Below, piece after piece: positions 1 through 64,000 of a DNA stretch of 64,000 bases (the first letter of the stretch is position 1; each line of letters starts with the position of its first letter). Position numbers and translations under genes: made by a program. This DNA is from Mytilus galloprovincialis (lineage: Eukaryota; Mollusca; Bivalvia; Mytilida; Mytilidae), in NCBI RefSeq assembly GCF_965363235.1, contig NC_134843.1:88755795-88819794 (forward strand), read 5' to 3'. The notes under the pieces were generated by a model. It had not been told where the DNA came from and did not search any database. It was given only the letters and a program-made list of their open reading frames with translations.

Positions 1-59
1 CTCAGCAGGTCTTTTTAGAACATGGCCATTCCATATCAATCTTTTTTGTTTTAGTAGTG

Positions 60-460
60 TCTCCATGTCCTGTTGTTTCATGCTCACATGGTTTATCCCG
101 TCGCATTCTTTATGTGTCTGTCCAATGAGGAGCCTGTTGTTTCATGCTCACATGTTTAATCCCGTCGCATTCTTTATGTGTCTGTCCAATGAGGAGCCTG
201 TTGTTTCATGCTCACATGTTTAATCCCGTCGCATTCTTTATGTGTCAGTCCAATGAGGAGCCTGTTGTTTCATGCTCACATGTTTAATCCCGTCGCATTC
301 TTTATGTGTCTGTCCAATGAGGAGCCTGTTGTTTCATGCTCACATGTTTAATCCCGTCGCATTCTTTATGTGTCTGTCCAATGAGGAGCCTGTTGTTTCA
401 TGCTCACATGTTTAATCCCGTCGCATTCTTTATGTGTCTGTCCAATGAGGAGCCTGTCGT
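60..460. repeat. 64-bp tandem array, about 6 units
   Basis: The phrase GAGGAGCCTGTTGTTTCATG recurs at exact 64-bp steps (127, 191, 255, 319, 383, 447) with almost no divergence, so the array is young. The unit matches the stretch at about 39,025-39,080, where a retroelement 3' UTR reads a cognate CATGTTTAA...CCGC...GCATT...CAGGAGCCTC, so the array probably grew from that 3' UTR. There is no spacer/repeat alternation and no gene within it. Confidence 0.9.
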
Positions 461-639
461 ACAGTGGTTACTAGATCTGTCATATTTGTTTTTCGTTAAT
501 AAATAATTCATTAGTTATAAATAAAGACGTTAGTTTTCTCGTTTTTAATTTTTCACATTGTCTTCGTTGGTGATCTTACGTGACCAGAACATCATTAAAA
601 TCGTTCTGAGGCAATTGTTGTGAAAACTGGACAGTTTGT

Positions 640-806
640 TGATGTTCTTTTCGGTCGGCATTCTCCAGCATTCTGCCCCAATATAGCAGTACTGCTAGTA
701 CACAACTGTCAAAAATACAGTTTGATGATGTCCTTTTCGGTCGGCATTCTCCAGCATTCTGCCCCAATATAGCAGTACTGCTAGTACGCAACTGTCAAAA
801 ATACAA
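640..806. repeat. 86-bp tandem duplication
   Basis: Two adjacent copies of a segment containing TTTTCGGTCGGCATTCTCC and CCCAATATAGCAGTACTGC lie 86 bp apart (651 and 737) and differ at only a few bases. Open frames across it are a by-product of the duplication. Nothing else was recognised between 461 and 860. Confidence 0.85.
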
Positions 807-844
807 CTTATATTCTAATAGTCGAATGTTACTGATCTTACTGA

Positions 845-1016
845 TGTTACTGGCAGTGGCGGGTCCAAAAAGGGGGGGGGGCACTGGCGGTTGGAACCCC
901 CCTTTTTTTGGACGATCAATGCATTTGAATGGGGACATGTAGTTGGAACCCCCCCTTTTTACTTTTTGTCCTGGGTTAGGACCCCCCTTTTTTAAAATGT
1001 CTGGATCCGCCCCTGG
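845..1016. repeat. G/C-homopolymer dispersed repeat
   Basis: A run of G is followed by three blocks of C-run plus T-run separated by short spacers, ending in GGATCCGCCCCTGG. It looks like a degenerate dispersed repeat with internally repeated C5-7/T5-7 blocks. No coding content. Confidence 0.6.
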
Positions 1017-1127
1017 CTAGACTTCCAGATGTGACGTTGCTTTAAAAATGCCGTTCTTGCTTTTCTTATTCTTGCTCGGATGTCTCACAGTGTCTGCTTC
1101 TCCTTCATATATTACTATGCTGCCCAG

Positions 1128-1275
1128 GTAAGCGAACGAACTGTCTTGTCCACAAACACTGTCTTGTCCACGCATTGTCTTGTCCATGAACTATCTCATC
1201 CACGAACGGTCTTGTCCATGAAATGCTTTGTCTACGAACTGTCTTGTTCATGAACTGTCTTGTCCACGAAACTGT
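1128..1275. repeat. degenerate 17-20 bp minisatellite
   Basis: The motif CTTGTCCACGAACTGT and variants (CTTGTCCATGAACT, TTTGTCTACGAACTGT) repeat about eight times with variable spacing. Confidence 0.75.
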
Positions 1276-1639
1276 CCTTACATATTATAGATACCTTACT
1301 CAGAACGTTTGGGCTTTAGATGTGGTATACCTTATTAACATTATTATCAAAATCATTGTTATACACATATTATTTGTTTCACCAATATGAATTCCCACAC
1401 ACATATGCTACCTTTATCTCTATTCTTTATTCAAAACCTCTATTCTCTATCCAAGAACAATACCTACAATCATATTACGAAAGTCATCATCAAACATGTA
1501 ATAATTGGATTTGTGTGAGGTGTATGAGTGGCAAATGAAAATGAAAGTCCTTTTTTTTATTTCAGAATTTTTGCTGAGTTTACATTGTACCGAAGAGCAC
1601 TTAAATCCTTGTTATAATGAGGCAAAAGATACTAGAGGG

Positions 1640-1835
1640 ACATTCAATTTCACAAGTCGAAAATAAACTGACAACACCTTGGCTAAAAAAGAAAAGACCA
1701 TCAGACAAACAATAGTACACAATAAAGACGACAAAGAAAACCATAAATACTGAGCAACAAGAGCCCCACCAACAACTGGAGGGGTCTCAGGTTCTCATGA
1801 AGGGTAAGCAGATCCTGGTCCACATGTTAAAAGTA
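1640..1835 (-). mobile_element. 3' end fragment of RT element family 1
   Basis: Read on the minus strand this matches the 3' terminal 180 bp found next to reverse-transcriptase fragments at 37.5, 52.6 and 54.9 kb (shared phrases AAAATAAACTGACAACACC, GAGCAACAAGAGCCCCACC, GGTAAGCAGATCC on +). Only the terminal piece is present. This abundant family is called RT family 1 below; its clade was not assigned. Confidence 0.7.
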
Positions 1836-2640
1836 TTGTGTGTATACATATAGATAATATAAAGTATTACGTATGACACGCATATTCTTGACGTTTTGCC
1901 AATAATTTTGTCCTTATTTTAAAGTTTTGTAAAACAGTTTATTGATCATAATACCTTCCTAGTCTATGCATGTTAGTAATATATATCGATATCTGAACGG
2001 TTTTAGTTTCATAGAAAAGCTGTTCGTCAGTGTAGTCTGGTTGATTTCAGACAACGTCCATGCATGTACAGTAATGTGGTTTCAACTAGGGGAAAAAATG
2101 CTCGTAGATAAAAATCACTCATTAGCAATGCATTCTTAAGCAATGCATTTGCATGCGCAATAACACATATCTGTTTTACCATTTTTGAAAATGTCCCACT
2201 TGGGAATACGTCATAAAAGTTCTACCATTTTTGTTCCAAATTTTGAGGCACATAATCAAAGGGATATTTACCAATGTTCTATTGGCTTGCTAAAGTACAG
2301 CTCCCATAACAAAATTAAACTACTTTAAATATCAATAACACAATTAAAATAAAAAAAACAACTTTAATTAATCCCCACGTACTACTGGCTTCCTCAAGCA
2401 CAACCCCAATTACAAAATGAAACTACTTTAAATATTAATAACACAATCAAAATAACAAATACTTTAATTAAATTATACTCGAATTAATGACAGAAAAAAC
2501 CTCTGAAAAGTAATTAACACTCCTCTGCAGGAATTTGAAAATAGTTCAGGGAATAATGATGATTACTTATAATAAGGAAGTTCCAAGTAAATGGAAATGG
2601 TCAATACATATCGTTCCGCTAGTAAACAAACTTTTTGTAC
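1836..2640. other. non-coding; one 105-bp duplication
   Basis: No gene was seen. At 2,280-2,465 a segment of about 105 bp containing ACTACTTTAAATAT is present twice in tandem with clear divergence. The last 180 bp (2,460-2,640) are similar to 62,590-62,760 upstream of the paralogous first exon and belong to the same segmental duplication. Confidence 0.6.
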
Positions 2641-2695
2641 TTACATAAAAGATCGAGTGAAGATTTCATATCAGTATTTTAGGTTGCATCAGAAG

Positions 2696-2722
2696 ATGAA
2701 CATGCGTTCAAATTGGAATACG
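2696..2722 (+). CDS. probable first coding exon, secreted protein
   Basis: ATG at 2696 opens nine codons (MNMRSNWNT) that end in phase 0 at a good donor (ACG|GTAAGT, GT at 2723). The assignment rests on the duplicate 60 kb downstream (62,802-62,822), where the same exon, donor, intron and next exon are conserved. The sequence with exon 2 reads as a hydrophobic leader. I infer that it feeds the IgGFc-binding-like exon at 11,917, because every junction is phase 0 and the strand is the same, but the 8.8-kb intron could hide another exon. The TATA-like sequence present at the other copy is degenerate here. Confidence 0.6.
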
Positions 2723-3044
2723 GTAAGTATATTTTTTGAATGTATTATATTTGATTTAACAATTCAATAATTCTAAAATAATCAAGTTTTATTTGATGCT
2801 AAATTTTCATAGTAACCAATTTTTTCTTTTTCGTCGCTTACTATACGAATATATTGACAGCTGAGTTTGTAAAATTTCTGTAAAATGTGTAAAGTTTGAA
2901 ATAAATCAAAAGAAATACTCTCTGGAGTAATTTGAGAATAAGAAAAAAAAAGTCCGATAATAAATAACATTTACATATAAAACTACTGTTTAATATCTCA
3001 ACTGTATTATAATTGGATTAAAACAATTCCAATTTTTTTTTCAG

Positions 3045-3098
3045 TGCTTTCTCATATTTCACCTCCATCATTTTGTAACTGGAACAACAATCAATCAT
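3045..3098 (+). CDS. probable second exon, end of signal peptide
   Basis: A polypyrimidine tract and TTTTTTTTCAG acceptor (AG at 3043-3044) precede 54 nt with no stop, ending at CAT|GTAAGT (GT at 3099). It translates as CFLIFHLHHFVTGTTINH, phase 0 at both ends. The paralogous exon at 63,110-63,169 encodes LCLVLGLHLCHYVTGININH; the shared H..VTG..INH end and hydrophobic core fit a signal peptide with cleavage near VTG. The next exon in phase on this strand is 11,917-13,182. Confidence 0.62.
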
Positions 3099-3119
3099 GT
3101 AAGTTAGTTTCAATAATTT

Positions 3120-3245
3120 AGTATATTTGCATATCTGTTGTTTAGGAGCCAGCTCGCTTCATACCCTGTATTGAACACAATTGGTGGCCATGGCCTGTAT
3201 TCTGCTCGTTGTCTCTTTGACAGACTCTCCTTTTCTATTCTCTTT
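3120..3245 (+). mobile_element. 3' UTR fragment of RT element family 2
   Basis: The stretch AGGAGCCAGCTCGCTTC ... TTGTCTCTTTGACAGACTC ... TTTTCTATTCTC is a diverged copy of the 3' terminal sequence seen at 39,180-39,325 (+) and 9,165-9,310 (-). Only the last 120 bp remain. Confidence 0.5.
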
Positions 3246-3339
3246 TCTAGTTTCATATGATTTACAATTTTGTGGATAAAATTCACAGAACAAAATGGAT
3301 GATTAGGCCATCTAAAATCTTAAGTTTTAGTTAAGTTGA

Positions 3340-3890
3340 GGTGACAGAGGGGTCCAGAGCGCTATAGTCTTCTAGCGCGCCGGGTATATTGCAAGGTGAT
3401 TTGGTACCACGATCTCTCAGTAGCATGAGTTCGAATCCCGGCGAGGAAAGAACGAACATTTGCGAAATTACAGACCTAACATTGTTGGGCTGCTATTTAG
3501 ACGAATTATATATACAGAATATGTTTCAGCCTTGTATTCCCATCACTGCTGGTGATCCGATGGATACAATCTGTGGCGGCGTTGTCACTGGTTCAGACGT
3601 ACTTTTATATATATATATATTATATTTAAGAATTTTTAAAAAGCTCCCTTTTGTAAATTCATTTGGCTGTAAAAGCGTTGACCGAAGTACATTTTGTATG
3701 AAGCGCGGAGTCGCCTCATTCTAAAAATAAACACACGAAAGCTTGTACGAAAGCTTGCCACCGAAAACTTACTTTTTGTCGAGCATAGGTGGTCGAGTGG
3801 TCTAGCGCGCCGGGCATAGTGCAAGGCGATTTGGAGCCACGATATCTCCGTAGCATGAGTTTGAATCCCGACCAAGGAAGAATAGAAGAA
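3340..3890 (+). repeat. tRNA-derived SINE, about 430-bp tandem dimer (locus 1)
   Basis: Two units each carry a polymerase III B-box-like GAGTTCGAATCCC (3428; the second, at 3858, is GAGTTTGAATCCC) and an A-box-like region near GGTCNNGNGGTCTAGCGCG. The B boxes are 430 bp apart. Downstream of the first box are conserved blocks (ACATTGTTGGGCTG, GTGATCCGATGGATAC, GGTTCAGACGTACTT) shared with loci 2 and 3. The second unit is truncated after about 100 bp. The head resembles a tRNA with a long variable arm. It is a SINE and not a tRNA gene, because no acceptor stem closes. Confidence 0.75.
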
Positions 3891-3925
3891 TTACCGCCAG
3901 AAGCATATATGCTACATATATTTTG

Positions 3926-4650
3926 GCGCGGGACGTTTACGCTTTTTCATAGGACATTTGCGCTTTTTATTTTGGACACTTGCGCTTCAAATCATAGGAC
4001 ATTTGTGCCTTTTAAAAAAGGATATTTGCGCTTTTTACATAGAACATTTGCGCGTTTGCAATATTTGGATTTTATGACTTCCCTCTTCCTTTATACGGAC
4101 TTGGGACCGGCAGGTTTGACCTGGCAGAGAAAAAGTCATATTTTCTATATGGTTAAAAGCTTTAAAATCTTTTCAACGTATATTTCATAGAACATTCAGG
4201 TCATAGCACATTGATATATGTTTAAAAGTTAATATCACTAAAAGAAAACATTCTAAAGACATTAAACATGAACAGTCATCACAGGTCATTTGTCGCTTGA
4301 TATCTGAAGCATAAGGAGTGAAAAAATAAAGCTATTGTTATCTGTTCTGACTGGCATTTCGTCCACATTTCAAATACAAAATAAAGTTTCTCTTTCTGAA
4401 TTCTTGACTGGGGTGCCTGTTTATCATAATAACGAATCTAAAAGTAATTACCGACCTTTGATTCGCCTTTGTTCAATGATACTCTCCAAAACATCTAGGT
4501 TCACTTATACATAGGTAAAAAGCGCAAATGTTTGATCACTTCAATACATGTGAATCAAAATCAAAAGCGCAAAAAATGTACATAGTATTTGAAGCGCAAA
4601 TGTCCTATCTTTTTACTGGTAAAAAAGCGCAAACGTCCTTTTTTTAATTC
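3926..4650. mobile_element. inverted-repeat element with GCGC-rich subterminal repeats
   Basis: The left part has at least four iterations of CATAGGACATTTGCGCTTTTT-like sequence (3,926-4,055) and the right part has the reverse complement (AAAAGCGCAAATGTCC, 4,515-4,648). Outermost ends pair as GGACGTTTACGCTTTTT with AAAAAGCGCAAACGTCC. The centre is unrelated and non-coding. It fits a non-autonomous DNA element with iterated subterminal motifs; no target duplication could be fixed. Confidence 0.55.
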
Positions 4651-4664
4651 GATATCAAAATTTA

Positions 4665-4805
4665 GGAGATGTACTATGATTGCCAATGAGACAAGATGTA
4701 AGCACATTAAGGTCATTGCATGACCTTTAACAACGAGCAAAACTCAAACCGTACATTCAGCTACAACAAGTGTGGCATTGCGACATGTGTAACAGGTTAA
4801 CAAGG
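4665..4805 (+). repeat. dispersed repeat 'GCCAATGAGACAA'
   Basis: A diverged copy of a repeat that recurs at 22,360-22,530, 23,470-23,640 (-), 26,035-26,180 and 27,975-28,200. Diagnostic phrases are ATGATTGCCAATGAGACAA and CAACNANGAGCAAANC. Non-coding. Confidence 0.6.
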
Positions 4806-7800
4806 GCGGAATTAATGACAATAGATAACAAAATTGTCAGACATCAACCAATGTAATCACCGAATTACAGACCCCTTATCAGGGACAGAGACATAACGTC
4901 AACTTGTCTTTTCTTTCACTCCTAAATAACACGTTTGTGGAAGCAGCAAACAGCAATATTCAAATCTACGGTTTGATACGATCGAAGATCGAGCTCACTC
5001 GAAGAGATTACACTGTTACAACCTCGATCATCCAGGTAGTTCCCCACCTATAAAATCAGTACTGATCTAATTTGTTCAGTATCAATTACACTTAGTTTAC
5101 TTTCTAAAACAACAAACGTTAGTTTGAGTATAAATATATCACTCAATATTTACCGCCAACCCCACGTTTTAATTTATAGTTGATACATATCGATCTGGGT
5201 AGTAAACAAAATCCAATACTTTTTTAAAATTCCTTTGAAGAAATCTTTTTGTAATTGTATTCCCGACATTTATTGCGAGTGAAGTCTCAATGATATACAT
5301 ACTGTTTGTCTTAGTACACTGTATTTTGACTTCGTAAGGTAATGAAATCCAAAAGACTATGCTGAAACCAGATAAATATGGTATGACGTCTTTAACATCA
5401 ATATAGCACAAGCTATACTGACTGTTCTATTCTAATGATATAAAGACCAAACTTTCTTTACTTTATCATACAAACAGCTATATTATTCAATAGGTGGAAG
5501 TTATTTTCAATACAATAAATTGGTACATTTCAGGCCTCTACGTCTGTTCGCCTGTTTTTTGTCCGTTCGCCCGTCTGTGCATCTAGCGTCTGTGTGTTTG
5601 ACAATTCGTCCGTCCGTCCGTCTGTAAGTCTGTCTGTCCGTCACGTTTTATGTTAAAGATTTGGTTTGAAGTTATTTGCTATGTGAAATTTGCTATGAAT
5701 TTATGGCTATATTAACCGGAAACATTGTACACATATCAATTATAATGTCAGATTTAAAAAAATAAGATAAATGCGAAACTACGGTTTGAACACAGATTTT
5801 GCGTTTCACTGAATAAAAATCATGCGACCGGGTCATGGTGTTTCTTGTTTCTCATGTTTCTCTTTACGAAAGATATGTTATTGTTCCTGTGAAAGAAAGC
5901 TTCAATTTATGTTGTCTTTGGTGTAAATCATACAACTACAAATGTCTTGTAAAAGAATTAGGAATAAATGCGCACCTGAAGGTAATTCCACACACAAAAA
6001 CATATCATTTGACAAGGTCGAGATTTTGGCGAATCACAAGTCCTTCAAGGCGTCAATGAACATTACATAGAACAGCAAATCTGATGACTGACATTGTTTG
6101 TATTGGATACCTAAGCGTCACAAAATACCATACAAGCAACGGTACATCGTCGGTTCATCTACATGTTCTACATAGAACTGTCCATTAGATTGATAAAAAA
6201 AAAAACCTGTCCGAAGTGAAAGAGGGTCTCCATCAATACTGTGAAACTGTTTACTAGTGTAGTGGTATTAGCCATGTGTGGATTCTATAAAAACCTAAAA
6301 GAACATCTGGATATTTTTTAATCTCGATCTTTCTCTGAAATTAGTTCTATTAATTTATTTTATTTTTCAACCCTGCATGTTTACTATGTGAAATTGCAAA
6401 ATCGTAAAATAATCAACAATGCTTTTCAATATAAAACTGGAAGCAAAGTTTCTTATTTACTTCATATTTTTTTAATTTGGAGGTAGACTTTTTCAACAAA
6501 TTGTCGGCATTCATAAGAGAATAAACTGTGCGCCTCTCCTTGTCGACCTCTTCTTATTTTTATATGACACTTGTTAAAAGAAGACCGAAGTCAGATAAAT
6601 TAATTTCACATTCAGATATATTGATAATGTTGCTTTCCATGAACAATCGAATTAATTTTTAAAAGTTTATCGGAAGATATCAAGACCTTGTTGATAAATA
6701 TGTCGTATCAACCTACAAATAAAACAATATGATCTTGAAGTATATATTCTAGGTACTGAGGTTGCTTATTATCTAAATTTCTTGTTATAGTGTTCTTTTG
6801 TTTTTCTTAGTTAATTGTTAACTTTACTGTTAAGTCCTTTTGGTAACAACCTTTTGGTGTGACTCGGTACTTATGAGTAAGAATATAACACAATACTGAC
6901 TGCTTTATCCCTATTCTTGGAAATTATGTCTCCCTCCTATTCCTATTTTAAAAAAATCAAATTTCCGTCTATTCCTACATGCAAATAACAATAGATGTTT
7001 CGATAAATAAGTTGTTTTTATAACAATTAATGTTAATTAAAATTCGCTAAAGATTTACCTGTATTTGTTTTAAGTATATCAATTTAAAAAAATAAAACTG
7101 AATAATTTTTATTTGTAATATTTTTTTCCTCCTTCAAAGAATTACCTTAAAATAATGAAAGATAATATTAAGGAGGCTCGAGGGTATAAAAATTTCAGAA
7201 AAAAATCAAACATTTGTTTTTCATTACAAATTTTATTTATTTCCTTTTGTAGTTGTTACTTTATCATATGGTACAAAAATCATTCAAAACAATCAATTCG
7301 TGTTGGCCCCAGATGACTTTCAAAATGTATACATCATTGAAAAAGTTCCAAATTATCTCCCTTTGGTGGAAAAATGCCATTTTTTGGCTCTAAAATTGAA
7401 ATATCTTTTTCAACTCATCGGTGACCTATCTTTTTTAATATAATTTCCATATAAGCTGTACTTAAACTAAATTATTGTAAAATTTTAGCGATTTCTGTAA
7501 TAAATTTCATTTTTTATTTCGATATTACTTTTATTTCTCCTATTACTTCAACAGAAAAAAACCACCTTTACAAAAATGTATGCTTCTTTCGAAGGCAGAT
7601 TGTGAGCGCAAATGAACGGTGACCCCACTTTTTTATTTTATTTTTCTATTAACTATAAGATAAAGTTCATTTATAGAAAAATATAGAGAAATCCTATATA
7701 AATGATTTAGACCCGCGAACCCCAAACAAACTTTCCCATCTTGCAAGATTTACATGTACAACAAACGCAAGAAGAACCTTCCATTTTTACTGTAAAACAA

Positions 7801-8005
7801 TGAAATCAACATAAATGGTATTTGGGCACGTACTACCAAAAGTGACGAACCATTCCTGTTACATTTGTAATAGAAGATAACATATTTGGATATATAATTA
7901 TCTTTGTTACTCAAAAGAATCTAACACATAAGCAGCTTCATATATCATATACTAGTATAGTGAAGGTATATTTTACTACTGTCCGAGCGTATTCTTCAAA
8001 TTTTA
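4806..8005. other. long intron or intergenic stretch, no gene recognised
   Basis: No exon of known family was seen on either strand. A CCGT/CTGT simple repeat lies at 5,560-5,645. The stretch 7,150-7,700 looks like an old dispersed repeat but has no second copy in this window. If the signal-peptide exons at 2.7-3.1 kb are joined to 11,917, this is intron. Confidence 0.5.
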
Positions 8006-8109
8006 TAATAAATTACCATAGCCGTATATGGCACAACTTTTTTGGAATTTTTGATCCTCAATGCTCTTCAACTTTGTACTTGTTTGGCTTTATAAATATT
8101 TTGATATGA

Positions 8110-8153
8110 GCGTCACTAATGAGTCTTATGTAGACGAAACGCGCGTCTGACGT
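8110..8153 (+). ncRNA. hammerhead ribozyme motif, copy 1 (core variant)
   Basis: Order: stem I strand GCGTCA, core CTAATGA, stem II GTC/GAC closed by TTATGTA, GAAA, short stem III CGCGCG, cleavage triplet GTC, then stem I strand TGACGT, which pairs with GCGTCA. The core has A for the invariant G5 of CTGATGA, so activity is unlikely, although stem I pairs better than in the consensus copy. Confidence 0.8.
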
Positions 8154-8454
8154 TCTAAATTATAATCCTGGTACCTTTGATAACTATTTACAACACTGCC
8201 ACTACTGGTGGACGTTTCGTCCCCTAGTGTATCAACAGCCCAGTAGTCAGCACTTCGGTGTTGACATGAATATCAATTATATGGTCATTTTTATAAATTT
8301 CCAGTAACAAATTCAGAATTTTTCGAAAAACTTAGGATTTTCTTATCCCAGGAATAGATTACCTTAGCCGTATTTGGCACAACTTTTTGGAATTTTGGGT
8401 CCTCAATGCTTTTCAAATTTGTACTGGTTTGGCTTTATAACTATTTTGAAATGA

Positions 8455-8498
8455 GCGTCACTGATGAGTCTTATGTAGACGAAATGCTCGTCTGGCGT
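8455..8498 (+). ncRNA. hammerhead ribozyme motif, copy 2 (core intact)
   Basis: GCGTCA + CTGATGA + GTC(TTATGTA)GAC + GAAA + TGCTCGTC + TGGCGT. All core nucleotides are canonical, the cleavage triplet is GTC, and stem I forms six pairs (one G-U at the third, one U-G at the end). Stem III is weakened (ATGC/TCGT instead of ACGC/GCGT). Type I topology with very short stem III, as in metazoan retroelement hammerheads. Confidence 0.85.
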
Positions 8499-8535
8499 AC
8501 TAAATTATAATCCTGGTACCTTTGATAACTATTTA

Positions 8536-9160
8536 CACAAAATGATTGACGGCGCTAAGTATCCACTGTTACACAACTTCACATCCATAAGACTGTATGT
8601 AACAAAATGCTGATGGGACCTTTAAACAAAACAGGGAGTGAGGACTACACATTATCTAGAGTGATGGTAAAGCAAGCTGAAGAAACATGTCAAGCACCCA
8701 CATGGCAAATCCAAAAATCTTTAAATTAATAAAACTACTGAAATATGAGGAAGCTGAGGCTACGCCCTGACCATGATCCAGTAAACAGCCAGTTGGAAGA
8801 AGGTGTCTCCCCAAAAAGTATGTCGAAATCAACAACAGATTAAATAGATACCGCAGCCTTGAAGTGACAACAGTACAGTTTGGTGATGTAGACTCCAACC
8901 TTCTTCAGAATGAATAGGTTTAAAACATTTATAGAATAATGTATAGTGAATTTGTAATGTGTGTTCTACAATGTGTGATTTGTTTTAGTGCTGTTAACTT
9001 AACTTGTATTGTTTGTTTTATATTCTAATGCATGCTTGAATCTACCGTTGAATTTGTGTTATAAAAGAAATAAAATTTACTTTAATTTTTTTTCATTTCT
9101 TTCATATTTATTTATATCAAAATCACAGATTTCATACACATATAAAAAATAACATATAAA
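8536..9160. other. non-coding stretch
   Basis: No gene was recognised. Phrases at 8,600-8,920 read like a decayed ORF on + (MGPLNKTGSEDYTLSRVMV and similar), possibly an old transposon protein, but I cannot name it. Ends in AATAAA-rich, T-rich sequence. Confidence 0.4.
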
Positions 9161-9164
9161 ATTG

Positions 9165-10150
9165 AGAATGGAAATGGGGAATGCGCCAAAGAGACAACAA
9201 CCCGACCATAGAAAAAAACAACAGCAGAAGGTCACCAACAGGTCTTCAATGTAGCGAGAAATTCCCGCACCCGGAGGCGTCCTTCAACTGGCCCCTAAAC
9301 AAATATATACTAGTTCAGTGATAATGAACGCCATACTAATTTCCAAATTGTACACAAGAAACTAAAATTAAAATAATACAAGACTAACAAAGGCCAGAGT
9401 CTCCTGACTTGGGACAGGCGCAAAAATGCGGCGGGGTTAAACATGTTTGTGAGATCTCAACCCTCCCCCTATACCTCTAGCCAATGTAGAAAAGTAAACG
9501 CATAACAATACGCACATTAAAATTCAGTTCAAGAGAAGTCCGAGTCTGATGTCAGAAGATGTAACCAAAGAAAATAAACAAAATGACAATAATACATAAA
9601 TAACAACAGACTACTAGCAGTTAACTGACATGCCAGCTCCAGACTTCAATTAAACTGACTGAAAGATTATGATTTCATCATATGAACATCAGGCACAATC
9701 CTTCCCGTTAGGGGTTTAGTATCATACCATCATAAAATATATGAAAAGAACATAACCCGTGTCATGCCAACAACTGGTTTTTGAATAAATGTGTTTAGTT
9801 CCGATGCAAAGACCCTATAAGTGAATCAATATTAACGCCAAAATATGCAATCTTTAATGACCTGACAACAGTATCGTAACTATACCCCTTCTTAATAAGT
9901 CTATTCAAAGGTTTTGTTAGTTTTTGAGGTGAATACTGACACCTTTGTGCTTTATAAAGAATATTTTCATAAAAAATTGGATGTGAAATACCTGAACGTA
10001 TAAGAAGTCTGCATGTTGAGCTATATTTACGAATGATGTCCTTATACCGATGATAACATTTAGTAATTGTTTTGACTAGTTGTTTGTGATATCGAAAACC
10101 CTGGTGTAATAATTTATAACCTATAAAGTATCGCTTGTGAATAAAAAAAA
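9165..10150 (-). mobile_element. RT element family 2: C-terminal coding remnant plus 3' UTR
   Basis: On the minus strand, 10,140 to about 9,790 reads as a decayed C-terminal segment of a reverse-transcriptase protein (phrases FIGYKLLHQGFRYHKLVK, KCYHRYKDIIRKY, LNRLIKKGYSYDTVV). It is related in layout to the RT family 1 C-terminus (LLTRKLLNQ...LRKFYGRHHELVD at 52.2 kb). It is followed by a long 3' UTR ending near 9,165, which matches the solo 3' UTR at 39,010-39,330. The element is 5'-truncated and no intact frame remains. Confidence 0.65.
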
Positions 10151-10389
10151 TATTAAAAAATGTTGTACAACATAATCCTTTGTTTGTACAAGTTTTCCTC
10201 CTATTCCCACATGAAATGTTGTTTTTTGAACAGATTTATAAAAGTGGGAATAGAAGGAATAAACCCTATTCTTAACATTTTTACCCTATTATATTATTTT
10301 TTGTTTTGTATTGTTTACACATTAATGTCAATATTATAGAATTTTATCCGACTGTAATATGAGTAAGATGTTAAGCTAGCTATATAACC

Positions 10390-10520
10390 AGGTTTAATCT
10401 ACCATATAGATACGGAAATGACTGTATCAAGTCATAATATAAATATGACAGTTGTTTTCCATTCGGTTGATGTGTTCGAGTTTTTGATTTTGCTATTAGA
10501 TAATGGCTTTCCTATTTGAA
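10390..10520 (+). repeat. dispersed repeat 'ATGACAGTTGTTTTCCATTCG'
   Basis: A copy of a mussel-type dispersed repeat; reverse-complement copies lie at 25,350-25,560 and 51,200-51,400 (CAACAACTGTCATATTCC, GACAGTCGCATCAA). Non-coding. Confidence 0.55.
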
Positions 10521-10611
10521 TTTTCACTGTCTGGTATTTTTGTTATTTTATTTTATAACTTTATCAATAAATAAACTCGTCATAGATAACAGGATTGAAA
10601 TTTTGTATTTG

Positions 10612-10654
10612 CATCCGGCTAGCGTTTCGTCTTCGAAAGACTCACCAGTGACGC
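10612..10654 (-). ncRNA. hammerhead ribozyme motif, decayed
   Basis: Minus strand: GCGTCA + CTGGTGA + GTC(TTTCGAA)GAC + GAAACGC, then divergent sequence. Core position 6 is changed and stem I no longer closes, so this is a fossil of the same family. Confidence 0.6.
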
Positions 10655-10934
10655 TCGAATAAAAAAGGGTCAAAAGGCCAAAAAAGGTGGGAAGTTGAAT
10701 AAGTTTCATTTAGAAAAAAATCCAATAGGTAACCACATCTTTGCGATAAACTAAGGCTTAAGTATTATATCAATTGAAGTCTTGGTTAGTGACTTGATCT
10801 AATAGCCCGCCATTAATTTTTAATAAGAGTCATGAAAAGAATCAATTCATCTGAAAAGTGTCAATTATTTTTTTTAATTAAGAAAGTATAAATTCAGTAG
10901 TTATAGAAAGAATTTTTTTAAAATTTGAATTTCA

Positions 10935-11215
10935 AAGCACTTCTGTGTTGACATGAATTGTCATTGATATGGTCATAATTATAAATTAACTGTTATCAAA
11001 ACTTTGAATTTGTTTAAAAATACTAACGCTTTTCTGCCTCAGGAATAGATTACTTTAGCTGTATTTGGTAAAAATTTTAGGAGGTTTTGGTCCTCAATGC
11101 TCTTCAACTTCGTACTTTATTTGACCTTTTAAACATTTTTGATTTGAGCGTCACTGATGAGTCTTTTGTAGACGATACGCACGTCTGGCATAAATATAAA
11201 ATATCAATCCTGGTT
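10935..11215 (+). mobile_element. retrozyme-like repeat, single decayed unit
   Basis: Carries CACTTCTGTGTTGACATGAA, CCTCAATGCTCTTCAACTT and a hammerhead at 11,148-11,191: GCGTCA + CTGATGA + GTC(TTTTGTA)GAC + GATA. The GAAA box is changed to GATA. Nothing was recognised from 11,216 to the exon at 11,917. Confidence 0.7.
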
Positions 11216-11916
11216 TCTATGATAAGTTTATTTATTAAAGCGTATGGTACAATGCAATTAAAAAACATTCTTTATTTCAATTCAAATAGCTTGAATGAAT
11301 GAAGCATGACCATCGCTATCATGTTAAAAAATGTCAATGATAAGATTGCTCTGATAATTCAATCCGAATTGAATACAAAAATCGGATGGGTTAATCTGTT
11401 TATCATCACAAACTTGTCACCGGAAAAGTTTATAATAATAATATTTCATTTGAGGGAATATAAACTTACGATTTTTATCTGCTATATATTTATTCTAAAT
11501 GATGAAATCGCGTAAGGGAGGAAACAAGCAAAGGAAAATAATCAAAGAACTCAAAAAAACAAAATGGTTTTCGTTTCTCGTATTTGCGTTTCACATATAC
11601 GATATAGCCTCAATTGGTAACAACTGGTTGCCATCACAAAGAAATAATAAACAATCCATTAGGATCAGCACAAGAATTTCACTATAACTATAAACGTTGA
11701 TAAGTTACTAGTATTTTAATAAAAGATTTAAAATTGACTTCCTCTGTTACCATATATAAAAGCCTTGCAAATCCAGTTTTTAAAGATATAGAGATGTTTT
11801 CCTTAATTAACAGTTTTCTCTATTAAGCAGCAAAACCACTTCTTGTCTTGTGATAAGATAAGAAAGTGTATATTTGTCAGGCATTTTAAACATGGCCAGA
11901 GATGTTTTTATTTCAG

Positions 11917-13182
11917 GACAGCGAATCACATTCAGGGAAAGAGTTTGTACTAGCATTTCCAGATGGCGCTAGAATTGGTAATTTGCGTTTGTACATAACA
12001 ACACCGGTAGATGGAACCTTCTTCCCTGTACACATCAAAACACCACTACTTAGTCATACGAATATGAAAGTAATAGTATCAAGCGGACAAGAAACCGTTG
12101 TTGAAATTCCGTCAGATCTGACCGTTTCCGATACTTCCAAAAGTTATAAGAGTATTCTTGTTCAAGCTGAAAATCTTATTGTACTATTCGCCTCAAATAT
12201 GCAGGCTGATAGTGGTGATTCCTTCATTGTATATCCAGTTGAAGTACTTAGTACTGAATACGTATCTGTAAATTTAGATTCAAAGAACGGTGCCCTTAAG
12301 TCAATGACTGCAATACTCGCTGTAAATGATCAGACTCTTGTTCACCTTAGTTTACCTGTCGGTTCATCAGTAACTTATAATGGCAATACCTATACATTTG
12401 GAAGTCAGTTATCGGTCAATTTGAGGAAATATGAGATATTTCAATTTTCATCTGAGGATGATCTATCAGGTACAACTATATTGTCAAATTATCCAATAGC
12501 AGTAATCAGTGGTCATCAGCTTGGTAATCCATCAGTTAGTTCGTTTACAACTAAAGATATGATCCTTGAAATGCTCATTCCATGGAAGTATTGGTCAACA
12601 CATTATATTGCGATCAGTAACCCTGTCTTTTCCTCCGGAGACGGCGAACTGATTCGTATCTTTACGCTGTGTGAGAAGGCTACTGTAATAATTGACAAAT
12701 CAGGAGTTCATTCACAAATCAAGATTGATCCCGCGTCATTTTACGAGTTTCCACTGGAATTAGCTAAATCAGCAGTAATAACCTCTGACAAACGTGTGCT
12801 CGTTTCGCAGGTATCATCCTCTAAACCCTTTTCTGGTTCTAAAAGAGGCGATCCGAGATCAATGTTACCGGCCCCATTGCATTCCTGGCTGAATGAATAC
12901 ACTTTTAGTTCACCTGGAAAGTCTAAAGGCGGGAGTTTTGAGCATGGGCTTGTTCTTGTAGCCTATAGTACGTCTGTTGATACAACAACTTTAGACAACA
13001 TGAGCTTACAATCATCAGTATGGCATACAATCGCTGGTACAAATTTGAAGTATACAGCTTTACCGTTATCTGAAGGAGATCATAAGTTGAAATGCGGAGG
13101 AATTTTGAAATGTTGGGGATATGTATTTGGAATCGGTGTGTACGAGGAATATGGAACATCTATTGGCAGGAGTTTTACAAAG
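11917..13182 (+). CDS. IgGFc-binding-protein-like exon (secreted)
   Basis: A 422-codon exon with acceptor TTTATTTCAG (AG at 11,915-11,916) and donor AAG|GTAAAA (GT at 13,183), phase 0 at both ends. The product starts DSESHSGKEFVLAFP and matches the IgGFc-binding protein N-terminal domain: the G-x-EF-x-x-AFP opening, the D-M-I-L-E-M-L-I-P-W-x-x-W segment at about 12,556-12,600, and a late CGG...CWGYVFG segment near 13,095-13,130. In this family the domain occurs in extracellular mucus and immune-type proteins, and bivalves carry many paralogues. Exons 14,072-14,099 and 14,793-15,025 follow in phase; 2,696-3,098 are the likely leader exons. There is no internal stop. The ATG at 11,902 lies in the intron and is not the start. 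Confidence 0.88.
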
Positions 13183-14071
13183 GTAAAATGATTTGAAATT
13201 TAGTCTCATGTTATAACCGAATTTGTTTAATGTATGTTCTTTGTGAATAAATTTCAGTTTTAATGAAGAAAATACAAATTTATAGATCTGTAAAAGTTCA
13301 TATGTTATACCAGAAAAATGTGGCTTGTTATTCAGGAGTATGTAAGCCTGGTATCTATGATTAGATTATTATCAAGTTTTTTTTATGCAGAAAACTGGAA
13401 TTCTAATGAAATGCATTAGTATCGATAATTTTCACTGGACGTTGACGAAGATTCTGAAGGGTTAGATTCGACGTTCTTCTAGTCCGTAACTAAGAAAGCC
13501 ACCATTTTGAATTCCAATATTTTTTTTTGCAGGTTATTTCTCAAGTAATAATCAAAGAAGTCACATTATGTTATTCAAAATATTCATTTTGTCTAATTTG
13601 AAACCATTCAGAAGCTTACGAAAAGTATAAATACGTCTACAGTACATGTTTGACATTAGGAGTATAATACTATGACGTCATATTGCATAGATACCAAAGA
13701 CAATGCAACAGTTTCGCGGACTTTTTCATTGATGGCATTATAAGCCCAAATATTTATCAAATGGAATTTATTTTAATATTTTACATTAGTTTGGAGATAT
13801 TAAGTGTATTGTATTTTAAGCTTGACTCCGCAAAACTTGATATAACTGTCGAAATTATCTGTTTAACTAGCTCCGCTAATCGTCGCTAGGTAAATTCTAC
13901 GTGCGACAGAAAAATCTACGATTACGAAGCCCAAGCTTAAAAGCAACACCGTTTTTTTGCTCGTACTTTTATTAACAATAAAGAAAGGGATTATCATTCT
14001 CTTACATATACTAATATAATAATAAAAATAAAAACGCAAGGTTGAATTCAATTACAATGTTTTATTTACAG
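13183..14071. other. intron
   Basis: Intron between the IgGFc-binding-like exon and the 28-nt exon. AT-rich, with no repeat that recurs clearly in this window. Confidence 0.6.
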
Positions 14072-14099
14072 AAAAAGACACCTGATGCAAACTTTATGG
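14072..14099 (+). CDS. 28-nt linker exon of the IgGFc-binding-like gene
   Basis: Acceptor TTTATTTACAG (AG at 14,070-14,071) and donor TGG|GTAAGT (GT at 14,100). It continues phase 0 as KKTPDANFM and leaves one G, so it ends in phase 1. The next exon supplies GA to make a Gly codon and stays open to a stop. Such small exons are easily missed by gene finders. Confidence 0.72.
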
Positions 14100-14792
14100 G
14101 TAAGTACATATCTTAAACAATTTCGACAGCAAAAAATCGGTCAAATAATTGATTTACTGATTAAAGGGCATATGGAAAAAATCTTTCTTTGTAATCAAAA
14201 TATTGTGAAACAACAAATGAACTTCGTCGTTTCTTTTTCTTCTTCACATGTTTAAATAATGATTCTGATAATGTATTCTGAAATTCTTTGTAGTCCTTTG
14301 AATAGCATGAAAACTCTTCTAACAATTTGAAGAAACTATATTTTGTTTGTATTATTGCAATTATTGAACTTCATAAAACAACACAATTCATAACTGAAGT
14401 AAAAACTTTCAAAGTAAATTAAGCAGACAGCCAAATAAAGCAATTGAGACCTTTTTTGCAATTTACGTTGATGGGATGCTTCCTATCAAATGTAGTACTA
14501 TAAGTAGTTTTTAAGATGATTGGAAAAGCAAAAGATCCGCCCTGATAAAAGGTCCAAACTGACTTGAAGTGGCTAACACGCTCCTCAATACTAGTCTATT
14601 TTGAACTAAATTATTACCCTTCTTTAATTTTATTAAAGAAAATGTTTACTGTTTGACTAATAAATCTAGTTTTGGATTAAGCTCGTTGGTGCCTTCAATT
14701 TAGATATGAAGATAGTTACAATCGTCAATATTTCAACCCAGTAGAGAAGTTCAAATTCAATAGATATATCTATATTTCCCATTTATTTTTAG

Positions 14793-15025
14793 GAAAAGTT
14801 ATCATCGAATTGGATGTGATAGACAATCAAATACTTTTTACAACACCAGTTTTCTCTACAACTGTCAAGTCACGCACTGAATGCGGCAAGATGTGTTTCT
14901 TGTATTCATGTACATTCCTCTCCTTTCGGTCTACAGATGGACTATGCTATCTTTATTCAGAAGATCAAACATGTACTCCAACAGTAGAATCATCTGATTT
15001 CAGACGCTATCATCTCAGAAAATAG
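14793..15025 (+). CDS. last exon, PAN/Apple-like domain
   Basis: Acceptor ATTTATTTTTAG (AG at 14,791-14,792). Joined in phase 1 it reads GKVIIELDVIDNQILF... to a stop at 15,023-15,025, about 77 residues. Five cysteines in the pattern C-x3-C-x5-C-x11-C-x8-C, with CTFLSFRSTDGLCYLY in the middle, resemble a PAN/Apple fold, which binds protein or carbohydrate outside the cell. The combination with an IgGFc-binding domain fits a secreted recognition protein. The reading frame also has an internal ATG at 14,810 that I do not regard as the start. Confidence 0.75.
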
Positions 15026-16475
15026 TGAATTATATATAATTAGTGTTGTAAAATTTTAATCCTTTTTCTCTTTCTACAATTTACCATTCTAATAGACGTG
15101 TTAGAAAAGTCGATACTACTGTTCGCGCTCGTGTTGGATGGACGATGAATACAATATGATATGGGGGTCATCTCCAAAATCATAAATACTCAATCGAGCG
15201 TTGATAAAGAACAAAAAATAATTATTAAATGTGAACTACGTGGTACATTTTTAAATTGAAGATAATTATAACAATACATGTAATTGTGATTAAAGAATGC
15301 AAAATATTATAAAACAGTAAGGCAAATCTTTACCTTTTGTGAAAAAAAGGGGGATGTTTTTATTATTTTACTCCGAATCAACAAATTCGTGCAAAAAACA
15401 AAGGAACAGGGTTTATGGCCGCTTGATCTGCCAAAGGAGACAACCTATCGTTTTGCTTTCATTCTTCTGGTAAGATTTAACAATCCAAAAAAAAAAGATG
15501 AAAAAAAAACTATTTTGGAAAACACAAATCCCCTCTTACACAAGATGAATGCTTGATGAATTATTTTAAAATGCAAGTTTTGGATTTTGTTTTTCCCTTG
15601 CCTAACAAACATAGCGTTGTATGATTGGGTAGCATTTGTTAAATGTCTTCCGAAAAGTCATGCACACATTCAACTGTTTGTTTTAGCTCGTTCCTTTGCT
15701 GTCTCCACAAAGTTCCAAACGACCCTGACTGTCTCTTAACGTCTTATTGCCTCGATACTCACATTTCTTTGATTTATTTTTTTTACATTTCTTTTTTCCC
15801 TCGGCGTTTACCGTCTTAAGTGATGTCTCTTATATGGTGTAATAATTGGTGAACAATTGACCTTTGAAAATGAATTGGGCTCTGTATTTTCATAATGGTA
15901 AAGTATATGCCAAGTTAAGTCAACATATTGAAACTATGACGGACTATGAAGAGTGTAGAGTGTTAACAAGAAAATCTAGATATTCATAAGGACTAAGTAT
16001 GAATCAAGTATGGTAAAAATCCTAGAACGATGTTGAATATAGAGTGTCAACAATTGTTTTACGGACCGAAGGACCTAATGGAAGCGAAAATACAGACAAA
16101 TGTTATTTTAACAATGACAATCGGGCTTAAAGGGTAGATTGAATTACCTTAGTGCAAGCCCGTTATAGGGCGTAACATTGTAGCTGCGGGAAACAATATC
16201 AACTGAAGCTAAGTTTGTCAAATGTCAACTGAAGCAAAGTTTGTCTTTATCTTTCTTTCAAGCATAATATTTAACAGTGGTAATGTTATACCAAAAAAAA
16301 AAATATACATGTTGAATATTGTTAAATTCGTTGTAGGTTCTTCTAATGTTTTGTATTTTATAAACGAACTGGACCCGAATGTCCTGGACAGATGAATGGT
16401 TACATACTGGTGCATCATCTTCGTGTGACAAGCAGGTTTTTTGTGCTTTTTTATGTGCTGTCTTTGTTTTTTTAC
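15026..16475. other. 3' flank, no gene recognised
   Basis: AT-rich sequence downstream of the stop. No repeat shared with the rest of the window was seen, apart from short A and T runs near 15,480-15,520 and 15,780. Confidence 0.5.
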
Positions 16476-16479
16476 GTGT

Positions 16480-16770
16480 TCGATTTTATTCTGTTGTTAG
16501 TCCCCACTTCGGTGTTGACATGAACATTAGTTATATAGTCATTTTTTATAAATTTACTGTTTGCAAGGGTTCGAATTATTCTAAATACAACTGGTGTTCT
16601 TGTCCAAGGAATAGATAAAATCAGCAAAATTTGGAGTCATCGGTGCCTTTCAACTTTGTACTTTCTTGGCTTTCTTTACTATTTTGATTTGGGCGTCGCT
16701 GGTGGGTCTTATGTAGACGAAGCACGCGGATTGTGTATAAGATTGTAGGCCTGGTACCTTTGATAACAAT
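16480..16770 (+). mobile_element. retrozyme-like repeat, decayed
   Basis: Contains CACTTCGGTGTTGACATGAAC and GGCCTGGTACCTTTGATAACA bracketing a hammerhead fossil at about 16,691-16,735 (GCGTCG, CTGGTGG, GTC/GAC stem II, GAAG). Several core positions are changed. Confidence 0.65.
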
Positions 16771-16904
16771 ACGCATGTCGAAATTTCCTATTGTATTGTT
16801 TATTTGTGTATTTCTCTGTCCGTAATGTTCTTACATTCATTTGTACTGTAGTCCTGTCATGTAATGTAATCATTTTAGTGTTGTATTTTACAATGCGCAA
16901 AAAT

Positions 16905-17170
16905 CCGCAAAACCAGGTTCAACCTACCATTTTTTTTAAACAAAAAAAAATGGTAGGTTGAACCAAATTTGTACAAAGTCAAGAAAATGGCAGTTGTTAT
17001 CTTATAGTTCGTTTCTGTGTGTGTTGCATTGTCGTTTTGTTTTTTTGTTGCTCTTCAGTGGCTCTGTTGTTTCATTGTTTGATGTGTTTACCTCAGTTTT
17101 AGTTTGTAACCCGGAATTGTTACCTCTCACTCGATTTACGACTTTCGAACGACCGTAAACTATTGTTGCC
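16905..17170 (+). repeat. dispersed repeat 'ACCAGGTTCAACCTACCA'
   Basis: Shares ACCAGGTTCAACC, GTGTGTGTTGCATT, CTCAGTTTTAGTTTGT and CTATTGTTGCCTTTATTTA with 58,715-59,050 (+) and, in reverse, with 25,095-25,210. The two homologous stretches CCATTTTTTTTAAAC and AAAAAATGGTAGGTTGAACC form a local hairpin at 16,915-16,962. Non-coding. Confidence 0.6.
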
Positions 17171-17524
17171 TTTATTTATCCAGTAACCTTTGGGGTATTC
17201 ATTCAGTAATTTTCATTTTCTTTGGTATTTATGCATCCATGGTTTTTAATTCCAAATGAAAGAATAGGACAAAAAGATAGAAATTGAACATCTATTTTGG
17301 CATATGTTATCTCGGACTTTAATGTAGGAAGAAAGGAATTCAAAACATTGTTCTAAAGTTTATGTAATATTTTTACCTTTTATGCCTAATGTTAAAATAA
17401 CACAATTAACTGTAAAGTCAATGTACATGTGAATTTATGTTGTGGTTTGTATGCTACACTTATATTTATATTTAGTTATTAAAATATAATGTACTATATT
17501 TTATATATGTATTTTTTTATAGTT

Positions 17525-17700
17525 ATCAAATGTACCAGGCTTATAATTTGATACGCCAAACGCGCGTTTCGTCTACAAAGACTCATCAGTGACGCTCAGT
17601 TCAAAATAGTTAGAAAGTCAAACAAGTATAAAAGTGTAACGCATTGAGGACCAAAAATTCCCAAAAGTTGCAATGCATAAATACGGCTAAGGTAATATAT
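17525..17700 (-). mobile_element. retrozyme-like repeat, one unit (-)
   Basis: Reverse complement of the hammerhead repeat. Motif at 17,553-17,595 (-): GCGTCA + CTGATGA + GTC(TTTGTA)GAC + GAAA + CGCGCGTT + TGGCGT. The core is intact; the cleavage triplet is GTT, which hammerheads accept less well than GTC. Flanks include GGTCCTCAATGCG on the minus strand. Confidence 0.75.
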
Positions 17701-17719
17701 GCCTAAACAAAAACAAAAT

Positions 17720-18290
17720 TCCATTATATATACAACGATGTGTGAACATAAAGAAACCGACATAAAAGGTAAAAATGTCAAAAATTGACGTACAGCAGCC
17801 AACATTGTGTTATAAACTCAATCACTATAAAACAAACAAATTATAACTAAGAAACACAAAAATGCATGTAGACAAAGCACATTAGCCAAAATGAAAGACA
17901 AGACTCTAAACATTTACCATAGCACATAACACAATGACGGGATGTGTAAGTGCAAAGCCAAGTCATGTGTAAAAAAGAAACAAAAAAGGCATTTAGAAAA
18001 AGCACATTAGCAAAAATGAAAGACACGAATGTATTAAAATTTTCAGTAACCAGTTTGGTCTGATGTGTAAATAACGGACAATTCCGACCCTATAAACGTT
18101 TGAGAGTGAAAAATATAACGTGAAAAGAAAAGACGATGGTGTCCGTCTTATTGATTTTTTTTTGTACTCAAAGTGGCCTAAAATTGAGAGAATATGGCAC
18201 TCAAAAGAGAAGTTATCCAAGAAAAATGCTAGTTCACCATACCTTGCAAGAAACAGACACGTATGCATCACAAGCACAAGGGAAAAATAA
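17720..18290. repeat. dispersed repeat blocks, non-coding
   Basis: The phrases CAACGATGTGTGAACATAAAG and GTACAGCAGCCAACATTGTGTTA match 25,590-25,680. An internal near-duplication (AAAGCACATTAGCCAAAATGAAAGACA-like) occurs at about 17,873 and 17,998, 125 bp apart. No gene. Confidence 0.5.
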
Positions 18291-18304
18291 TAGCTTTATT
18301 AAAG

Positions 18305-19480
18305 TGATGAGAAAGATACCAAAGGGGATTTGAGATACACTGACAACGCCATGGCCAAAAAAAAAAAAAAAACAGAAAAAACCCTAAAATACAGTATACA
18401 AAACACAAAATAGAACTAAAAACCTGGTCCTACCAAAACTGATAGTGATCGTGATTTCATGTTCTCAGGATTAAAGACCTGGTCCTACCAAAACTGATAG
18501 TGATCGTGATTTCATGTTCTCAGGATTAAAGACCTGGTCCTACAAAAACTGATAGTGCTCGTGATTTCTAGTTCTCAGAACTAAAGACCTGGTCCTACCA
18601 AAACTGATAGTGATCGTGATTTCATGTTCTCAGGAATTGTATAGAGATACTGCTTCGCATGAAGCATCCGTTGTGTTACTCATTTAAGTACAAACCCGGT
18701 GATTAGTTTAATTTGGTCGGTCACATTTAGGTGTAAAGGATGGCGGGATTATGATTACGACGATTGGAAAAAAGAAAAATAACAAAAATGCAGAACATCA
18801 AGAAAAATGCCACACAGAAAATACCTCAACATAAATGCGTCATCTCTTAAACAGATTTTCCATTACGGTTGACCAACTCGTAAAATGTTCGAAAGGGATG
18901 ATGTCAATTTCACCACTTGTAAAATTTGGTTTGATATCATATCTGTGAACAGCAACCCTCTACAAGAAAATTATAATAGGATACGCATACTCTCAAATAT
19001 CGTATCGACTGTGAGATATATACACCATACGCAGTCGCTGCTGGAATGTTGATACATAGAAATAGAAAGTTCACAATTTGGAAGCTAAAATCACTTAATT
19101 TGTTGTAAAGTTTGGTCGCAACTGACCCTAATTGTCAATTATGAGATGATAGCCACGATATGAGACAGCATTAATTGCATTTGTTGTATCATTTATGTCA
19201 GGTTCGATTAAATGGCTGCGTACAACATAATCACCGAACTTTGAATTACTTAGATGAGAGGATATCATCTATGTAGCGGAAGGTTATGTATGTCTAGGAA
19301 GCTCCTGTATGCGGTCAGTCTAATATGCATAAATGAATGATTAAGCCGGCAAGAAGAGGAGCACGGTTGGTTTCCATGAAGATGCCGATTGACAAACACG
19401 TCCTCCAAAAATAACAGATATGTGGTCAATCAAAAAATCAGTCATCTTGACAAGATGTTAGTATATACTTTGGCCACTCC
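18305..19480 (-). mobile_element. RT family 1 element, decayed copy (-)
   Basis: On the minus strand this carries the RT C-terminal region (19,400 to 18,840), the 3' UTR and the 3' end, in the same order as the copy at 38.6-37.45 kb. It is old and interrupted many times. A 55-bp tandem array lies inside its 3' UTR. Confidence 0.65.
18423..18642. repeat. 55-bp tandem array, 4 units
   Basis: CCTGGTCCTACCAAAACTG recurs at 18,423, 18,478, 18,533 and 18,588, exact 55-bp steps, with two or three differences in the third unit. It lies within the 3' UTR of the RT family 1 copy. Confidence 0.88.
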
Positions 19481-19800
19481 TTATTCCATGCTTTCAATGC
19501 GCTTCTATAGATTGACAAGGAATTATCACAGTCGAATATTTGAAAGTCAAAGAAGTATAAAATTCGAAACAGTAAAACAGCTTTAATATGAGGCAGGCAT
19601 TACATGTGAATAGGGACGAAGTCTGTATGAATTATTTTTTTTGTAACTTAAATATTTGTTAAAAAAAAAGAAACTGAAATACCGTAACGTTTCCGATTTT
19701 GGTTCTGTTGTTACGGATCTTTCTGTGACGTTATTTAAGTTATGAAGTCATGTTCCATGCAAACAAAGAAACGCGATCATCAAGTAACGTTTATTCATCA

Positions 19801-21215
19801 CTGGCGTCAACGTGAGTGCAATTACGATCATCCCAATATGGCGGACACAAATATAGGGATATTTTAGAAGGCTGATTTCTCCACTTTAACAGCTTATTTT
19901 CAGATTTGTTTTATATCAAGGAAAATCTTTATAAGCATTGCCGTTGAATGTGTTTTTCATAAATTAAAGAAAAACAACCAGAAGAACGAAAATCGAGATT
20001 CAAACAATCACGATGATGATCGTAACTTCGTCTATAGTTCGTAACTTTGACTTGTATTTATAAAAAGATGATCGTAACTCAAAATTTACGAATGTTTTTT
20101 TTTTTTCACTAAATGAACAACCTATTTAGCAGTCACGATAAAAAAATTATTATGATTTTAAAATTAAACAAAGAATAAATGAAAACCGCTATTCTGGAAA
20201 TTTGGAAAAATGGCAGGACTGGAGATTTGAGTAAAAAAAGGCCGGATGAACATCTTGGCCAAACAAAAAGGCAGGATGACAATTTATGTAAAAAAAAATT
20301 AGGATGAAAAAAGCAGGACCGAATAAAGTAAAAATAAAAACGCAGGATAGAGATTTCAACATAAAAAATGCAGGACAAAATTATTCATCCTAGCCCCTCC
20401 CCTAAATAAAAATCTAATAGTAGCTCCTTTTATTGACGGTTTAATTGGGTTTAATTCATCCAACAGATATGATTACACTTCTTAATACTTTATTTTGTCA
20501 ACCTCTCCTTTAAAAAGCGTAAATCTGTTAATAAAAGAAACTATGAAGTCTGAATTCCCCAAAAATACCAGATCCTCGAAAGGTACTATTGTCCTTATAA
20601 AGTGTAAGGAAAAAAATTTAAAAATCTCCAATTTTAACAAACTGGTCATTAATATGAACTGTCTAATACCTTATTTATATAAACATATGAAATCAATATA
20701 AAGTTGTTAACCCACAATGCATTTTAATATTGAACAAGGTAAAAAATAAATACGAAATCTCGCGAAGTCATAACCATTTGTCCACTCACCAATAAGACGT
20801 TACCCTCCCCTCAGTGATCGTTCCTCATTATTATCACAATATCAGCTGATAACGTACATTTTTTCGCATACTAGACAGGTTTATTTGTCCTTATTTATCA
20901 AAAAATGCTTCGTTGGAACAGACAGTTACGATCATCTTAAGTAAAAGTTACGATCATCGTTGATAAAAATAAATAAAAGTTACGATCATCATCGTGATTT
21001 TTTGTATCTCGATTTTCATTCTTCTTGTTGCTTTTCCATCCTGTCCGAAAAAAATATTTCAAAGGCAATGCTTATAAAGATGTTTCTTGACATGATACAA
21101 ATCTGAAAATAAGCTGTTAAAGTGGTGAAAACAGCCTTATCAAATTTCCCAATATTTGTGTCCGCCATATTGGGATGATCGTAACTGCAGTTACGATCAT
21201 CACGTTGACACCAAA
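19801..21215. mobile_element. inverted-repeat element, arms about 300 bp
   Basis: The left arm (19,801-20,100) and right arm (20,915-21,215) are reverse complements with moderate divergence: TTACGATCATCCCAATATGGCGG against CCGCCATATTGGGATGATCGTAA, and GATGATCGTAACT at the inner edge of both. Outermost sequence pairs TGGCGTCAACGTGA with TCACGTTGACACC. The centre (20,100-20,915) holds A-rich degenerate repeats of a GCAGGATGA motif (20,210-20,380) and no gene. Most likely a non-autonomous DNA element. Confidence 0.65.
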
Positions 21216-21510
21216 GAATTATTAAAAATGAAATATTGGTATTGTGTTCCTATATTTTACAAGACTACCCAAAGTCGCACGACAACGAGACTGGAAGAAG
21301 GAAGTAGATTTCTGCGTTCTGTGCAAATGCAGGAATTAAAAAAAGCGACAAAAAAAAGTTTGAACGATTTTGAGTTTATTAGTACAATGAAAATTTCGGG
21401 AAATTTTCCCGATTTTTTTTTTCAATGAATGTTCTACTGTAATAGGGGACTTCGTCCCCATATTACCAAAAAGGCCCTAAAATAATAGCAAATCTATCTA
21501 AGGTCAACTT
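21216..21510. other. non-coding gap
   Basis: No gene or repeat was recognised between the inverted-repeat element and the foldback element. Confidence 0.4.
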
Positions 21511-21524
21511 TAAAGGTAGGTGTT

Positions 21525-21744
21525 TAGTACCGCAGTCCCACTAGGCCACGATCGCACTACGATCTGTGAAAAAAATGCAAATTTTGAACGATCGTGTAGA
21601 TCGAAGTAAGGTCGTATCACGGTCGTGGTGAGGTCTTCAAGATCGTGATGAGCGTGGCCAACTTTGAACATGTTTAAACCAATCGTGGTGCGGTCGTGGC
21701 GAAATCAAATCGTAGTAGAAGCGTAGTGAGAGCGCACTAAGGTC
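21525..21744. mobile_element. partner of the foldback centre, a second related end
   Basis: This segment (CAGTCCCACTAGGCCACGATCG...) is the reverse complement of 22,880-23,117 in the centre of the foldback element. The two related terminal inverted repeats are therefore interleaved and not simply nested, which suggests recombination or a composite insertion. Confidence 0.6.
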
Positions 21745-21748
21745 TTAA

Positions 21749-24289
21749 GCCCCAGTCACACTAGACCACGATCGCACCACGCTCACCGCGATCTAAAATT
21801 AATTTAGATCGTGGTGAGGTCGCGGTATGAGCGGCATGAAAATGTTAATTTTCGTTGCTTTCACGATGCTACTACGTCTTATTACGCTTCTACAACGATC
21901 CCGCTACGATTAAACCACGTTCTCACCGCGCTTATTCTGCGACCTCACTATGCTTATAAAGATCTTTCTACGCTCTTCACGTTCTCACTACGACCATACT
22001 ACGAGTTATCCGATTGCAACACGATCTTACTGCAATTATAGCACGTTCTTACCACGATTATTATACGTTCATACCGCGATCTTACTACGTTCTCAGCAAT
22101 ACCGTCAATATCGTGTTTCATATCAATATAGTTCCATTCCTTCTATTTCTGATTAAAACGGAGATTTCTCGGAAACAAATTATACAGTCATGCCACCAAA
22201 ATCTACTAGAACACGTGGGCGTCTTCAGCCAGCTCCAGTCTTCAATTAAACTGATACTATACACATAAGTAGTATAATACTTGTCATCAAGAGATGTCGG
22301 AACGACAATCAAACCTAAATTACAACCTATTGCAGATGTGTCAATATATATAGGAAGATGTGGTATGAGTGCCAATGAGACAACTCTCCATCAACGTAAA
22401 AATCTATAAAAGTAAACCATTATAGGACAAGGTACGGCCTTCAATACGGAGCCTTGGCTCACACCGAACAGCACGCTATAAAGGGCCCAAAAAATACTAA
22501 TGCTAAACCATTTAAACGGGAAAAACCAACGGTCTAATCTATATAAAAACGAGAAGCATGGTTGAGTCGTTAAAGTAAATGGATAAATATATTCAGCCAA
22601 ACAAAATCTAGCAAGTTTTTTTTTTATATATTTTATGTGAAAATAACAATAAAAATGATGGTCGTAGTGTGAACGTAGTAAGGTTGTGAGAAGAGCGTGA
22701 TGAGGACGGCGTGCTAGAATCGTACTATGGTCGTGAACAGAGTGGTAAAGTCGTAGTGGAAGCGTAGTTGGGTCGAGTTGAGAACGTGATGGTCGTAGTA
22801 TGGTCGTGATAACGTCGCTGTGAGATCGTAGCGCAATCTCTCCGAATAGAATCACGCTTTCGCTACGATTGTACAGCGACCTTTGCGATCTTACTACGAT
22901 CTTAGTTCGCTCTCAATACGCTTCTACTACGACCTAATTTCGCCACGACCGCACCACGATTGTTTTGAACATGTTCAAAGTTGGCCACGCTCTTCACGAT
23001 CTTGAAGACCTCAGCACGACCGTGATACGACCTTACTGCGACCTACACGATCGTACCACGATCATCAAAATTTGCATTTTTTTCACAGATCGTAGTGCGA
23101 TCGTGGCCTAGTGGGACTGGGGTATTAGTAAGATCGCAAAGGTCGCTGTACCATCGTAGCGATTCTATTCGGAAAGAATGTGCTAAGATCTCACAACGAC
23201 GTTATTACGACCTTACTACGACCATCACGTTATCACGGCGACCCACCTACGTTTCCACTACGACTATACCACGTTTACACCACACTGTTCAAGACCGTAG
23301 TACGATTCTAGCACGCTCTTGCCGACCTCATCACTCTCTTCTTACGACCTGACTTCGTTCATACTACGACCATCATTCTCATTGTCATTTTCACATAAAA
23401 TATATCAAATCTCTTCAGGTTTTGTTTGTCTGTATGTATGTACGGTTCAACCATGCTTCTCGTTTTATATAGATTAGACCGTCGGTTTTATACTAGGAAT
23501 GTTTGGGGCCTTTTATAGCTTGCTGTTCGGTGTGAGCCCAGTCTCCGTGTTGGAGGCCGTACCTTGGCCTATAATGGTTTACTTTTATGAATTATTACTT
23601 GGATGGAGAGCTGTCTCATTGAAGCTCATACCACATATTCCTATATCTATTGACACATCTTTGTCATCTCTGGTATCTTTCACTAAAATATCGTCATTTG
23701 AGCTTTATGGACCAGCAATAGGTTGTAATTTAGGTTGGATTGGTCGGTCCGACATCTCTGCTGGATCAGGATCGTTACTATTAGAGCTCCCTCTGCCTCT
23801 ACATCAACCCATACCACCATGCCCACGTGTTCTTTTAAATTTGGGCGGCATGACTGTATTGTTTCTGCGAAATCTACGTATTAATCAGAAAAAGAAGGAA
23901 TGGAAATGTATTGATATGGAACACGATGTTGTCGTTATTGCTGAGAACGTAGTAAGATCGCAGTATAAGCGTGGTAAGAACGTGCTATAATCGCAGTAGA
24001 AGCGTGGTGAGATCGTGTTTCAATCGGATAACTCGTGGTATGGTCGTAGTGAGAACGCGATGATCGTAGAAAGATCTTGATAAGCGTAGTGAGGTCGCAG
24101 AATAAGCGCGGTGAGAACGTAGTATAATCGTAGCGGGATCGTTGTAGAAGCGCAATGAGGATGTAGTAGAATCGTGAAAGAAACGGAAATTTACATTTTC
24201 ATGCCGCTCATACTGCGACCTCACCACGATCAGAATTTATTTTAGATCGCGGTGAGCGTGGTGCGATCGTGGTCTTGTGGGACGGGGGC
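21749..24289. mobile_element. 2.5-kb foldback element, TTAA target duplication
   Basis: Ends pair as GCCCCAGTCACACTAGACCA and its complement ending ...GTCCCACGGGGGC-type sequence, each abutting TTAA (21,745-21,748 and 24,290-24,293). Arms of about 1.1 kb (21,749-22,860 and 23,126-24,289) are near-complete inverted repeats. Large parts of the arms consist of a degenerate 11-bp motif (CGTAGTGAGAA type). They also carry the dispersed GCCAATGAGACAA repeat and, on the minus strand from 23,851, a short basic RG-rich coding remnant. No transposase is present, so it is non-autonomous. TTAA duplication fits the piggyBac or Kolobok type. Confidence 0.75.
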
Positions 24290-24299
24290 TTAATAAAGG

Positions 24300-24420
24300 C
24301 AACAATAAAACAGAGAATAGGAATCGGGAATATGTCAAAGAGACAACAAGCCGACCAAATACCAGACAACAGCCGAAGGTACGGGGCGCCGAACGGGACT
24401 ATTGTGGTTTTGTACTCGAA
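24300..24420 (+). mobile_element. fragment of RT family 2 3' UTR
   Basis: Contains AGAGAATAGGAATCGGGAATATG and GTCAAAGAGACAACAAGCCGACC, matching 9,165-9,220 on the same strand (the minus-strand element end). Continued at 25,020-25,075 (CGCAGCGAGAAAATCCCAC) after the array described next. Confidence 0.55.
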
Positions 24421-25020
24421 ATTCAATTTTGTACGGACAAAAGTGAGTTTTGTTCAACAAAAATGAGTTCAGTTTAACAAAATTTGTAGTATACTACAAA
24501 TTTAAATTTTGTCATACAAAATTATCTTTCAGTTTTTGTATCACAGACTTGACTTTTGTTACCTAATTTGAAAATTGGGTGACAAAAGTCAATTTTTTAT
24601 GCAAATTAGTTTAGTTTGGATTCTGTGACAAATTTGCATACAAAATCTACTTTCGTGACAAAAAATTGACTTTTGTGAGACAAAATTGACTTCAAAAAAT
24701 TTTGTCGTCACAATATTGAATTTTGTCTCACAAAATTGAATTTTGTGTTTTAATTTCCATATCAGGAAACGAAAGTAAATTTTGTATGCAAATAAGTTTA
24801 AATTTGCATACCTTTTTGACAAAATTGACTTTTGTCTTGACAAAAATAAATTTTGTCTACAAAAAAGAATTTTGTCTACAAAAAAGAATTTTGTCATTAC
24901 AAAATTGAAGTTCTCCTAAAACAAGTCACATAGTTTTGTAAGACAAAAATGATTTTGTTATGACAGAATTGAATTTTGTATACACAAAATTATACACAAA
25001 ATTGATTTTGATTACAAAAA
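24420..25020. repeat. palindromic ACAAAATT...AATTTTGT array
   Basis: About 600 bp of degenerate units in which ACAAAATTGA and its complement TCAATTTTGT alternate every 15-25 bp (examples at 24,660-24,740 and 24,820-24,910). The array sits within the RT family 2 3' UTR, splitting 24,300-24,420 from 25,020-25,075. Open frames across it are compositional. Confidence 0.7.
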
Positions 25021-25075
25021 GTGCAAGTCCGGTCTCTACGCAGCGAGAAAATCCCACACCCGCAGGTGGTCACTA

Positions 25076-25700
25076 AATAAATTAGTATATCGTTGTTCAA
25101 AAGTTATAAATCGATTGATAAAAAACATATCCGGGTTACAAACTAAAACCGAGGGCAATACATCAACTATAAGAGGAAAACAACGAAACAACAGAAACTC
25201 TAAAGTGGAACAAATAAAAACACAAACGAAAATGTACCTGATTTTTTTTATTATTGATTTATTTATGAACAAACGATTCAAGAAAAAGGTTTGTTATAAA
25301 TCATGTCAGTACCGAAGTACAAGATTTTTGAATGACAATTTTCAATGCAAATAGTAAAATCACAAAAATACTGTACTCCGAGGAAAATTCAAAACGAAAA
25401 GTACCTAATCAAATAACAACCTCAGATGATAAAACACATCAAACGAATAGACAACAACTGTCATATTCCTGACTTGGTACAGGCATTTTCAAATGTAGAA
25501 AATGGTGAATTGAATCTGGATCTATAGCGCTAAACCTCTCACTTGTATGACAGTCGCATCAAATTCCTTTATATTTACAACTATATTTACAACGATGCGT
25601 GAACAAAACAGACATAAAAGGTAAAATAGTCAAAATATGGGTACAGCAGTCATCACTGTGTCACAATCTCAAAACAAACAAATGTTTAACAAAAAGCATA
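25076..25700 (-). repeat. dispersed repeats in reverse orientation
   Basis: 25,095-25,210 is the reverse of 16,905-17,170. 25,350-25,560 is the reverse of the ACAGTTGTT repeat seen at 10,390, and matches 51,200-51,400 directly. 25,590-25,680 matches 17,720-17,810. No gene. Confidence 0.55.
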
Positions 25701-27219
25701 TTTGCAAATGTGTATATAGTTTATTATTTTATTGAATCACGGTTTAGCTATTTAAATAGAGTCACATAATCACGAATTTCCGTTGTATGAGGGATAATGC
25801 AATTTGATGTTCACCCTTGCAGAATTTTTTACATGGAATTAAGTAAGAGATAGGAGCCGACGGAAAATCACCAACAAGAAAGTCATCACATTATTCATAA
25901 ATTTTGAAATGAATATTGCCATGTTTTATATCAATATTAAAAAATTAGTGGGTACTATACATGTTTGATTTTATAATACGTTTAATAAAAAATGAGTTCA
26001 GGTGTATAAATTTCTAAAACATATAAAAATAAGAAGATGTTGATGATTGCCAATGAGACAAATCAACACTAGATACCAAATGCCATAGAAGATAACAACT
26101 ATATGTTACCATACGTCCTTAAACACTGAGCAAAACCAATACCGCATAGTCAGATATAAAAGGCCCCAAAATGATAAATGTAATGGAGGGGTACAACCAG
26201 TTTGCAGGCACCAGTCCTCCCACAAACTAGGACAATAGTTTAACAGTAAAACTAGGACAGTGGTGTTACAGTATAACAGAAGAACACACTATAAAATTAA
26301 GTTGAAACATAACTCATCTGATCGATACAAAGCAGAAAGACAGATAAAAAAATCCGGACTGGATGTGCAGGGTTTTTATACGTCACCACAAAAAAAGACT
26401 CTGAGAGCTCTATCAGTTACTGATATTTAGTTAAAAACAAAATAACATCTAATAAAAAAATCAAGCATCTAAAAAGTTCACATTTAGCTCTTCCACGAAA
26501 ATTCAATAAAATCAGGTAAATTTCAATAGAATTTTGCACTAGATACTTATTTCTAGCGTATGTGTCGAAAATAAAAGATCTTTTAACATAATGCTTGCCA
26601 TAACATTTTACGGATCTAACTGGGATAATATCTAGTTTGCTGAAGCCTGCACTCTGTGTTTCCCACTTCTATATTTAGTCAAATTTCAGACAATTTTGTC
26701 AAAAGCCAAAATGTCTAATTTTGGTCTATTTGTGTTGTAAACGTTATTGTTTCAAAAGAAAAGCTGGACAAAATAAGTTCTCGTTCATATGTTTACATGT
26801 CTTTTTAATAAAATAATGCATTTTATATATATTGAAACATTGCACTTAATTTTTGGAGCCAAATATAGCCTTTAACGGACTTACTCCTTTTAAATGTTTT
26901 AAGCATTGACAAATCACTGTTTTGAGATTTCTCTTTCATTGTTTTTATGTCCTGTTATTTTTAAGATTAAAACGTAGGTTAATTCATATTGCTTTTATTT
27001 GCATTACCTTTCTTAACTATTAAATAAAGTCACATCACCTCTGAAGAAATTTTTACAAGTAATAGTTACTAGATAAATGACACTTGATTTTGATACCAAT
27101 ATCAATATATAATTAGGAGTCTGTAGAAACAATCAATCAACAAATCTAATTAGTATTGGATATGTCCCAATTGGCGTAACCCCAACCCCGTTATCTTTGT
27201 CGCGGATGTGATCTACCGA
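25701..27219. other. non-coding; one dispersed repeat copy
   Basis: A copy of the GCCAATGAGACAA repeat lies at 26,030-26,180. The rest is AT-rich with no gene recognised on either strand. Confidence 0.5.
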
Positions 27220-27223
27220 ATAA

Positions 27224-27690
27224 GGTGTCAGACCACCAATTACTCCCTCCAATTTAGAACGTATGTAAAAGTAGCCCTACTCTGACACAAAATAGTGCTT
27301 TTGATGTCCTTGTTTACTTAAACTAACCAACAAATTTGCAGAAATGAAACGTTTGGTGAAAGAGAAATATATCTAGATCATTTTGAGCCAAAATTTACTT
27401 GTCTATGAGTTTGCATTAAAAATTGAGGATTAATGCGCTCCATAGTATACTAATTTTAGATTTCCAGAAAACCAGGTTATTTTTTGGAGTACCTCTGTTT
27501 GATGGTCAGTTATTTTGTTAGAAGGCTTTAAAGGTATGGTGAAAATTGGCATGTAAAAAGCTGATACATGTACAATTAAGGATATACCTGGTTTCTATGA
27601 AGTTAAACTTAAGGTAAAATATTTAGAAAGCTGTGAAAATTGAAAAATTTGATTGAACAGATAGGGATTTTTAATTGGTGGTCTGACACC
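27224..27690. mobile_element. 467-bp MITE with 19-bp perfect TIRs, ATAA duplication
   Basis: The ends are GGTGTCAGACCACCAATTA and its exact reverse complement. The flanks are ATAA (27,220-27,223) and ATAA (27,691-27,694). The empty site CTACCGAATAAGACTTG occurs twice in the next 63-bp repeat units, which proves the insertion boundaries. The interior is non-coding. A four-base duplication is compatible with several DNA transposon groups, so I leave it unassigned. Confidence 0.85.
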
Positions 27691-27960
27691 ATAAGACTTG
27701 AAACCGGGAGTAACACGAGGGGTGTCACACATTCCGCGGATGTGACCTACCGAATAAGACTTGAAACCGGGAGCAACACGAGGGGTGTCACACATTCCGC
27801 GGATGTGACCTACCGAATAAGACTTGAAACCGGGAGCAACACGAGGGGTGTCACACATGGAACAGGATCAGTTTACCATCCTTTGGGTCTTTAGTTTTCT
27901 ATGTTGTGTTTAGCATATTTTTTTCCGTTTTTGGTCGCTTTTCCTTTTTTGCCTTGGTAT
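27691..27960 (+). repeat. 63-bp tandem repeat in RT family 1 3' UTR
   Basis: ATAAGACTTGAAACCGGGAG recurs at 27,691, 27,754 and 27,817. Each unit contains ACACGAGGGGTGTCACACAT and GCGGATGTGACCTACC. Because 63 is divisible by three, both strands stay open, giving spurious ORFs. The following sequence (GTTTTCTATGTTGTGTTTAGC) is the RT family 1 3' end. Confidence 0.85.
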
Positions 27961-27969
27961 TGTCAATAT

Positions 27970-28210
27970 AAAAATAATAAGATATTGTATGATTGCCAAT
28001 GAGACAAATCTCATTCAGAGACCAAATGACATAGAAAGGTCACCGTAAGGCCTTCAACAATGGGCAAAGCCAATACCGCATAAGCAACAATAAAGGGCAT
28101 CGACATGACAAATATAAAAAAAAATCAATCGAGAAAACGAACGGCCTGATTTATGTACAAAGTAAGGAACACATAAACAAATAGGACAGGCACACACAGA
28201 AAAGGGCGTT
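27970..28210 (+). repeat. dispersed repeat 'GCCAATGAGACAA', best copy
   Basis: Reads ATGATTGCCAATGAGACAA ... GGTCACCGTAAGGCCTTCAA ... GGGCAAAGCCAATACCGCAT ... GAACGGCCTGATTTATGTAC. The reference for the other copies here. Confidence 0.65.
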
Positions 28211-28939
28211 CGTTTTCGATTTATGAGTTATCCCTTTGGTATCAATTGACTATCATTTAAGACTTTTATATTTCTTCTGTTTGTGCAGCATCGTCGTAGA
28301 TACTTATCATATCATAGAAAGGCATTAAAAATAAGACTAGTATTTTTCTCCACTAACTAGGAAGAGTTACACAGAAATAATATTATAATTTAATATTTTA
28401 ATATTTTTTATTTGTTTATGTACATGTGCAATAGTCAACAGTCTATTTGCCAATTCCGTATTGGAGATCTATTTGTTCGAGTTATTTTTCTTAGGAGTGG
28501 CATCCAATTTTATTGACAATCGAGAGCTAGCGGAAAGTGCAAATTTAGATCAATTTAGAAGTACATGATGTGTATAATCTAAGTTTTTCATGACTTTCAA
28601 ACCTTTTAATTACATTCATTTTTCTGTTAAGGTAAAACATTTTGAATTCAATAGTTACTTTTTATTGAAAATTGGTTTTAAACACTCATATGGACAACAA
28701 ACTTAAAGAAGAAATTTGCATGGGCAGCATCGAAATTTTGTAGTTTAGAGGCAAACAACTTGTTAAATAACATAATTAAATCGGTAATTGGCAAATAGAT
28801 TATTATAAATCATGTTTTGTTTAATTGCCAACTTGTGTACTAATGGATTAATTATCATATTACAAAATCAGGCAATGCTAGTGGACTACTGAAATATGCC
28901 CATGCCTATGTCTTTAATCAGTTATTTTAAACGGACATT
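28211..28939. other. 3' flank of the minus-strand Gly/Ala-rich gene
   Basis: AT-rich and non-coding, with no repeat recognised. It should contain the 3' UTR and poly(A) site of the gene ending at 28,940. Confidence 0.45.
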
Positions 28940-29253
28940 TTACAATTGTTTTGCATGGCACACTATCTCCTCGGTGGTGTTTAACATCATGTACTCAATC
29001 TGGAATTCTTCTTTCCATATATTTTCAATCACAATGTTCGGTAAACTTGTAGAACAGTCTGTGACCATTGTTACTTTTTGTATGTTTTCATGACTTAGAA
29101 GGTCCTTGAGATACATCCCATTGGATAGTTCCTCGGATACGTCATGTACTACTGGTTTCCAGCAATCGTATGTTATATGTTCATCATCTTGTGTCGTACT
29201 CGTTCCTACAACCAATAATCCAATTCCTCCAGTTCCAGCTGCAAACAGGGCAG
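28940..29253 (-). CDS. Gly/Ala-rich paralogue B, exon 2 (C-terminal domain)
   Basis: Acceptor CATTTTAG (AG at 29,255-29,254, -). The exon completes a GCT codon with one G carried over from the exon ending at 34,804 and reads ALFAAGTGGIGLLVVGTST..., then a compact C-terminal domain: YDCWKPVVHDVSEELSNG, LKDLLSHENI, SLPNIVIENIWKEEFQIEY. The neighbouring gene at 36.7 kb has QDCWKQVVHETSEEPSNG and VVIENRWNEKFEIEYV, so the pair are clear paralogues. The joined protein is about 195 residues against 196 for the partner. I do not recognise the domain. The first methionine shown by simple ORF calling (29,215) is a TTG codon and not a start. Confidence 0.8.
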
Positions 29254-29484
29254 CTAAAATGATATCAGAATGTCAGAAAACTTGACAGAAAACAAAACAA
29301 AGACGCAGCTAGATACAACCCCCGAGTTCAAGCCCTTAACATTTTGGGCAAATATGGACACTACGTTCAAGTTTGAATCAGCTCTGAATTTCGGATTGTC
29401 ATTAGATATTTAATATAGCAAAGTTTTATGAGACAGAATGAATGTTGTCTAAGACCTGAAAAAAAAAAATGAAATTGGACTTTT

Positions 29485-30030
29485 ACCTATTATGGTACAA
29501 TATCATAAATCTAAATACATGGTTAGATTCAGCATATAAAGAAACTCCAAGAATTCATCAAACAAAATTCAATCAAGGGCCCTTTTGATCTCAATTCAGT
29601 GGGGTGAAAAAGCCAAAAAATTGGAAACAGCATATTAAATAACACCATAGATTAAACTTTGAAACTTGAAAATAGGGCCTTAAATCAAAAATCTAAATAC
29701 ATGTTTAGAGTGAGCATTTCAAAAACCACTTGAATTCAATCTTTTAAAATCAAACTAAGTTCAATTTTGGACACTTTGGAACTTAATGTGGACCAATTTG
29801 TAAACCTGGCCTGGCCTATAATAAAAAAATCTAAATTACTTTTTGATTCAGCATATCAAAGAATCACAAGAATTCAATTTTATTCGAAATAAAAAAAAAA
29901 TAAATATTGCCTTTGGACCTCAGTTCTGACCAATATAAAAAACGGGGCCCAAATTCCAAAATCTAAATATACCGTTAGATTCAGCATATGGAAGAACCCC
30001 AAGAATTAGACTTTGAATTTAACCCTTAAT
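29485..30030. repeat. degenerate 120-180 bp tandem repeat, 4 units
   Basis: AAAATCTAAATACATG followed by GATTCAGCATATNAAAGAA and CAAGAATTCAAT recurs at about 29,505, 29,690, 29,825 and 29,955 with strong divergence. Confidence 0.6.
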
Positions 30031-30819
30031 ACAACCATGTTAAAGAATGCTTGCAGTTAATTAAACAAGCTCAAAGCACTAAATCATACTTTCATACACT
30101 ATTATAGAAAATGCAGCTGCTTAACTTCTGGGTAGTTTTTAAACTGCGACGAAATGAAGAACACAGGAAAACGCGACCCTTTGGAACGCTAAAAATATGT
30201 CACTACACAAACGGATTAATGGAAATGTGTTTCAGAATAATTTCATTTTCCAATTAAGAATAGAATCAAAATTAGACATGTTTTCGACGCTGTTAAAAAC
30301 GAACTGTTATTAAGCTAAAATACAAGACGCAATGATTAAAGTTACGACATATAACGTCAAACAGTGTGTCTTTTGAGAAAAAAAGAAATAATTCTCTTTG
30401 TGTTTGATTGTAAATAATATTACCATTAACAACTTAGTGTGAAATTCTCTGTTGAAGTACCTGCTTGCATGACAAATCCCTGTAATTGTGTAAAAATTCA
30501 TTTAAAATTTCACTATTTTATCTCTTGGATAATTTTACTTTTGGTTTTGGAAATATTACGTTCCTTGCGATTATAGACTTACTTGCAAACACACGAGCAT
30601 ATCAAACTAACTGATAAATGTATAACCTATTAAAAGGAGTAAATTGAATATGAAAATTAAAAAAGGGAGACACAGAAAGGCAAACCTGATGTTATATTTG
30701 GTACTGAAACCTGGCTTTCAAATGACACATCAGCATATGAATATATTTAACTATCCAAATACACCATGCATCTACACTTTAAACACAGAAAAGATGGCTA
30801 TGGAGGTGGTTACTCGCAA

Positions 30820-31235
30820 TTATTACATTGGTTGCAATGAATTACATTGATTTCCCAGTTAAATAAAAACCGATAATTTCACATGTGAAATAAACGTGGT
30901 TATTTCACTCTCTGACGTCATACAACAATAGGCGTTGTCAAGACGTCGATAACGTCGGATCAAAACAAATTGTCAATGCGTAGGAAAAAGATATAGTTCC
31001 TTACATTTTCTACATTAATTTCATAAAAAAAGCCATTTGCCAATGTAATAAAAAGAATAACTAATCGCCGTATTTGAATATAAAAAATAAGACAACTTGT
31101 GACCGAACGCCGCTATGGATTAAACTCGTGCTGCGCACTCGTTTAATCCATGCGTCGTTCGGTCACGCGTTGTCTTATTTTTGATATTCAAATACGGCGA
31201 TTAGTTATACTATAATCACCAACACACTGATTACA
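30820..31235. mobile_element. insertion in the LINE with 152-bp hairpin
   Basis: Interrupts the endonuclease between DGYGGG and the segment leading to VPELDTN. Its right part (31,057-31,208) is a nearly perfect palindrome: ATAACTAATCGCCGTATTTG with CAAATACGGCGATTAGTTAT, and GTGACCGAACG with CGTTCGGTCAC, closing on GTGC-TGC-GCAC. Boundaries are approximate. Confidence 0.65.
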
Positions 31236-31241
31236 TCACAG

Positions 31242-31730
31242 GTGCCTGAACTAGACACAAATTGTGAATTAATCTGGGCAAAAATAACCCCAAAAGGAAA
31301 TAAAACCACTTATCTTGGAGCATACTATAGGCCACCATCAGACAAAGGCGAATCACTACAACATCTAAGTACCTCACTTAATAGGATATGCAACATATCC
31401 AGTGCAAATATCATGCTCAATGGCGATTTCAATTTAGGCAATATTGACTGGTCAAATTCATCGGTAGTACCTAGTAAACCAGATGCTTCTCTTCAGCAAC
31501 ACATATTAGACATACTACAAGATCACATTCTCACACAGGTAGTTGACAAACAAACAAGAAATGACCGCACACTTGATCTACTGTGCATGTCAAATCCATC
31601 CCTAGTAAACAGAGTAGAAACATTACCACTACTAGGAGACCATGACATAATTTTCATTGAAATTAACCATTTCCTTTCGAAAGCTAAACAGTCACCACAC
31701 AAGGTATTCATTTACAAGAAAGCAGACTAG
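31242..31730 (+). pseudogene. LINE endonuclease domain (partial)
   Basis: 162 residues. AYYRPP, LNGDFN (the metal-binding N-G-D-F-N box) and LLGDHDIIFIEI (the S/G-D-H box) are the conserved signatures of the LINE apurinic-type endonuclease, which nicks target DNA to prime reverse transcription. The N-terminal part of the domain lies upstream of the insertion. Confidence 0.85.
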
Positions 31731-32239
31731 GAAAACATGAAAAAGATCTGAAAGAAACAAAAACACATATGGAAGAACACCAGTTAGAACTTGAAATAGA
31801 CATTATGTGGAATTACTTTAAAACAAAAACAACAGAAAGGTTCTAAAAGCATATACCAATTAAGCTAATAGGAAATAAAACTCACCTACCGTGGATAGAT
31901 TTAAACTTGAAAAAACTTATAAATTAGAAAAACAAATTATATAAAAAGAAAAAAAACTTCATGGTAAACACCTTAATAATTTCAAACAAATTAAAACACA
32001 ATTACAGAAAGAGATGAGAAATGCCTATTGGAAATATATCGAAAACATAATTTTTAACATTGAAATACAAGAACCTGAAAATCAGAGATTCAACAAACGA
32101 CCTCAACAACTTTTTTCATACATAAAAGGCCAAAACAATGAAAACACTGGTATTGCTCCTCTTAAAAGTGAAGGTTTACTATATACAGACCCCTTGGAAA
32201 AAGCAAATATATGAAATGAACAATTTAAATCTGCTTTTA

Positions 32240-33780
32240 CATATCAGACTAATACAGTAATCTCTGACAAAGGTCCATCAACAAATCCAATAATGGACAA
32301 CATATACATCAACAGAGAAGGCATCTATAAATTCATTAAAAATATAAATCATAAAAATGCAACAGGACCAGATAACATAACTGTAATAGTGTTAAAAAAA
32401 ACCATGAACACATGCACAGACATACTCACTCTAATTTTTACAAAATCAATACAAACAGGAAAAGTACCACATGATTGAAATCACGCATAATTAACACCTG
32501 TTTTCAAAAAAGGAGACACACATCATCCTGGTGACTATAGATCAACTAATTAACATGTATTTCCTGCAAATTATTAGAGCACATACTTGCAAGCAACATC
32601 ATAAAACACCTTGAATCAAACAACAAACTTCATGACTTGCAACACGGATTCAGGGCAAATAGATCTTGCGAATCCCAGATAATTTCACTAATTCACCAGC
32701 TGTCATCAAATTACGATAAAAATATACAAACCGATCTAATCATCATGGATTTCGGAAAACCCTTTGATAAAGTTCCACACAACTGTCTACTATATAAACT
32801 TAACTGTTTTGGTGTATCGGAACAAGCTACAAACTGGATGAAATATTTCGTATCTAATCGTACACAAACAGTCATATTAGAAAACCATTCCTCTGACAAC
32901 ATACCAGTTACATCAGGTGTTCCCCAGGGTACTATATAAGGTCCAATACTATTTTTAATACACACCAATGACTTACCAGACTATTTACATCACAGTCAAA
33001 TTAGGCTCTTTGCTGACGACAGTATCATTTACCGACAGATGAAATCAACATCAGATTGCCTTAAACTCCATGAAGACCTAGTAGGGGCAATCAAGTGGAA
33101 ATAGGACTGGCTAATGCAGTTCCATTCTGACACATGCAACATACTTCGAGTGACCAAAAAGAAAAGACCTATTCATTTTTATTATAATATGCATGGTCAC
33201 ATTCTTGATTCAGCTAAAAATGCAAAATATCTAGCCATTAGTATATAATCAAATTTAAAGTGGAACAAACACATTCAGAACATGACATCGAAAGCAAATA
33301 AGACCCTTGCATTCATCAGAAGAAATCTAAAAACAAACTCAGTAACCATCAAAGTCCGAGCATACCAAGCCATTATAAGACCGAAACTAGAATACTGCTG
33401 CACTGTCTAGGACCCTGACACAACAGAGAACATTAACTCCATAAAAAAAGTCCAAAGACGTGCAGCAAGATATGTATGCTCTAAATACCAATATACTAAA
33501 AAATGTAACAAAAATGCTTAACACACCTCACTGGCCATCGTTACAAGAAAGAATACTCAAAAGGAGATTAAATATGTTCCATAGAATTACAAACAACTAA
33601 ATTGCCATACCATATATTAAAATACTAGTTAAAAGCAAATCAAACACCAGGTCTAGACAAATTCGATGCAGCAAAGACAGTTTCATTTTTTTTCTGCCAA
33701 ACTACAAAAGACTGGAACAAATTACCTGAACCAATAGCCTGTAGCACCATTACTGAGTGCATTAAGGAGAAAATTACAAG
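32240..33780 (+). pseudogene. LINE reverse transcriptase and C-terminus (broken)
   Basis: KFIKNINHKNATGPDNI (32,330) opens the RT. HGFRANRSCESQ (32,641), IIMDFGKPFDKVPHNCLL (32,740), VTSGVPQGTI (32,905) and RLFADDSIIYR (33,002) are successive RT motifs, with FADD as the catalytic box. The C-terminal segment has NKTLAFIRRNLKT, AYQAIIRPKLEYC and RRAARYV, typical of Jockey/CR1-type elements. At least five stops interrupt the frame. Confidence 0.85.
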
Positions 33781-34430
33781 AGAAATTCTCCTTCACACTT
33801 AAAAATACCTACATGTTTAAATATGTATCTTATTTTTATCTTACACCAAAAATTAAAAATAAAAATTGAAAAATATTACTTACATATATATAATTGGAAA
33901 ATTATTATGAAATTAGAAAATATGTTTTTTAATTATCAACAATATTGTTAAACCAGGCATGCGCAGGAAAATAATCACCAACCAGTTAATGTTTTTCTGT
34001 TTTTTAAAAAGAGAAAAGAAGAGAAGGAATATCTGAGTAGTTATCTTACTTCCTATACATTTTTAGGAATATGATTGGTAAAAAGCAACGGCGTAGACAC
34101 CGTGTATATTTCATGTAAGGTTAGTAGGCGAGGCTTATTTCGATACACGATTAGTGGTGGTATTACGTCCCTTTATAAAAACAAAACGGTACTGAGAAAA
34201 AATCTTAAAGGTTTCAACAGACGATGAATTTGATGATGAAAGATTGAAATAAATTCATAAACACATTTAAAGCTAACAAGTTGTCATTTTTGACATTTGT
34301 TCTTGAAAAACCAATGGAAGTAGTTTCTTAATGCTAACGACATTGAAGACTTGCTCACTTTGATAGGTCATTAGTCTAAATACTACATGTTTTAAAAGAT
34401 ACTAGTAGTCGGTAAGATAAATTCGTTACA

Positions 34431-34566
34431 TAGTGTGCTTGTGACTTAATTACGGTATACTTAGTATATTGGGTCAGTAAATCATATGGGGATTGGACAT
34501 TCGATCTCACCCCATATGGAATGCACTGACTCCCTATATACCGTATCAGATCAATAGCACACTATG
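34431..34566. repeat. imperfect palindrome with CATATGGGG arms
   Basis: TACATAGTGTGCT...ACGGTATA...GGGTCAGT...CATATGGGG on the left pairs with CCCCATATG...ACTGACTCCCTA...TATACCGT...AGCACACTATGTTA on the right. Similar in style to the hairpins at 31,057 and 38,528, so probably a family of foldback inserts. Confidence 0.65.
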
Positions 34567-34803
34567 TTACTAATATTATTCTGAACAGCATCGATATATA
34601 TATAAATGACACCAATATTCCACCAAATAAGTTGAATATCACTCTAGAGTAGAAATGCAGAAATGCGAATGACTTATTCTTCAACTGGTAACGATAATTA
34701 GCAACGTTATGTCATCATTTGGTAAAGTATTTTTGGTAGTACATAATGAATAAAAAAATCTGCCCGCAAGTGTAAATCTTGCTTGATGAATTTTAAATAT
34801 TAC

Positions 34804-35077
34804 CGCCAGCAGAACTTCCTCCAACTCCTGCTGCGGCAGTCCCTCCAACAGCAGCGCCAATTCCGGCCCCAGCTGCTGTTCCTGTTGCTGTTGCTCCTGC
34901 AATCGCTCCACCAGAAGCTGCTGCTCCAACTGCACCTGCAACAGCGGAGGCAGTCCCAGCACCCATTCCAGCAGCACCGCCCAAAGTGCCACCAGATGCA
35001 GCAATTGAACCAATAAAAGGCACAGCTGCACCTCCTGATATAATTGCAGCAGCACAAGCAGTCGTTGCAATGACCAT
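34804..35077 (-). CDS. Gly/Ala-rich paralogue B, exon with start
   Basis: ATG at 35,077 follows a good acceptor (CCTTTTTTATCTTTCATAG, AG at 35,084-35,083), as in the partner gene, where the acceptor directly abuts the ATG; so a 5' UTR exon is likely in both. The 91 codons encode a hydrophobic run dominated by G, A and S (AVAGAVGAAASGGAIAGATA) that could form membrane helices. It ends in phase 1 at GGC-G|GTAATA. If the acceptor is not used, an upstream in-frame ATG at 35,111 would add MAIPFLSFIAK, making a leader-like N-terminus. The low-complexity composition faintly recalls the ISG12/IFI6-27 interferon-inducible family, but I see no decisive motif. Confidence 0.75.
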
Positions 35078-35084
35078 TTTAGCT

Positions 35085-36705
35085 ATGAAAGATAAAAAAG
35101 GTATTGCCATTATTCTTTTTACAAGATTTTTTTTGATTATCAAATGAATTGGTCATTCCGAAATATTTAAGTTCATTTTGATATTAATCTACAATCATAA
35201 AAAAAAAATAATGTTCTTAAAAAACTCCACAAAAAAAAATAAATATTCAGCGAATTTCAACGATATCTCCCTTAAAACATGAATGTTAATTTACCATACT
35301 TACCGTTTTGTCAGTACCCACCGTCAAGAATACATCACGTTGTATTGCCTACATATTATATCCTACCTGATAGATGATTACTATTTATAAATTAGTGAAA
35401 GAAGAAATTTCCAATATTATTTATAAATCAGTGAAAGAAGAAATTTCCAATATTATTTATAAATCAGTGTAAGAGGAAATTTCCAATTCGGTAATTTCGT
35501 TTTTTGTACTAGCGTTATTTTTTATATGTAGGTTAAAAATTTTCATCGAAGCGTATTGTTATTATTTGGGGTATATACGATAGGCGATTGGCATAACGTT
35601 GTATTGCATACATATATCGTAACTGAGTACTATTTATAAGTCAGTATAAGAATTTGGTTTTCCGTTATTGTACTGGTGTTATTTTTATATGATTGATAAC
35701 AACTTAACGGAAACTTTTGTTATCATTTGGTGGTTGATTCAGTGGTCGCTTGGCATCATTTAAACAAGGTTAGTGTTTTAACATAAATGATTATTAAATT
35801 AAGTAGATATTCTATGTGCATCGTTAAGGTAATTAATTCATCAGTCTAATTTGATTATAGCTCTTCATCTTTTATATAAGCTTTAGATTTCAAATATTTT
35901 GGCCACGAGCATCACTGAAGAGACATGTATTGTCGAAATGTGCATCTGGTGCAGGAAAATTGGTACCGTTTGTGTTATTGCAGACGTTTATACGCGATTA
36001 TATCTATTTTCATATAAAATTTCCGTGTGTCTTATTGAACAAAAAACACTATCGACACATAGTTGATAGTCTCTGTAAATTGTTTACTTCTATAGACATA
36101 ATGGCGTCCGTAAAAATACGTAATGTAAATATACGATTGAATCAGTATTAATAGTTTAAGCTAAATAATTTATAATCCAAAACGTATTAATAAAATTGAA
36201 GAACTTATCAAACATAAAAAAAACCAAAAAAACTAAAAGTTCCTTATAGATTAAGAAAGAGCACGATCCATGTAGCTGAACGACCATTTTATAAGTTCCA
36301 AAAAGCCAGAATAAAGTGAAAACGAATGGCATCGTCTTCTTATATTAAAAATAAAGGCAGCACACATCGTTTTGTTCATCAATTGAAGATCTATTACATG
36401 GGCGCATTACTTAGCACATACGGATTTGTGTGGATGTGAGGAGATTGAACTAGAAAGCTGCTTGTCAATGTAACTAAGGGGTTTGGGGGGATGGGAGACC
36501 CGAAAAAAAGTTTAATCTGATTAAAACCCATTGAAGAAGAAATAAATTGTGTTCAGAAATACGGATATACAGTAGATCAGAAGATTATATTCATTCTCTA
36601 AATAATGATGCTTAAAACAAATCTTGATTTATTCCTCAACCATCTGAATCCAATTAACAAAGAAGGGTATTACTAAAATAAAATATTTGTTATTATATAT
36701 TTTAG
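35085..36705. promoter_or_regulatory. divergent intergenic region between paralogues B and C
   Basis: About 1.6 kb separate the two start codons, which point away from each other. It should hold both promoters and 5' UTR exons, none of which I can define with confidence. It contains a three-unit repeat of about 37 bp (ATTTATAAATCAGTGAAAGA, 35,386-35,480) with a stray unit near 35,632, and a hammerhead motif at 35,909-35,952. Confidence 0.5.
35909..35952 (+). ncRNA. hammerhead ribozyme motif, second type, intact core
   Basis: GCATCA + CTGAAGA + GACA(TGTAT)TGTC + GAAA + TGTGCATC + TGGTGC. The core is canonical (position 7 may be any base). Stem II is four perfect pairs, stem III is short, the cleavage triplet is ATC (after 35,946), and stem I forms six pairs (UGGUGC with GCAUCA, one G-U). 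Sequence and stem II differ from the 8-kb type. Flanking GGCCACGA and AAATTGGTACC resemble flanks of the other type, so the two are probably distant relatives. Confidence 0.85.
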
Positions 36706-37296
36706 ATGACGATATTAACAGCCGGTTCGTGTGCGTTCATAATCACCTCTACTGGTAATGCTTTACCTGCAGTTGTTGGTTCCGCTGCGGGGGTTGTTGC
36801 TACAGGTGTAAAACTTTGGATTCAATCTCAACCTCTCAAGGTTGCCATGGCAACAGCTGTGGGAACCGGTACATCATCAGGAGCTATTGCTGGAGCTGTT
36901 GCTACTAAAACTGCAGCCAGTGCTTTCACAGGTGCTCTAGTAGGAGGCTTGTCTGCAGGAAGTGTTGGATCTGCAATGGCTGGAGGTATTGCTGTTGCTT
37001 CTGGGACACTTTCGTCAAGTCCTTTATGTTTGCTCACTGTCGGAACTAATTCAAATGGAAATCAGATAACACAGGACTGTTGGAAACAAGTAGTACACGA
37101 AACATCAGAGGAGCCATCTAATGGGATAATTCTGAACGATTTGATCTCTCATCCAAATGTTGCTGACGTAACAGTAATACCATGTGGTAGTCTTCCATAT
37201 GTCGTCATTGAGAATAGATGGAATGAAAAATTTGAAATCGAATATGTTGCACTACTTGACTCTGACAAATTGTCTTTACACATTCAGCCTCTCTGA
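36706..37296 (+). CDS. Gly/Ala-rich paralogue C (single coding exon)
   Basis: 196 residues. The ATG at 36,706 lies immediately after an acceptor (TATATATTTTAG), implying a 5' UTR intron. Residues 1-110 are hydrophobic and G/A/S/V-rich (GSAAGVVATGV, GAIAGAVATKTAASAFTGAL, GGLSAGSVGSAMAGG), suggesting membrane-inserting helices. Residues 120-196 form a charged domain with QDCWKQVVHETSEEPSNG, LNDLISHPNVADVTVI and VVIENRWNEKFEIEYV, shared with paralogue B on the opposite strand. A poly(A) signal AATAAA lies at 37,410. Function unknown; a small secreted or membrane effector is one possibility by composition only. Confidence 0.85.
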   Translation: MTILTAGSCAFIITSTGNALPAVVGSAAGVVATGVKLWIQSQPLKVAMATAVGTGTSSGAIAGAVATKTAASAFTGALVGGLSAGSVGSAMAGGIAVASGTLSSSPLCLLTVGTNSNGNQITQDCWKQVVHETSEEPSNGIILNDLISHPNVADVTVIPCGSLPYVVIENRWNEKFEIEYVALLDSDKLSLHIQPL

Positions 37297-37409
37297 AACT
37301 GAATTAAGCCACTAAAACAATTATAATAATATGTCCGATGTAAACTTTAATATTGTACAGTAGTATAACATGTGGTCATATTTTATTGTAATGTATTAGT
37401 TGAAGATAA

Positions 37410-37415
37410 AATAAA
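37410..37415 (+). terminator. poly(A) signal of paralogue C
   Basis: AATAAA 114 nt after the stop codon, the only canonical hexamer before the repeat that starts at about 37,450. Confidence 0.55.
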
Positions 37416-37454
37416 CGGTGTGAATAACGATACTGTCTTCATTAAACAATTAGT

Positions 37455-38640
37455 CATTTACAAGAATGGTAAAAGAGGGAAGAAAGATACCAGAGGAACA
37501 GTCAAACTCATATATCGAAAATAAACTGACAACGCCATGGCTAACAAAGGAATAAACAACCAGACAAATAATAGTACACAAGATACAACGTAGAAAATAT
37601 AATACTAATCAACGCGCACCCCACCAAGAACTGGGGGTGATCTCAGGTGCTCCGGAAGGGTAAGCAGATCCGGCTCCACATGTGTTGCTTATGTTATTAC
37701 AAACCCGGTAAATAGTTTAATTCGGTATGTCACATTCGTGAAAAGGGAAGGAGATTGTAGTTAGGACATCAGGAACACATCCGATATCATCTGGGAAACG
37801 GTAATTCCTTAACGGTCAACCAACACGTGATGGCGTCAGTAAAATTTTCGAAGAGATGATTTCAACTTCATCATTTGGAACTCTTGGTTAAATAGCTTCA
37901 TTGTGAGCAGCAATCCTCAATAAAAAAAACCATGATATGAAATACAAGCCCGGGAATATCGTAGCAATTGGGAGATATATACTCGTATGCAGGCGCTGAT
38001 GGAATGTTGCCATATAGAAATGGAAAGTTCACAAATGGGAAGGTGAAATCATCTTTTTTGTCGTAAAGTTTTGTTTTCAACCGACCCTCATTGTCAATTC
38101 TAGATGTAAGTCAATATATGAGACAGAATTAACAGTATCTGTTGTATCCTTTGTCGTTAGTTCGATGGGATAGATGCGTTCAACATAGTCATCAAATTTT
38201 GAATTATTTAATGAGAGAACATCCTCTATATAGCGGAAAGTAAAGTTAAAGGATATTGCTATCTTTCTTCATAAGAAGTTAATGTATGAAGTCAGCCTCA
38301 TACTGATAAAGGAACAAGTCGGCAAGAAGAGGGGCACTATTGGTTCGCATTAGAATGCAAAAAGTCTGTTGAAAAAACGCGTCCTCCAAACGCAACAAAA
38401 ATGTTGTCAATCAAGAAATCAAACATCTTGATAATGTCAGTTTCAGAGAATATTTTGTGTGTATTAGAGTGACTCTTTACAAAGTCGGATTTATCCTTCC
38501 CTAAGACAAGATTATTAGTTTCACAGCATGCAATTGTTCTAATACGAGAATTTATCGGGTCAATAAAGTTTATATCGGGTGAGGCGAAGCCAAACCCGAT
38601 ATGCATTTTATTGACTCGATAAACAATTGCACACTGTGTA
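37455..38640 (-). mobile_element. RT family 1 element, best-preserved 3' half (-)
   Basis: On the minus strand from about 38,610: SPDINFIDPIN, FVKSHSNTHKIFSET, FLIDNIFVAFGGRVF; an RT palm segment near 38,170-38,240 (LSLNNSKFDDYVERIYPIEL); GRLKTKLYDKKDDFTFP and VNFPFLYGNIPSAPAY near 38,030; then LRKFY...HHVLVD near 37,850; then a 3' UTR and end at about 37,455. The element is 5'-truncated and broken several times. The coding order is that of an animal reverse transcriptase that I cannot place in a clade without a search (non-LTR or Penelope-like are the candidates). Confidence 0.7.
38528..38631. repeat. 104-bp hairpin at the 5' edge of the RT fragment
   Basis: TTTATCGGGTCAATAAA...TATATCGGGT-GAGGC pairs with GAAGCC-AACCCGATAT...TTTATTGACTCGATAAA, and the outer GCAATTGTT with AACAATTGC. 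A third palindromic insert of the same general style as at 31,057 and 34,431. Confidence 0.7.
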
Positions 38641-39010
38641 GCGAATTTATCATGATTTTGTTATATTACATATTATTATTTTTAAATTCAATTATTATGA
38701 CAATATCAACCAAATATATTTAGATATTTAGTTTAAAACTGTGAAAAATGAAAAATATAAGAACTATTAAGAAACTAAATATTTTTTATTAGGTAAATCG
38801 TACAAGGGAGATAATTCCAATTTACGTAATAAAAAAATTTATTAGGACAATGTCAGCCAATCAAATTGCAAGACATTACTCTGCATCAGGATAAACTTGT
38901 ATCTACGTTGGCCTTTTTTTTTAGGAAACAAAGCAATACCTACTCTTTTGATTAATTAATCTTTTAGTTTGGAATTGGGAATACTTGTGTAAAGTGTAGT
39001 CAAATGTTTT
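38641..39010. other. non-coding gap
   Basis: AT-rich, with no gene or shared repeat recognised. Confidence 0.4.
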
Positions 39011-39014
39011 AATA

Positions 39015-39330
39015 CTATTGCAAAACATGTTTAACCCCGCCGCATTTTTGCGCCTGTCTCAAGTCAGGAGCCTCTGGATTTTGTTAGTCTTGTATGATTT
39101 TTAATTTTAGTTTCTTGTGTAAAATTTGGGGTTTAGTATAACGTCCATTATCACTGAACTAGTATATATATTTGTTTAGGTGCCAGCTGAAGGACGCCTC
39201 CGGGTGCGGGAGTTTCTCGCTGTATTGAAAACCTATTGGTGACCTTCTGCTGCTGTCTGGTCTATGGTCGGTTTGCTGTCACTTTGACACATTCCCCATT
39301 TCCATTCTCAATTTTATTGCAAGGTGAAGG
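39015..39330 (+). mobile_element. RT family 2, solo 3' UTR (+)
   Basis: ACATGTTTAACCCCGCCGC ... CAAGTCAGGAGCCTC ... GGACGCCTCCGGGTGCGGGA ... TTCCCCATTTCCATTCTCAA is the reverse complement of 9,165-9,455. Severely 5'-truncated. Confidence 0.75.
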
Positions 39331-39690
39331 AGTCTTAGATTATATGTACTCTAAAAGATCTTAGGATTTTCCTTGTATCCACATCTGGTTCACGTCACCT
39401 CTAGAATAGGCAGTCTCACAATAACTTTAAAGTCCGGCATGTGAAAGCCTCACACACTATAGGAAGAAGGATTATATTAATACATAACATAAAATCCCTA
39501 CACACGCATACCTAAACAAATGGCAAATCTTTTTATTGCTTATAATCTAGTCATAGCGAAGCCTTTAAAATACAAGTAAAGCTCACACATGAACGTGTGA
39601 CAGTCCCTTTTATGAAATTACACGAAATTCGTAACATGATGCCCTAGACGCTACATCTGAGCATTTAAGATTGATACAGGAATAAATGAT
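39331..39690. other. non-coding gap
   Basis: No gene or shared repeat recognised. Confidence 0.4.
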
Positions 39691-40125
39691 GCAGCACCTG
39701 CATACGGAGTATATATCTCCCAGGTGTTACGATATTGAATGGCTTGTATTACACATCCTGATTTTTTGATAGAGAGTTGCTGCTCATAAGGAATCTATGA
39801 AACCAAGAGTTCGAAGTGGTGAAGTTTAAATCGTCCCTTCGTAACTTTTACGGATGCCATCATGAGTTTGTTGACCGTTAAGGAATATCCGTTTCACAGA
39901 TGATAGCAGATATGTTCATAACGTCGTAGCTACCATCTTGTTCCCTTTTAACGAATGTGACCTACCGTAATAAAATTATTACCGGGCTGGAACTTACATG
40001 AGCAACAAGACAGAGCCATATGTATGTTTGTCTGTCTTTTCTTTTTTTATCCATGACTTAGTCAGTTTATATTCGAGTTTGAATATCCCTCTGGTATCTT
40101 TTGCCTCTCTTTGAATTTTGGTGAC
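39690..40125 (+). mobile_element. RT family 1, C-terminal and 3' UTR fragment (+)
   Basis: CAGCACCTGCATACGGAGTA ... GGAATCTATGAAACCAAGAG ... CATCATGAGTTTGTTGACC ... CGAATGTGACCTACCG matches the reverse of 37,500-37,990 and the direct copy at 52,155-52,690. Broken. Confidence 0.7.
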
Positions 40126-40905
40126 ATCACTTTTACCCTTTTTAAGTTGTGCCCCGTAACAAATTGAAACATTGCTGAAGTTTGCCTCAACGAAATGTCA
40201 TGATTCCTATTCAATATGCTTATTACAATAACTCACAGGACTTTGATCTGAGTTTTTTGGATAGAAACATTGTGTAAACGTTTCATAATATTTGGTAAAG
40301 GCGCACTCAGGTTAGAAAACGGAAACGAAAAATTCAGCATCCGTTTTTCATTTATAAAAAGGCATAACTCTTGGACGATAAAAAAAATGACGCTACAACA
40401 ATTTTAACTCAGATCAAATACAAATTTTGATAGCGCCACTTTTACCGTTCATAAATTATATCCCGTATACGTTATATGTAAGCGGGGCATAACCTGTGTC
40501 CCATGAACTCTTTCCCCAAAGTTATAGTGATAACTTAACATAAATAAAACGTGAACAATACATTTTTTGTATACACATTGTGTACTTAATTCAGCATATC
40601 TAAATAACTAATATCAGTTTTATGCAGTTTCTCTCAGTTTGATGTTGTTAATCGCTTCACAACGCAAAAATGAATGAACTAAACGGCGGTTATACCATCG
40701 ACGACTACTGAACGACATGTTTTAGATTTGAGACAGGCACATATAAAGAATGGAGCTGAGCTAAACATGTTTTATTCATGTATTAAAATGATTTTTTTAA
40801 CATCCTTTATTCTACAATAGCAGTACTCGCTTACGAAAGTGAAAATGAACAATCTAGATCCACAATTAGTATACGAGTGTATATTTTGCAAAGTTGCAAA
40901 TTGTT
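40126..40905. other. non-coding stretch
   Basis: No gene recognised on either strand. Confidence 0.45.
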
Positions 40906-40909
40906 ACAT

Positions 40910-41760
40910 ATTGGCTTATATGTCGATCAAAGGGAGGCGAAATATACTAAAGAAATATTCAAACTCATAAGTCGAAAACAAACTGACAATTCCATGGTAA
41001 AAATACCATACTCACTGCCTCATTACATTAACCCTTCATAAAAGCTTGTAAGTAAATCAAGTGTTATGGAACAAATACGTGAAAATCAATCGAGTTTTGA
41101 GCGATATACGAATACATCAAAGCTTGAGGTCATATTAAATCGTTATCGGGCATATTATACTGCTCTTGTTGTATGCATTTAGTTAGAGAAAACAAAATAC
41201 ACCAAAAGAAACATTTGTTTTTTAAGAATTTAATACCATATATCAACTTTGCAGGAATTGAAACCATTATTGTTATTGAATTCACTTAAATCACGCTATG
41301 AAAAATAAAAAAAAATGATGCACAAATGTTAAATTTGAACATAGATATCTTAATCTATAAACATTTATAGAATAATCGTTATACACAAACCAGAAATAGA
41401 ACAATCCTACGTTTTGAAAATTTTCATGAGAAAATGTGTTATTTATAAATAGTTTACAGTAACTCTATTTTTAGAAAAAGGCAAGTTTTGTTTCCGTCGT
41501 GAATTGGTTCTTATTTATTTAGTTGACAACAGCAGGTGGTAGTTACAGACATGCTATTTATAATTATGTATGTTACATTATCAGTTTGTAGCAGATACTA
41601 TTACGTTACAAAATAGATGTTTTTCGAAAATGATATGTTGACTGTAAATTGTGTCAAGGTAGAGATAACATTTGATGATCTTTGCGGTTTTCAAAATCTA
41701 ATATTTTCACTTATCTTTTTTATTTCTATTAAAACAAGTAAAACAGAGAATTTATGATCA
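40910..41760 (+). repeat. segmental unit R1 (first of three)
   Basis: Shares TTGGCTTATATGTCGATC, GAATACATCAAAGCTTGAGG, TTTGCAGGAATTGAAACC, GTTGACTGTAAATTGTGTC with units R2 (43,190-43,847 plus 48,587-48,800) and R3 (49,660-50,160). A small insert resembling the RT family 1 3' end interrupts it at about 40,930-41,030. Contains a conserved mini-exon candidate at 41,254-41,307. It includes the unoccupied version of the site that the 4.74-kb element entered in R2 (41,638-41,660). Confidence 0.75.
41254..41307 (+). CDS. candidate terminal mini-exon (unit R1)
   Basis: After a TTTGCAG acceptor the sequence reads ELKPLLLLNSLKSRYEK then TAA. The same frame, acceptor and stop recur in R2 (about 43,448) and, more diverged, in R3 (about 49,681, ELKSMLLNPHNSRYEI-stop). 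Conservation of the frame in three copies suggests a former or present last coding exon; no upstream exon could be joined with confidence. Confidence 0.3.
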
Positions 41761-43190
41761 GTGCTTGCAAATTCAAAATGTCCACGTAGAGGAATCGTCC
41801 ACAAACTTCGTTCCTTTCGCAAAGTCTGCATAACAACCATAGACCATCATATGTTGGCATAAATATATCGACATCTACTTCAAGCTCGACTTCAAGTCAA
41901 TATTTTTTCATATCGGATTGTTTTGATATTGCACACTATTTCGCAATATTTTTCATAACTTATTACGGTATCGCCGCACAAGTCGACATAAAATACATCG
42001 ATAAGTATAATATAACGCAACAAGTCAATAGCAACAACAACAAAAAATATACCTATAGTCACGCTTCCGTATGTCTGTAATAATGGGGAAAATGAAGATA
42101 CACATCTTTTCTTATTACAATTTAATAGATTGACCTCGAAATGAGAAATATATAAAAATAAATAACTGTTATTTTTAAAAATAGTATAACGTTTACACTG
42201 TTGACAAAAGTTCTCTACTTGTAAATTGGTAAATAATAACTCTGCATTATTACTTAATTAGACTGTCTTCCTCTTTCATGTCAGAGTGTTTAGATATAAG
42301 GATGTGAAATAATATGATATATCTATATGTAACTTTACTAAGTTACATGTAAATTAAAATAATTATATATGCAATGGGTCTTAACCATTTATCGTTAATG
42401 AGTTTGTGCCAATTAAATGTTTGTATTTGTATTTGTATTAAACCATAGTCCTAATCGCACTAAATATAAACATGCATAGATTGTGTTATATAGAGAATAA
42501 AACATGACAAAATCCAAGTGTCCGATAACAAACCGAGAGCCGAATACCCGGGGACTGATATAAGTCGAAGGTGATACAGCATGTGATACCGATTTGATCA
42601 TGAATTCATAATTTTTCATATATTTTAACAGAGGAATTATTTTTCCAAATTGAAGTCTTCATCCGAAAAACAAAATTGGTTGAGGATTGATAAAGCAACA
42701 AATATGAATTTTACATCACGCAAAAGGCAGAAATAGGGCCGACTTTTTAGGTTGAACACTTGTTTTACATATATTTTGTTCGTTTAAACCAAGGATCCAT
42801 GTACATCACCGAAGATGCAATTTACAAGTATACATTAAAAACAGACACATTGTTGGATCCATGGTGAAGCATATCTGATGAAAGGATCTGCCATCAACAC
42901 TTATTTTTCCAAATTACAATTTCAAAACATAGATTAAGAATTTTTATTCTAATGTAATTCCTTTGTATCAATGTTTCTGATTGGATGATAGTAAGCGTAC
43001 AATTCTCTATCTCCTTGTCTGTAACTAAGGAAGCCGACATTTTGAATTGCGGAATGTATGGACATGTAATTTCTACAATGATAAGCAAAAAACTCAATTG
43101 TTGCACCTAGAAATCGTCTTTTTAACAAATTTTATTGCATTCTGAAGCGGTTAAGAAGCCAGAAAACGTTCGGTGGCAACGTTTGACGCC
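41761..43190. other. spacer between units R1 and R2
   Basis: No gene recognised. GGATCCATG occurs in inverted copies at about 42,794 and 42,855 flanking 50 bp. Confidence 0.4.
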
Positions 43191-43847
43191 GGAAGCAAAT
43201 TGGCTTATATGCCGATCTTAGCCCTTACTGAAAGTTTGTAGGTAAATCAAGTGTAATGGAACAGATTCGTGAAAATCAATCAAGTTTTGAGCTGAATACA
43301 TCAAAGCTTGAGGTCATATTAAATCGTTATCGGGCGTATTATACTGCTCTTGTTGTATGTATTTAGAGAAAACAAAATACACCAAAAGAAACAAGTGAAT
43401 TATTTAAGATTTGTTTCAAGAAATCAATACATTATATCAGCTTTGCAGGAATTGAAACCATTATTGTTATTAAATTCACTTAAATCACGCAATGAAAAAT
43501 AAAAAAAAAAATAATGCGCAAATGTTAAATTTGAACATAGATATTTTAATCTATAAACATTTATATACTATCGTTATACATGTTATACACAAACCAATAA
43601 TAGTTCAATCTTACGTGTTGAAAATTATAAGTTTACAGTAACTGAAAAAAAACCAAGTTTTGTTTCCTTCGTGAATAAGTACTTATATATTTAGTTGACA
43701 ACCTCAGGTTGCAGTTACAGAGATGCGATTTTTAATAATTTTATTTTACATCATCAGTTTGTAACAGGTAATATTATTACTTTTCGATTCCGGAAATAAC
43801 GAAAGTTACAAAATAAATGTTTTTCAAAAGTGATGTGTTGACTGTAA
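43190..43847 (+). repeat. segmental unit R2, left part
   Basis: Closely similar to R1 (ACATCAAAGCTTGAGGTCAT, TTATCGGGCGTATTATACTG). Ends at GTTGACTGTAA, where the 4.74-kb element begins; the unit resumes at 48,587 with TAAATTGTGTCAAGG. Mini-exon ELKPLLLLNSLKSRNEK-stop lies at about 43,448-43,501. Confidence 0.75.
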
Positions 43848-44516
43848 GGTGGCAGGTACCAGTTCTTAGCCTCTGTGCCATTGTCCCACGCAGAAAATTA
43901 GTATTAAAAAACTTTGGCTATCTTTGTCACTTCAGTGAGCAGTGATAAATAAAAAGATCTAAAATTCTAAGTTTGCATTACACAATGTTACCTTTCCTGA
44001 TTACATTGATATGCAACTTTCATGGTTTTATCCTTGTTTGACATGAAAAATCTAGAGTCCCATATACATACTGTTTGAAGGCTAACTATACATTGTTATC
44101 CTGTTTTCCATTGGTCAAAACAGGTGGTTATTTAAGGACACTGGAAAGTGCCAAATTTTGATGGTAAGGATAGGTTCAGCTGTTGTTTATTCGAGTTGCA
44201 AGTGATTAAATTAGATATTTTTGAATGATTTTCTTGTCAGTAATTAGCAGGTTTGATGCACTGAGGTCTGGAATAGGGTGCCAAATTAAAAAATTGTTGG
44301 GATTTTGTCCGTTAACTGGGAAAAGTAGGTAATGCGGGATAAGGAAACCACGTAAAAAACATTGATCAGAAGTACTTCACTATCAATTTTAATCAATTCT
44401 GAACACCAAAAAATTATCAAAGCATGTTTATATCTTTCAGATTTATTTACAGAATTTTTTTTAAATTTGGTCTACACTTGCACGTGAATTAGTGAAAAAA
44501 ACTTGTTTCTGCCACC
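43848..44516 (+). repeat. left 669-bp direct terminal repeat
   Basis: Begins GGTGGCAG and ends CTGCCACC, so the repeat has its own short inverted ends. Identical to 47,918-48,586 except at 44,503 (T for G), where the left copy's inner end has lost one of the TIR-matching bases. Non-coding. Confidence 0.92.
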
Positions 44517-44540
44517 ATTAACATACATGATGAAATTAAA

Positions 44541-44770
44541 ATGAGAGACACAAGGTTACTTTCACCCTTTAAAAATAATTTCAAGTGTTCTAACCCTAAA
44601 TCGACCACAAAAACAGTAAGAAAATACAGTTTCAGGGATGAACTCATGTTTTTTGTAAATGCCTTGAAATTCAAGGAAGATAACTCTATTCAGATACTGA
44701 TTTTCAAGTTTTATACACAAGTTGAAAGAGAGTGTTTGTTGCAAAAATGTTACTTCCAGTTGACTTTTCA
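44541..44770 (+). CDS. His-Me nuclease gene, probable exon 1
   Basis: ATG at 44,541 begins 76 codons (MRDTRLLSPFKNNFKC...) ending in phase 2 at CA|GTAAGC (GT at 44,771). The intron of 161 nt ends at AAATGTAG (AG at 44,930-44,931), where the next exon resumes in phase 2. The joined protein of about 193 residues passes smoothly into LTQIEKNKLFSVFET before the nuclease domain. Exon 1 is rich in K, R and aromatic residues and has no recognised domain; DNA binding is a guess from charge. Confidence 0.55.
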
Positions 44771-44931
44771 GTAAGCATATGATATTACAAAATGTTACAG
44801 ATGCATGATAAACATTATTTACCCTGTATCAATGTTTCTCTGCTTATATTTTCAGTGGAAAACAGCATTTTTTTGTGTATTCATAGTGTAAACCAGTAAA
44901 TACCCCAAATGTCTTACTTTTTTAAATGTAG

Positions 44932-45283
44932 CCTTACACAAATTGAAAAAAATAAGCTTTTCTCTGTTTTTGAAACAAAAACTATATATGTTAGTGGATG
45001 TTTGATCTGGACAGGGCAACAGAAAAAAGGCTATGGAGTTTATGAAACCAGATTTAGAGGGAAAAAAATTAAAATTTTTGCTCATAGACTCAGCTACTTT
45101 ATGAATGACAATTTTAAACCAATTGATCATAAATTCAATGTTTCACATGTTTGTCACAATGAACTATGTGTAAGGAAAGACCATTTATCTTTAGAACCAC
45201 AAAGTGTAAATAACAGGCGCAAGATTTGCAAAAATAATGCAGAATGTTTGTTGCACTATGGATACGCAAAATGTATATTGTAA
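44932..45283 (+). CDS. His-Me finger (HNH) endonuclease domain, exon 2
   Basis: Reads SGCLIWTGQQKKGYGVYE, KIFAHRLSYFMND, VSHVCHNELCVRKDHLSLEP, NNRRKICKNNAEC, ending in a stop at 45,281-45,283. The C-L-I-W-T-G...GYG...AHR-x-S-Y opening and the SH-V-C-H-N...C...DHL-x-L-x-P core with N-N-x-R-K-x-C are the hallmarks of the zinc-loop homing-endonuclease type of His-Me finger. The H of SHVCHN is the expected general base, and later C and H residues bind zinc. It lies inside the element with the direct repeats, convergent with the transposase (195 nt between stops). A cleavage role in transposition or target choice is inference. The in-frame ATG at 44,909 is an alternative start if the intron is not real. 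Confidence 0.8.
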
Positions 45284-45285
45284 CT

Positions 45286-45560
45286 TCAGGTAAAGTCTCT
45301 CCTGTTAGCATATTGATGTTCGTTAATTATGTTTTCATTTGCACAGTTAAATAATGAGTTTGCCATCAACTTCCTGTTTCCTTTGTTTCGCCTATATTTG
45401 AATCTGATAAACTTGTACTGACGAGTAGTTTTTCTGAGTGTATGATATTCACCCGTTTTGTCCCGCAGTCTCATATTTTTAATAAATGGATCCGTCTTTC
45501 TGTATTTTAGTCCTATGGCACTTGCAAGTAATATACAGGATTTCCAGAGATGAGGAATGG
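45286..45560 (-). CDS. transposase C-terminal continuation in another frame
   Basis: Overlapping minus frame: ILLASAIGLKYRKTDPFIKN, TGEYHTLRKTTRQYKFIRFK, RRNKGNRKLM. Basic and colinear with the end of the transposase, and it begins where the main frame loses resemblance. Whether it is joined by frameshift or splicing, or marks damage, cannot be told from one copy. Confidence 0.5.
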
Positions 45561-47161
45561 ACGGCAGAATGACATAAACCTTCAAAATTTCTTGTCCAAA
45601 TAGTATTTTTTGGTGCAAATGAAAATACCTTACTGTGTAAACTTTCACACTTGTTGGTTGTTGAAAGACGGGAAATTTTCTGTATCTCAGAGTTGGTAAA
45701 GTTTTTTGCTAAGACTGATTTCAATTTAATTATGTCATTCTGGTTCAGTTCCAAATGCCTGGCATATGGCAAGTGGCTTGTATTGTACATGGATAGATGA
45801 GCAGAGCAAACAATAGAATCTCTTCTACAGTTTCTATGATCATTTGCAAAACATGGAATAACATTTTCAACTGCTCTCCTACCGCGCTCAATAAAACTGC
45901 ACTCATTGGCAGAGAGCCTTTTAATCCGAGTGAACTCTAGTCTTATCCTGGCCCTTATACCACTTGCCAACTTTCTTACAAAAATATCCTTGTCAAATCC
46001 ATGCATTGAGCTGGTTAGTTTTATATTTCTCAAATGTTTTTGTAATGTTCTCAACTTGTGGACAAGGCATTTATAGTGGCGAATCGGTATGTTATTAGCT
46101 CTAGAATAATCATTTACAGATTTTGCAATTTGAGCAGAGGCATCACTGGTAACAGAACGTACCTTTAAAATTTTCTTACTGTTTATTTCAGTTAAATGTT
46201 GTTTTACAAATTTCCCTTCAGTTGAAGCCATTGACTCGTCAGTACTGTAGTTTTTTTTACATTTGTCATTGTTATGGTTACAATTTAATTTTGGACATAA
46301 TGTATTTGCTGCTATCATATTTACAGGTAGCTTCCTACTTGTATTTTGCTCTATAAAAGGACAGAAGGTTTGCGATGCTGCTTCAAACCCAGCTTGGGGG
46401 CGATTGTTAAATGAAGAATCTACCTCCGCATCAAAAGAATTGTCTTGTCCTGCTAATTCTAGGACTTTTTTCACATATTCTTGGTTCTCGATCATTGTTT
46501 TTTTATTCATGTCAACCATTAAATCTGACATCTTGTTGACCTTTCGTTGCATAACGGTCCGACTTAAACATTGAATGTTCAGGCAAGACATTATTGTAAT
46601 TATATCTGAAATACCTACTTTTGATTTTATCACTGGTATCAACAATGCATTATTTAAGACACCACTATCCGGGCCTCTAGGAGACTTCATTGTTGAATAA
46701 AGTTTTACAGGTTCAGATGAAAAGTCACAATTTGTACATACTACCTTTACTGAAACACAAATACCTAACCTTTTCGACATGACTACATCTGGATTAGGGA
46801 ACGAACAATTATGCGGCATAAATCCAATGATTAGATTTGTTAATTTTTTTAATGTTACAATTACATTTTCCTCTGAATCTTCAGATACTGAAAAATCATC
46901 CAAATTTTCACATTCCTTATCTTTTTCAGGTCTCATTTTTGAAGGAACCAGGTGTGTAGTGTCTGCTGTTTGGCTATCACTCAGAACTTTTACAGCATCA
47001 AAGTATTCCTGTGAATTTGGACGTTTAAAATCAGAAGATAAAGAACAGTTTCCACTTGATTTGTAAGAATCCTTGTGTATCGGAAAGTGTTTATGTCCCT
47101 TCTGGAACATTGTTTTTTGCTTTGAACGATTTCTTAAGAAACTTCGACGAGAAAAAACCAT
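45479..47161 (-). CDS. MULE-like DDE transposase
   Basis: 560 codons from ATG at 47,161. Features: basic N-terminus (SRRSFLRNRSKQK); C142-x2-C145; NNALLIPVIKSKVG about 170-183; first acidic residue D248 in VDSSFNNRPQAGFE; cysteine-rich patch 289-301; second D340 in SVTSDASAQIAKSV; HYKCLVHKLRTL 362-373; CFANDHRNCRRDSIVC 437-452; third E506 in NKCESLHSKVFSFAPKN. The order D...D...E with an N-x-C-E-S-x-H box matches Mutator-like transposases of metazoan type. The C-terminus appears to continue in another frame: from about 45,556 the overlapping minus frame reads LWKSCILLASAIGLKYRKTDPF and on to 45,286, better matching a basic family C-terminus than the in-frame tail. So there is either a one-base change, a frameshift, or splicing. 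Confidence 0.8.
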   Translation of the reverse strand: MVFSRRSFLRNRSKQKTMFQKGHKHFPIHKDSYKSSGNCSLSSDFKRPNSQEYFDAVKVLSDSQTADTTHLVPSKMRPEKDKECENLDDFSVSEDSEENVIVTLKKLTNLIIGFMPHNCSFPNPDVVMSKRLGICVSVKVVCTNCDFSSEPVKLYSTMKSPRGPDSGVLNNALLIPVIKSKVGISDIITIMSCLNIQCLSRTVMQRKVNKMSDLMVDMNKKTMIENQEYVKKVLELAGQDNSFDAEVDSSFNNRPQAGFEAASQTFCPFIEQNTSRKLPVNMIAANTLCPKLNCNHNNDKCKKNYSTDESMASTEGKFVKQHLTEINSKKILKVRSVTSDASAQIAKSVNDYSRANNIPIRHYKCLVHKLRTLQKHLRNIKLTSSMHGFDKDIFVRKLASGIRARIRLEFTRIKRLSANECSFIERGRRAVENVIPCFANDHRNCRRDSIVCSAHLSMYNTSHLPYARHLELNQNDIIKLKSVLAKNFTNSEIQKISRLSTTNKCESLHSKVFSFAPKNTIWTRNFEGLCHSAVHSSSLEILYITCKCHRTKIQKDGSIY

Positions 47162-47917
47162 TTTAAATTATAAATGACTATCACTTTTTCAACTTGTGTG
47201 TATCAAATGGAAAGGAATTTAATAATGGGTCATTTGAAATAGAAGAGTGCAATAAGAATTAAAAATAGAAAGGATGGGGTTGCAACACCTCTGAATCATA
47301 TGTGTTGATAGATTTGGAACTTTATGTCCTATGCTGAGTCATTTTAAAGAGGCTGATAGATGCTGTCAAAATATTTACTAATTACCTCCCTTAGACTGTC
47401 AGATATTAAACCTAACATAATAAATCAATGTGAGGTAAATAGATACTGAATGTAACATTATTTATAAATAAAAGCAATTAAGTCTTCATTTCAAATGACC
47501 TTTTTAACAAATGGGTACATGTCTTGGATAAAATTATACTTTCATTACATATTTTAAAGTGAAAATCTCTGAAAATTTGTAAAGTGGGGTAATATTTTTC
47601 ATATTTTTTCATACACATGTAATGTTCTTGGTCTTTTTACATGTTTTCTTTCAATAAAATTTACTGCATAATCAATCTATTTGGTTTTTATTTGTGCCTA
47701 ACACTTTGAAGTATTTTTTAAGCATTTTTTTGTGATTGTCGGTGACAGATGACATTTTGAATGAAATGCCGCAAAAACACCACCTTTCTTTGAAAGCCTG
47801 TAAAATTTGTTTCATTAAGAAATATAACTCTCATTTAAGATTTTTTAATTCTTAAAAGACTGATAAACATGTACATAACATCAAAAGTCAAACACATGCA
47901 ATATAAAAAATGCTTAA
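47162..47917 (-). promoter_or_regulatory. transposase upstream region
   Basis: 756 bp between the transposase ATG and the right terminal repeat. Non-coding and AT-rich, with no second copy in the window. The transposase promoter should lie here or in the 669-bp repeat; no TATA box could be singled out. Confidence 0.4.
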
Positions 47918-48586
47918 GGTGGCAGGTACCAGTTCTTAGCCTCTGTGCCATTGTCCCACGCAGAAAATTAGTATTAAAAAACTTTGGCTATCTTTGTCAC
48001 TTCAGTGAGCAGTGATAAATAAAAAGATCTAAAATTCTAAGTTTGCATTACACAATGTTACCTTTCCTGATTACATTGATATGCAACTTTCATGGTTTTA
48101 TCCTTGTTTGACATGAAAAATCTAGAGTCCCATATACATACTGTTTGAAGGCTAACTATACATTGTTATCCTGTTTTCCATTGGTCAAAACAGGTGGTTA
48201 TTTAAGGACACTGGAAAGTGCCAAATTTTGATGGTAAGGATAGGTTCAGCTGTTGTTTATTCGAGTTGCAAGTGATTAAATTAGATATTTTTGAATGATT
48301 TTCTTGTCAGTAATTAGCAGGTTTGATGCACTGAGGTCTGGAATAGGGTGCCAAATTAAAAAATTGTTGGGATTTTGTCCGTTAACTGGGAAAAGTAGGT
48401 AATGCGGGATAAGGAAACCACGTAAAAAACATTGATCAGAAGTACTTCACTATCAATTTTAATCAATTCTGAACACCAAAAAATTATCAAAGCATGTTTA
48501 TATCTTTCAGATTTATTTACAGAATTTTTTTTAAATTTGGTCTACACTTGCACGTGAATTAGTGAAAAAAACTGGTTTCTGCCACC
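47918..48586 (+). repeat. right 669-bp direct terminal repeat
   Basis: Same orientation as the left copy. Preceded by TTAA (47,914-47,917) and followed by TAA (48,587), so this repeat alone is also bracketed by TAA. Its right end supplies the intact outer terminus of the element. Confidence 0.92.
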
Positions 48587-48900
48587 TAAATTGTGTCAAG
48601 GTAGAGTTAACATTTGAACATTTGATGACCTTGGCGATTTTTCAAATCTTATATTTTTCACTTGACCTTTTATATTTCTACTGTAACAAGAAAAATAAAA
48701 AGTTGTAATCAGTTTTTAAAAATAAAATATAAACGCACAGGAATCTTCTACAAACTTAGTGTAACTTTTTTCATTTATTACATCAGTGTTTTTTTTTTTA
48801 TCATTGTATAAATTTTAAATTGCTTATTCGTATCAACCGTTACAATGTGATTCATTACAATCTATTTATATCGCCTTCAATAAGAGTGTATTTGTTAAAT
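48587..48900 (+). repeat. segmental unit R2, right part
   Basis: Resumes TAAATTGTGTCAAGGTAGAG, parallel to R1 at 41,644 and R3 at 50,080, then diverges after about 200 bp. A C/G-rich patch GACCTCGGCTCCGGGCTCCGG lies just beyond at 48,938. Confidence 0.65.
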
Positions 48901-49655
48901 GTCAAATAAATCATGTTAATCAGGTGGTACTCCGGTTGACCTCGGCTCCGGGCTCCGGCTGAACCGGTCCGCCATTCCATCTATAGTTTGGCGCATATGT
49001 TAACTAAATTCATAAAGTGTAAACATGCACACGCGTAACGTTTTACCTGCAATGTAAATACAAAAGAGCTTTCTAGTTGTTTATAGAGAAGTTGACATTA
49101 ATTTGGAAAGTTGAAATCATCACAATGTAGGTAATGCTCTGTAAAAATCGCTTTTTGTGACACTTCTTTTTCTCGATTTCCGATGGAAAATAACAAAACA
49201 GAACAAAAAGGCATACTTAATATAATTTTGGGCAAACAATTCGAGTATTGAGTATATTAACGCTTTAAAGCTTTAACATCATATTTAATTTTTCCTGTAT
49301 CATTTATTAAACAAAAGCAAGACTCGCGTCATAGAGAGAATATTAGACAAATACACCATCATTTAAATGTAAATTGTTTACGTTTTCCCTATGGAACTCA
49401 ATTGACACTTTTTTGAATCTCAATTAAAGCCGGCCAAATTTAAATGATGATTCATTAAGAGAATGCTTACGTAGAGAATATACCTTATTCTTTACTTTGA
49501 AATATTATAATAACTGGATGTATGCTTATTGTACACGCATCATTGTCAAAATAATGAAATTTTATGCGACTCTTACAAGTGAGAGGTTCATAAAATCAGA
49601 TTCAATCCACCATTTTCTACAGAAGAACTTTGAAATTTCCCTCGACGTTCGGTAT
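48901..49655. other. spacer, no gene recognised
   Basis: AT-rich, non-coding. Confidence 0.4.
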
Positions 49656-49659
49656 TTTT

Positions 49660-50160
49660 GTGATTTACTTTTAATCTAGCAGGAATTGAAATCAATGCTA
49701 TTGAATCCACATAACTCACGCTATGAAATATAAATAATAAGTGCAAGCATAACATTTAAACATAGATATTAAGTTTCACCATTTATAGAATAATTGTTTT
49801 GTGTAAACTATTTATTGTACAATACCTTATTTGTGTAAAATATTAACAAGAATAAGACAAGTATACAGTAACTCACAGATTTTTTTTCGTTTCTGAATGG
49901 GTACGTTATACACAGTTGGCAACAGTAGGTAAATTCTACAAAGATGCGATTTCAAATAAATTATGAAAGATTATCAGTATGTAATAGCTCACATCTATTT
50001 TCGTTTCAAGGAATAGTATAGTTACGTGAGTTTATTCTTACACAAACCTATTTTTCGAAAATAATGTTTTTACTATTAATTGTCTCAAGGTAGAGATAAT
50101 TTATGATCCTGGCGATTTTTCAAATCTGAAATTTTCAATTAGTTTCTACAGTCAACACAT
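49660..50160 (+). repeat. segmental unit R3 (most diverged)
   Basis: CAGGAATTGAAATCAATGCT, AACATAGATATTAAG, GGCAACAGTAGGTAAATTC, CTCAAGGTAGAGATAA parallel R1 and R2. About 1.5 kb beyond R2 when the 4.74-kb element is subtracted. Contains the mini-exon frame at 49,681. Confidence 0.65.
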
Positions 50161-51190
50161 TTGTTTTTCGAAAAATGGGTTTATGTTAAAACAACTTCAG
50201 ATATTTTGGAAAAAATTGTACTATTCCTTGAAACGAAATATTTAAGGCAAGCTGTTTCATACTAGATGTTTACATCAACACTCTTTTTCATCGTCACCAT
50301 CAAATATATAATTCCACTGGACAGGTCATGATAATAACTATCTTCGATGTCGTTAACGAAAAAATATTAAGTAATTGTAAGAAATCAATTGGAAGAATAC
50401 CATAATGGTACTGATTAATGCAGTTCAGAATAATACCTGAAAATATGTTCAGCAAAAATCATATGTCCCGAAACTTGAACACTTATTTGAATGATCACAC
50501 CTGTTCGGTCAATATTTAAGAAGGACAGTCAACATTTACAATGTACAATGACCACACAGTCTCTATCCCTTTCGAGAAATCAGATCTCCAGAATGCTTTA
50601 TTCTCACTTCAAGACTGATTTGTTATTGTTATTGCAGACACAGCATTAAACATTATTGTCATTATATACACAACCCATTTTTTTGGGGAAATATATATAT
50701 ATACTTTATCGTTTGCATTAACCTTGTTGCTATATCAAAACGATACCTTTTTTAAAAGTGAAAAATTGGAAGCCTGATATTTGAGAAGACGATTATTATC
50801 AAAATAGGTAGTTATTTTATAGAGATTTGAGATAAAAACACTAGGTGTTTTTAAGTTTAGAGCAGTAAAATTGCTTTTTACATAGAAATGTCTGATACGG
50901 TAAAACCTTTTGACTTTTGCTATAGATATCTGATTCGTTCACTACATTTAAAAGGAAGAAGGGGTAGAAGAAAAGTAGGTCAAACTGAAAGTTTGAGTAA
51001 TTTTGAAAGAAAAATTACGATTGAGGTAGGTAATAATACAATATCTAGACATACATGTCATCCTTTGACAAATTTGAGCAATTGGAATACAGACAGAAGG
51101 AACTCAAATGCACCCATATGATCGTATTACTGACAAAGATAAAGAGCACAATAAATGTAGATCTCGAACTTAGATTGGTATAAAGATTTT
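50161..51190. other. non-coding; one unassigned 77-codon ORF
   Basis: The ORF at 50,888-51,121 (+) reads MSDTVKPFDFCYRYLIRSLH and ends in a serine/asparagine-rich tail. I do not recognise it and there is no second copy here. Confidence 0.35.
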
Positions 51191-51194
51191 ATAA

Positions 51195-51420
51195 AATGTG
51201 AAAAATGCAAACACAAAACTCAAAACGGGAAGTCTCTATTCAAATGGCAAAATCAAAAGCTCAAACACACCAAACGAATGGACAACAACTGTCACATTCC
51301 CATCTTGACACAGGCATTTTCTTATGAAGAAAGGTGGATCAAACCTGGTTTTAAAGCTAGCTAAACCTCTCACTAGTATGACAGTCGCATCAATTCCACG
51401 GAGAGATGTGTGCTGAATAA
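51195..51420 (-). repeat. dispersed repeat 'ACAGTTGTTGTCCATTCG' (-)
   Basis: Direct match to 25,400-25,560 (AAACGAATGGACAACAACTG, GTATGACAGTCGCATCAA). Confidence 0.6.
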
Positions 51421-51504
51421 AGGCGATAATTAGTAAATATAAGTAAAACTTACTCAACAAGGATATGACATGAAGCAAGAGTTGGGACGCAAAAATGAGG
51501 ATTT

Positions 51505-51745
51505 TAACTTTGAATTTTTCGAAAAACTAAGGATTTTCTTATCCCAGGCATAGATTACCTTACCCGTATTTGGCCCAACTTTTTGGAATTTTGGATCCTC
51601 ATTGCTCTTCAACTTTGTACTTTATTTTGTTTGGCATTATAACTATTTCGATATGATCGTCACTGATGAGTCTTATGTAGACGAAACGCGCGTCTGGCGT
51701 ACTAAATTATAATCCTGGTACCTTTGATAACTATCAATTAGTTGT
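51505..51745 (+). mobile_element. retrozyme-like repeat, well-preserved unit
   Basis: Hammerhead at 51,658-51,700: CGTCA + CTGATGA + GTC(TTATGTA)GAC + GAAA + CGCGCGTC + TGGCGT. Core intact; cleavage after 51,694; five stem I pairs. Upstream sequence matches the 8.3-kb unit (GGATTTTCTTATCCCAGG). Best candidate here, with 8,455, for an active ribozyme. Confidence 0.85.
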
Positions 51746-51774
51746 ATGAGAAAATCAATGATGATATAAACGAA

Positions 51775-51950
51775 TGTTTTTTAAACATGCTCAAAGTTGG
51801 TCGTGGACCTCCAAGTTCATGAAGACTTGGTGCGTCCTTTCTATGGCATTATCGCGACTACCACGATCTTACAACGACTTCCAATTTTTTTCTAATGTTT
51901 TAGGTCGAAGCGGGATCGTGGTCCTAGTGTGATAGGGATATAAAACTGCG
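51775..51950. mobile_element. fragment of the foldback-element family
   Basis: AACATGCTCAAAGTTGGTCG and ACCACGATCTTACAACGAC ... GTCGAAGCGGGATCGTGGTCCTAGTG match the foldback centre (22,970-23,050) and its ends. Confidence 0.6.
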
Positions 51951-51954
51951 TTCA

Positions 51955-52700
51955 TTACGGAATACTCTTTATGAGTACATTTAAAATCCTTTCGGAGTCT
52001 GTAATGTCCACCAAAGATGTATGGAGTTTCTGGTACAATGGAAAAGGCTCTTGATTTATTTGGATTAAATTGTCATTTATAGTTTAAATAAAAAAGACCA
52101 TTCTTATAAATAAGCTTTCCAATTGTGAACTTTCCATTTCTAAGTAGCAACCTTCCAGCAGCACCTGCATTCGGGGTATATATCTCCAAATTGATAAGAT
52201 ATTCCCGTGCTTGCATTTCCTTTCATGATTTTCTTAATAGAGGGTTGTTGCTCACAAGGAAGCTATTAAATCAAGAGTTCCAAATGGTGAAGTTGAAATC
52301 ATCACTTCGTAAATTTTACGGACGCCATCACGAGTTGGTTGACAGAATAACCGTTTCACAAATCATATCGGATATGTTCCTTACGTCGTAACTACAATCC
52401 CCTTCCCTTTCATGAATGTGACCTACCGAATTAGACTATTTACCGGATCTGTTATCTCATAAGCAACACGACGGGTGCCACATGTGGAGTAGGATCTACT
52501 TACCCTTCCGGAGCACCTGAGATCACCCCTAGTTTTTGGAAGGGTTCGTGTTGTTTATTCTTAAATTGTCTATGTTGTGTCATGTGTACTATTGTTTGTC
52601 TGTTTGTCCTTTTCATTTTTAGCCATAGCGTTGTCAGTTTATTTTCGATTTATGAGTTTGACTCTCCCTCTGGTATCTTTCGTCCCTCTTTTAGATGTAG
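51955..52700 (+). mobile_element. RT family 1 fragment (+)
   Basis: C-terminal frame NLPAAPAFGVYISKLIRY, ACISFHDFLNRGLLLTRKLL, LKSSLRKFYGRHHELVD (52,145-52,390), then 3' UTR with GAATGTGACCTACCGAATTA, CTTACCCTTCCGGAGCACC and the 3' end near 52,700. The clearest protein remnant of the family here; 5'-truncated. Confidence 0.75.
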
Positions 52701-54145
52701 TTGTAGATTACAATTTGTTATTATTTGTAAACAAAACAGAGATGAAATGGTCTCATATAGTCCATCAACAAGAAAATATTGGCTCAACTTTAATCCCTTG
52801 ATTAGAAAAAAAAATCAATGTTTTATACCAGATTCGATTTCAGCCAATTTATCGAAGTTATAAATTCAGATAGTATCGAGAAAAGACGAAATGATAAGTC
52901 GACATACTTCTATGTTTTTTGTACATATTGGACAAAACAAAACTTGTTACCATTTGTACAAGAAGGATATTCAGTTACTTATACACATTTAATCTGTTTG
53001 CAATCGATTTAATGCTTTGACTAGGAGACATAAAGTGTCTTTACAGATATACACTGTTGGGTATCAAATAGACCGTGTCACTTTTGATATTAACAGTCCT
53101 TTACCCCATATCCGTTAAAAGAATATCCGTTAGATAATATTTTATCATTTAAATGGGGGTTTACCTGCAACCACACGAGCAAGCTGCAAAGGTAACACGT
53201 CCAAATTGAAGGAAAATTACCAATTAGTACGAAATAATCTGCTGTTCAACTTGAAGGAGATAACGACACCCGTATTATTGTAATAATGATAATGATAAAA
53301 ATAACATTTATTATTATAATAATACTAATACTAATTATAATGAAAATAGTAATACTATGGTTACTAGTAATAATAGAGAAACCAAACAGCAATCGTTCAG
53401 TATAGAAACTAATCTTATAAAGTTACAAAACCAGCAGAGCAATATACAATGATAAACATATTCATGAAAATAACTATATCCTTTTTTTATTTCTTTAATT
53501 TACAAAAAGCTAGAATAATAGCAAAACTAGTGAAGCTCTTCATTTTACCAATTATTTCAAAGACAAATTATTATGTTTTTACTCTTCCGAAACACCATAA
53601 TCTTGAATTTGTTTAAAATGCATATGTTCAGTTTTTTTCATCTAGCCAAATAATTTTTCAGCTGTCAATGACTCTTCTGCTTCATCATTGCGTAGGAGTG
53701 ATTACTGTTATAAATTTAGAAGTTATGAAAAAAACCTACGTTTTCAAATGTCTCAGACAAAGTTGACCTGAATGAATTTGCCTTTTTAATCTCCTTTTAG
53801 TTATATAGCTTTTCAACTGAGTTGGTTCTTTTATTTCTAAGCATTCAAATATTCGGCTTTGAGAGTAAGTTGACTACTGTTTTTAATTCTTCCAATTTCT
53901 GTTTAAAACGAGGACAAGTTATTGAGAAAGCGAAAATCTTAGGAATTAAATCAAAGTGTTCAAGAACACATTGCCCCACTTTCAGATTTCAAATTGGTCT
54001 ATTTGTTTAATTTTCATATAAATTGGCCTTGTTCTCTTGATTATAATTATCCTTTATTGGAGAATCTGAGATTTATAGAATTCAATATTAAAATATGTAC
54101 TAGTAAACTAGAAAAACGATACAAAATATGTTGCATTCCTAGAGG
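52701..54145. other. non-coding stretch
   Basis: No gene or shared repeat recognised. A block of ATAATAATA-rich simple sequence lies at 53,270-53,375. Confidence 0.45.
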
Positions 54146-55051
54146 GGCAACACATACCAACATTCAAACTCATAAGTCGAGAATTTACTAACAGCTACAT
54201 GGCAAAACAAAAGAAGAATATGATCAAGAGACAAACAAAGTTTAAAAACACCACTTAGAAAACAAAAGACTGAGCAACACGAACCCCACTTAAAATGTGT
54301 GGTGATCTCAGGTACTCTGTACGGTTTAGAAGATCATTATGAACACATTACAGCCGTCATGTTGCTAATATGAAAACGATCCGATAGGTCACATTCGGGG
54401 AAAAGGAGGGACAGTGTGGACAATTTGAACATATCCGTCGTTATCTGTGAAGCAGGTATTCTATAACTAAAAACCAACCCTATCTCAAAAAAATCGTGCT
54501 AGCTCTGTAATATCATATCAACTTGGAGAAATCTACTCCTTATACAGGCGCTGATGGAATGTTGCTACATAGAAATTGAAACTTTACAATTGTGAAATCT
54601 TCTCTTTTGTTGTAAAAAGTAAAATCACAAAAATACTGAACTCCGAGAAAAATTCAAAAGGAAAGCCCCTAATAAAATGGCAAAATATAAAGCTCAAACA
54701 CATCACATAAATGTATAATGTAAAGTTTTGTTCTCAACCGACCCTCATTGTCAAATTCTAGACGTAAGTCAAAATATGCTGCAGATAACTGAATTTGTTG
54801 AAACCATTATTTCGAAGTCGATATGATAGAGCTTCAAAAGAGGGACGAAAGATACCAGAGGGACAGTCAAACTCATAAATCTAAAACAAACTGACAACGC
54901 CATGGCTAAAAATGAAGAAAAAAAAACCAAACAACAGCACACACGACACAACATAGAAAACTAAAGAATAAACAACACGAACCCCACCAAAAAACTAGGG
55001 GTGATCTCAGGTGCTCATATTCACCAAACTTTGAATTATTTAGTAAGAGGA

Positions 55052-55084
<33 letters not shown>

Positions 55085-55085
<1 letters not shown>

Positions 55086-55985
55086 CTCGTCTAAACATCA
55101 ACCCAACAATGTTAGATCTGTAAATTTGCTTTCGCAAATTTTTGGTTCTTCCCTCGCCGGGATTCGAACCCATGCTACTGTGATATCGTGACACCAAATC
55201 GCCTGCACTGCAGCCGTCCCGCTAGACCACACGACCACCTGGGCTCTCAAAAAAGAGCTTTCGCTGGCCGTGTGTTACCTTTCCACGTCAGTTTTAATCT
55301 AGCGGCGTACTGCAGTACATGATATATAAGGCATGAAGATGTTATAACATCTTGGGTTCGAATCCCGGCGAGGGAAGAACCAAAAATTTGCGAAAGCAAA
55401 TTTACAGATCTAACATTGTTGGGTTGATGTTTAGACGAGTTGTATATACATTATGTACACAGCCATGTATCACCATCATTGATGGCGATCCGATGGATAC
55501 ATCTGTTGTAGGGTTGTCACTGACTCAGACGTACTTATAAATATAATTATTTTCTGTGACTGTATCTTACATTCATTTGTAGGATCCTTTACTATAGATA
55601 ATTTAGCTGATCTGTAACAATAACATCTTCATGCCTTATATATCATGTACTGCAGTACGCCGCTAGATTAAAACTGACGTGGAAAGGTAACACACGGCCA
55701 GCGAAAGCTCTTTTTTTGAGAGCCCAGGTGGTCGTGTGGTCTAGCGGGACGGCTGCAGTGCAGGCGATTTGGTGTCACGATATCACAGTAGCATGGGTTC
55801 GAATCCCGGCGAGGGAAGAACCAAAAATTTGCGAAAGCAAATTTACAGATCTAACATTGTTGGGTTGATGTTTAGACGAGTTGTATATACATTATGTACA
55901 CAGCCATGTATCACCATCATTGATGGCGATCCGATGGATACATCTGTTGTAGGGTTGTCACTGACTCAGACGTATATATATATAT
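55085..55985. repeat. tRNA-derived SINE array with inverted unit (locus 2)
   Basis: One unit on - (B box complement GGATTCGAACC at 55,160) and two on + (GGTTCGAATCC at 55,355 and 55,796, 441 bp apart). 55,135-55,349 is the reverse complement of 55,612-55,862, with near identity. At the junction lies the perfect palindrome AAGATGTTATAACATCTT. Units carry A box GGTGGTCGTGTGGTCTAGCG and tail ACTGACTCAGACGTA, ending in TA repeats. Confidence 0.8.
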
Positions 55986-56189
55986 AAGTGCCTATAAATA
56001 GCAGCACATGACATACAAATCTATGGGAGTGTGGATTAATCAGTACAGAGATTAATTCAATTACACAAATAAAATTATAGATTGCCTAACAATGTAATTT
56101 TAACACACTATTTAGTATGTAAATATAAGAATGTTTAAAATATTTACAAAATGATGAAAATAAACGCAATATTTCGCTAGACCAACTAG

Positions 56190-56672
56190 CTTTATCAAGT
56201 ATTAACCAAGCAGCCTAATCCATCGCCCGGTTGCTACAAACAATGTGGTCGAAGGAATTGTTTGTGTTGTAAAGCTGCCAATACAAGCAGTTCTTTCATC
56301 AGCTCCGTTACTAAACAAAATTATACCATCTACTCTAATTCCAACTGTAAAACGGAGAACTCAATTTATATATTAACATGTGACACTTGTGGCATTCAGT
56401 ATGTGGGAGAAACAATGGACAAATTTAATATTCGGCTCAATAACCATCGTTCATCGTACAAAACCAACAAAAACTGTCCTCTCACAAGACATCTTCGTTC
56501 AACGAAACATCCTTTTGATAATGTCACTTTCCAAATTATAGAAGTCAACACCGAATGGGACACCACGGCGAGAAGGAGAAGAGAAAACTTTTGGATCCAC
56601 CAACTCCACACTTTAGAACCTGATGGTCTTAACGAAAAAGACGAAAAAAGATACAGGAAAGATAAAGAATAA
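56190..56672 (+). CDS. GIY-YIG endonuclease (Penelope-like), partial
   Basis: Open from 56,190 to the stop at 56,670-56,672, about 160 residues, with no ATG start needed if it is the tail of a longer protein. The linker PSPGCYKQCGRRNCLCC is the cysteine-rich motif that precedes the domain in Penelope-like elements. The domain: SIYILTCDTCGIQYVGETMD (the GIY...YVG box), FNIRLNNHRSSY (catalytic Arg), CPLTRHLRSTKHPFDNVTF, and RRRRENFWIHQLHTLEPDGLNE, whose E is the expected metal-binding glutamate. Ends in a basic tail. All key residues are visible, so the domain looks intact although the reverse transcriptase is absent. The first 10 codons overlap the left inverted repeat. Confidence 0.85.
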   Translation, partial: LYQVLTKQPNPSPGCYKQCGRRNCLCCKAANTSSSFISSVTKQNYTIYSNSNCKTENSIYILTCDTCGIQYVGETMDKFNIRLNNHRSSYKTNKNCPLTRHLRSTKHPFDNVTFQIIEVNTEWDTTARRRRENFWIHQLHTLEPDGLNEKDEKRYRKDKE

Positions 56673-56779
56673 TTTAAAACAAAGCATCGTCCTTTTTATC
56701 CCGTAATATTGGCCAATGGACGTTGCTAACTTCAACTACCAATTATGTATTTTTAAGGTAGCTAAATCCAAGTGCAACA

Positions 56780-56935
56780 TGTACATTGAGCTGCAAAATT
56801 TTCTTATTTTCAAAGCAGCTAAATGCAAGAGGTCGTATACATTGAGCTGCAAAATTTTCTTATTTTGAAGGCAGTTCAGTGCAACACAGACGTTGAGCTG
56901 CAAAAGTTTCTTATCATCTACATCCGATTTCACCT
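56780..56935. repeat. 51-56 bp repeat in the GIY-YIG element 3' UTR
   Basis: TTGAGCTGCAAAANTTTCTTAT occurs at 56,785, 56,841 and 56,892 with variable spacers. Lies between the GIY-YIG stop and the right inverted repeat. Confidence 0.75.
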
Positions 56936-56945
56936 GGATAGATGC

Positions 56946-56984
56946 ACGCTTGATAAAGCTAGTTGGTCTAGCGAAATATTGCGT
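56946..56984 (+). ncRNA. hammerhead-like fold at the inner edge of the right repeat
   Basis: ACGC + TTGATAAA + GCTAG(TTGGT)CTAGC + GAAA + TATT + GCGT. Stem I pairs ACGC with GCGT, stem II is five perfect pairs, and the GAAA box is present. Against CTGATGA the core has U at 3 and A at 8, which preserves the 3-8 base pair by covariation, plus one extra A before stem II. Stem III is reduced to almost nothing. The left repeat has the same core on - (56,164-56,199) but lacks the 5' strand of stem I. Confidence 0.5.
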
Positions 56985-57063
56985 TTATTTTCATCATTTT
57001 GTAAATATTTTAAACATTCTTATATTTACATACTAAATAGTGTGTTAAAATTACATTGTTAGG

Positions 57064-57064
<1 letters not shown>

Positions 57065-57131
<67 letters not shown>
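57065..57131. repeat. TA microsatellite
   Basis: About 33 TA units directly abutting the right end of the GIY-YIG element. Confidence 0.95.
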
Positions 57132-57133
<2 letters not shown>

Positions 57134-57639
57134 GTAGTGTATTAAGTGAGCCTTATATGTATTTAGTAATAAATCGGCAAGAAGAGGAGCACAATTGGAC
57201 ACCATATAAATGCCGATTTGTTTTTGAAAACACATCCTCAAAACGGTAGAAATGTGTTATCAATCTAGAAATCAAGCATCTTGATAATGTAAGTTTTAAT
57301 AAAAAAAATTGTTTGAATCAAAGTGATGTTATACAAAGTTCTATTTATTCGAGATGAATTCCTAAGACAAGATCATACATGTGAAGGAGATTCTTATGCT
57401 TCATTTGGTAATATTATTTACAACTCGCCTAGGCCTACAACATACTTCAAAATTATTAAAATGACAATACAACTGCAAACTGTATCGGATGTTCTTTTTT
57501 ATAGATTAATTAACTCCCTTTCCTACGAGTAATATTCGTTCCTATCATTATATGAATTGTCCAATATCCTGAAATCGATAAAGATCCTTTTCCGTTGTGC
57601 ACTAATTTTAATTCAGCATGACGATTGAGTTGAATGGTT

Positions 57640-58440
57640 CTCTTCCTCACTGCATAATACTCGATTGGTATGAGTTACTTCTCAGGTTCATTACCTCTAC
57701 ATAACGATCTTGTTGTATGGGTCACTCCTCATAGTCAACACCACTGCATGACGATCAAGTTGTATATTTCACTCCTCATATTCAACATCACTGCATGACG
57801 ATCAAGTTGTATATTTCACTCCTCATAGTCAAAACCACTGCACGACGATCAAGTTTTATATTTCACTCCTCGTAGTCAACACCACTGCACGACGAACAAG
57901 TTGTATGGGTCACTCCTCATAGTCAGCACCACTGCACGACGATCAAGTTGTATATTTCATTCCTCATAGTCAACACCACTGCACGACGATCAAGTTGTAT
58001 ATTTCACTCCTCATAGTCAACACCACTGCACGACGATCAAGTTGTATATTTCACTCCTCATAGTCAACACCACGGTACGACGATCAAAATGTATATTTCA
58101 CTCCTCATAGTCAACACCACTGCATGACGATCAAGTTGTATATTTCACTCCTCATAGTCAACACCACTGCACGACGATCAAGTTGTATATTTCACTCCTC
58201 ATAGTCAACACCACTGCACGACGATCAAGTTGTATATTTCACTCCTCATAGTCAACACCACGGTACGACGATCAAAATGTATATTTCACTCCTCATAGTC
58301 AACACCACTGCTTGACGATCAAGTCGTATATTTCACTCCTCATAGTCAACATCACTGCGTGAAAACTGAGTTGTACAGTTCACTATCAGCTTCATTACCA
58401 CTTCATGATGATCAAGTTACTAGGTTCACTCCTCTTGGTC
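57640..58440. repeat. 47-bp minisatellite, about 16 units, with higher order
   Basis: Unit contains CACTCCTCATAGTCAACACC and ACTGCACGACGATCAAGTTG. A variant unit with CGGTACGACGATCAAAATG appears at 58,073 and 58,261, 188 bp (four units) apart, so part of the array expanded as a four-unit block. Outer units are more diverged. Confidence 0.9.
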
Positions 58441-58714
58441 ATCACCAGTTAGTTTATCGTTTTGTATATTTTTACACACATGGAGAGCACACAAATTCGT
58501 TATCTCGACTCCGTAAATCACCCAATATTTTATTTTGATATTCAATGAAAAACACATGTTACTATAGATGGTCATATATTGCTATACAGTATTTTCTTGC
58601 AATAATTACAGAAATCGACTAAATGTCTCAACATACAAATTAATGGAAACCTCATCATTTATTTTAAATAGTTTTTCATGGCGATAAAGATACAAGATGA
58701 AAGTGAAAATAATT
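58441..58714. other. non-coding gap
   Basis: Nothing recognised. Confidence 0.4.
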
Positions 58715-59055
58715 TAACCAGGTTCAACCCACCACTTTTATTCCCCTTTAAAAGTGACTTCTGTGTGTGTTGCATTTTAACGTTGAGTCGTTTGTGTTTT
58801 CTCTTATTTTTGAGAAATTGAGATAAGACGTGGCACGGTACTTGTCTATCCCAAATTCATGTATTTGGTTTTCATGTTATATTTGTTATTCTCGTGGTGT
58901 TTTGTCTGATGCTTGGTCCGTTTCGGTGTTATGTCGTTGTTCTCCTCTTATATTTAATACGTTTCCCTCGGTTTTAGTTTGTTACCCCGATTTTGTTTTT
59001 TGTCCATGGATTTATGAGTTTTGAACAGCGGTATACTACTGTTGCCTTTATTTAA
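58715..59055 (+). repeat. dispersed repeat 'ACCAGGTTCAACC', full-length copy
   Basis: ACCAGGTTCAACCCACCACT ... GTGTGTGTTGCATTTTAACG ... CCCTCGGTTTTAGTTTGT ... CTACTGTTGCCTTTATTTA. Matches 16,905-17,170; here it is less decayed. The ORF within it is not a gene. Confidence 0.6.
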
Positions 59056-59199
59056 CTTTAATTCTTAATGTGGAAATATTGTTCTTGGGTCAGAGTCTTG
59101 GGATATTTCCCTAAACTTATTCACTATTCTGGTTAAATATTATATTTATACATGTCGCTTTAATACTTCATTACCGACTCTTAAAGGTGTCATAGCTAT

Positions 59200-59882
59200 G
59201 ATTAAAAATTCCTACCAAATAGAAAAAAATATCTACCTCCTTTTACAGATCCCCTAGAGCAAGAGAGAAATTTGATAGTAAATGGGAATTAATTAAAAAC
59301 TTAGTTCACATGTGAGGAGAGATCTTTCTATTTATGTACTTACTTACGGCTTTATAATAGTTCATGTAGAATTAATAATATGTTGATGCACATCACAACT
59401 GGACAGTGATTTGTGTGCATCTTAAAAGTACTATATATGTTTATTGCTATTGTTATATATATATTGATATACTAGTTTTTGTTTGATTGTATTTGAATTA
59501 TCTCCCCTTGACTTAGGTTGACATTTACTCTGTCCAACATGTTGTCTAACATGTTATCTGTTAATGATCTCTGGTGGCCTCTCCTGGTACCTCTCATGTT
59601 TTACATCACTGTATAGGCAGTGATGCATGTGGCTATAGGAGAAGGCTGATGCAATCATTAACCTTATCAGCATATTCAGGTATTCTAATCCAGAGTGATA
59701 AAGGATGTGTATGATCCAGTAGAAAATTTAGAACAATTAGCATAACTAACTTTTTAATTTTAGACTGTTATTGAAAAATTTAATATCAATATATGTGTTA
59801 TGAATTAATTATATAATTATGTATCACAATATATACTTGGTGTATTTTCAGATGAAATAAAAATAAATTACAAAAAAAAAAA
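59200..59882 (+). other. A-tailed segment, possibly retroposed
   Basis: Non-coding sequence with ordinary dinucleotide content ending in GAAATAAAAATAAATTAC and a run of A at 59,872-59,883. The hexamer AATAAA just before the A-run suggests a retrocopied 3' UTR or a LINE/SINE tail. No second copy here. Confidence 0.35.
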
Positions 59883-59883
59883 A

Positions 59884-61480
59884 GATACAAGATATTCAAT
59901 GAATCCATTTAATAATCGTTTGTTTAACAAATATACATACAACAGCGCATTTTACATTATTACTGTAAACATTTTTTTACTTTTTTTTTAAAAATTTTCT
60001 TTTAAATGCTCATTCAAATAAATAAGGGAACTTCTGTTTATTAAGATTGTATGCAATTGTAGTATACAGAAATTCCTTACTCTCAACCGAATCGACGAAC
60101 CGACATCAGTACGTAATAATCCTAAACATCGACAAAAAAAAAGAAGAAGAAAATCCATTCTATACATATGCTTAATTACCAAGTTAGCAAAAAAAATAAA
60201 CATTCTTTTAATTATCTCATTATACGGATCAACATGGATTAATGATAATAAAGCGAAGGCGATTGCTTAAATTTTTTGATATCAGACAAGTGATCATTTT
60301 CATCATGAAACATCAAACTTTTATTGTTATATATGCTGTTTCATGTGTTTAATAGAGATTAGTATCTAGTATATAACCCATGTTCTCTAAGGAATATATA
60401 TATACAAGAAAACAGGATGCAATTAAAACAAAATGTAATATAATTGTATTTATTATCAGATAACGACCTTTTTCAATGATTATTTTAATTTTCGATTAAT
60501 TATGAAATGGTTGACAATCCTTTGCATTTATAATTGGATTCACAGACATCCGTGTTTTCCCCCAGTGATTACACTTCGTGATTAGAAATATACTTTGGCT
60601 CTATTTTTCGAAATGTCGAATATCATAAACACAATAATTTCAAATGTAATATATACATCTATAATGCATCTACAGCTTTTTATATTCAAGAACAAAATGG
60701 AAGCGATGCCGAAGTTGGAATTCAAATTCCTCATGTCTAAGAAAAGACAACCATGGCTTAATGAACATAAAGGAAATACAAACAACAGTTCATAAAAAAA
60801 AATCATAGAAAAAACAAAACATTAGTAACACAAGTCAAATTTCTTACTAACTAGTGGGAACTTAGTGTGCATCATGTAATCATCATATGAATGTCACTAC
60901 TTTAAGCATCTTCTTGTTAACAAAGATTGTTTTTTCCAATTGATATCTCGATTGCACAATACGACTATATTGAAAGTGTTGATATACCTTGAAAACATTC
61001 TGGAGGTATTGATATGGGAAAAAAAATCTGGTTTTATTTCTTAAATACAATACAAACAGACATTGTCGAATAACTGGTTTATCTATTACAATAATAATGG
61101 TAACTGTTAAATAATTACGATCTCTGATTAATCATATTAAAATGTAATAATACATTTTATGCTATTTAAAGCCACAAATGCCATTTCATACCAAAGTTTT
61201 TTATGAGTTATTTTTTAGTTTAGAAAACTAAGACTTTATAAAAATGGAAAGTCTAGCAGCAAAAACGCACTGGTAAATAGTGAAATGAAAAATTTCAAAT
61301 TAAAAAGAAATATTACATGATGTACGTCTTCCTCTTGACATAGCAATCGATAAGGAATGTAGGTTTCAGGAGATATGTATTCAATTGGTTTCAACTGGTT
61401 TCGAATGTTACCACTGTTATCACTCAAATAAGTCAATTCATGTAGAAATCAGCTGTTTAAAAAAATTGTAAGTATTAAGG
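59884..61480. other. non-coding stretch
   Basis: AT-rich, no gene or shared repeat recognised. Confidence 0.45.
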
Positions 61481-61720
61481 ATTTTTATACCACAGGAATA
61501 GACTATCTGAGCTTAGTTTTGTAAAAGGTTTGGAACTTTGGGCCTTAAATGCTTTTAACATCGTACTTCATTTGACTTTTCAAGATTTTTTTTAATTTTT
61601 GGCGCCAAATGGAGTAGTTAAAAAAAAAAGAAAACAATTCATTAACTTTGAATATTTGAAATACTAAGGGTTTTCTTCCTCAGAAAAACCCTTAGTATTT
61701 CAAATATCCAAAGTTTTTAC
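61470..61720. mobile_element. retrozyme-like repeat remnant with palindrome
   Basis: GGATTTTTATACCACAGGAATAGACTAT ... GGGCCTTAAATGCTTTTAAC matches the pre-hammerhead half of the 8.3-kb unit, but the ribozyme is absent. A 68-bp hairpin (61,645-61,712) pairs ATTTGAAATACTAAGGGTTTT with its complement; that phrase is itself from the repeat, so this is an inverted duplication of part of it. Confidence 0.6.
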
Positions 61721-61837
61721 ATCTTTTACTCTGGTCTTTTGTTTAAAAAAAAACCCTACAAATTGTTAAGCTTAGTCAATTATTAAACAGAGTACTACGC
61801 TGTCCAATATCATTTCATATATAAAGATTTATTTTTG

Positions 61838-62450
61838 AAGCCAAGGTGGTCGTGTGGTCTAGCTCGCCGGATACAATGCAGGCGATTTAGTGTCACGATA
61901 TTTCAGTAGCATGAGTTCGAATTCCGGCGAGGGAAGAACAAACAACTTGCGATCTAACATTATTGGGCTGAATTTTAGACGAGTTGTATATACAGAAATG
62001 TACACAGCCATGTATCAACATTACTGCTGGTGATCCGATGGAGAAATCGGTTGTAGAGTTGTCACAGGTTCAGACGTACTTATAAATATAATTATTTATG
62101 TGACTGTTCCTTGCATTAATTTGTAGGATCCTTTACTATATATAATTAAGCTTATCTGTAACAATACCATCTTTATGCCTTATATATCATGTACTGTAGT
62201 ACGACGCTAGATTAAAATTGACGAAGAAAGGTAAATAACACCTGGCCACCGAAAGCTTTATATTTGAAGCCAAGGTGGTCGTGTGGTGTAGCGCGCCGGA
62301 TACAGTGCAGGCGATTTAGTGTCACGATATTTCAGTAGCATGAGTTCGAATCCCGGCGAGGGAAGAACAAAAAAATTGCGAAAGCAAATTTACAAATCTA
62401 ACATTGTTGGGCTGATGTTTAAACGAGTTGTATATACATATTTATATACA
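61838..62450 (+). repeat. tRNA-derived SINE, 429-bp tandem dimer (locus 3)
   Basis: Two units with A box GGTGGTCGTGTGG and B boxes GAGTTCGAATTCC (61,913) and GAGTTCGAATCCC (62,342), 429 bp apart. The inter-unit stretch (TTGTAGGATCCTTTACTATA, TTATATATCATGTACTG) is shared with locus 2, so the amplified unit is larger than the SINE itself. Confidence 0.8.
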
Positions 62451-62706
62451 TTTATATTTTAATATCTACGCTCTACAATTTGAAGCGCATTTCAGAAATC
62501 GACAACGTACTGCTACACAATTTAAAGTACATGTATTTGAATATTTAAAACACAATAAGAATAATGAATAGTTATATTTTTGCCTCGCTAAAATTAATGA
62601 CGCAAAAAATCTCTTGAAAGTAAGAAAAACTTATCTGATGATATTTTCAATAATTCAGAGCATAGTGATTATTATTATTAATAAGGAAATTCAAAAATTC
62701 AATTGG

Positions 62707-62714
62707 TATAAAAT
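62707..62714 (+). promoter_or_regulatory. TATA box of the downstream paralogue
   Basis: TATAAAAT in GGTATAAAATATCG, 95 nt upstream of the ATG at 62,802. The homologous position of the 2.6-kb copy reads GGTCAATACATATCG, so the box is not conserved there. Confidence 0.5.
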
Positions 62715-62801
62715 ATCGTTTCGCAAGAACACGAACACCTATTGTTAGTATATAGGAGTAAGAGTCAAGATTTCATATCCGTTTATCTTCAGAAGATTAT
62801 C

Positions 62802-62822
62802 ATGCTTTCAAAATGCTATACG
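62802..62822 (+). CDS. paralogous first coding exon
   Basis: ATG CTT TCA AAA TGC TAT ACG then GTAAAT. Same position, phase and flanks as 2,696-2,722, with similarity running about 200 bp upstream (AATTAATGACGCAAAA) and into the intron (ACGATTCAATAATTCTAAAA). Encodes MLSKCYT, the start of a signal peptide. Confidence 0.65.
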
Positions 62823-63109
62823 GTAAATATTTTAAGTGTTTTATATGGTATTTAACGATTCAATAATTCTAAAATAATCAGTTTTAGTTTAATTGTATGA
62901 TTATATATGTATACAGAAATTTTGATCATCGTTTATACGAATATAAATAAAGTGGTTGTTGAGTTTGAATAATTTCTCGCATATTTTACAGTTATAAATA
63001 ATTTGAGAGAATGCTCTTTGTAGTAGTTAGAAAATCAGAAAGAAAAAAACAACCCTGTTCGAAACTATAAGTAAAGTTATAAAGTAATAATAAAAACTAT
63101 ATTTTTCAG

Positions 63110-63169
63110 TTGTGTCTCGTTCTCGGATTACACCTCTGTCACTACGTAACTGGGATAAATATCAACCAT
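63110..63169 (+). CDS. paralogous second exon, signal peptide
   Basis: Acceptor ATATTTTTCAG (AG at 63,108-63,109), 20 codons LCLVLGLHLCHYVTGININH, donor GTAAGT at 63,170, phase 0. Together with the first exon: MLSKCYT + LCLVLGLHLCHYVTG, a textbook leader with probable cleavage after VTG. The rest of the gene must lie beyond 64,000. By analogy with the upstream copy it is expected to encode another IgGFc-binding-like protein, which is inference. Confidence 0.65.
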
Positions 63170-64000
63170 GTAAGTAAATCTAAAGCTATAATTTTTATTT
63201 GCATTTTAATTCTGTGAAGATCTGTAATAAGCGTAATCAAGAATAAACTTATAATTTTATCCCGAAATACATAACCCTGAAGCAGAAATATTATCAACAA
63301 TAAATTAACGGAGCAAAATGTTTTATAGAAGGTCTTATGATGTGATTCACAATTCTGTGGATATATTTATGTTTCTTGTGGATAAGAGTATTTCGTAAGG
63401 GTAAATTCTCTATTTCAAGTTAAGTTTGAAATAAGTGTTTGACAAACGTTTGCATCGTATGCTGAATAAATGATGGATGCATTGGAGTGGCCACAGCATG
63501 CACAGGAGTGATTAACGATGTATTCTTAAAAAGTAGACATTAAAATTAGAATTAGAAACATATCATAATTTTCCTAAAATCGAATTATATTTAGAAAATT
63601 TGCTTCATTCTCGTATTAAGCATAATGAAATGATGATGCGTAGAGGGAATGAACATCGACATTGTACAATGCTGAACATATTTGTCAATTGAATTATGAC
63701 TGACATTCCAGTTGAAAGGATCTCAGGTTGTATAAATTGTGATTTAACGTTCCACTTTCATATAAAGTGTCTTGATCTTATCCTAGTGGAGCTTTTTTGG
63801 ATTCCTTCACCAGGAACGCTCAACGATAAATACTTTATTCCAAGGATGTATATGAACTGAAACCGTAGAGGAATTACATGAGCAAAAGGACCTTAAAATA
63901 TTCAAATCCAACTTTTAAAAATCAACTTTTCCTCAGATGATGACAAGTTGCGAAACAGTTTAAATAAGAAAAGTTAAGGCCAGATTTAAACCAAAAACAA
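63170..64000. other. intron, no further exon seen
   Basis: No second-domain exon before the window ends. Confidence 0.5.

Follow-up and report, generated by a model that had tools for sequence, protein, structure and literature searches.

Anatomy of the element and its insertion site

The window, that is, the whole stretch of 64,000 nucleotides of Mytilus galloprovincialis DNA that was analyzed, contains a unit in which two long terminal direct repeats (LTDRs) surround an internal region (INT) carrying a transposase gene and a nuclease gene. The features of this unit, and of a paralogous stretch nearby, are as follows:

41451..41799, + strand: paralogous unit in which the insertion site is unoccupied, with its TAA at 41645-41647
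43845..43847: TAA duplication of the target site, left side; flank GACTGTAA; a single TAA in the empty paralogous site
43848-48586: whole unit LTDR-INT-LTDR, 4,739 bp, between the TAA duplications
43848..44516, + strand: first LTDR, 669 bp, bounded by inverted termini of its own, GGTGGCAG...CTGCCACC
44517..47917: INT, 3401 bp; the + strand starts with ATTAAC and ends with GCTTAA
44909..45283, + strand: His-Me finger (His-Cys box, I-PpoI-like) nuclease, 124 aa; PF05551, E 2.8e-13
45289..45546, - strand: C-terminal part of the transposase, displaced into a different frame; residues 542-627 of P0001, 97.7% identity
45479..47161, - strand: DDD/E transposase ORF, 560 aa; PF20700, E 3e-36; frame change near 45545 in comparison with P0001
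47918..48586, + strand: second LTDR, 669 bp, unlike the first at a single base
48587..48589: TAA duplication of the target site, right side

The two LTDRs differ only at position 657 of their 669 bp, and this identity of 99.85% agrees with the 99.9% given in the first-pass annotation; chance is excluded for direct repeats of such length and similarity. Inverted termini had been reported there for the outer ends, where they are indeed present, but it had been missed that each repeat carries both of them. In the first LTDR, 13 of the 16 terminal bases are inverted-complementary, the first eight perfectly, and the ends are GG...CC. Since both short inverted termini are present on each LTDR separately, each LTDR is a small transposon in itself.

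The outer flanks of the unit read GACTG-TAA-element-TAA-ATTGTG. The stretch at 41451-41799 matches these flanks, once they are joined, at 74% identity; it reads GACTGTAAATTGTG, lacks the element and shares the TAA, which bears out the target duplication and the empty site already noticed in the first pass. The second LTDR taken alone also has TAA at both sides, and the right flank of the first LTDR is ATT, not TAA.

The transposase and nuclease genes lie convergently on opposite strands inside the INT, and the Pfam matches listed above uphold the earlier recognition of a DDE transposase and a His-Me nuclease; the nuclease match is above the family cut-off. No reverse transcriptase domain was found in the four interior ORFs scanned with Pfam (nine ORFs were listed between 43000 and 49500), as had also been claimed. 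In the transposase, the DDE triad D247, D339 and E505 is conserved, together with C288-C293-H295-C300 (CCHC after the first D), C364xxH367 and C436-H441-C444-C451 (a second zinc finger, before the E). Across an alignment of the query and 35 of 48 hits (36 proteins; residues numbered from the one after Met), these signature columns are invariant, H295 nearly so.

A frame change near 45545, close to the C-terminus of the transposase, was overlooked in the first pass and was recognized by comparison with the 627-aa relative P0001. The transposase being frame-shifted, this copy by itself may not be able to move at present. Additionally, viral contigs were scanned with the transposase, and none of four pattern matches was confirmed.

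Assignment to the KolobokP lineage

KolobokP has been described by Kojima and Bao as a lineage of Kolobok with the architecture LTDR-INT-LTDR (PMC9587614; Mob DNA 2022;13:24). Its LTDRs are of about 450 or about 660 bp, with their own short TIRs and RR..YY ends, the target duplications are of 3-5 bp, and the genes encode a DDD/E transposase and, downstream on the complementary strand, an I-PpoI-like nuclease (PMC9587614). This layout was found in 228 published families, and the hosts include many bivalves, among them M. galloprovincialis and M. coruscus (PMC9587614). The window element shares the architecture, the ~660-bp LTDR class, the LTDRs' own TIRs, the RR..YY ends, duplications in the 3-5 bp range, two genes on opposite strands, solo LTDRs and a Mytilus host. 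The Kolobok residue signature given in the same paper, a C/DxxH motif, a CCHC following the first D and a zinc finger preceding the E, is also present in its transposase. No substantive difference was observed; one full copy of the element's family was found, and its transposase is frame-shifted.

The window element is thus, almost certainly, a KolobokP DNA transposon, with two LTDRs around an INT that encodes a Kolobok DDD/E transposase and an I-PpoI-like nuclease, an assignment that rests on architecture and residue signature matched to the published description (PMC9587614). The first-pass annotation was right in taking the unit for a single DNA element bounded by long direct terminal repeats; its statement that the combination fits no superfamily does not hold, because the same combination defines this lineage. 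The kind is already known from the 2022 description of this group in animals, and no new kind of transposon is established.

The canonical Kolobok duplication TTAA is absent at the window element, where TAA, of 3 bp and with an empty site, is found instead. Kol0, KolobokE, KolobokH and KolobokD have a DDD/E transposase with the same C/DxxH and zinc-finger signature, but they lack LTDRs and carry other accessory proteins, and the usual duplication of the superfamily is TTAA (PMC9587614). Bacterial composite transposons and the IS3/IS256 copy-out elements likewise have an interior enclosed by two mobile end units, and LTDR-excision footprints have been likened to IS3/IS256 circles (PMC9587614). 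In contrast to bacterial composite transposons, the window element carries its transposase between the end units rather than within them, and has a eukaryotic host.

A two-step origin at this site, in which a solo LTDR was inserted first and a circle of one LTDR and the INT was then integrated into it by recombination (Kojima and Bao's model b1; PMC9587614), seems unlikely and would still make the element a KolobokP. Such an origin agrees with the TAA on both sides of the second LTDR alone and with the solo LTDRs in the genome, and recombination also predicts near-identical LTDRs; however, it is unneeded, as a single insertion of the whole unit accounts equally well for the flanks and the empty site, and the INT ends do not discriminate between the two. 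The recent insertion deduced in the first pass from the near-identical repeats should be read in the same light: youth is suggested, but gene conversion or circle recombination could keep the repeats alike.

The chance insertion of two independent MITEs around an unrelated transposase gene, named in the first-pass annotation as the case against its own reading, has a negligible probability. Although the inverted termini of each repeat are complete and there are solo copies elsewhere in the genome, only one of 669 bases differs between the repeats, the sequences outside the unit by themselves match the empty site and share one TAA with it, and the first repeat is followed by ATT. Moreover, the same layout, with paired repeats around a nuclease-bearing interior, recurs in other families of this genome and in the 228 published ones (PMC9587614), which already refutes this reading.

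A Mutator-like element (MULE) would be suggested by the name of the Pfam family that the transposase matches, PF20700, "Mutator-like transposase". This family matches all 36 aligned relatives, so its name alone is not decisive. The duplications of MULEs are usually of 8-11 bp, against 3 bp at the window element, a discrepancy that the first pass had rightly pointed out; given also the Kolobok zinc-finger signature, and Kolobok as the published lineage with this architecture, a MULE is hardly credible. An origin from an LTR retrotransposon, by loss of the reverse transcriptase and capture of a transposase, is extremely improbable and already refuted by the KolobokP match. Only the long direct terminal repeats favor it, and these are GG..CC rather than TG..CA, bear inverted ends on each copy and enclose no retroviral domain in the four interior ORFs scanned.

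Copies, arrays and LTDR edges in the mussel genome

In the element's own 1.38-Gb assembly, a genome count of the kind proposed in the first pass gave one full copy of the family (one of the searches used the first 963 of the 3401 bp of the INT as query) and 15 LTDR matches. Among the latter were two solo LTDRs, of 99% and 96% identity, with the duplications TAA/TAA (L003) and TTA/TTA (L004) and no INT match within 1.5 kb on either side, and an internally deleted LTDR (L008) with both ends kept and a TGA duplication. Multimers of the form (LTDR-INT)n-LTDR were not seen for the element's family in this assembly, where only one full copy was found.

Paired repeats around a nuclease-bearing interior recur in other families of the same genome. 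Nuclease matches were scored for 150 of 219 candidates, and 93 of these 150 lie in 15 tandem arrays, which belong to families other than that of the window element. In the C12 array, the only one compared closely, some units are without the LTDR, as has been reported in KolobokP (PMC9587614), and an LTDR-bearing and an LTDR-less unit differ by the LTDR plus or minus 3 bp. The reading of this junction as a published excision footprint would depend on where the LTDR ends are placed.

The nuclease has conserved His and Cys residues in a His-Cys box of the pattern SHxCHN..C....HL..E....N. This pattern, in a zinc-binding His-Me finger, is common to I-PpoI and other His-Cys box homing endonucleases; those of the I-PpoI type are encoded by group I introns, whereas that of the window element is encoded by a DNA transposon. 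I-PpoI was the only PDB molecule matched, weakly (E 1.2 and 0.12) and over the catalytic box, and an AlphaFold model from four sequences was poor (mean pLDDT 53).

The INT/LTDR junction of the window element, GCTTAA/GGTGGC, resembles the I-PpoI site. Recognition of the LTDR edge by the nuclease through such a site was considered and rejected: GGTnGC was found in only two of nine sets, including the window's GGTGGC, and is therefore no general rule. The other starts are GGTTGC (L041), GGTTAC (L044 and L045), GGTGTA (L022 group), GGGGTA (L052), GGCCC (L047/L048, outer ends placed by eye), GGGTGG (L034, tentative) and AGGAAG or GACAGG in the C12 array, where the placement is ambiguous; L010/L013, L023, L031, L032/L039, L043, L049 and L051 stood outside this comparison. 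The 21-base rDNA site had no exact match in the 1.38-Gb assembly.

Proposed mechanism and nuclease-only units

The anatomy, the 3-bp duplication with its empty site and the solo LTDRs with duplications were observed directly. Most likely, the transposase pairs the two outer LTDR ends and moves the whole LTDR-INT-LTDR, which would then be inserted into a 3-bp target, TAA at the window site. It would act on the single LTDR as well, and its mobilization would yield the solo LTDRs. Tandem arrays and units without an LTDR were seen directly in other families of the genome, and the missing LTDRs may have been excised. For the nuclease we infer every role: it probably cuts the LTDR or DNA with abutted ends, and this cut would probably lead to recombination between LTDRs, by which multimers are made and composites restored.

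Less expected were units of 2.0-2.2 kb in the same genome with a nuclease gene and no transposase shown. Some are monomers flanked by LTDRs, and others form head-to-tail arrays, with 10 units on contig C62 and six on C7. The 84-kb contig C62 is not an array throughout, as two stretches further in are unlike the unit, and in its units one base is deleted near the start of the nuclease frame.

In a strict set of five copies, 4 nonsynonymous changes in 299 sites were counted against 4 synonymous in 73 (one-sided Fisher p 0.051), and against 37 in 1193 for noncoding sites (p 0.063); seven copies gave 9 nonsynonymous and 7 synonymous changes (p 0.022). Among related copies, such changes do not count as independent events. 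Within this group, pairwise dN/dS, for pairs above a cut of 0.03, was 0.00-0.49, except for two pairs (1.00 and 1.53) that involve L012, which has an in-frame stop. L030, which has diverged furthest (ratios 0.15-0.35), shows a transposase and is therefore not a nuclease-only unit. The nuclease-gene changes thus appear to lean weakly towards synonymous ones.

It is tentatively proposed, as a possibility that we consider rather unlikely, that the KolobokP nuclease alone may drive tandem amplification, so that the nuclease-only units would be a homing-endonuclease-driven satellite, enlarged by cut-induced unequal exchange and with transposition borrowed from relatives. If true, this would be a homing endonuclease making satellite DNA in an animal. 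The KolobokP copy beside its own empty site is a tidy example of the group, and the same genome offers material to probe the published idea that the nuclease causes multimerization.

Structure and identity of the element

The 4,739-bp element (43848-48586) consists of two long terminal direct repeats (LTDRs) and an interior (INT).

Components of the element, in window coordinates
43848-44516, first LTDR, 669 bp
44517-47917, INT, between the two LTDRs
47918-48586, second LTDR, 669 bp

The first-pass annotation reported an element of 4.7 kb bounded by long direct repeats; this was confirmed, and the two LTDRs differ at one position. Both start with GGTGGCAG and end with CTGCCACC, so that each LTDR has inverted ends of its own; in the first LTDR, 13 of the 16 terminal bases are inverted-complementary. 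The outer flanks are GACTGTAA and TAAATTGTG, and an empty paralogous site, GACTGTAAATTGTG, was found without the insert within 41451-41799 (74% identity to the joined flanks), with two self-alignments of the window overlapping by exactly three bases (41645-41647). The TAA duplication described in that annotation is borne out by the flanks and the empty site, and insertion with a 3-bp duplication at this site is established by the anatomy together with the empty site.

Two ORFs of INT agree with the DDE transposase and His-Me nuclease annotated previously: one on the minus strand hits PF20700 ('Mutator-like transposase') at E 3e-36, and one on the plus strand hits PF05551, the family for the zinc-binding region of homing endonucleases, at E 2.8e-13. 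That this combination fits no known superfamily, as had also been stated, did not hold, since KolobokP, a lineage of Kolobok with the structure LTDR-INT-LTDR, was already published (Kojima and Bao, 2022; PMC9587614). In that paper the LTDRs measure about 450 or 660 bp, have RR..YY ends and bear TIRs of their own, no longer than 18 bp. The duplications span 3-4 or 4-5 bp, the transposase is of the DDD/E type, an I-PpoI-like nuclease is encoded on the opposite strand, and solo LTDRs and multimers occur as well; the host table includes Mytilus galloprovincialis and M. coruscus. The testable features of the window element agree with this description, except that no multimer of its family was found in the assembly with the LTDR, the transposase and the first 963 bp of INT as queries. 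The element is real, was rightly observed and is of an already known kind. In the literature searched, the word KolobokP was not found outside PMC9587614.

The window protein was aligned with 35 of the 48 transposase homologues found, and the Kolobok marks given in PMC9587614 were invariant: D247, D339 and E505, the CCHC residues C288-C293-H295-C300 (H295 nearly so), C364xxH367, and C436-H441-C444-C451 of the second zinc finger. P0001 (627 aa) is the closest relative, with 97% identity in the alignment. Near 45545 the window frame diverges from that of P0001, whose residues 542-627 are matched in another frame; barring an assembly error, the transposase of the window copy therefore lacks its normal C-terminus.

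For the nuclease, the only PDB match was I-PpoI, a weak one over the catalytic box (E 1.2 with the single sequence, 0.12 with a profile). Counterparts of I-PpoI S97, H98, H110, E114 and N119 (residues listed in PMC9587614, correspondence from the PDB profile-search alignment) are conserved in the four aligned nucleases, those of the window, P0049, P0050 and P0052; P0051, whose C-terminal half could not be aligned, was left out for that reason. The structure model was of too poor quality for use. The INT/LTDR2 junction resembles the I-PpoI site, but the idea that the nuclease recognises the LTDR edge was rejected, the GGTnGC start being present in only two of nine sets of LTDR ends.

The sequences beside the element, 41028-43847 and 48587-50141, belong to diverged copies of one unit (about 64-77% identical); two of these copies lie approximately 2.2 kb apart, and one of the two received the KolobokP insertion. 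Elsewhere in the window, at 57704-58358, a 47-bp unit is repeated in tandem about 14 times with 91% matches, and the ORFs at 31185-31730 and 56190-56672 resemble by eye a non-LTR retroelement endonuclease and a GIY-YIG nuclease (Penelope-like) domain, respectively.

Copies of the family in the mussel genome

The window's own assembly (1,384,861,812 bases) was searched, and the LTDR was detected in 15 places, including both window LTDRs and more diverged pieces. Solo LTDRs with duplications are present in this genome, at locus L003 (99% identity, TAA on both sides) and locus L004 (96%, TTA on both sides). Another of the 15 places, L008 (1501-1810 of the locus, reverse strand), holds an LTDR of this family that has lost a large internal part but keeps both inverted ends and has a TGA duplication. 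Its appearance is that of a short non-autonomous derivative, and its structure is as expected if a lone LTDR can be moved.

The transposase search gave 79 matches. Among the 78 scored of 257 candidates, the window copy was the only high-identity full-length match; the next long match had 43% identity, and contig C11 holds a fragment of 90 residues with 69% identity. The first 963 bp of INT recovered the window copy in full and three fragments, nothing else. By these searches, therefore, one composite copy of the family was found.

Arrays and a possible mechanism

Arrays and units lacking their LTDR occur in other KolobokP-like families of the genome. The nuclease search yielded 150 scored matches of 219 candidates; 93 of these lie in 15 arrays, by our own grouping (same contig and strand, neighbours no more than 6 kb apart), and 57 are solitary. 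The spacings of contig C12 recur on the small contigs C61 and C219, which may represent the same place a second time, so that arrays were perhaps counted twice. The C12, C61 and C11 arrays show two spacing values differing by about 460-470 bp, one LTDR length; for the transposase-plus-nuclease units at C12:64936644-64987078 and on C61, these are about 4060 and 3591 bp.

From the C12 array, one unit with an LTDR was compared with one that has none; in this pair the shorter unit is without the LTDR to within 3 bases. With the LTDR placed as AGGAAG...TTCCT, three flanking bases on one side are gone together with it, which fits the published footprints (1-5 bases on one side, and a loss of 3 or 4 bp where INT meets INT; PMC9587614). 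With the placement GACAGG...CCTGTC, three LTDR bases remain. The LTDR is missing under both placements, and the sequence favours neither.

The transposase may act on any two compatible LTDR ends, and the missing LTDRs were presumably excised. The nuclease could cut the LTDR or abutted ends, promoting unequal exchange; this last step is a proposal of Kojima and Bao (2022), awaiting experiment according to its authors.

Nuclease-only units

Less expected are units in which a nuclease ORF is present and transposase was not detected: those on contigs C62 (2.02 kb) and C7 (2.2 kb; LTDR placement tentative) and the monomers L020, L021, L022 and L029. No transposase was found by tblastn with 47 transposases in these monomers or in the C62 and C7 units tested. 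The same search detected transposase in L031, L039, L040 and L041 and gave 42 hits in L030, which is related to the C62 group; it is therefore sensitive even to distant transposases. C62:880-19368 (L015-L019, L024-L027) is a head-to-tail array of at least 10 units of about 2.02 kb, with an LTDR; one further unit lies near 83 kb, and 40-44 kb and 65-67 kb gave no unit match.

In the nine C62 array units fetched, a single base is deleted near the start of the nuclease frame. Substitutions in the nuclease-only ORFs lean weakly towards synonymous (p 0.02-0.06), a lean that two pairs with L012 oppose. Nonautonomous families of 1,738-3,261 bp are mentioned in PMC9587614, in whose available text no mention of nuclease-only families was found.
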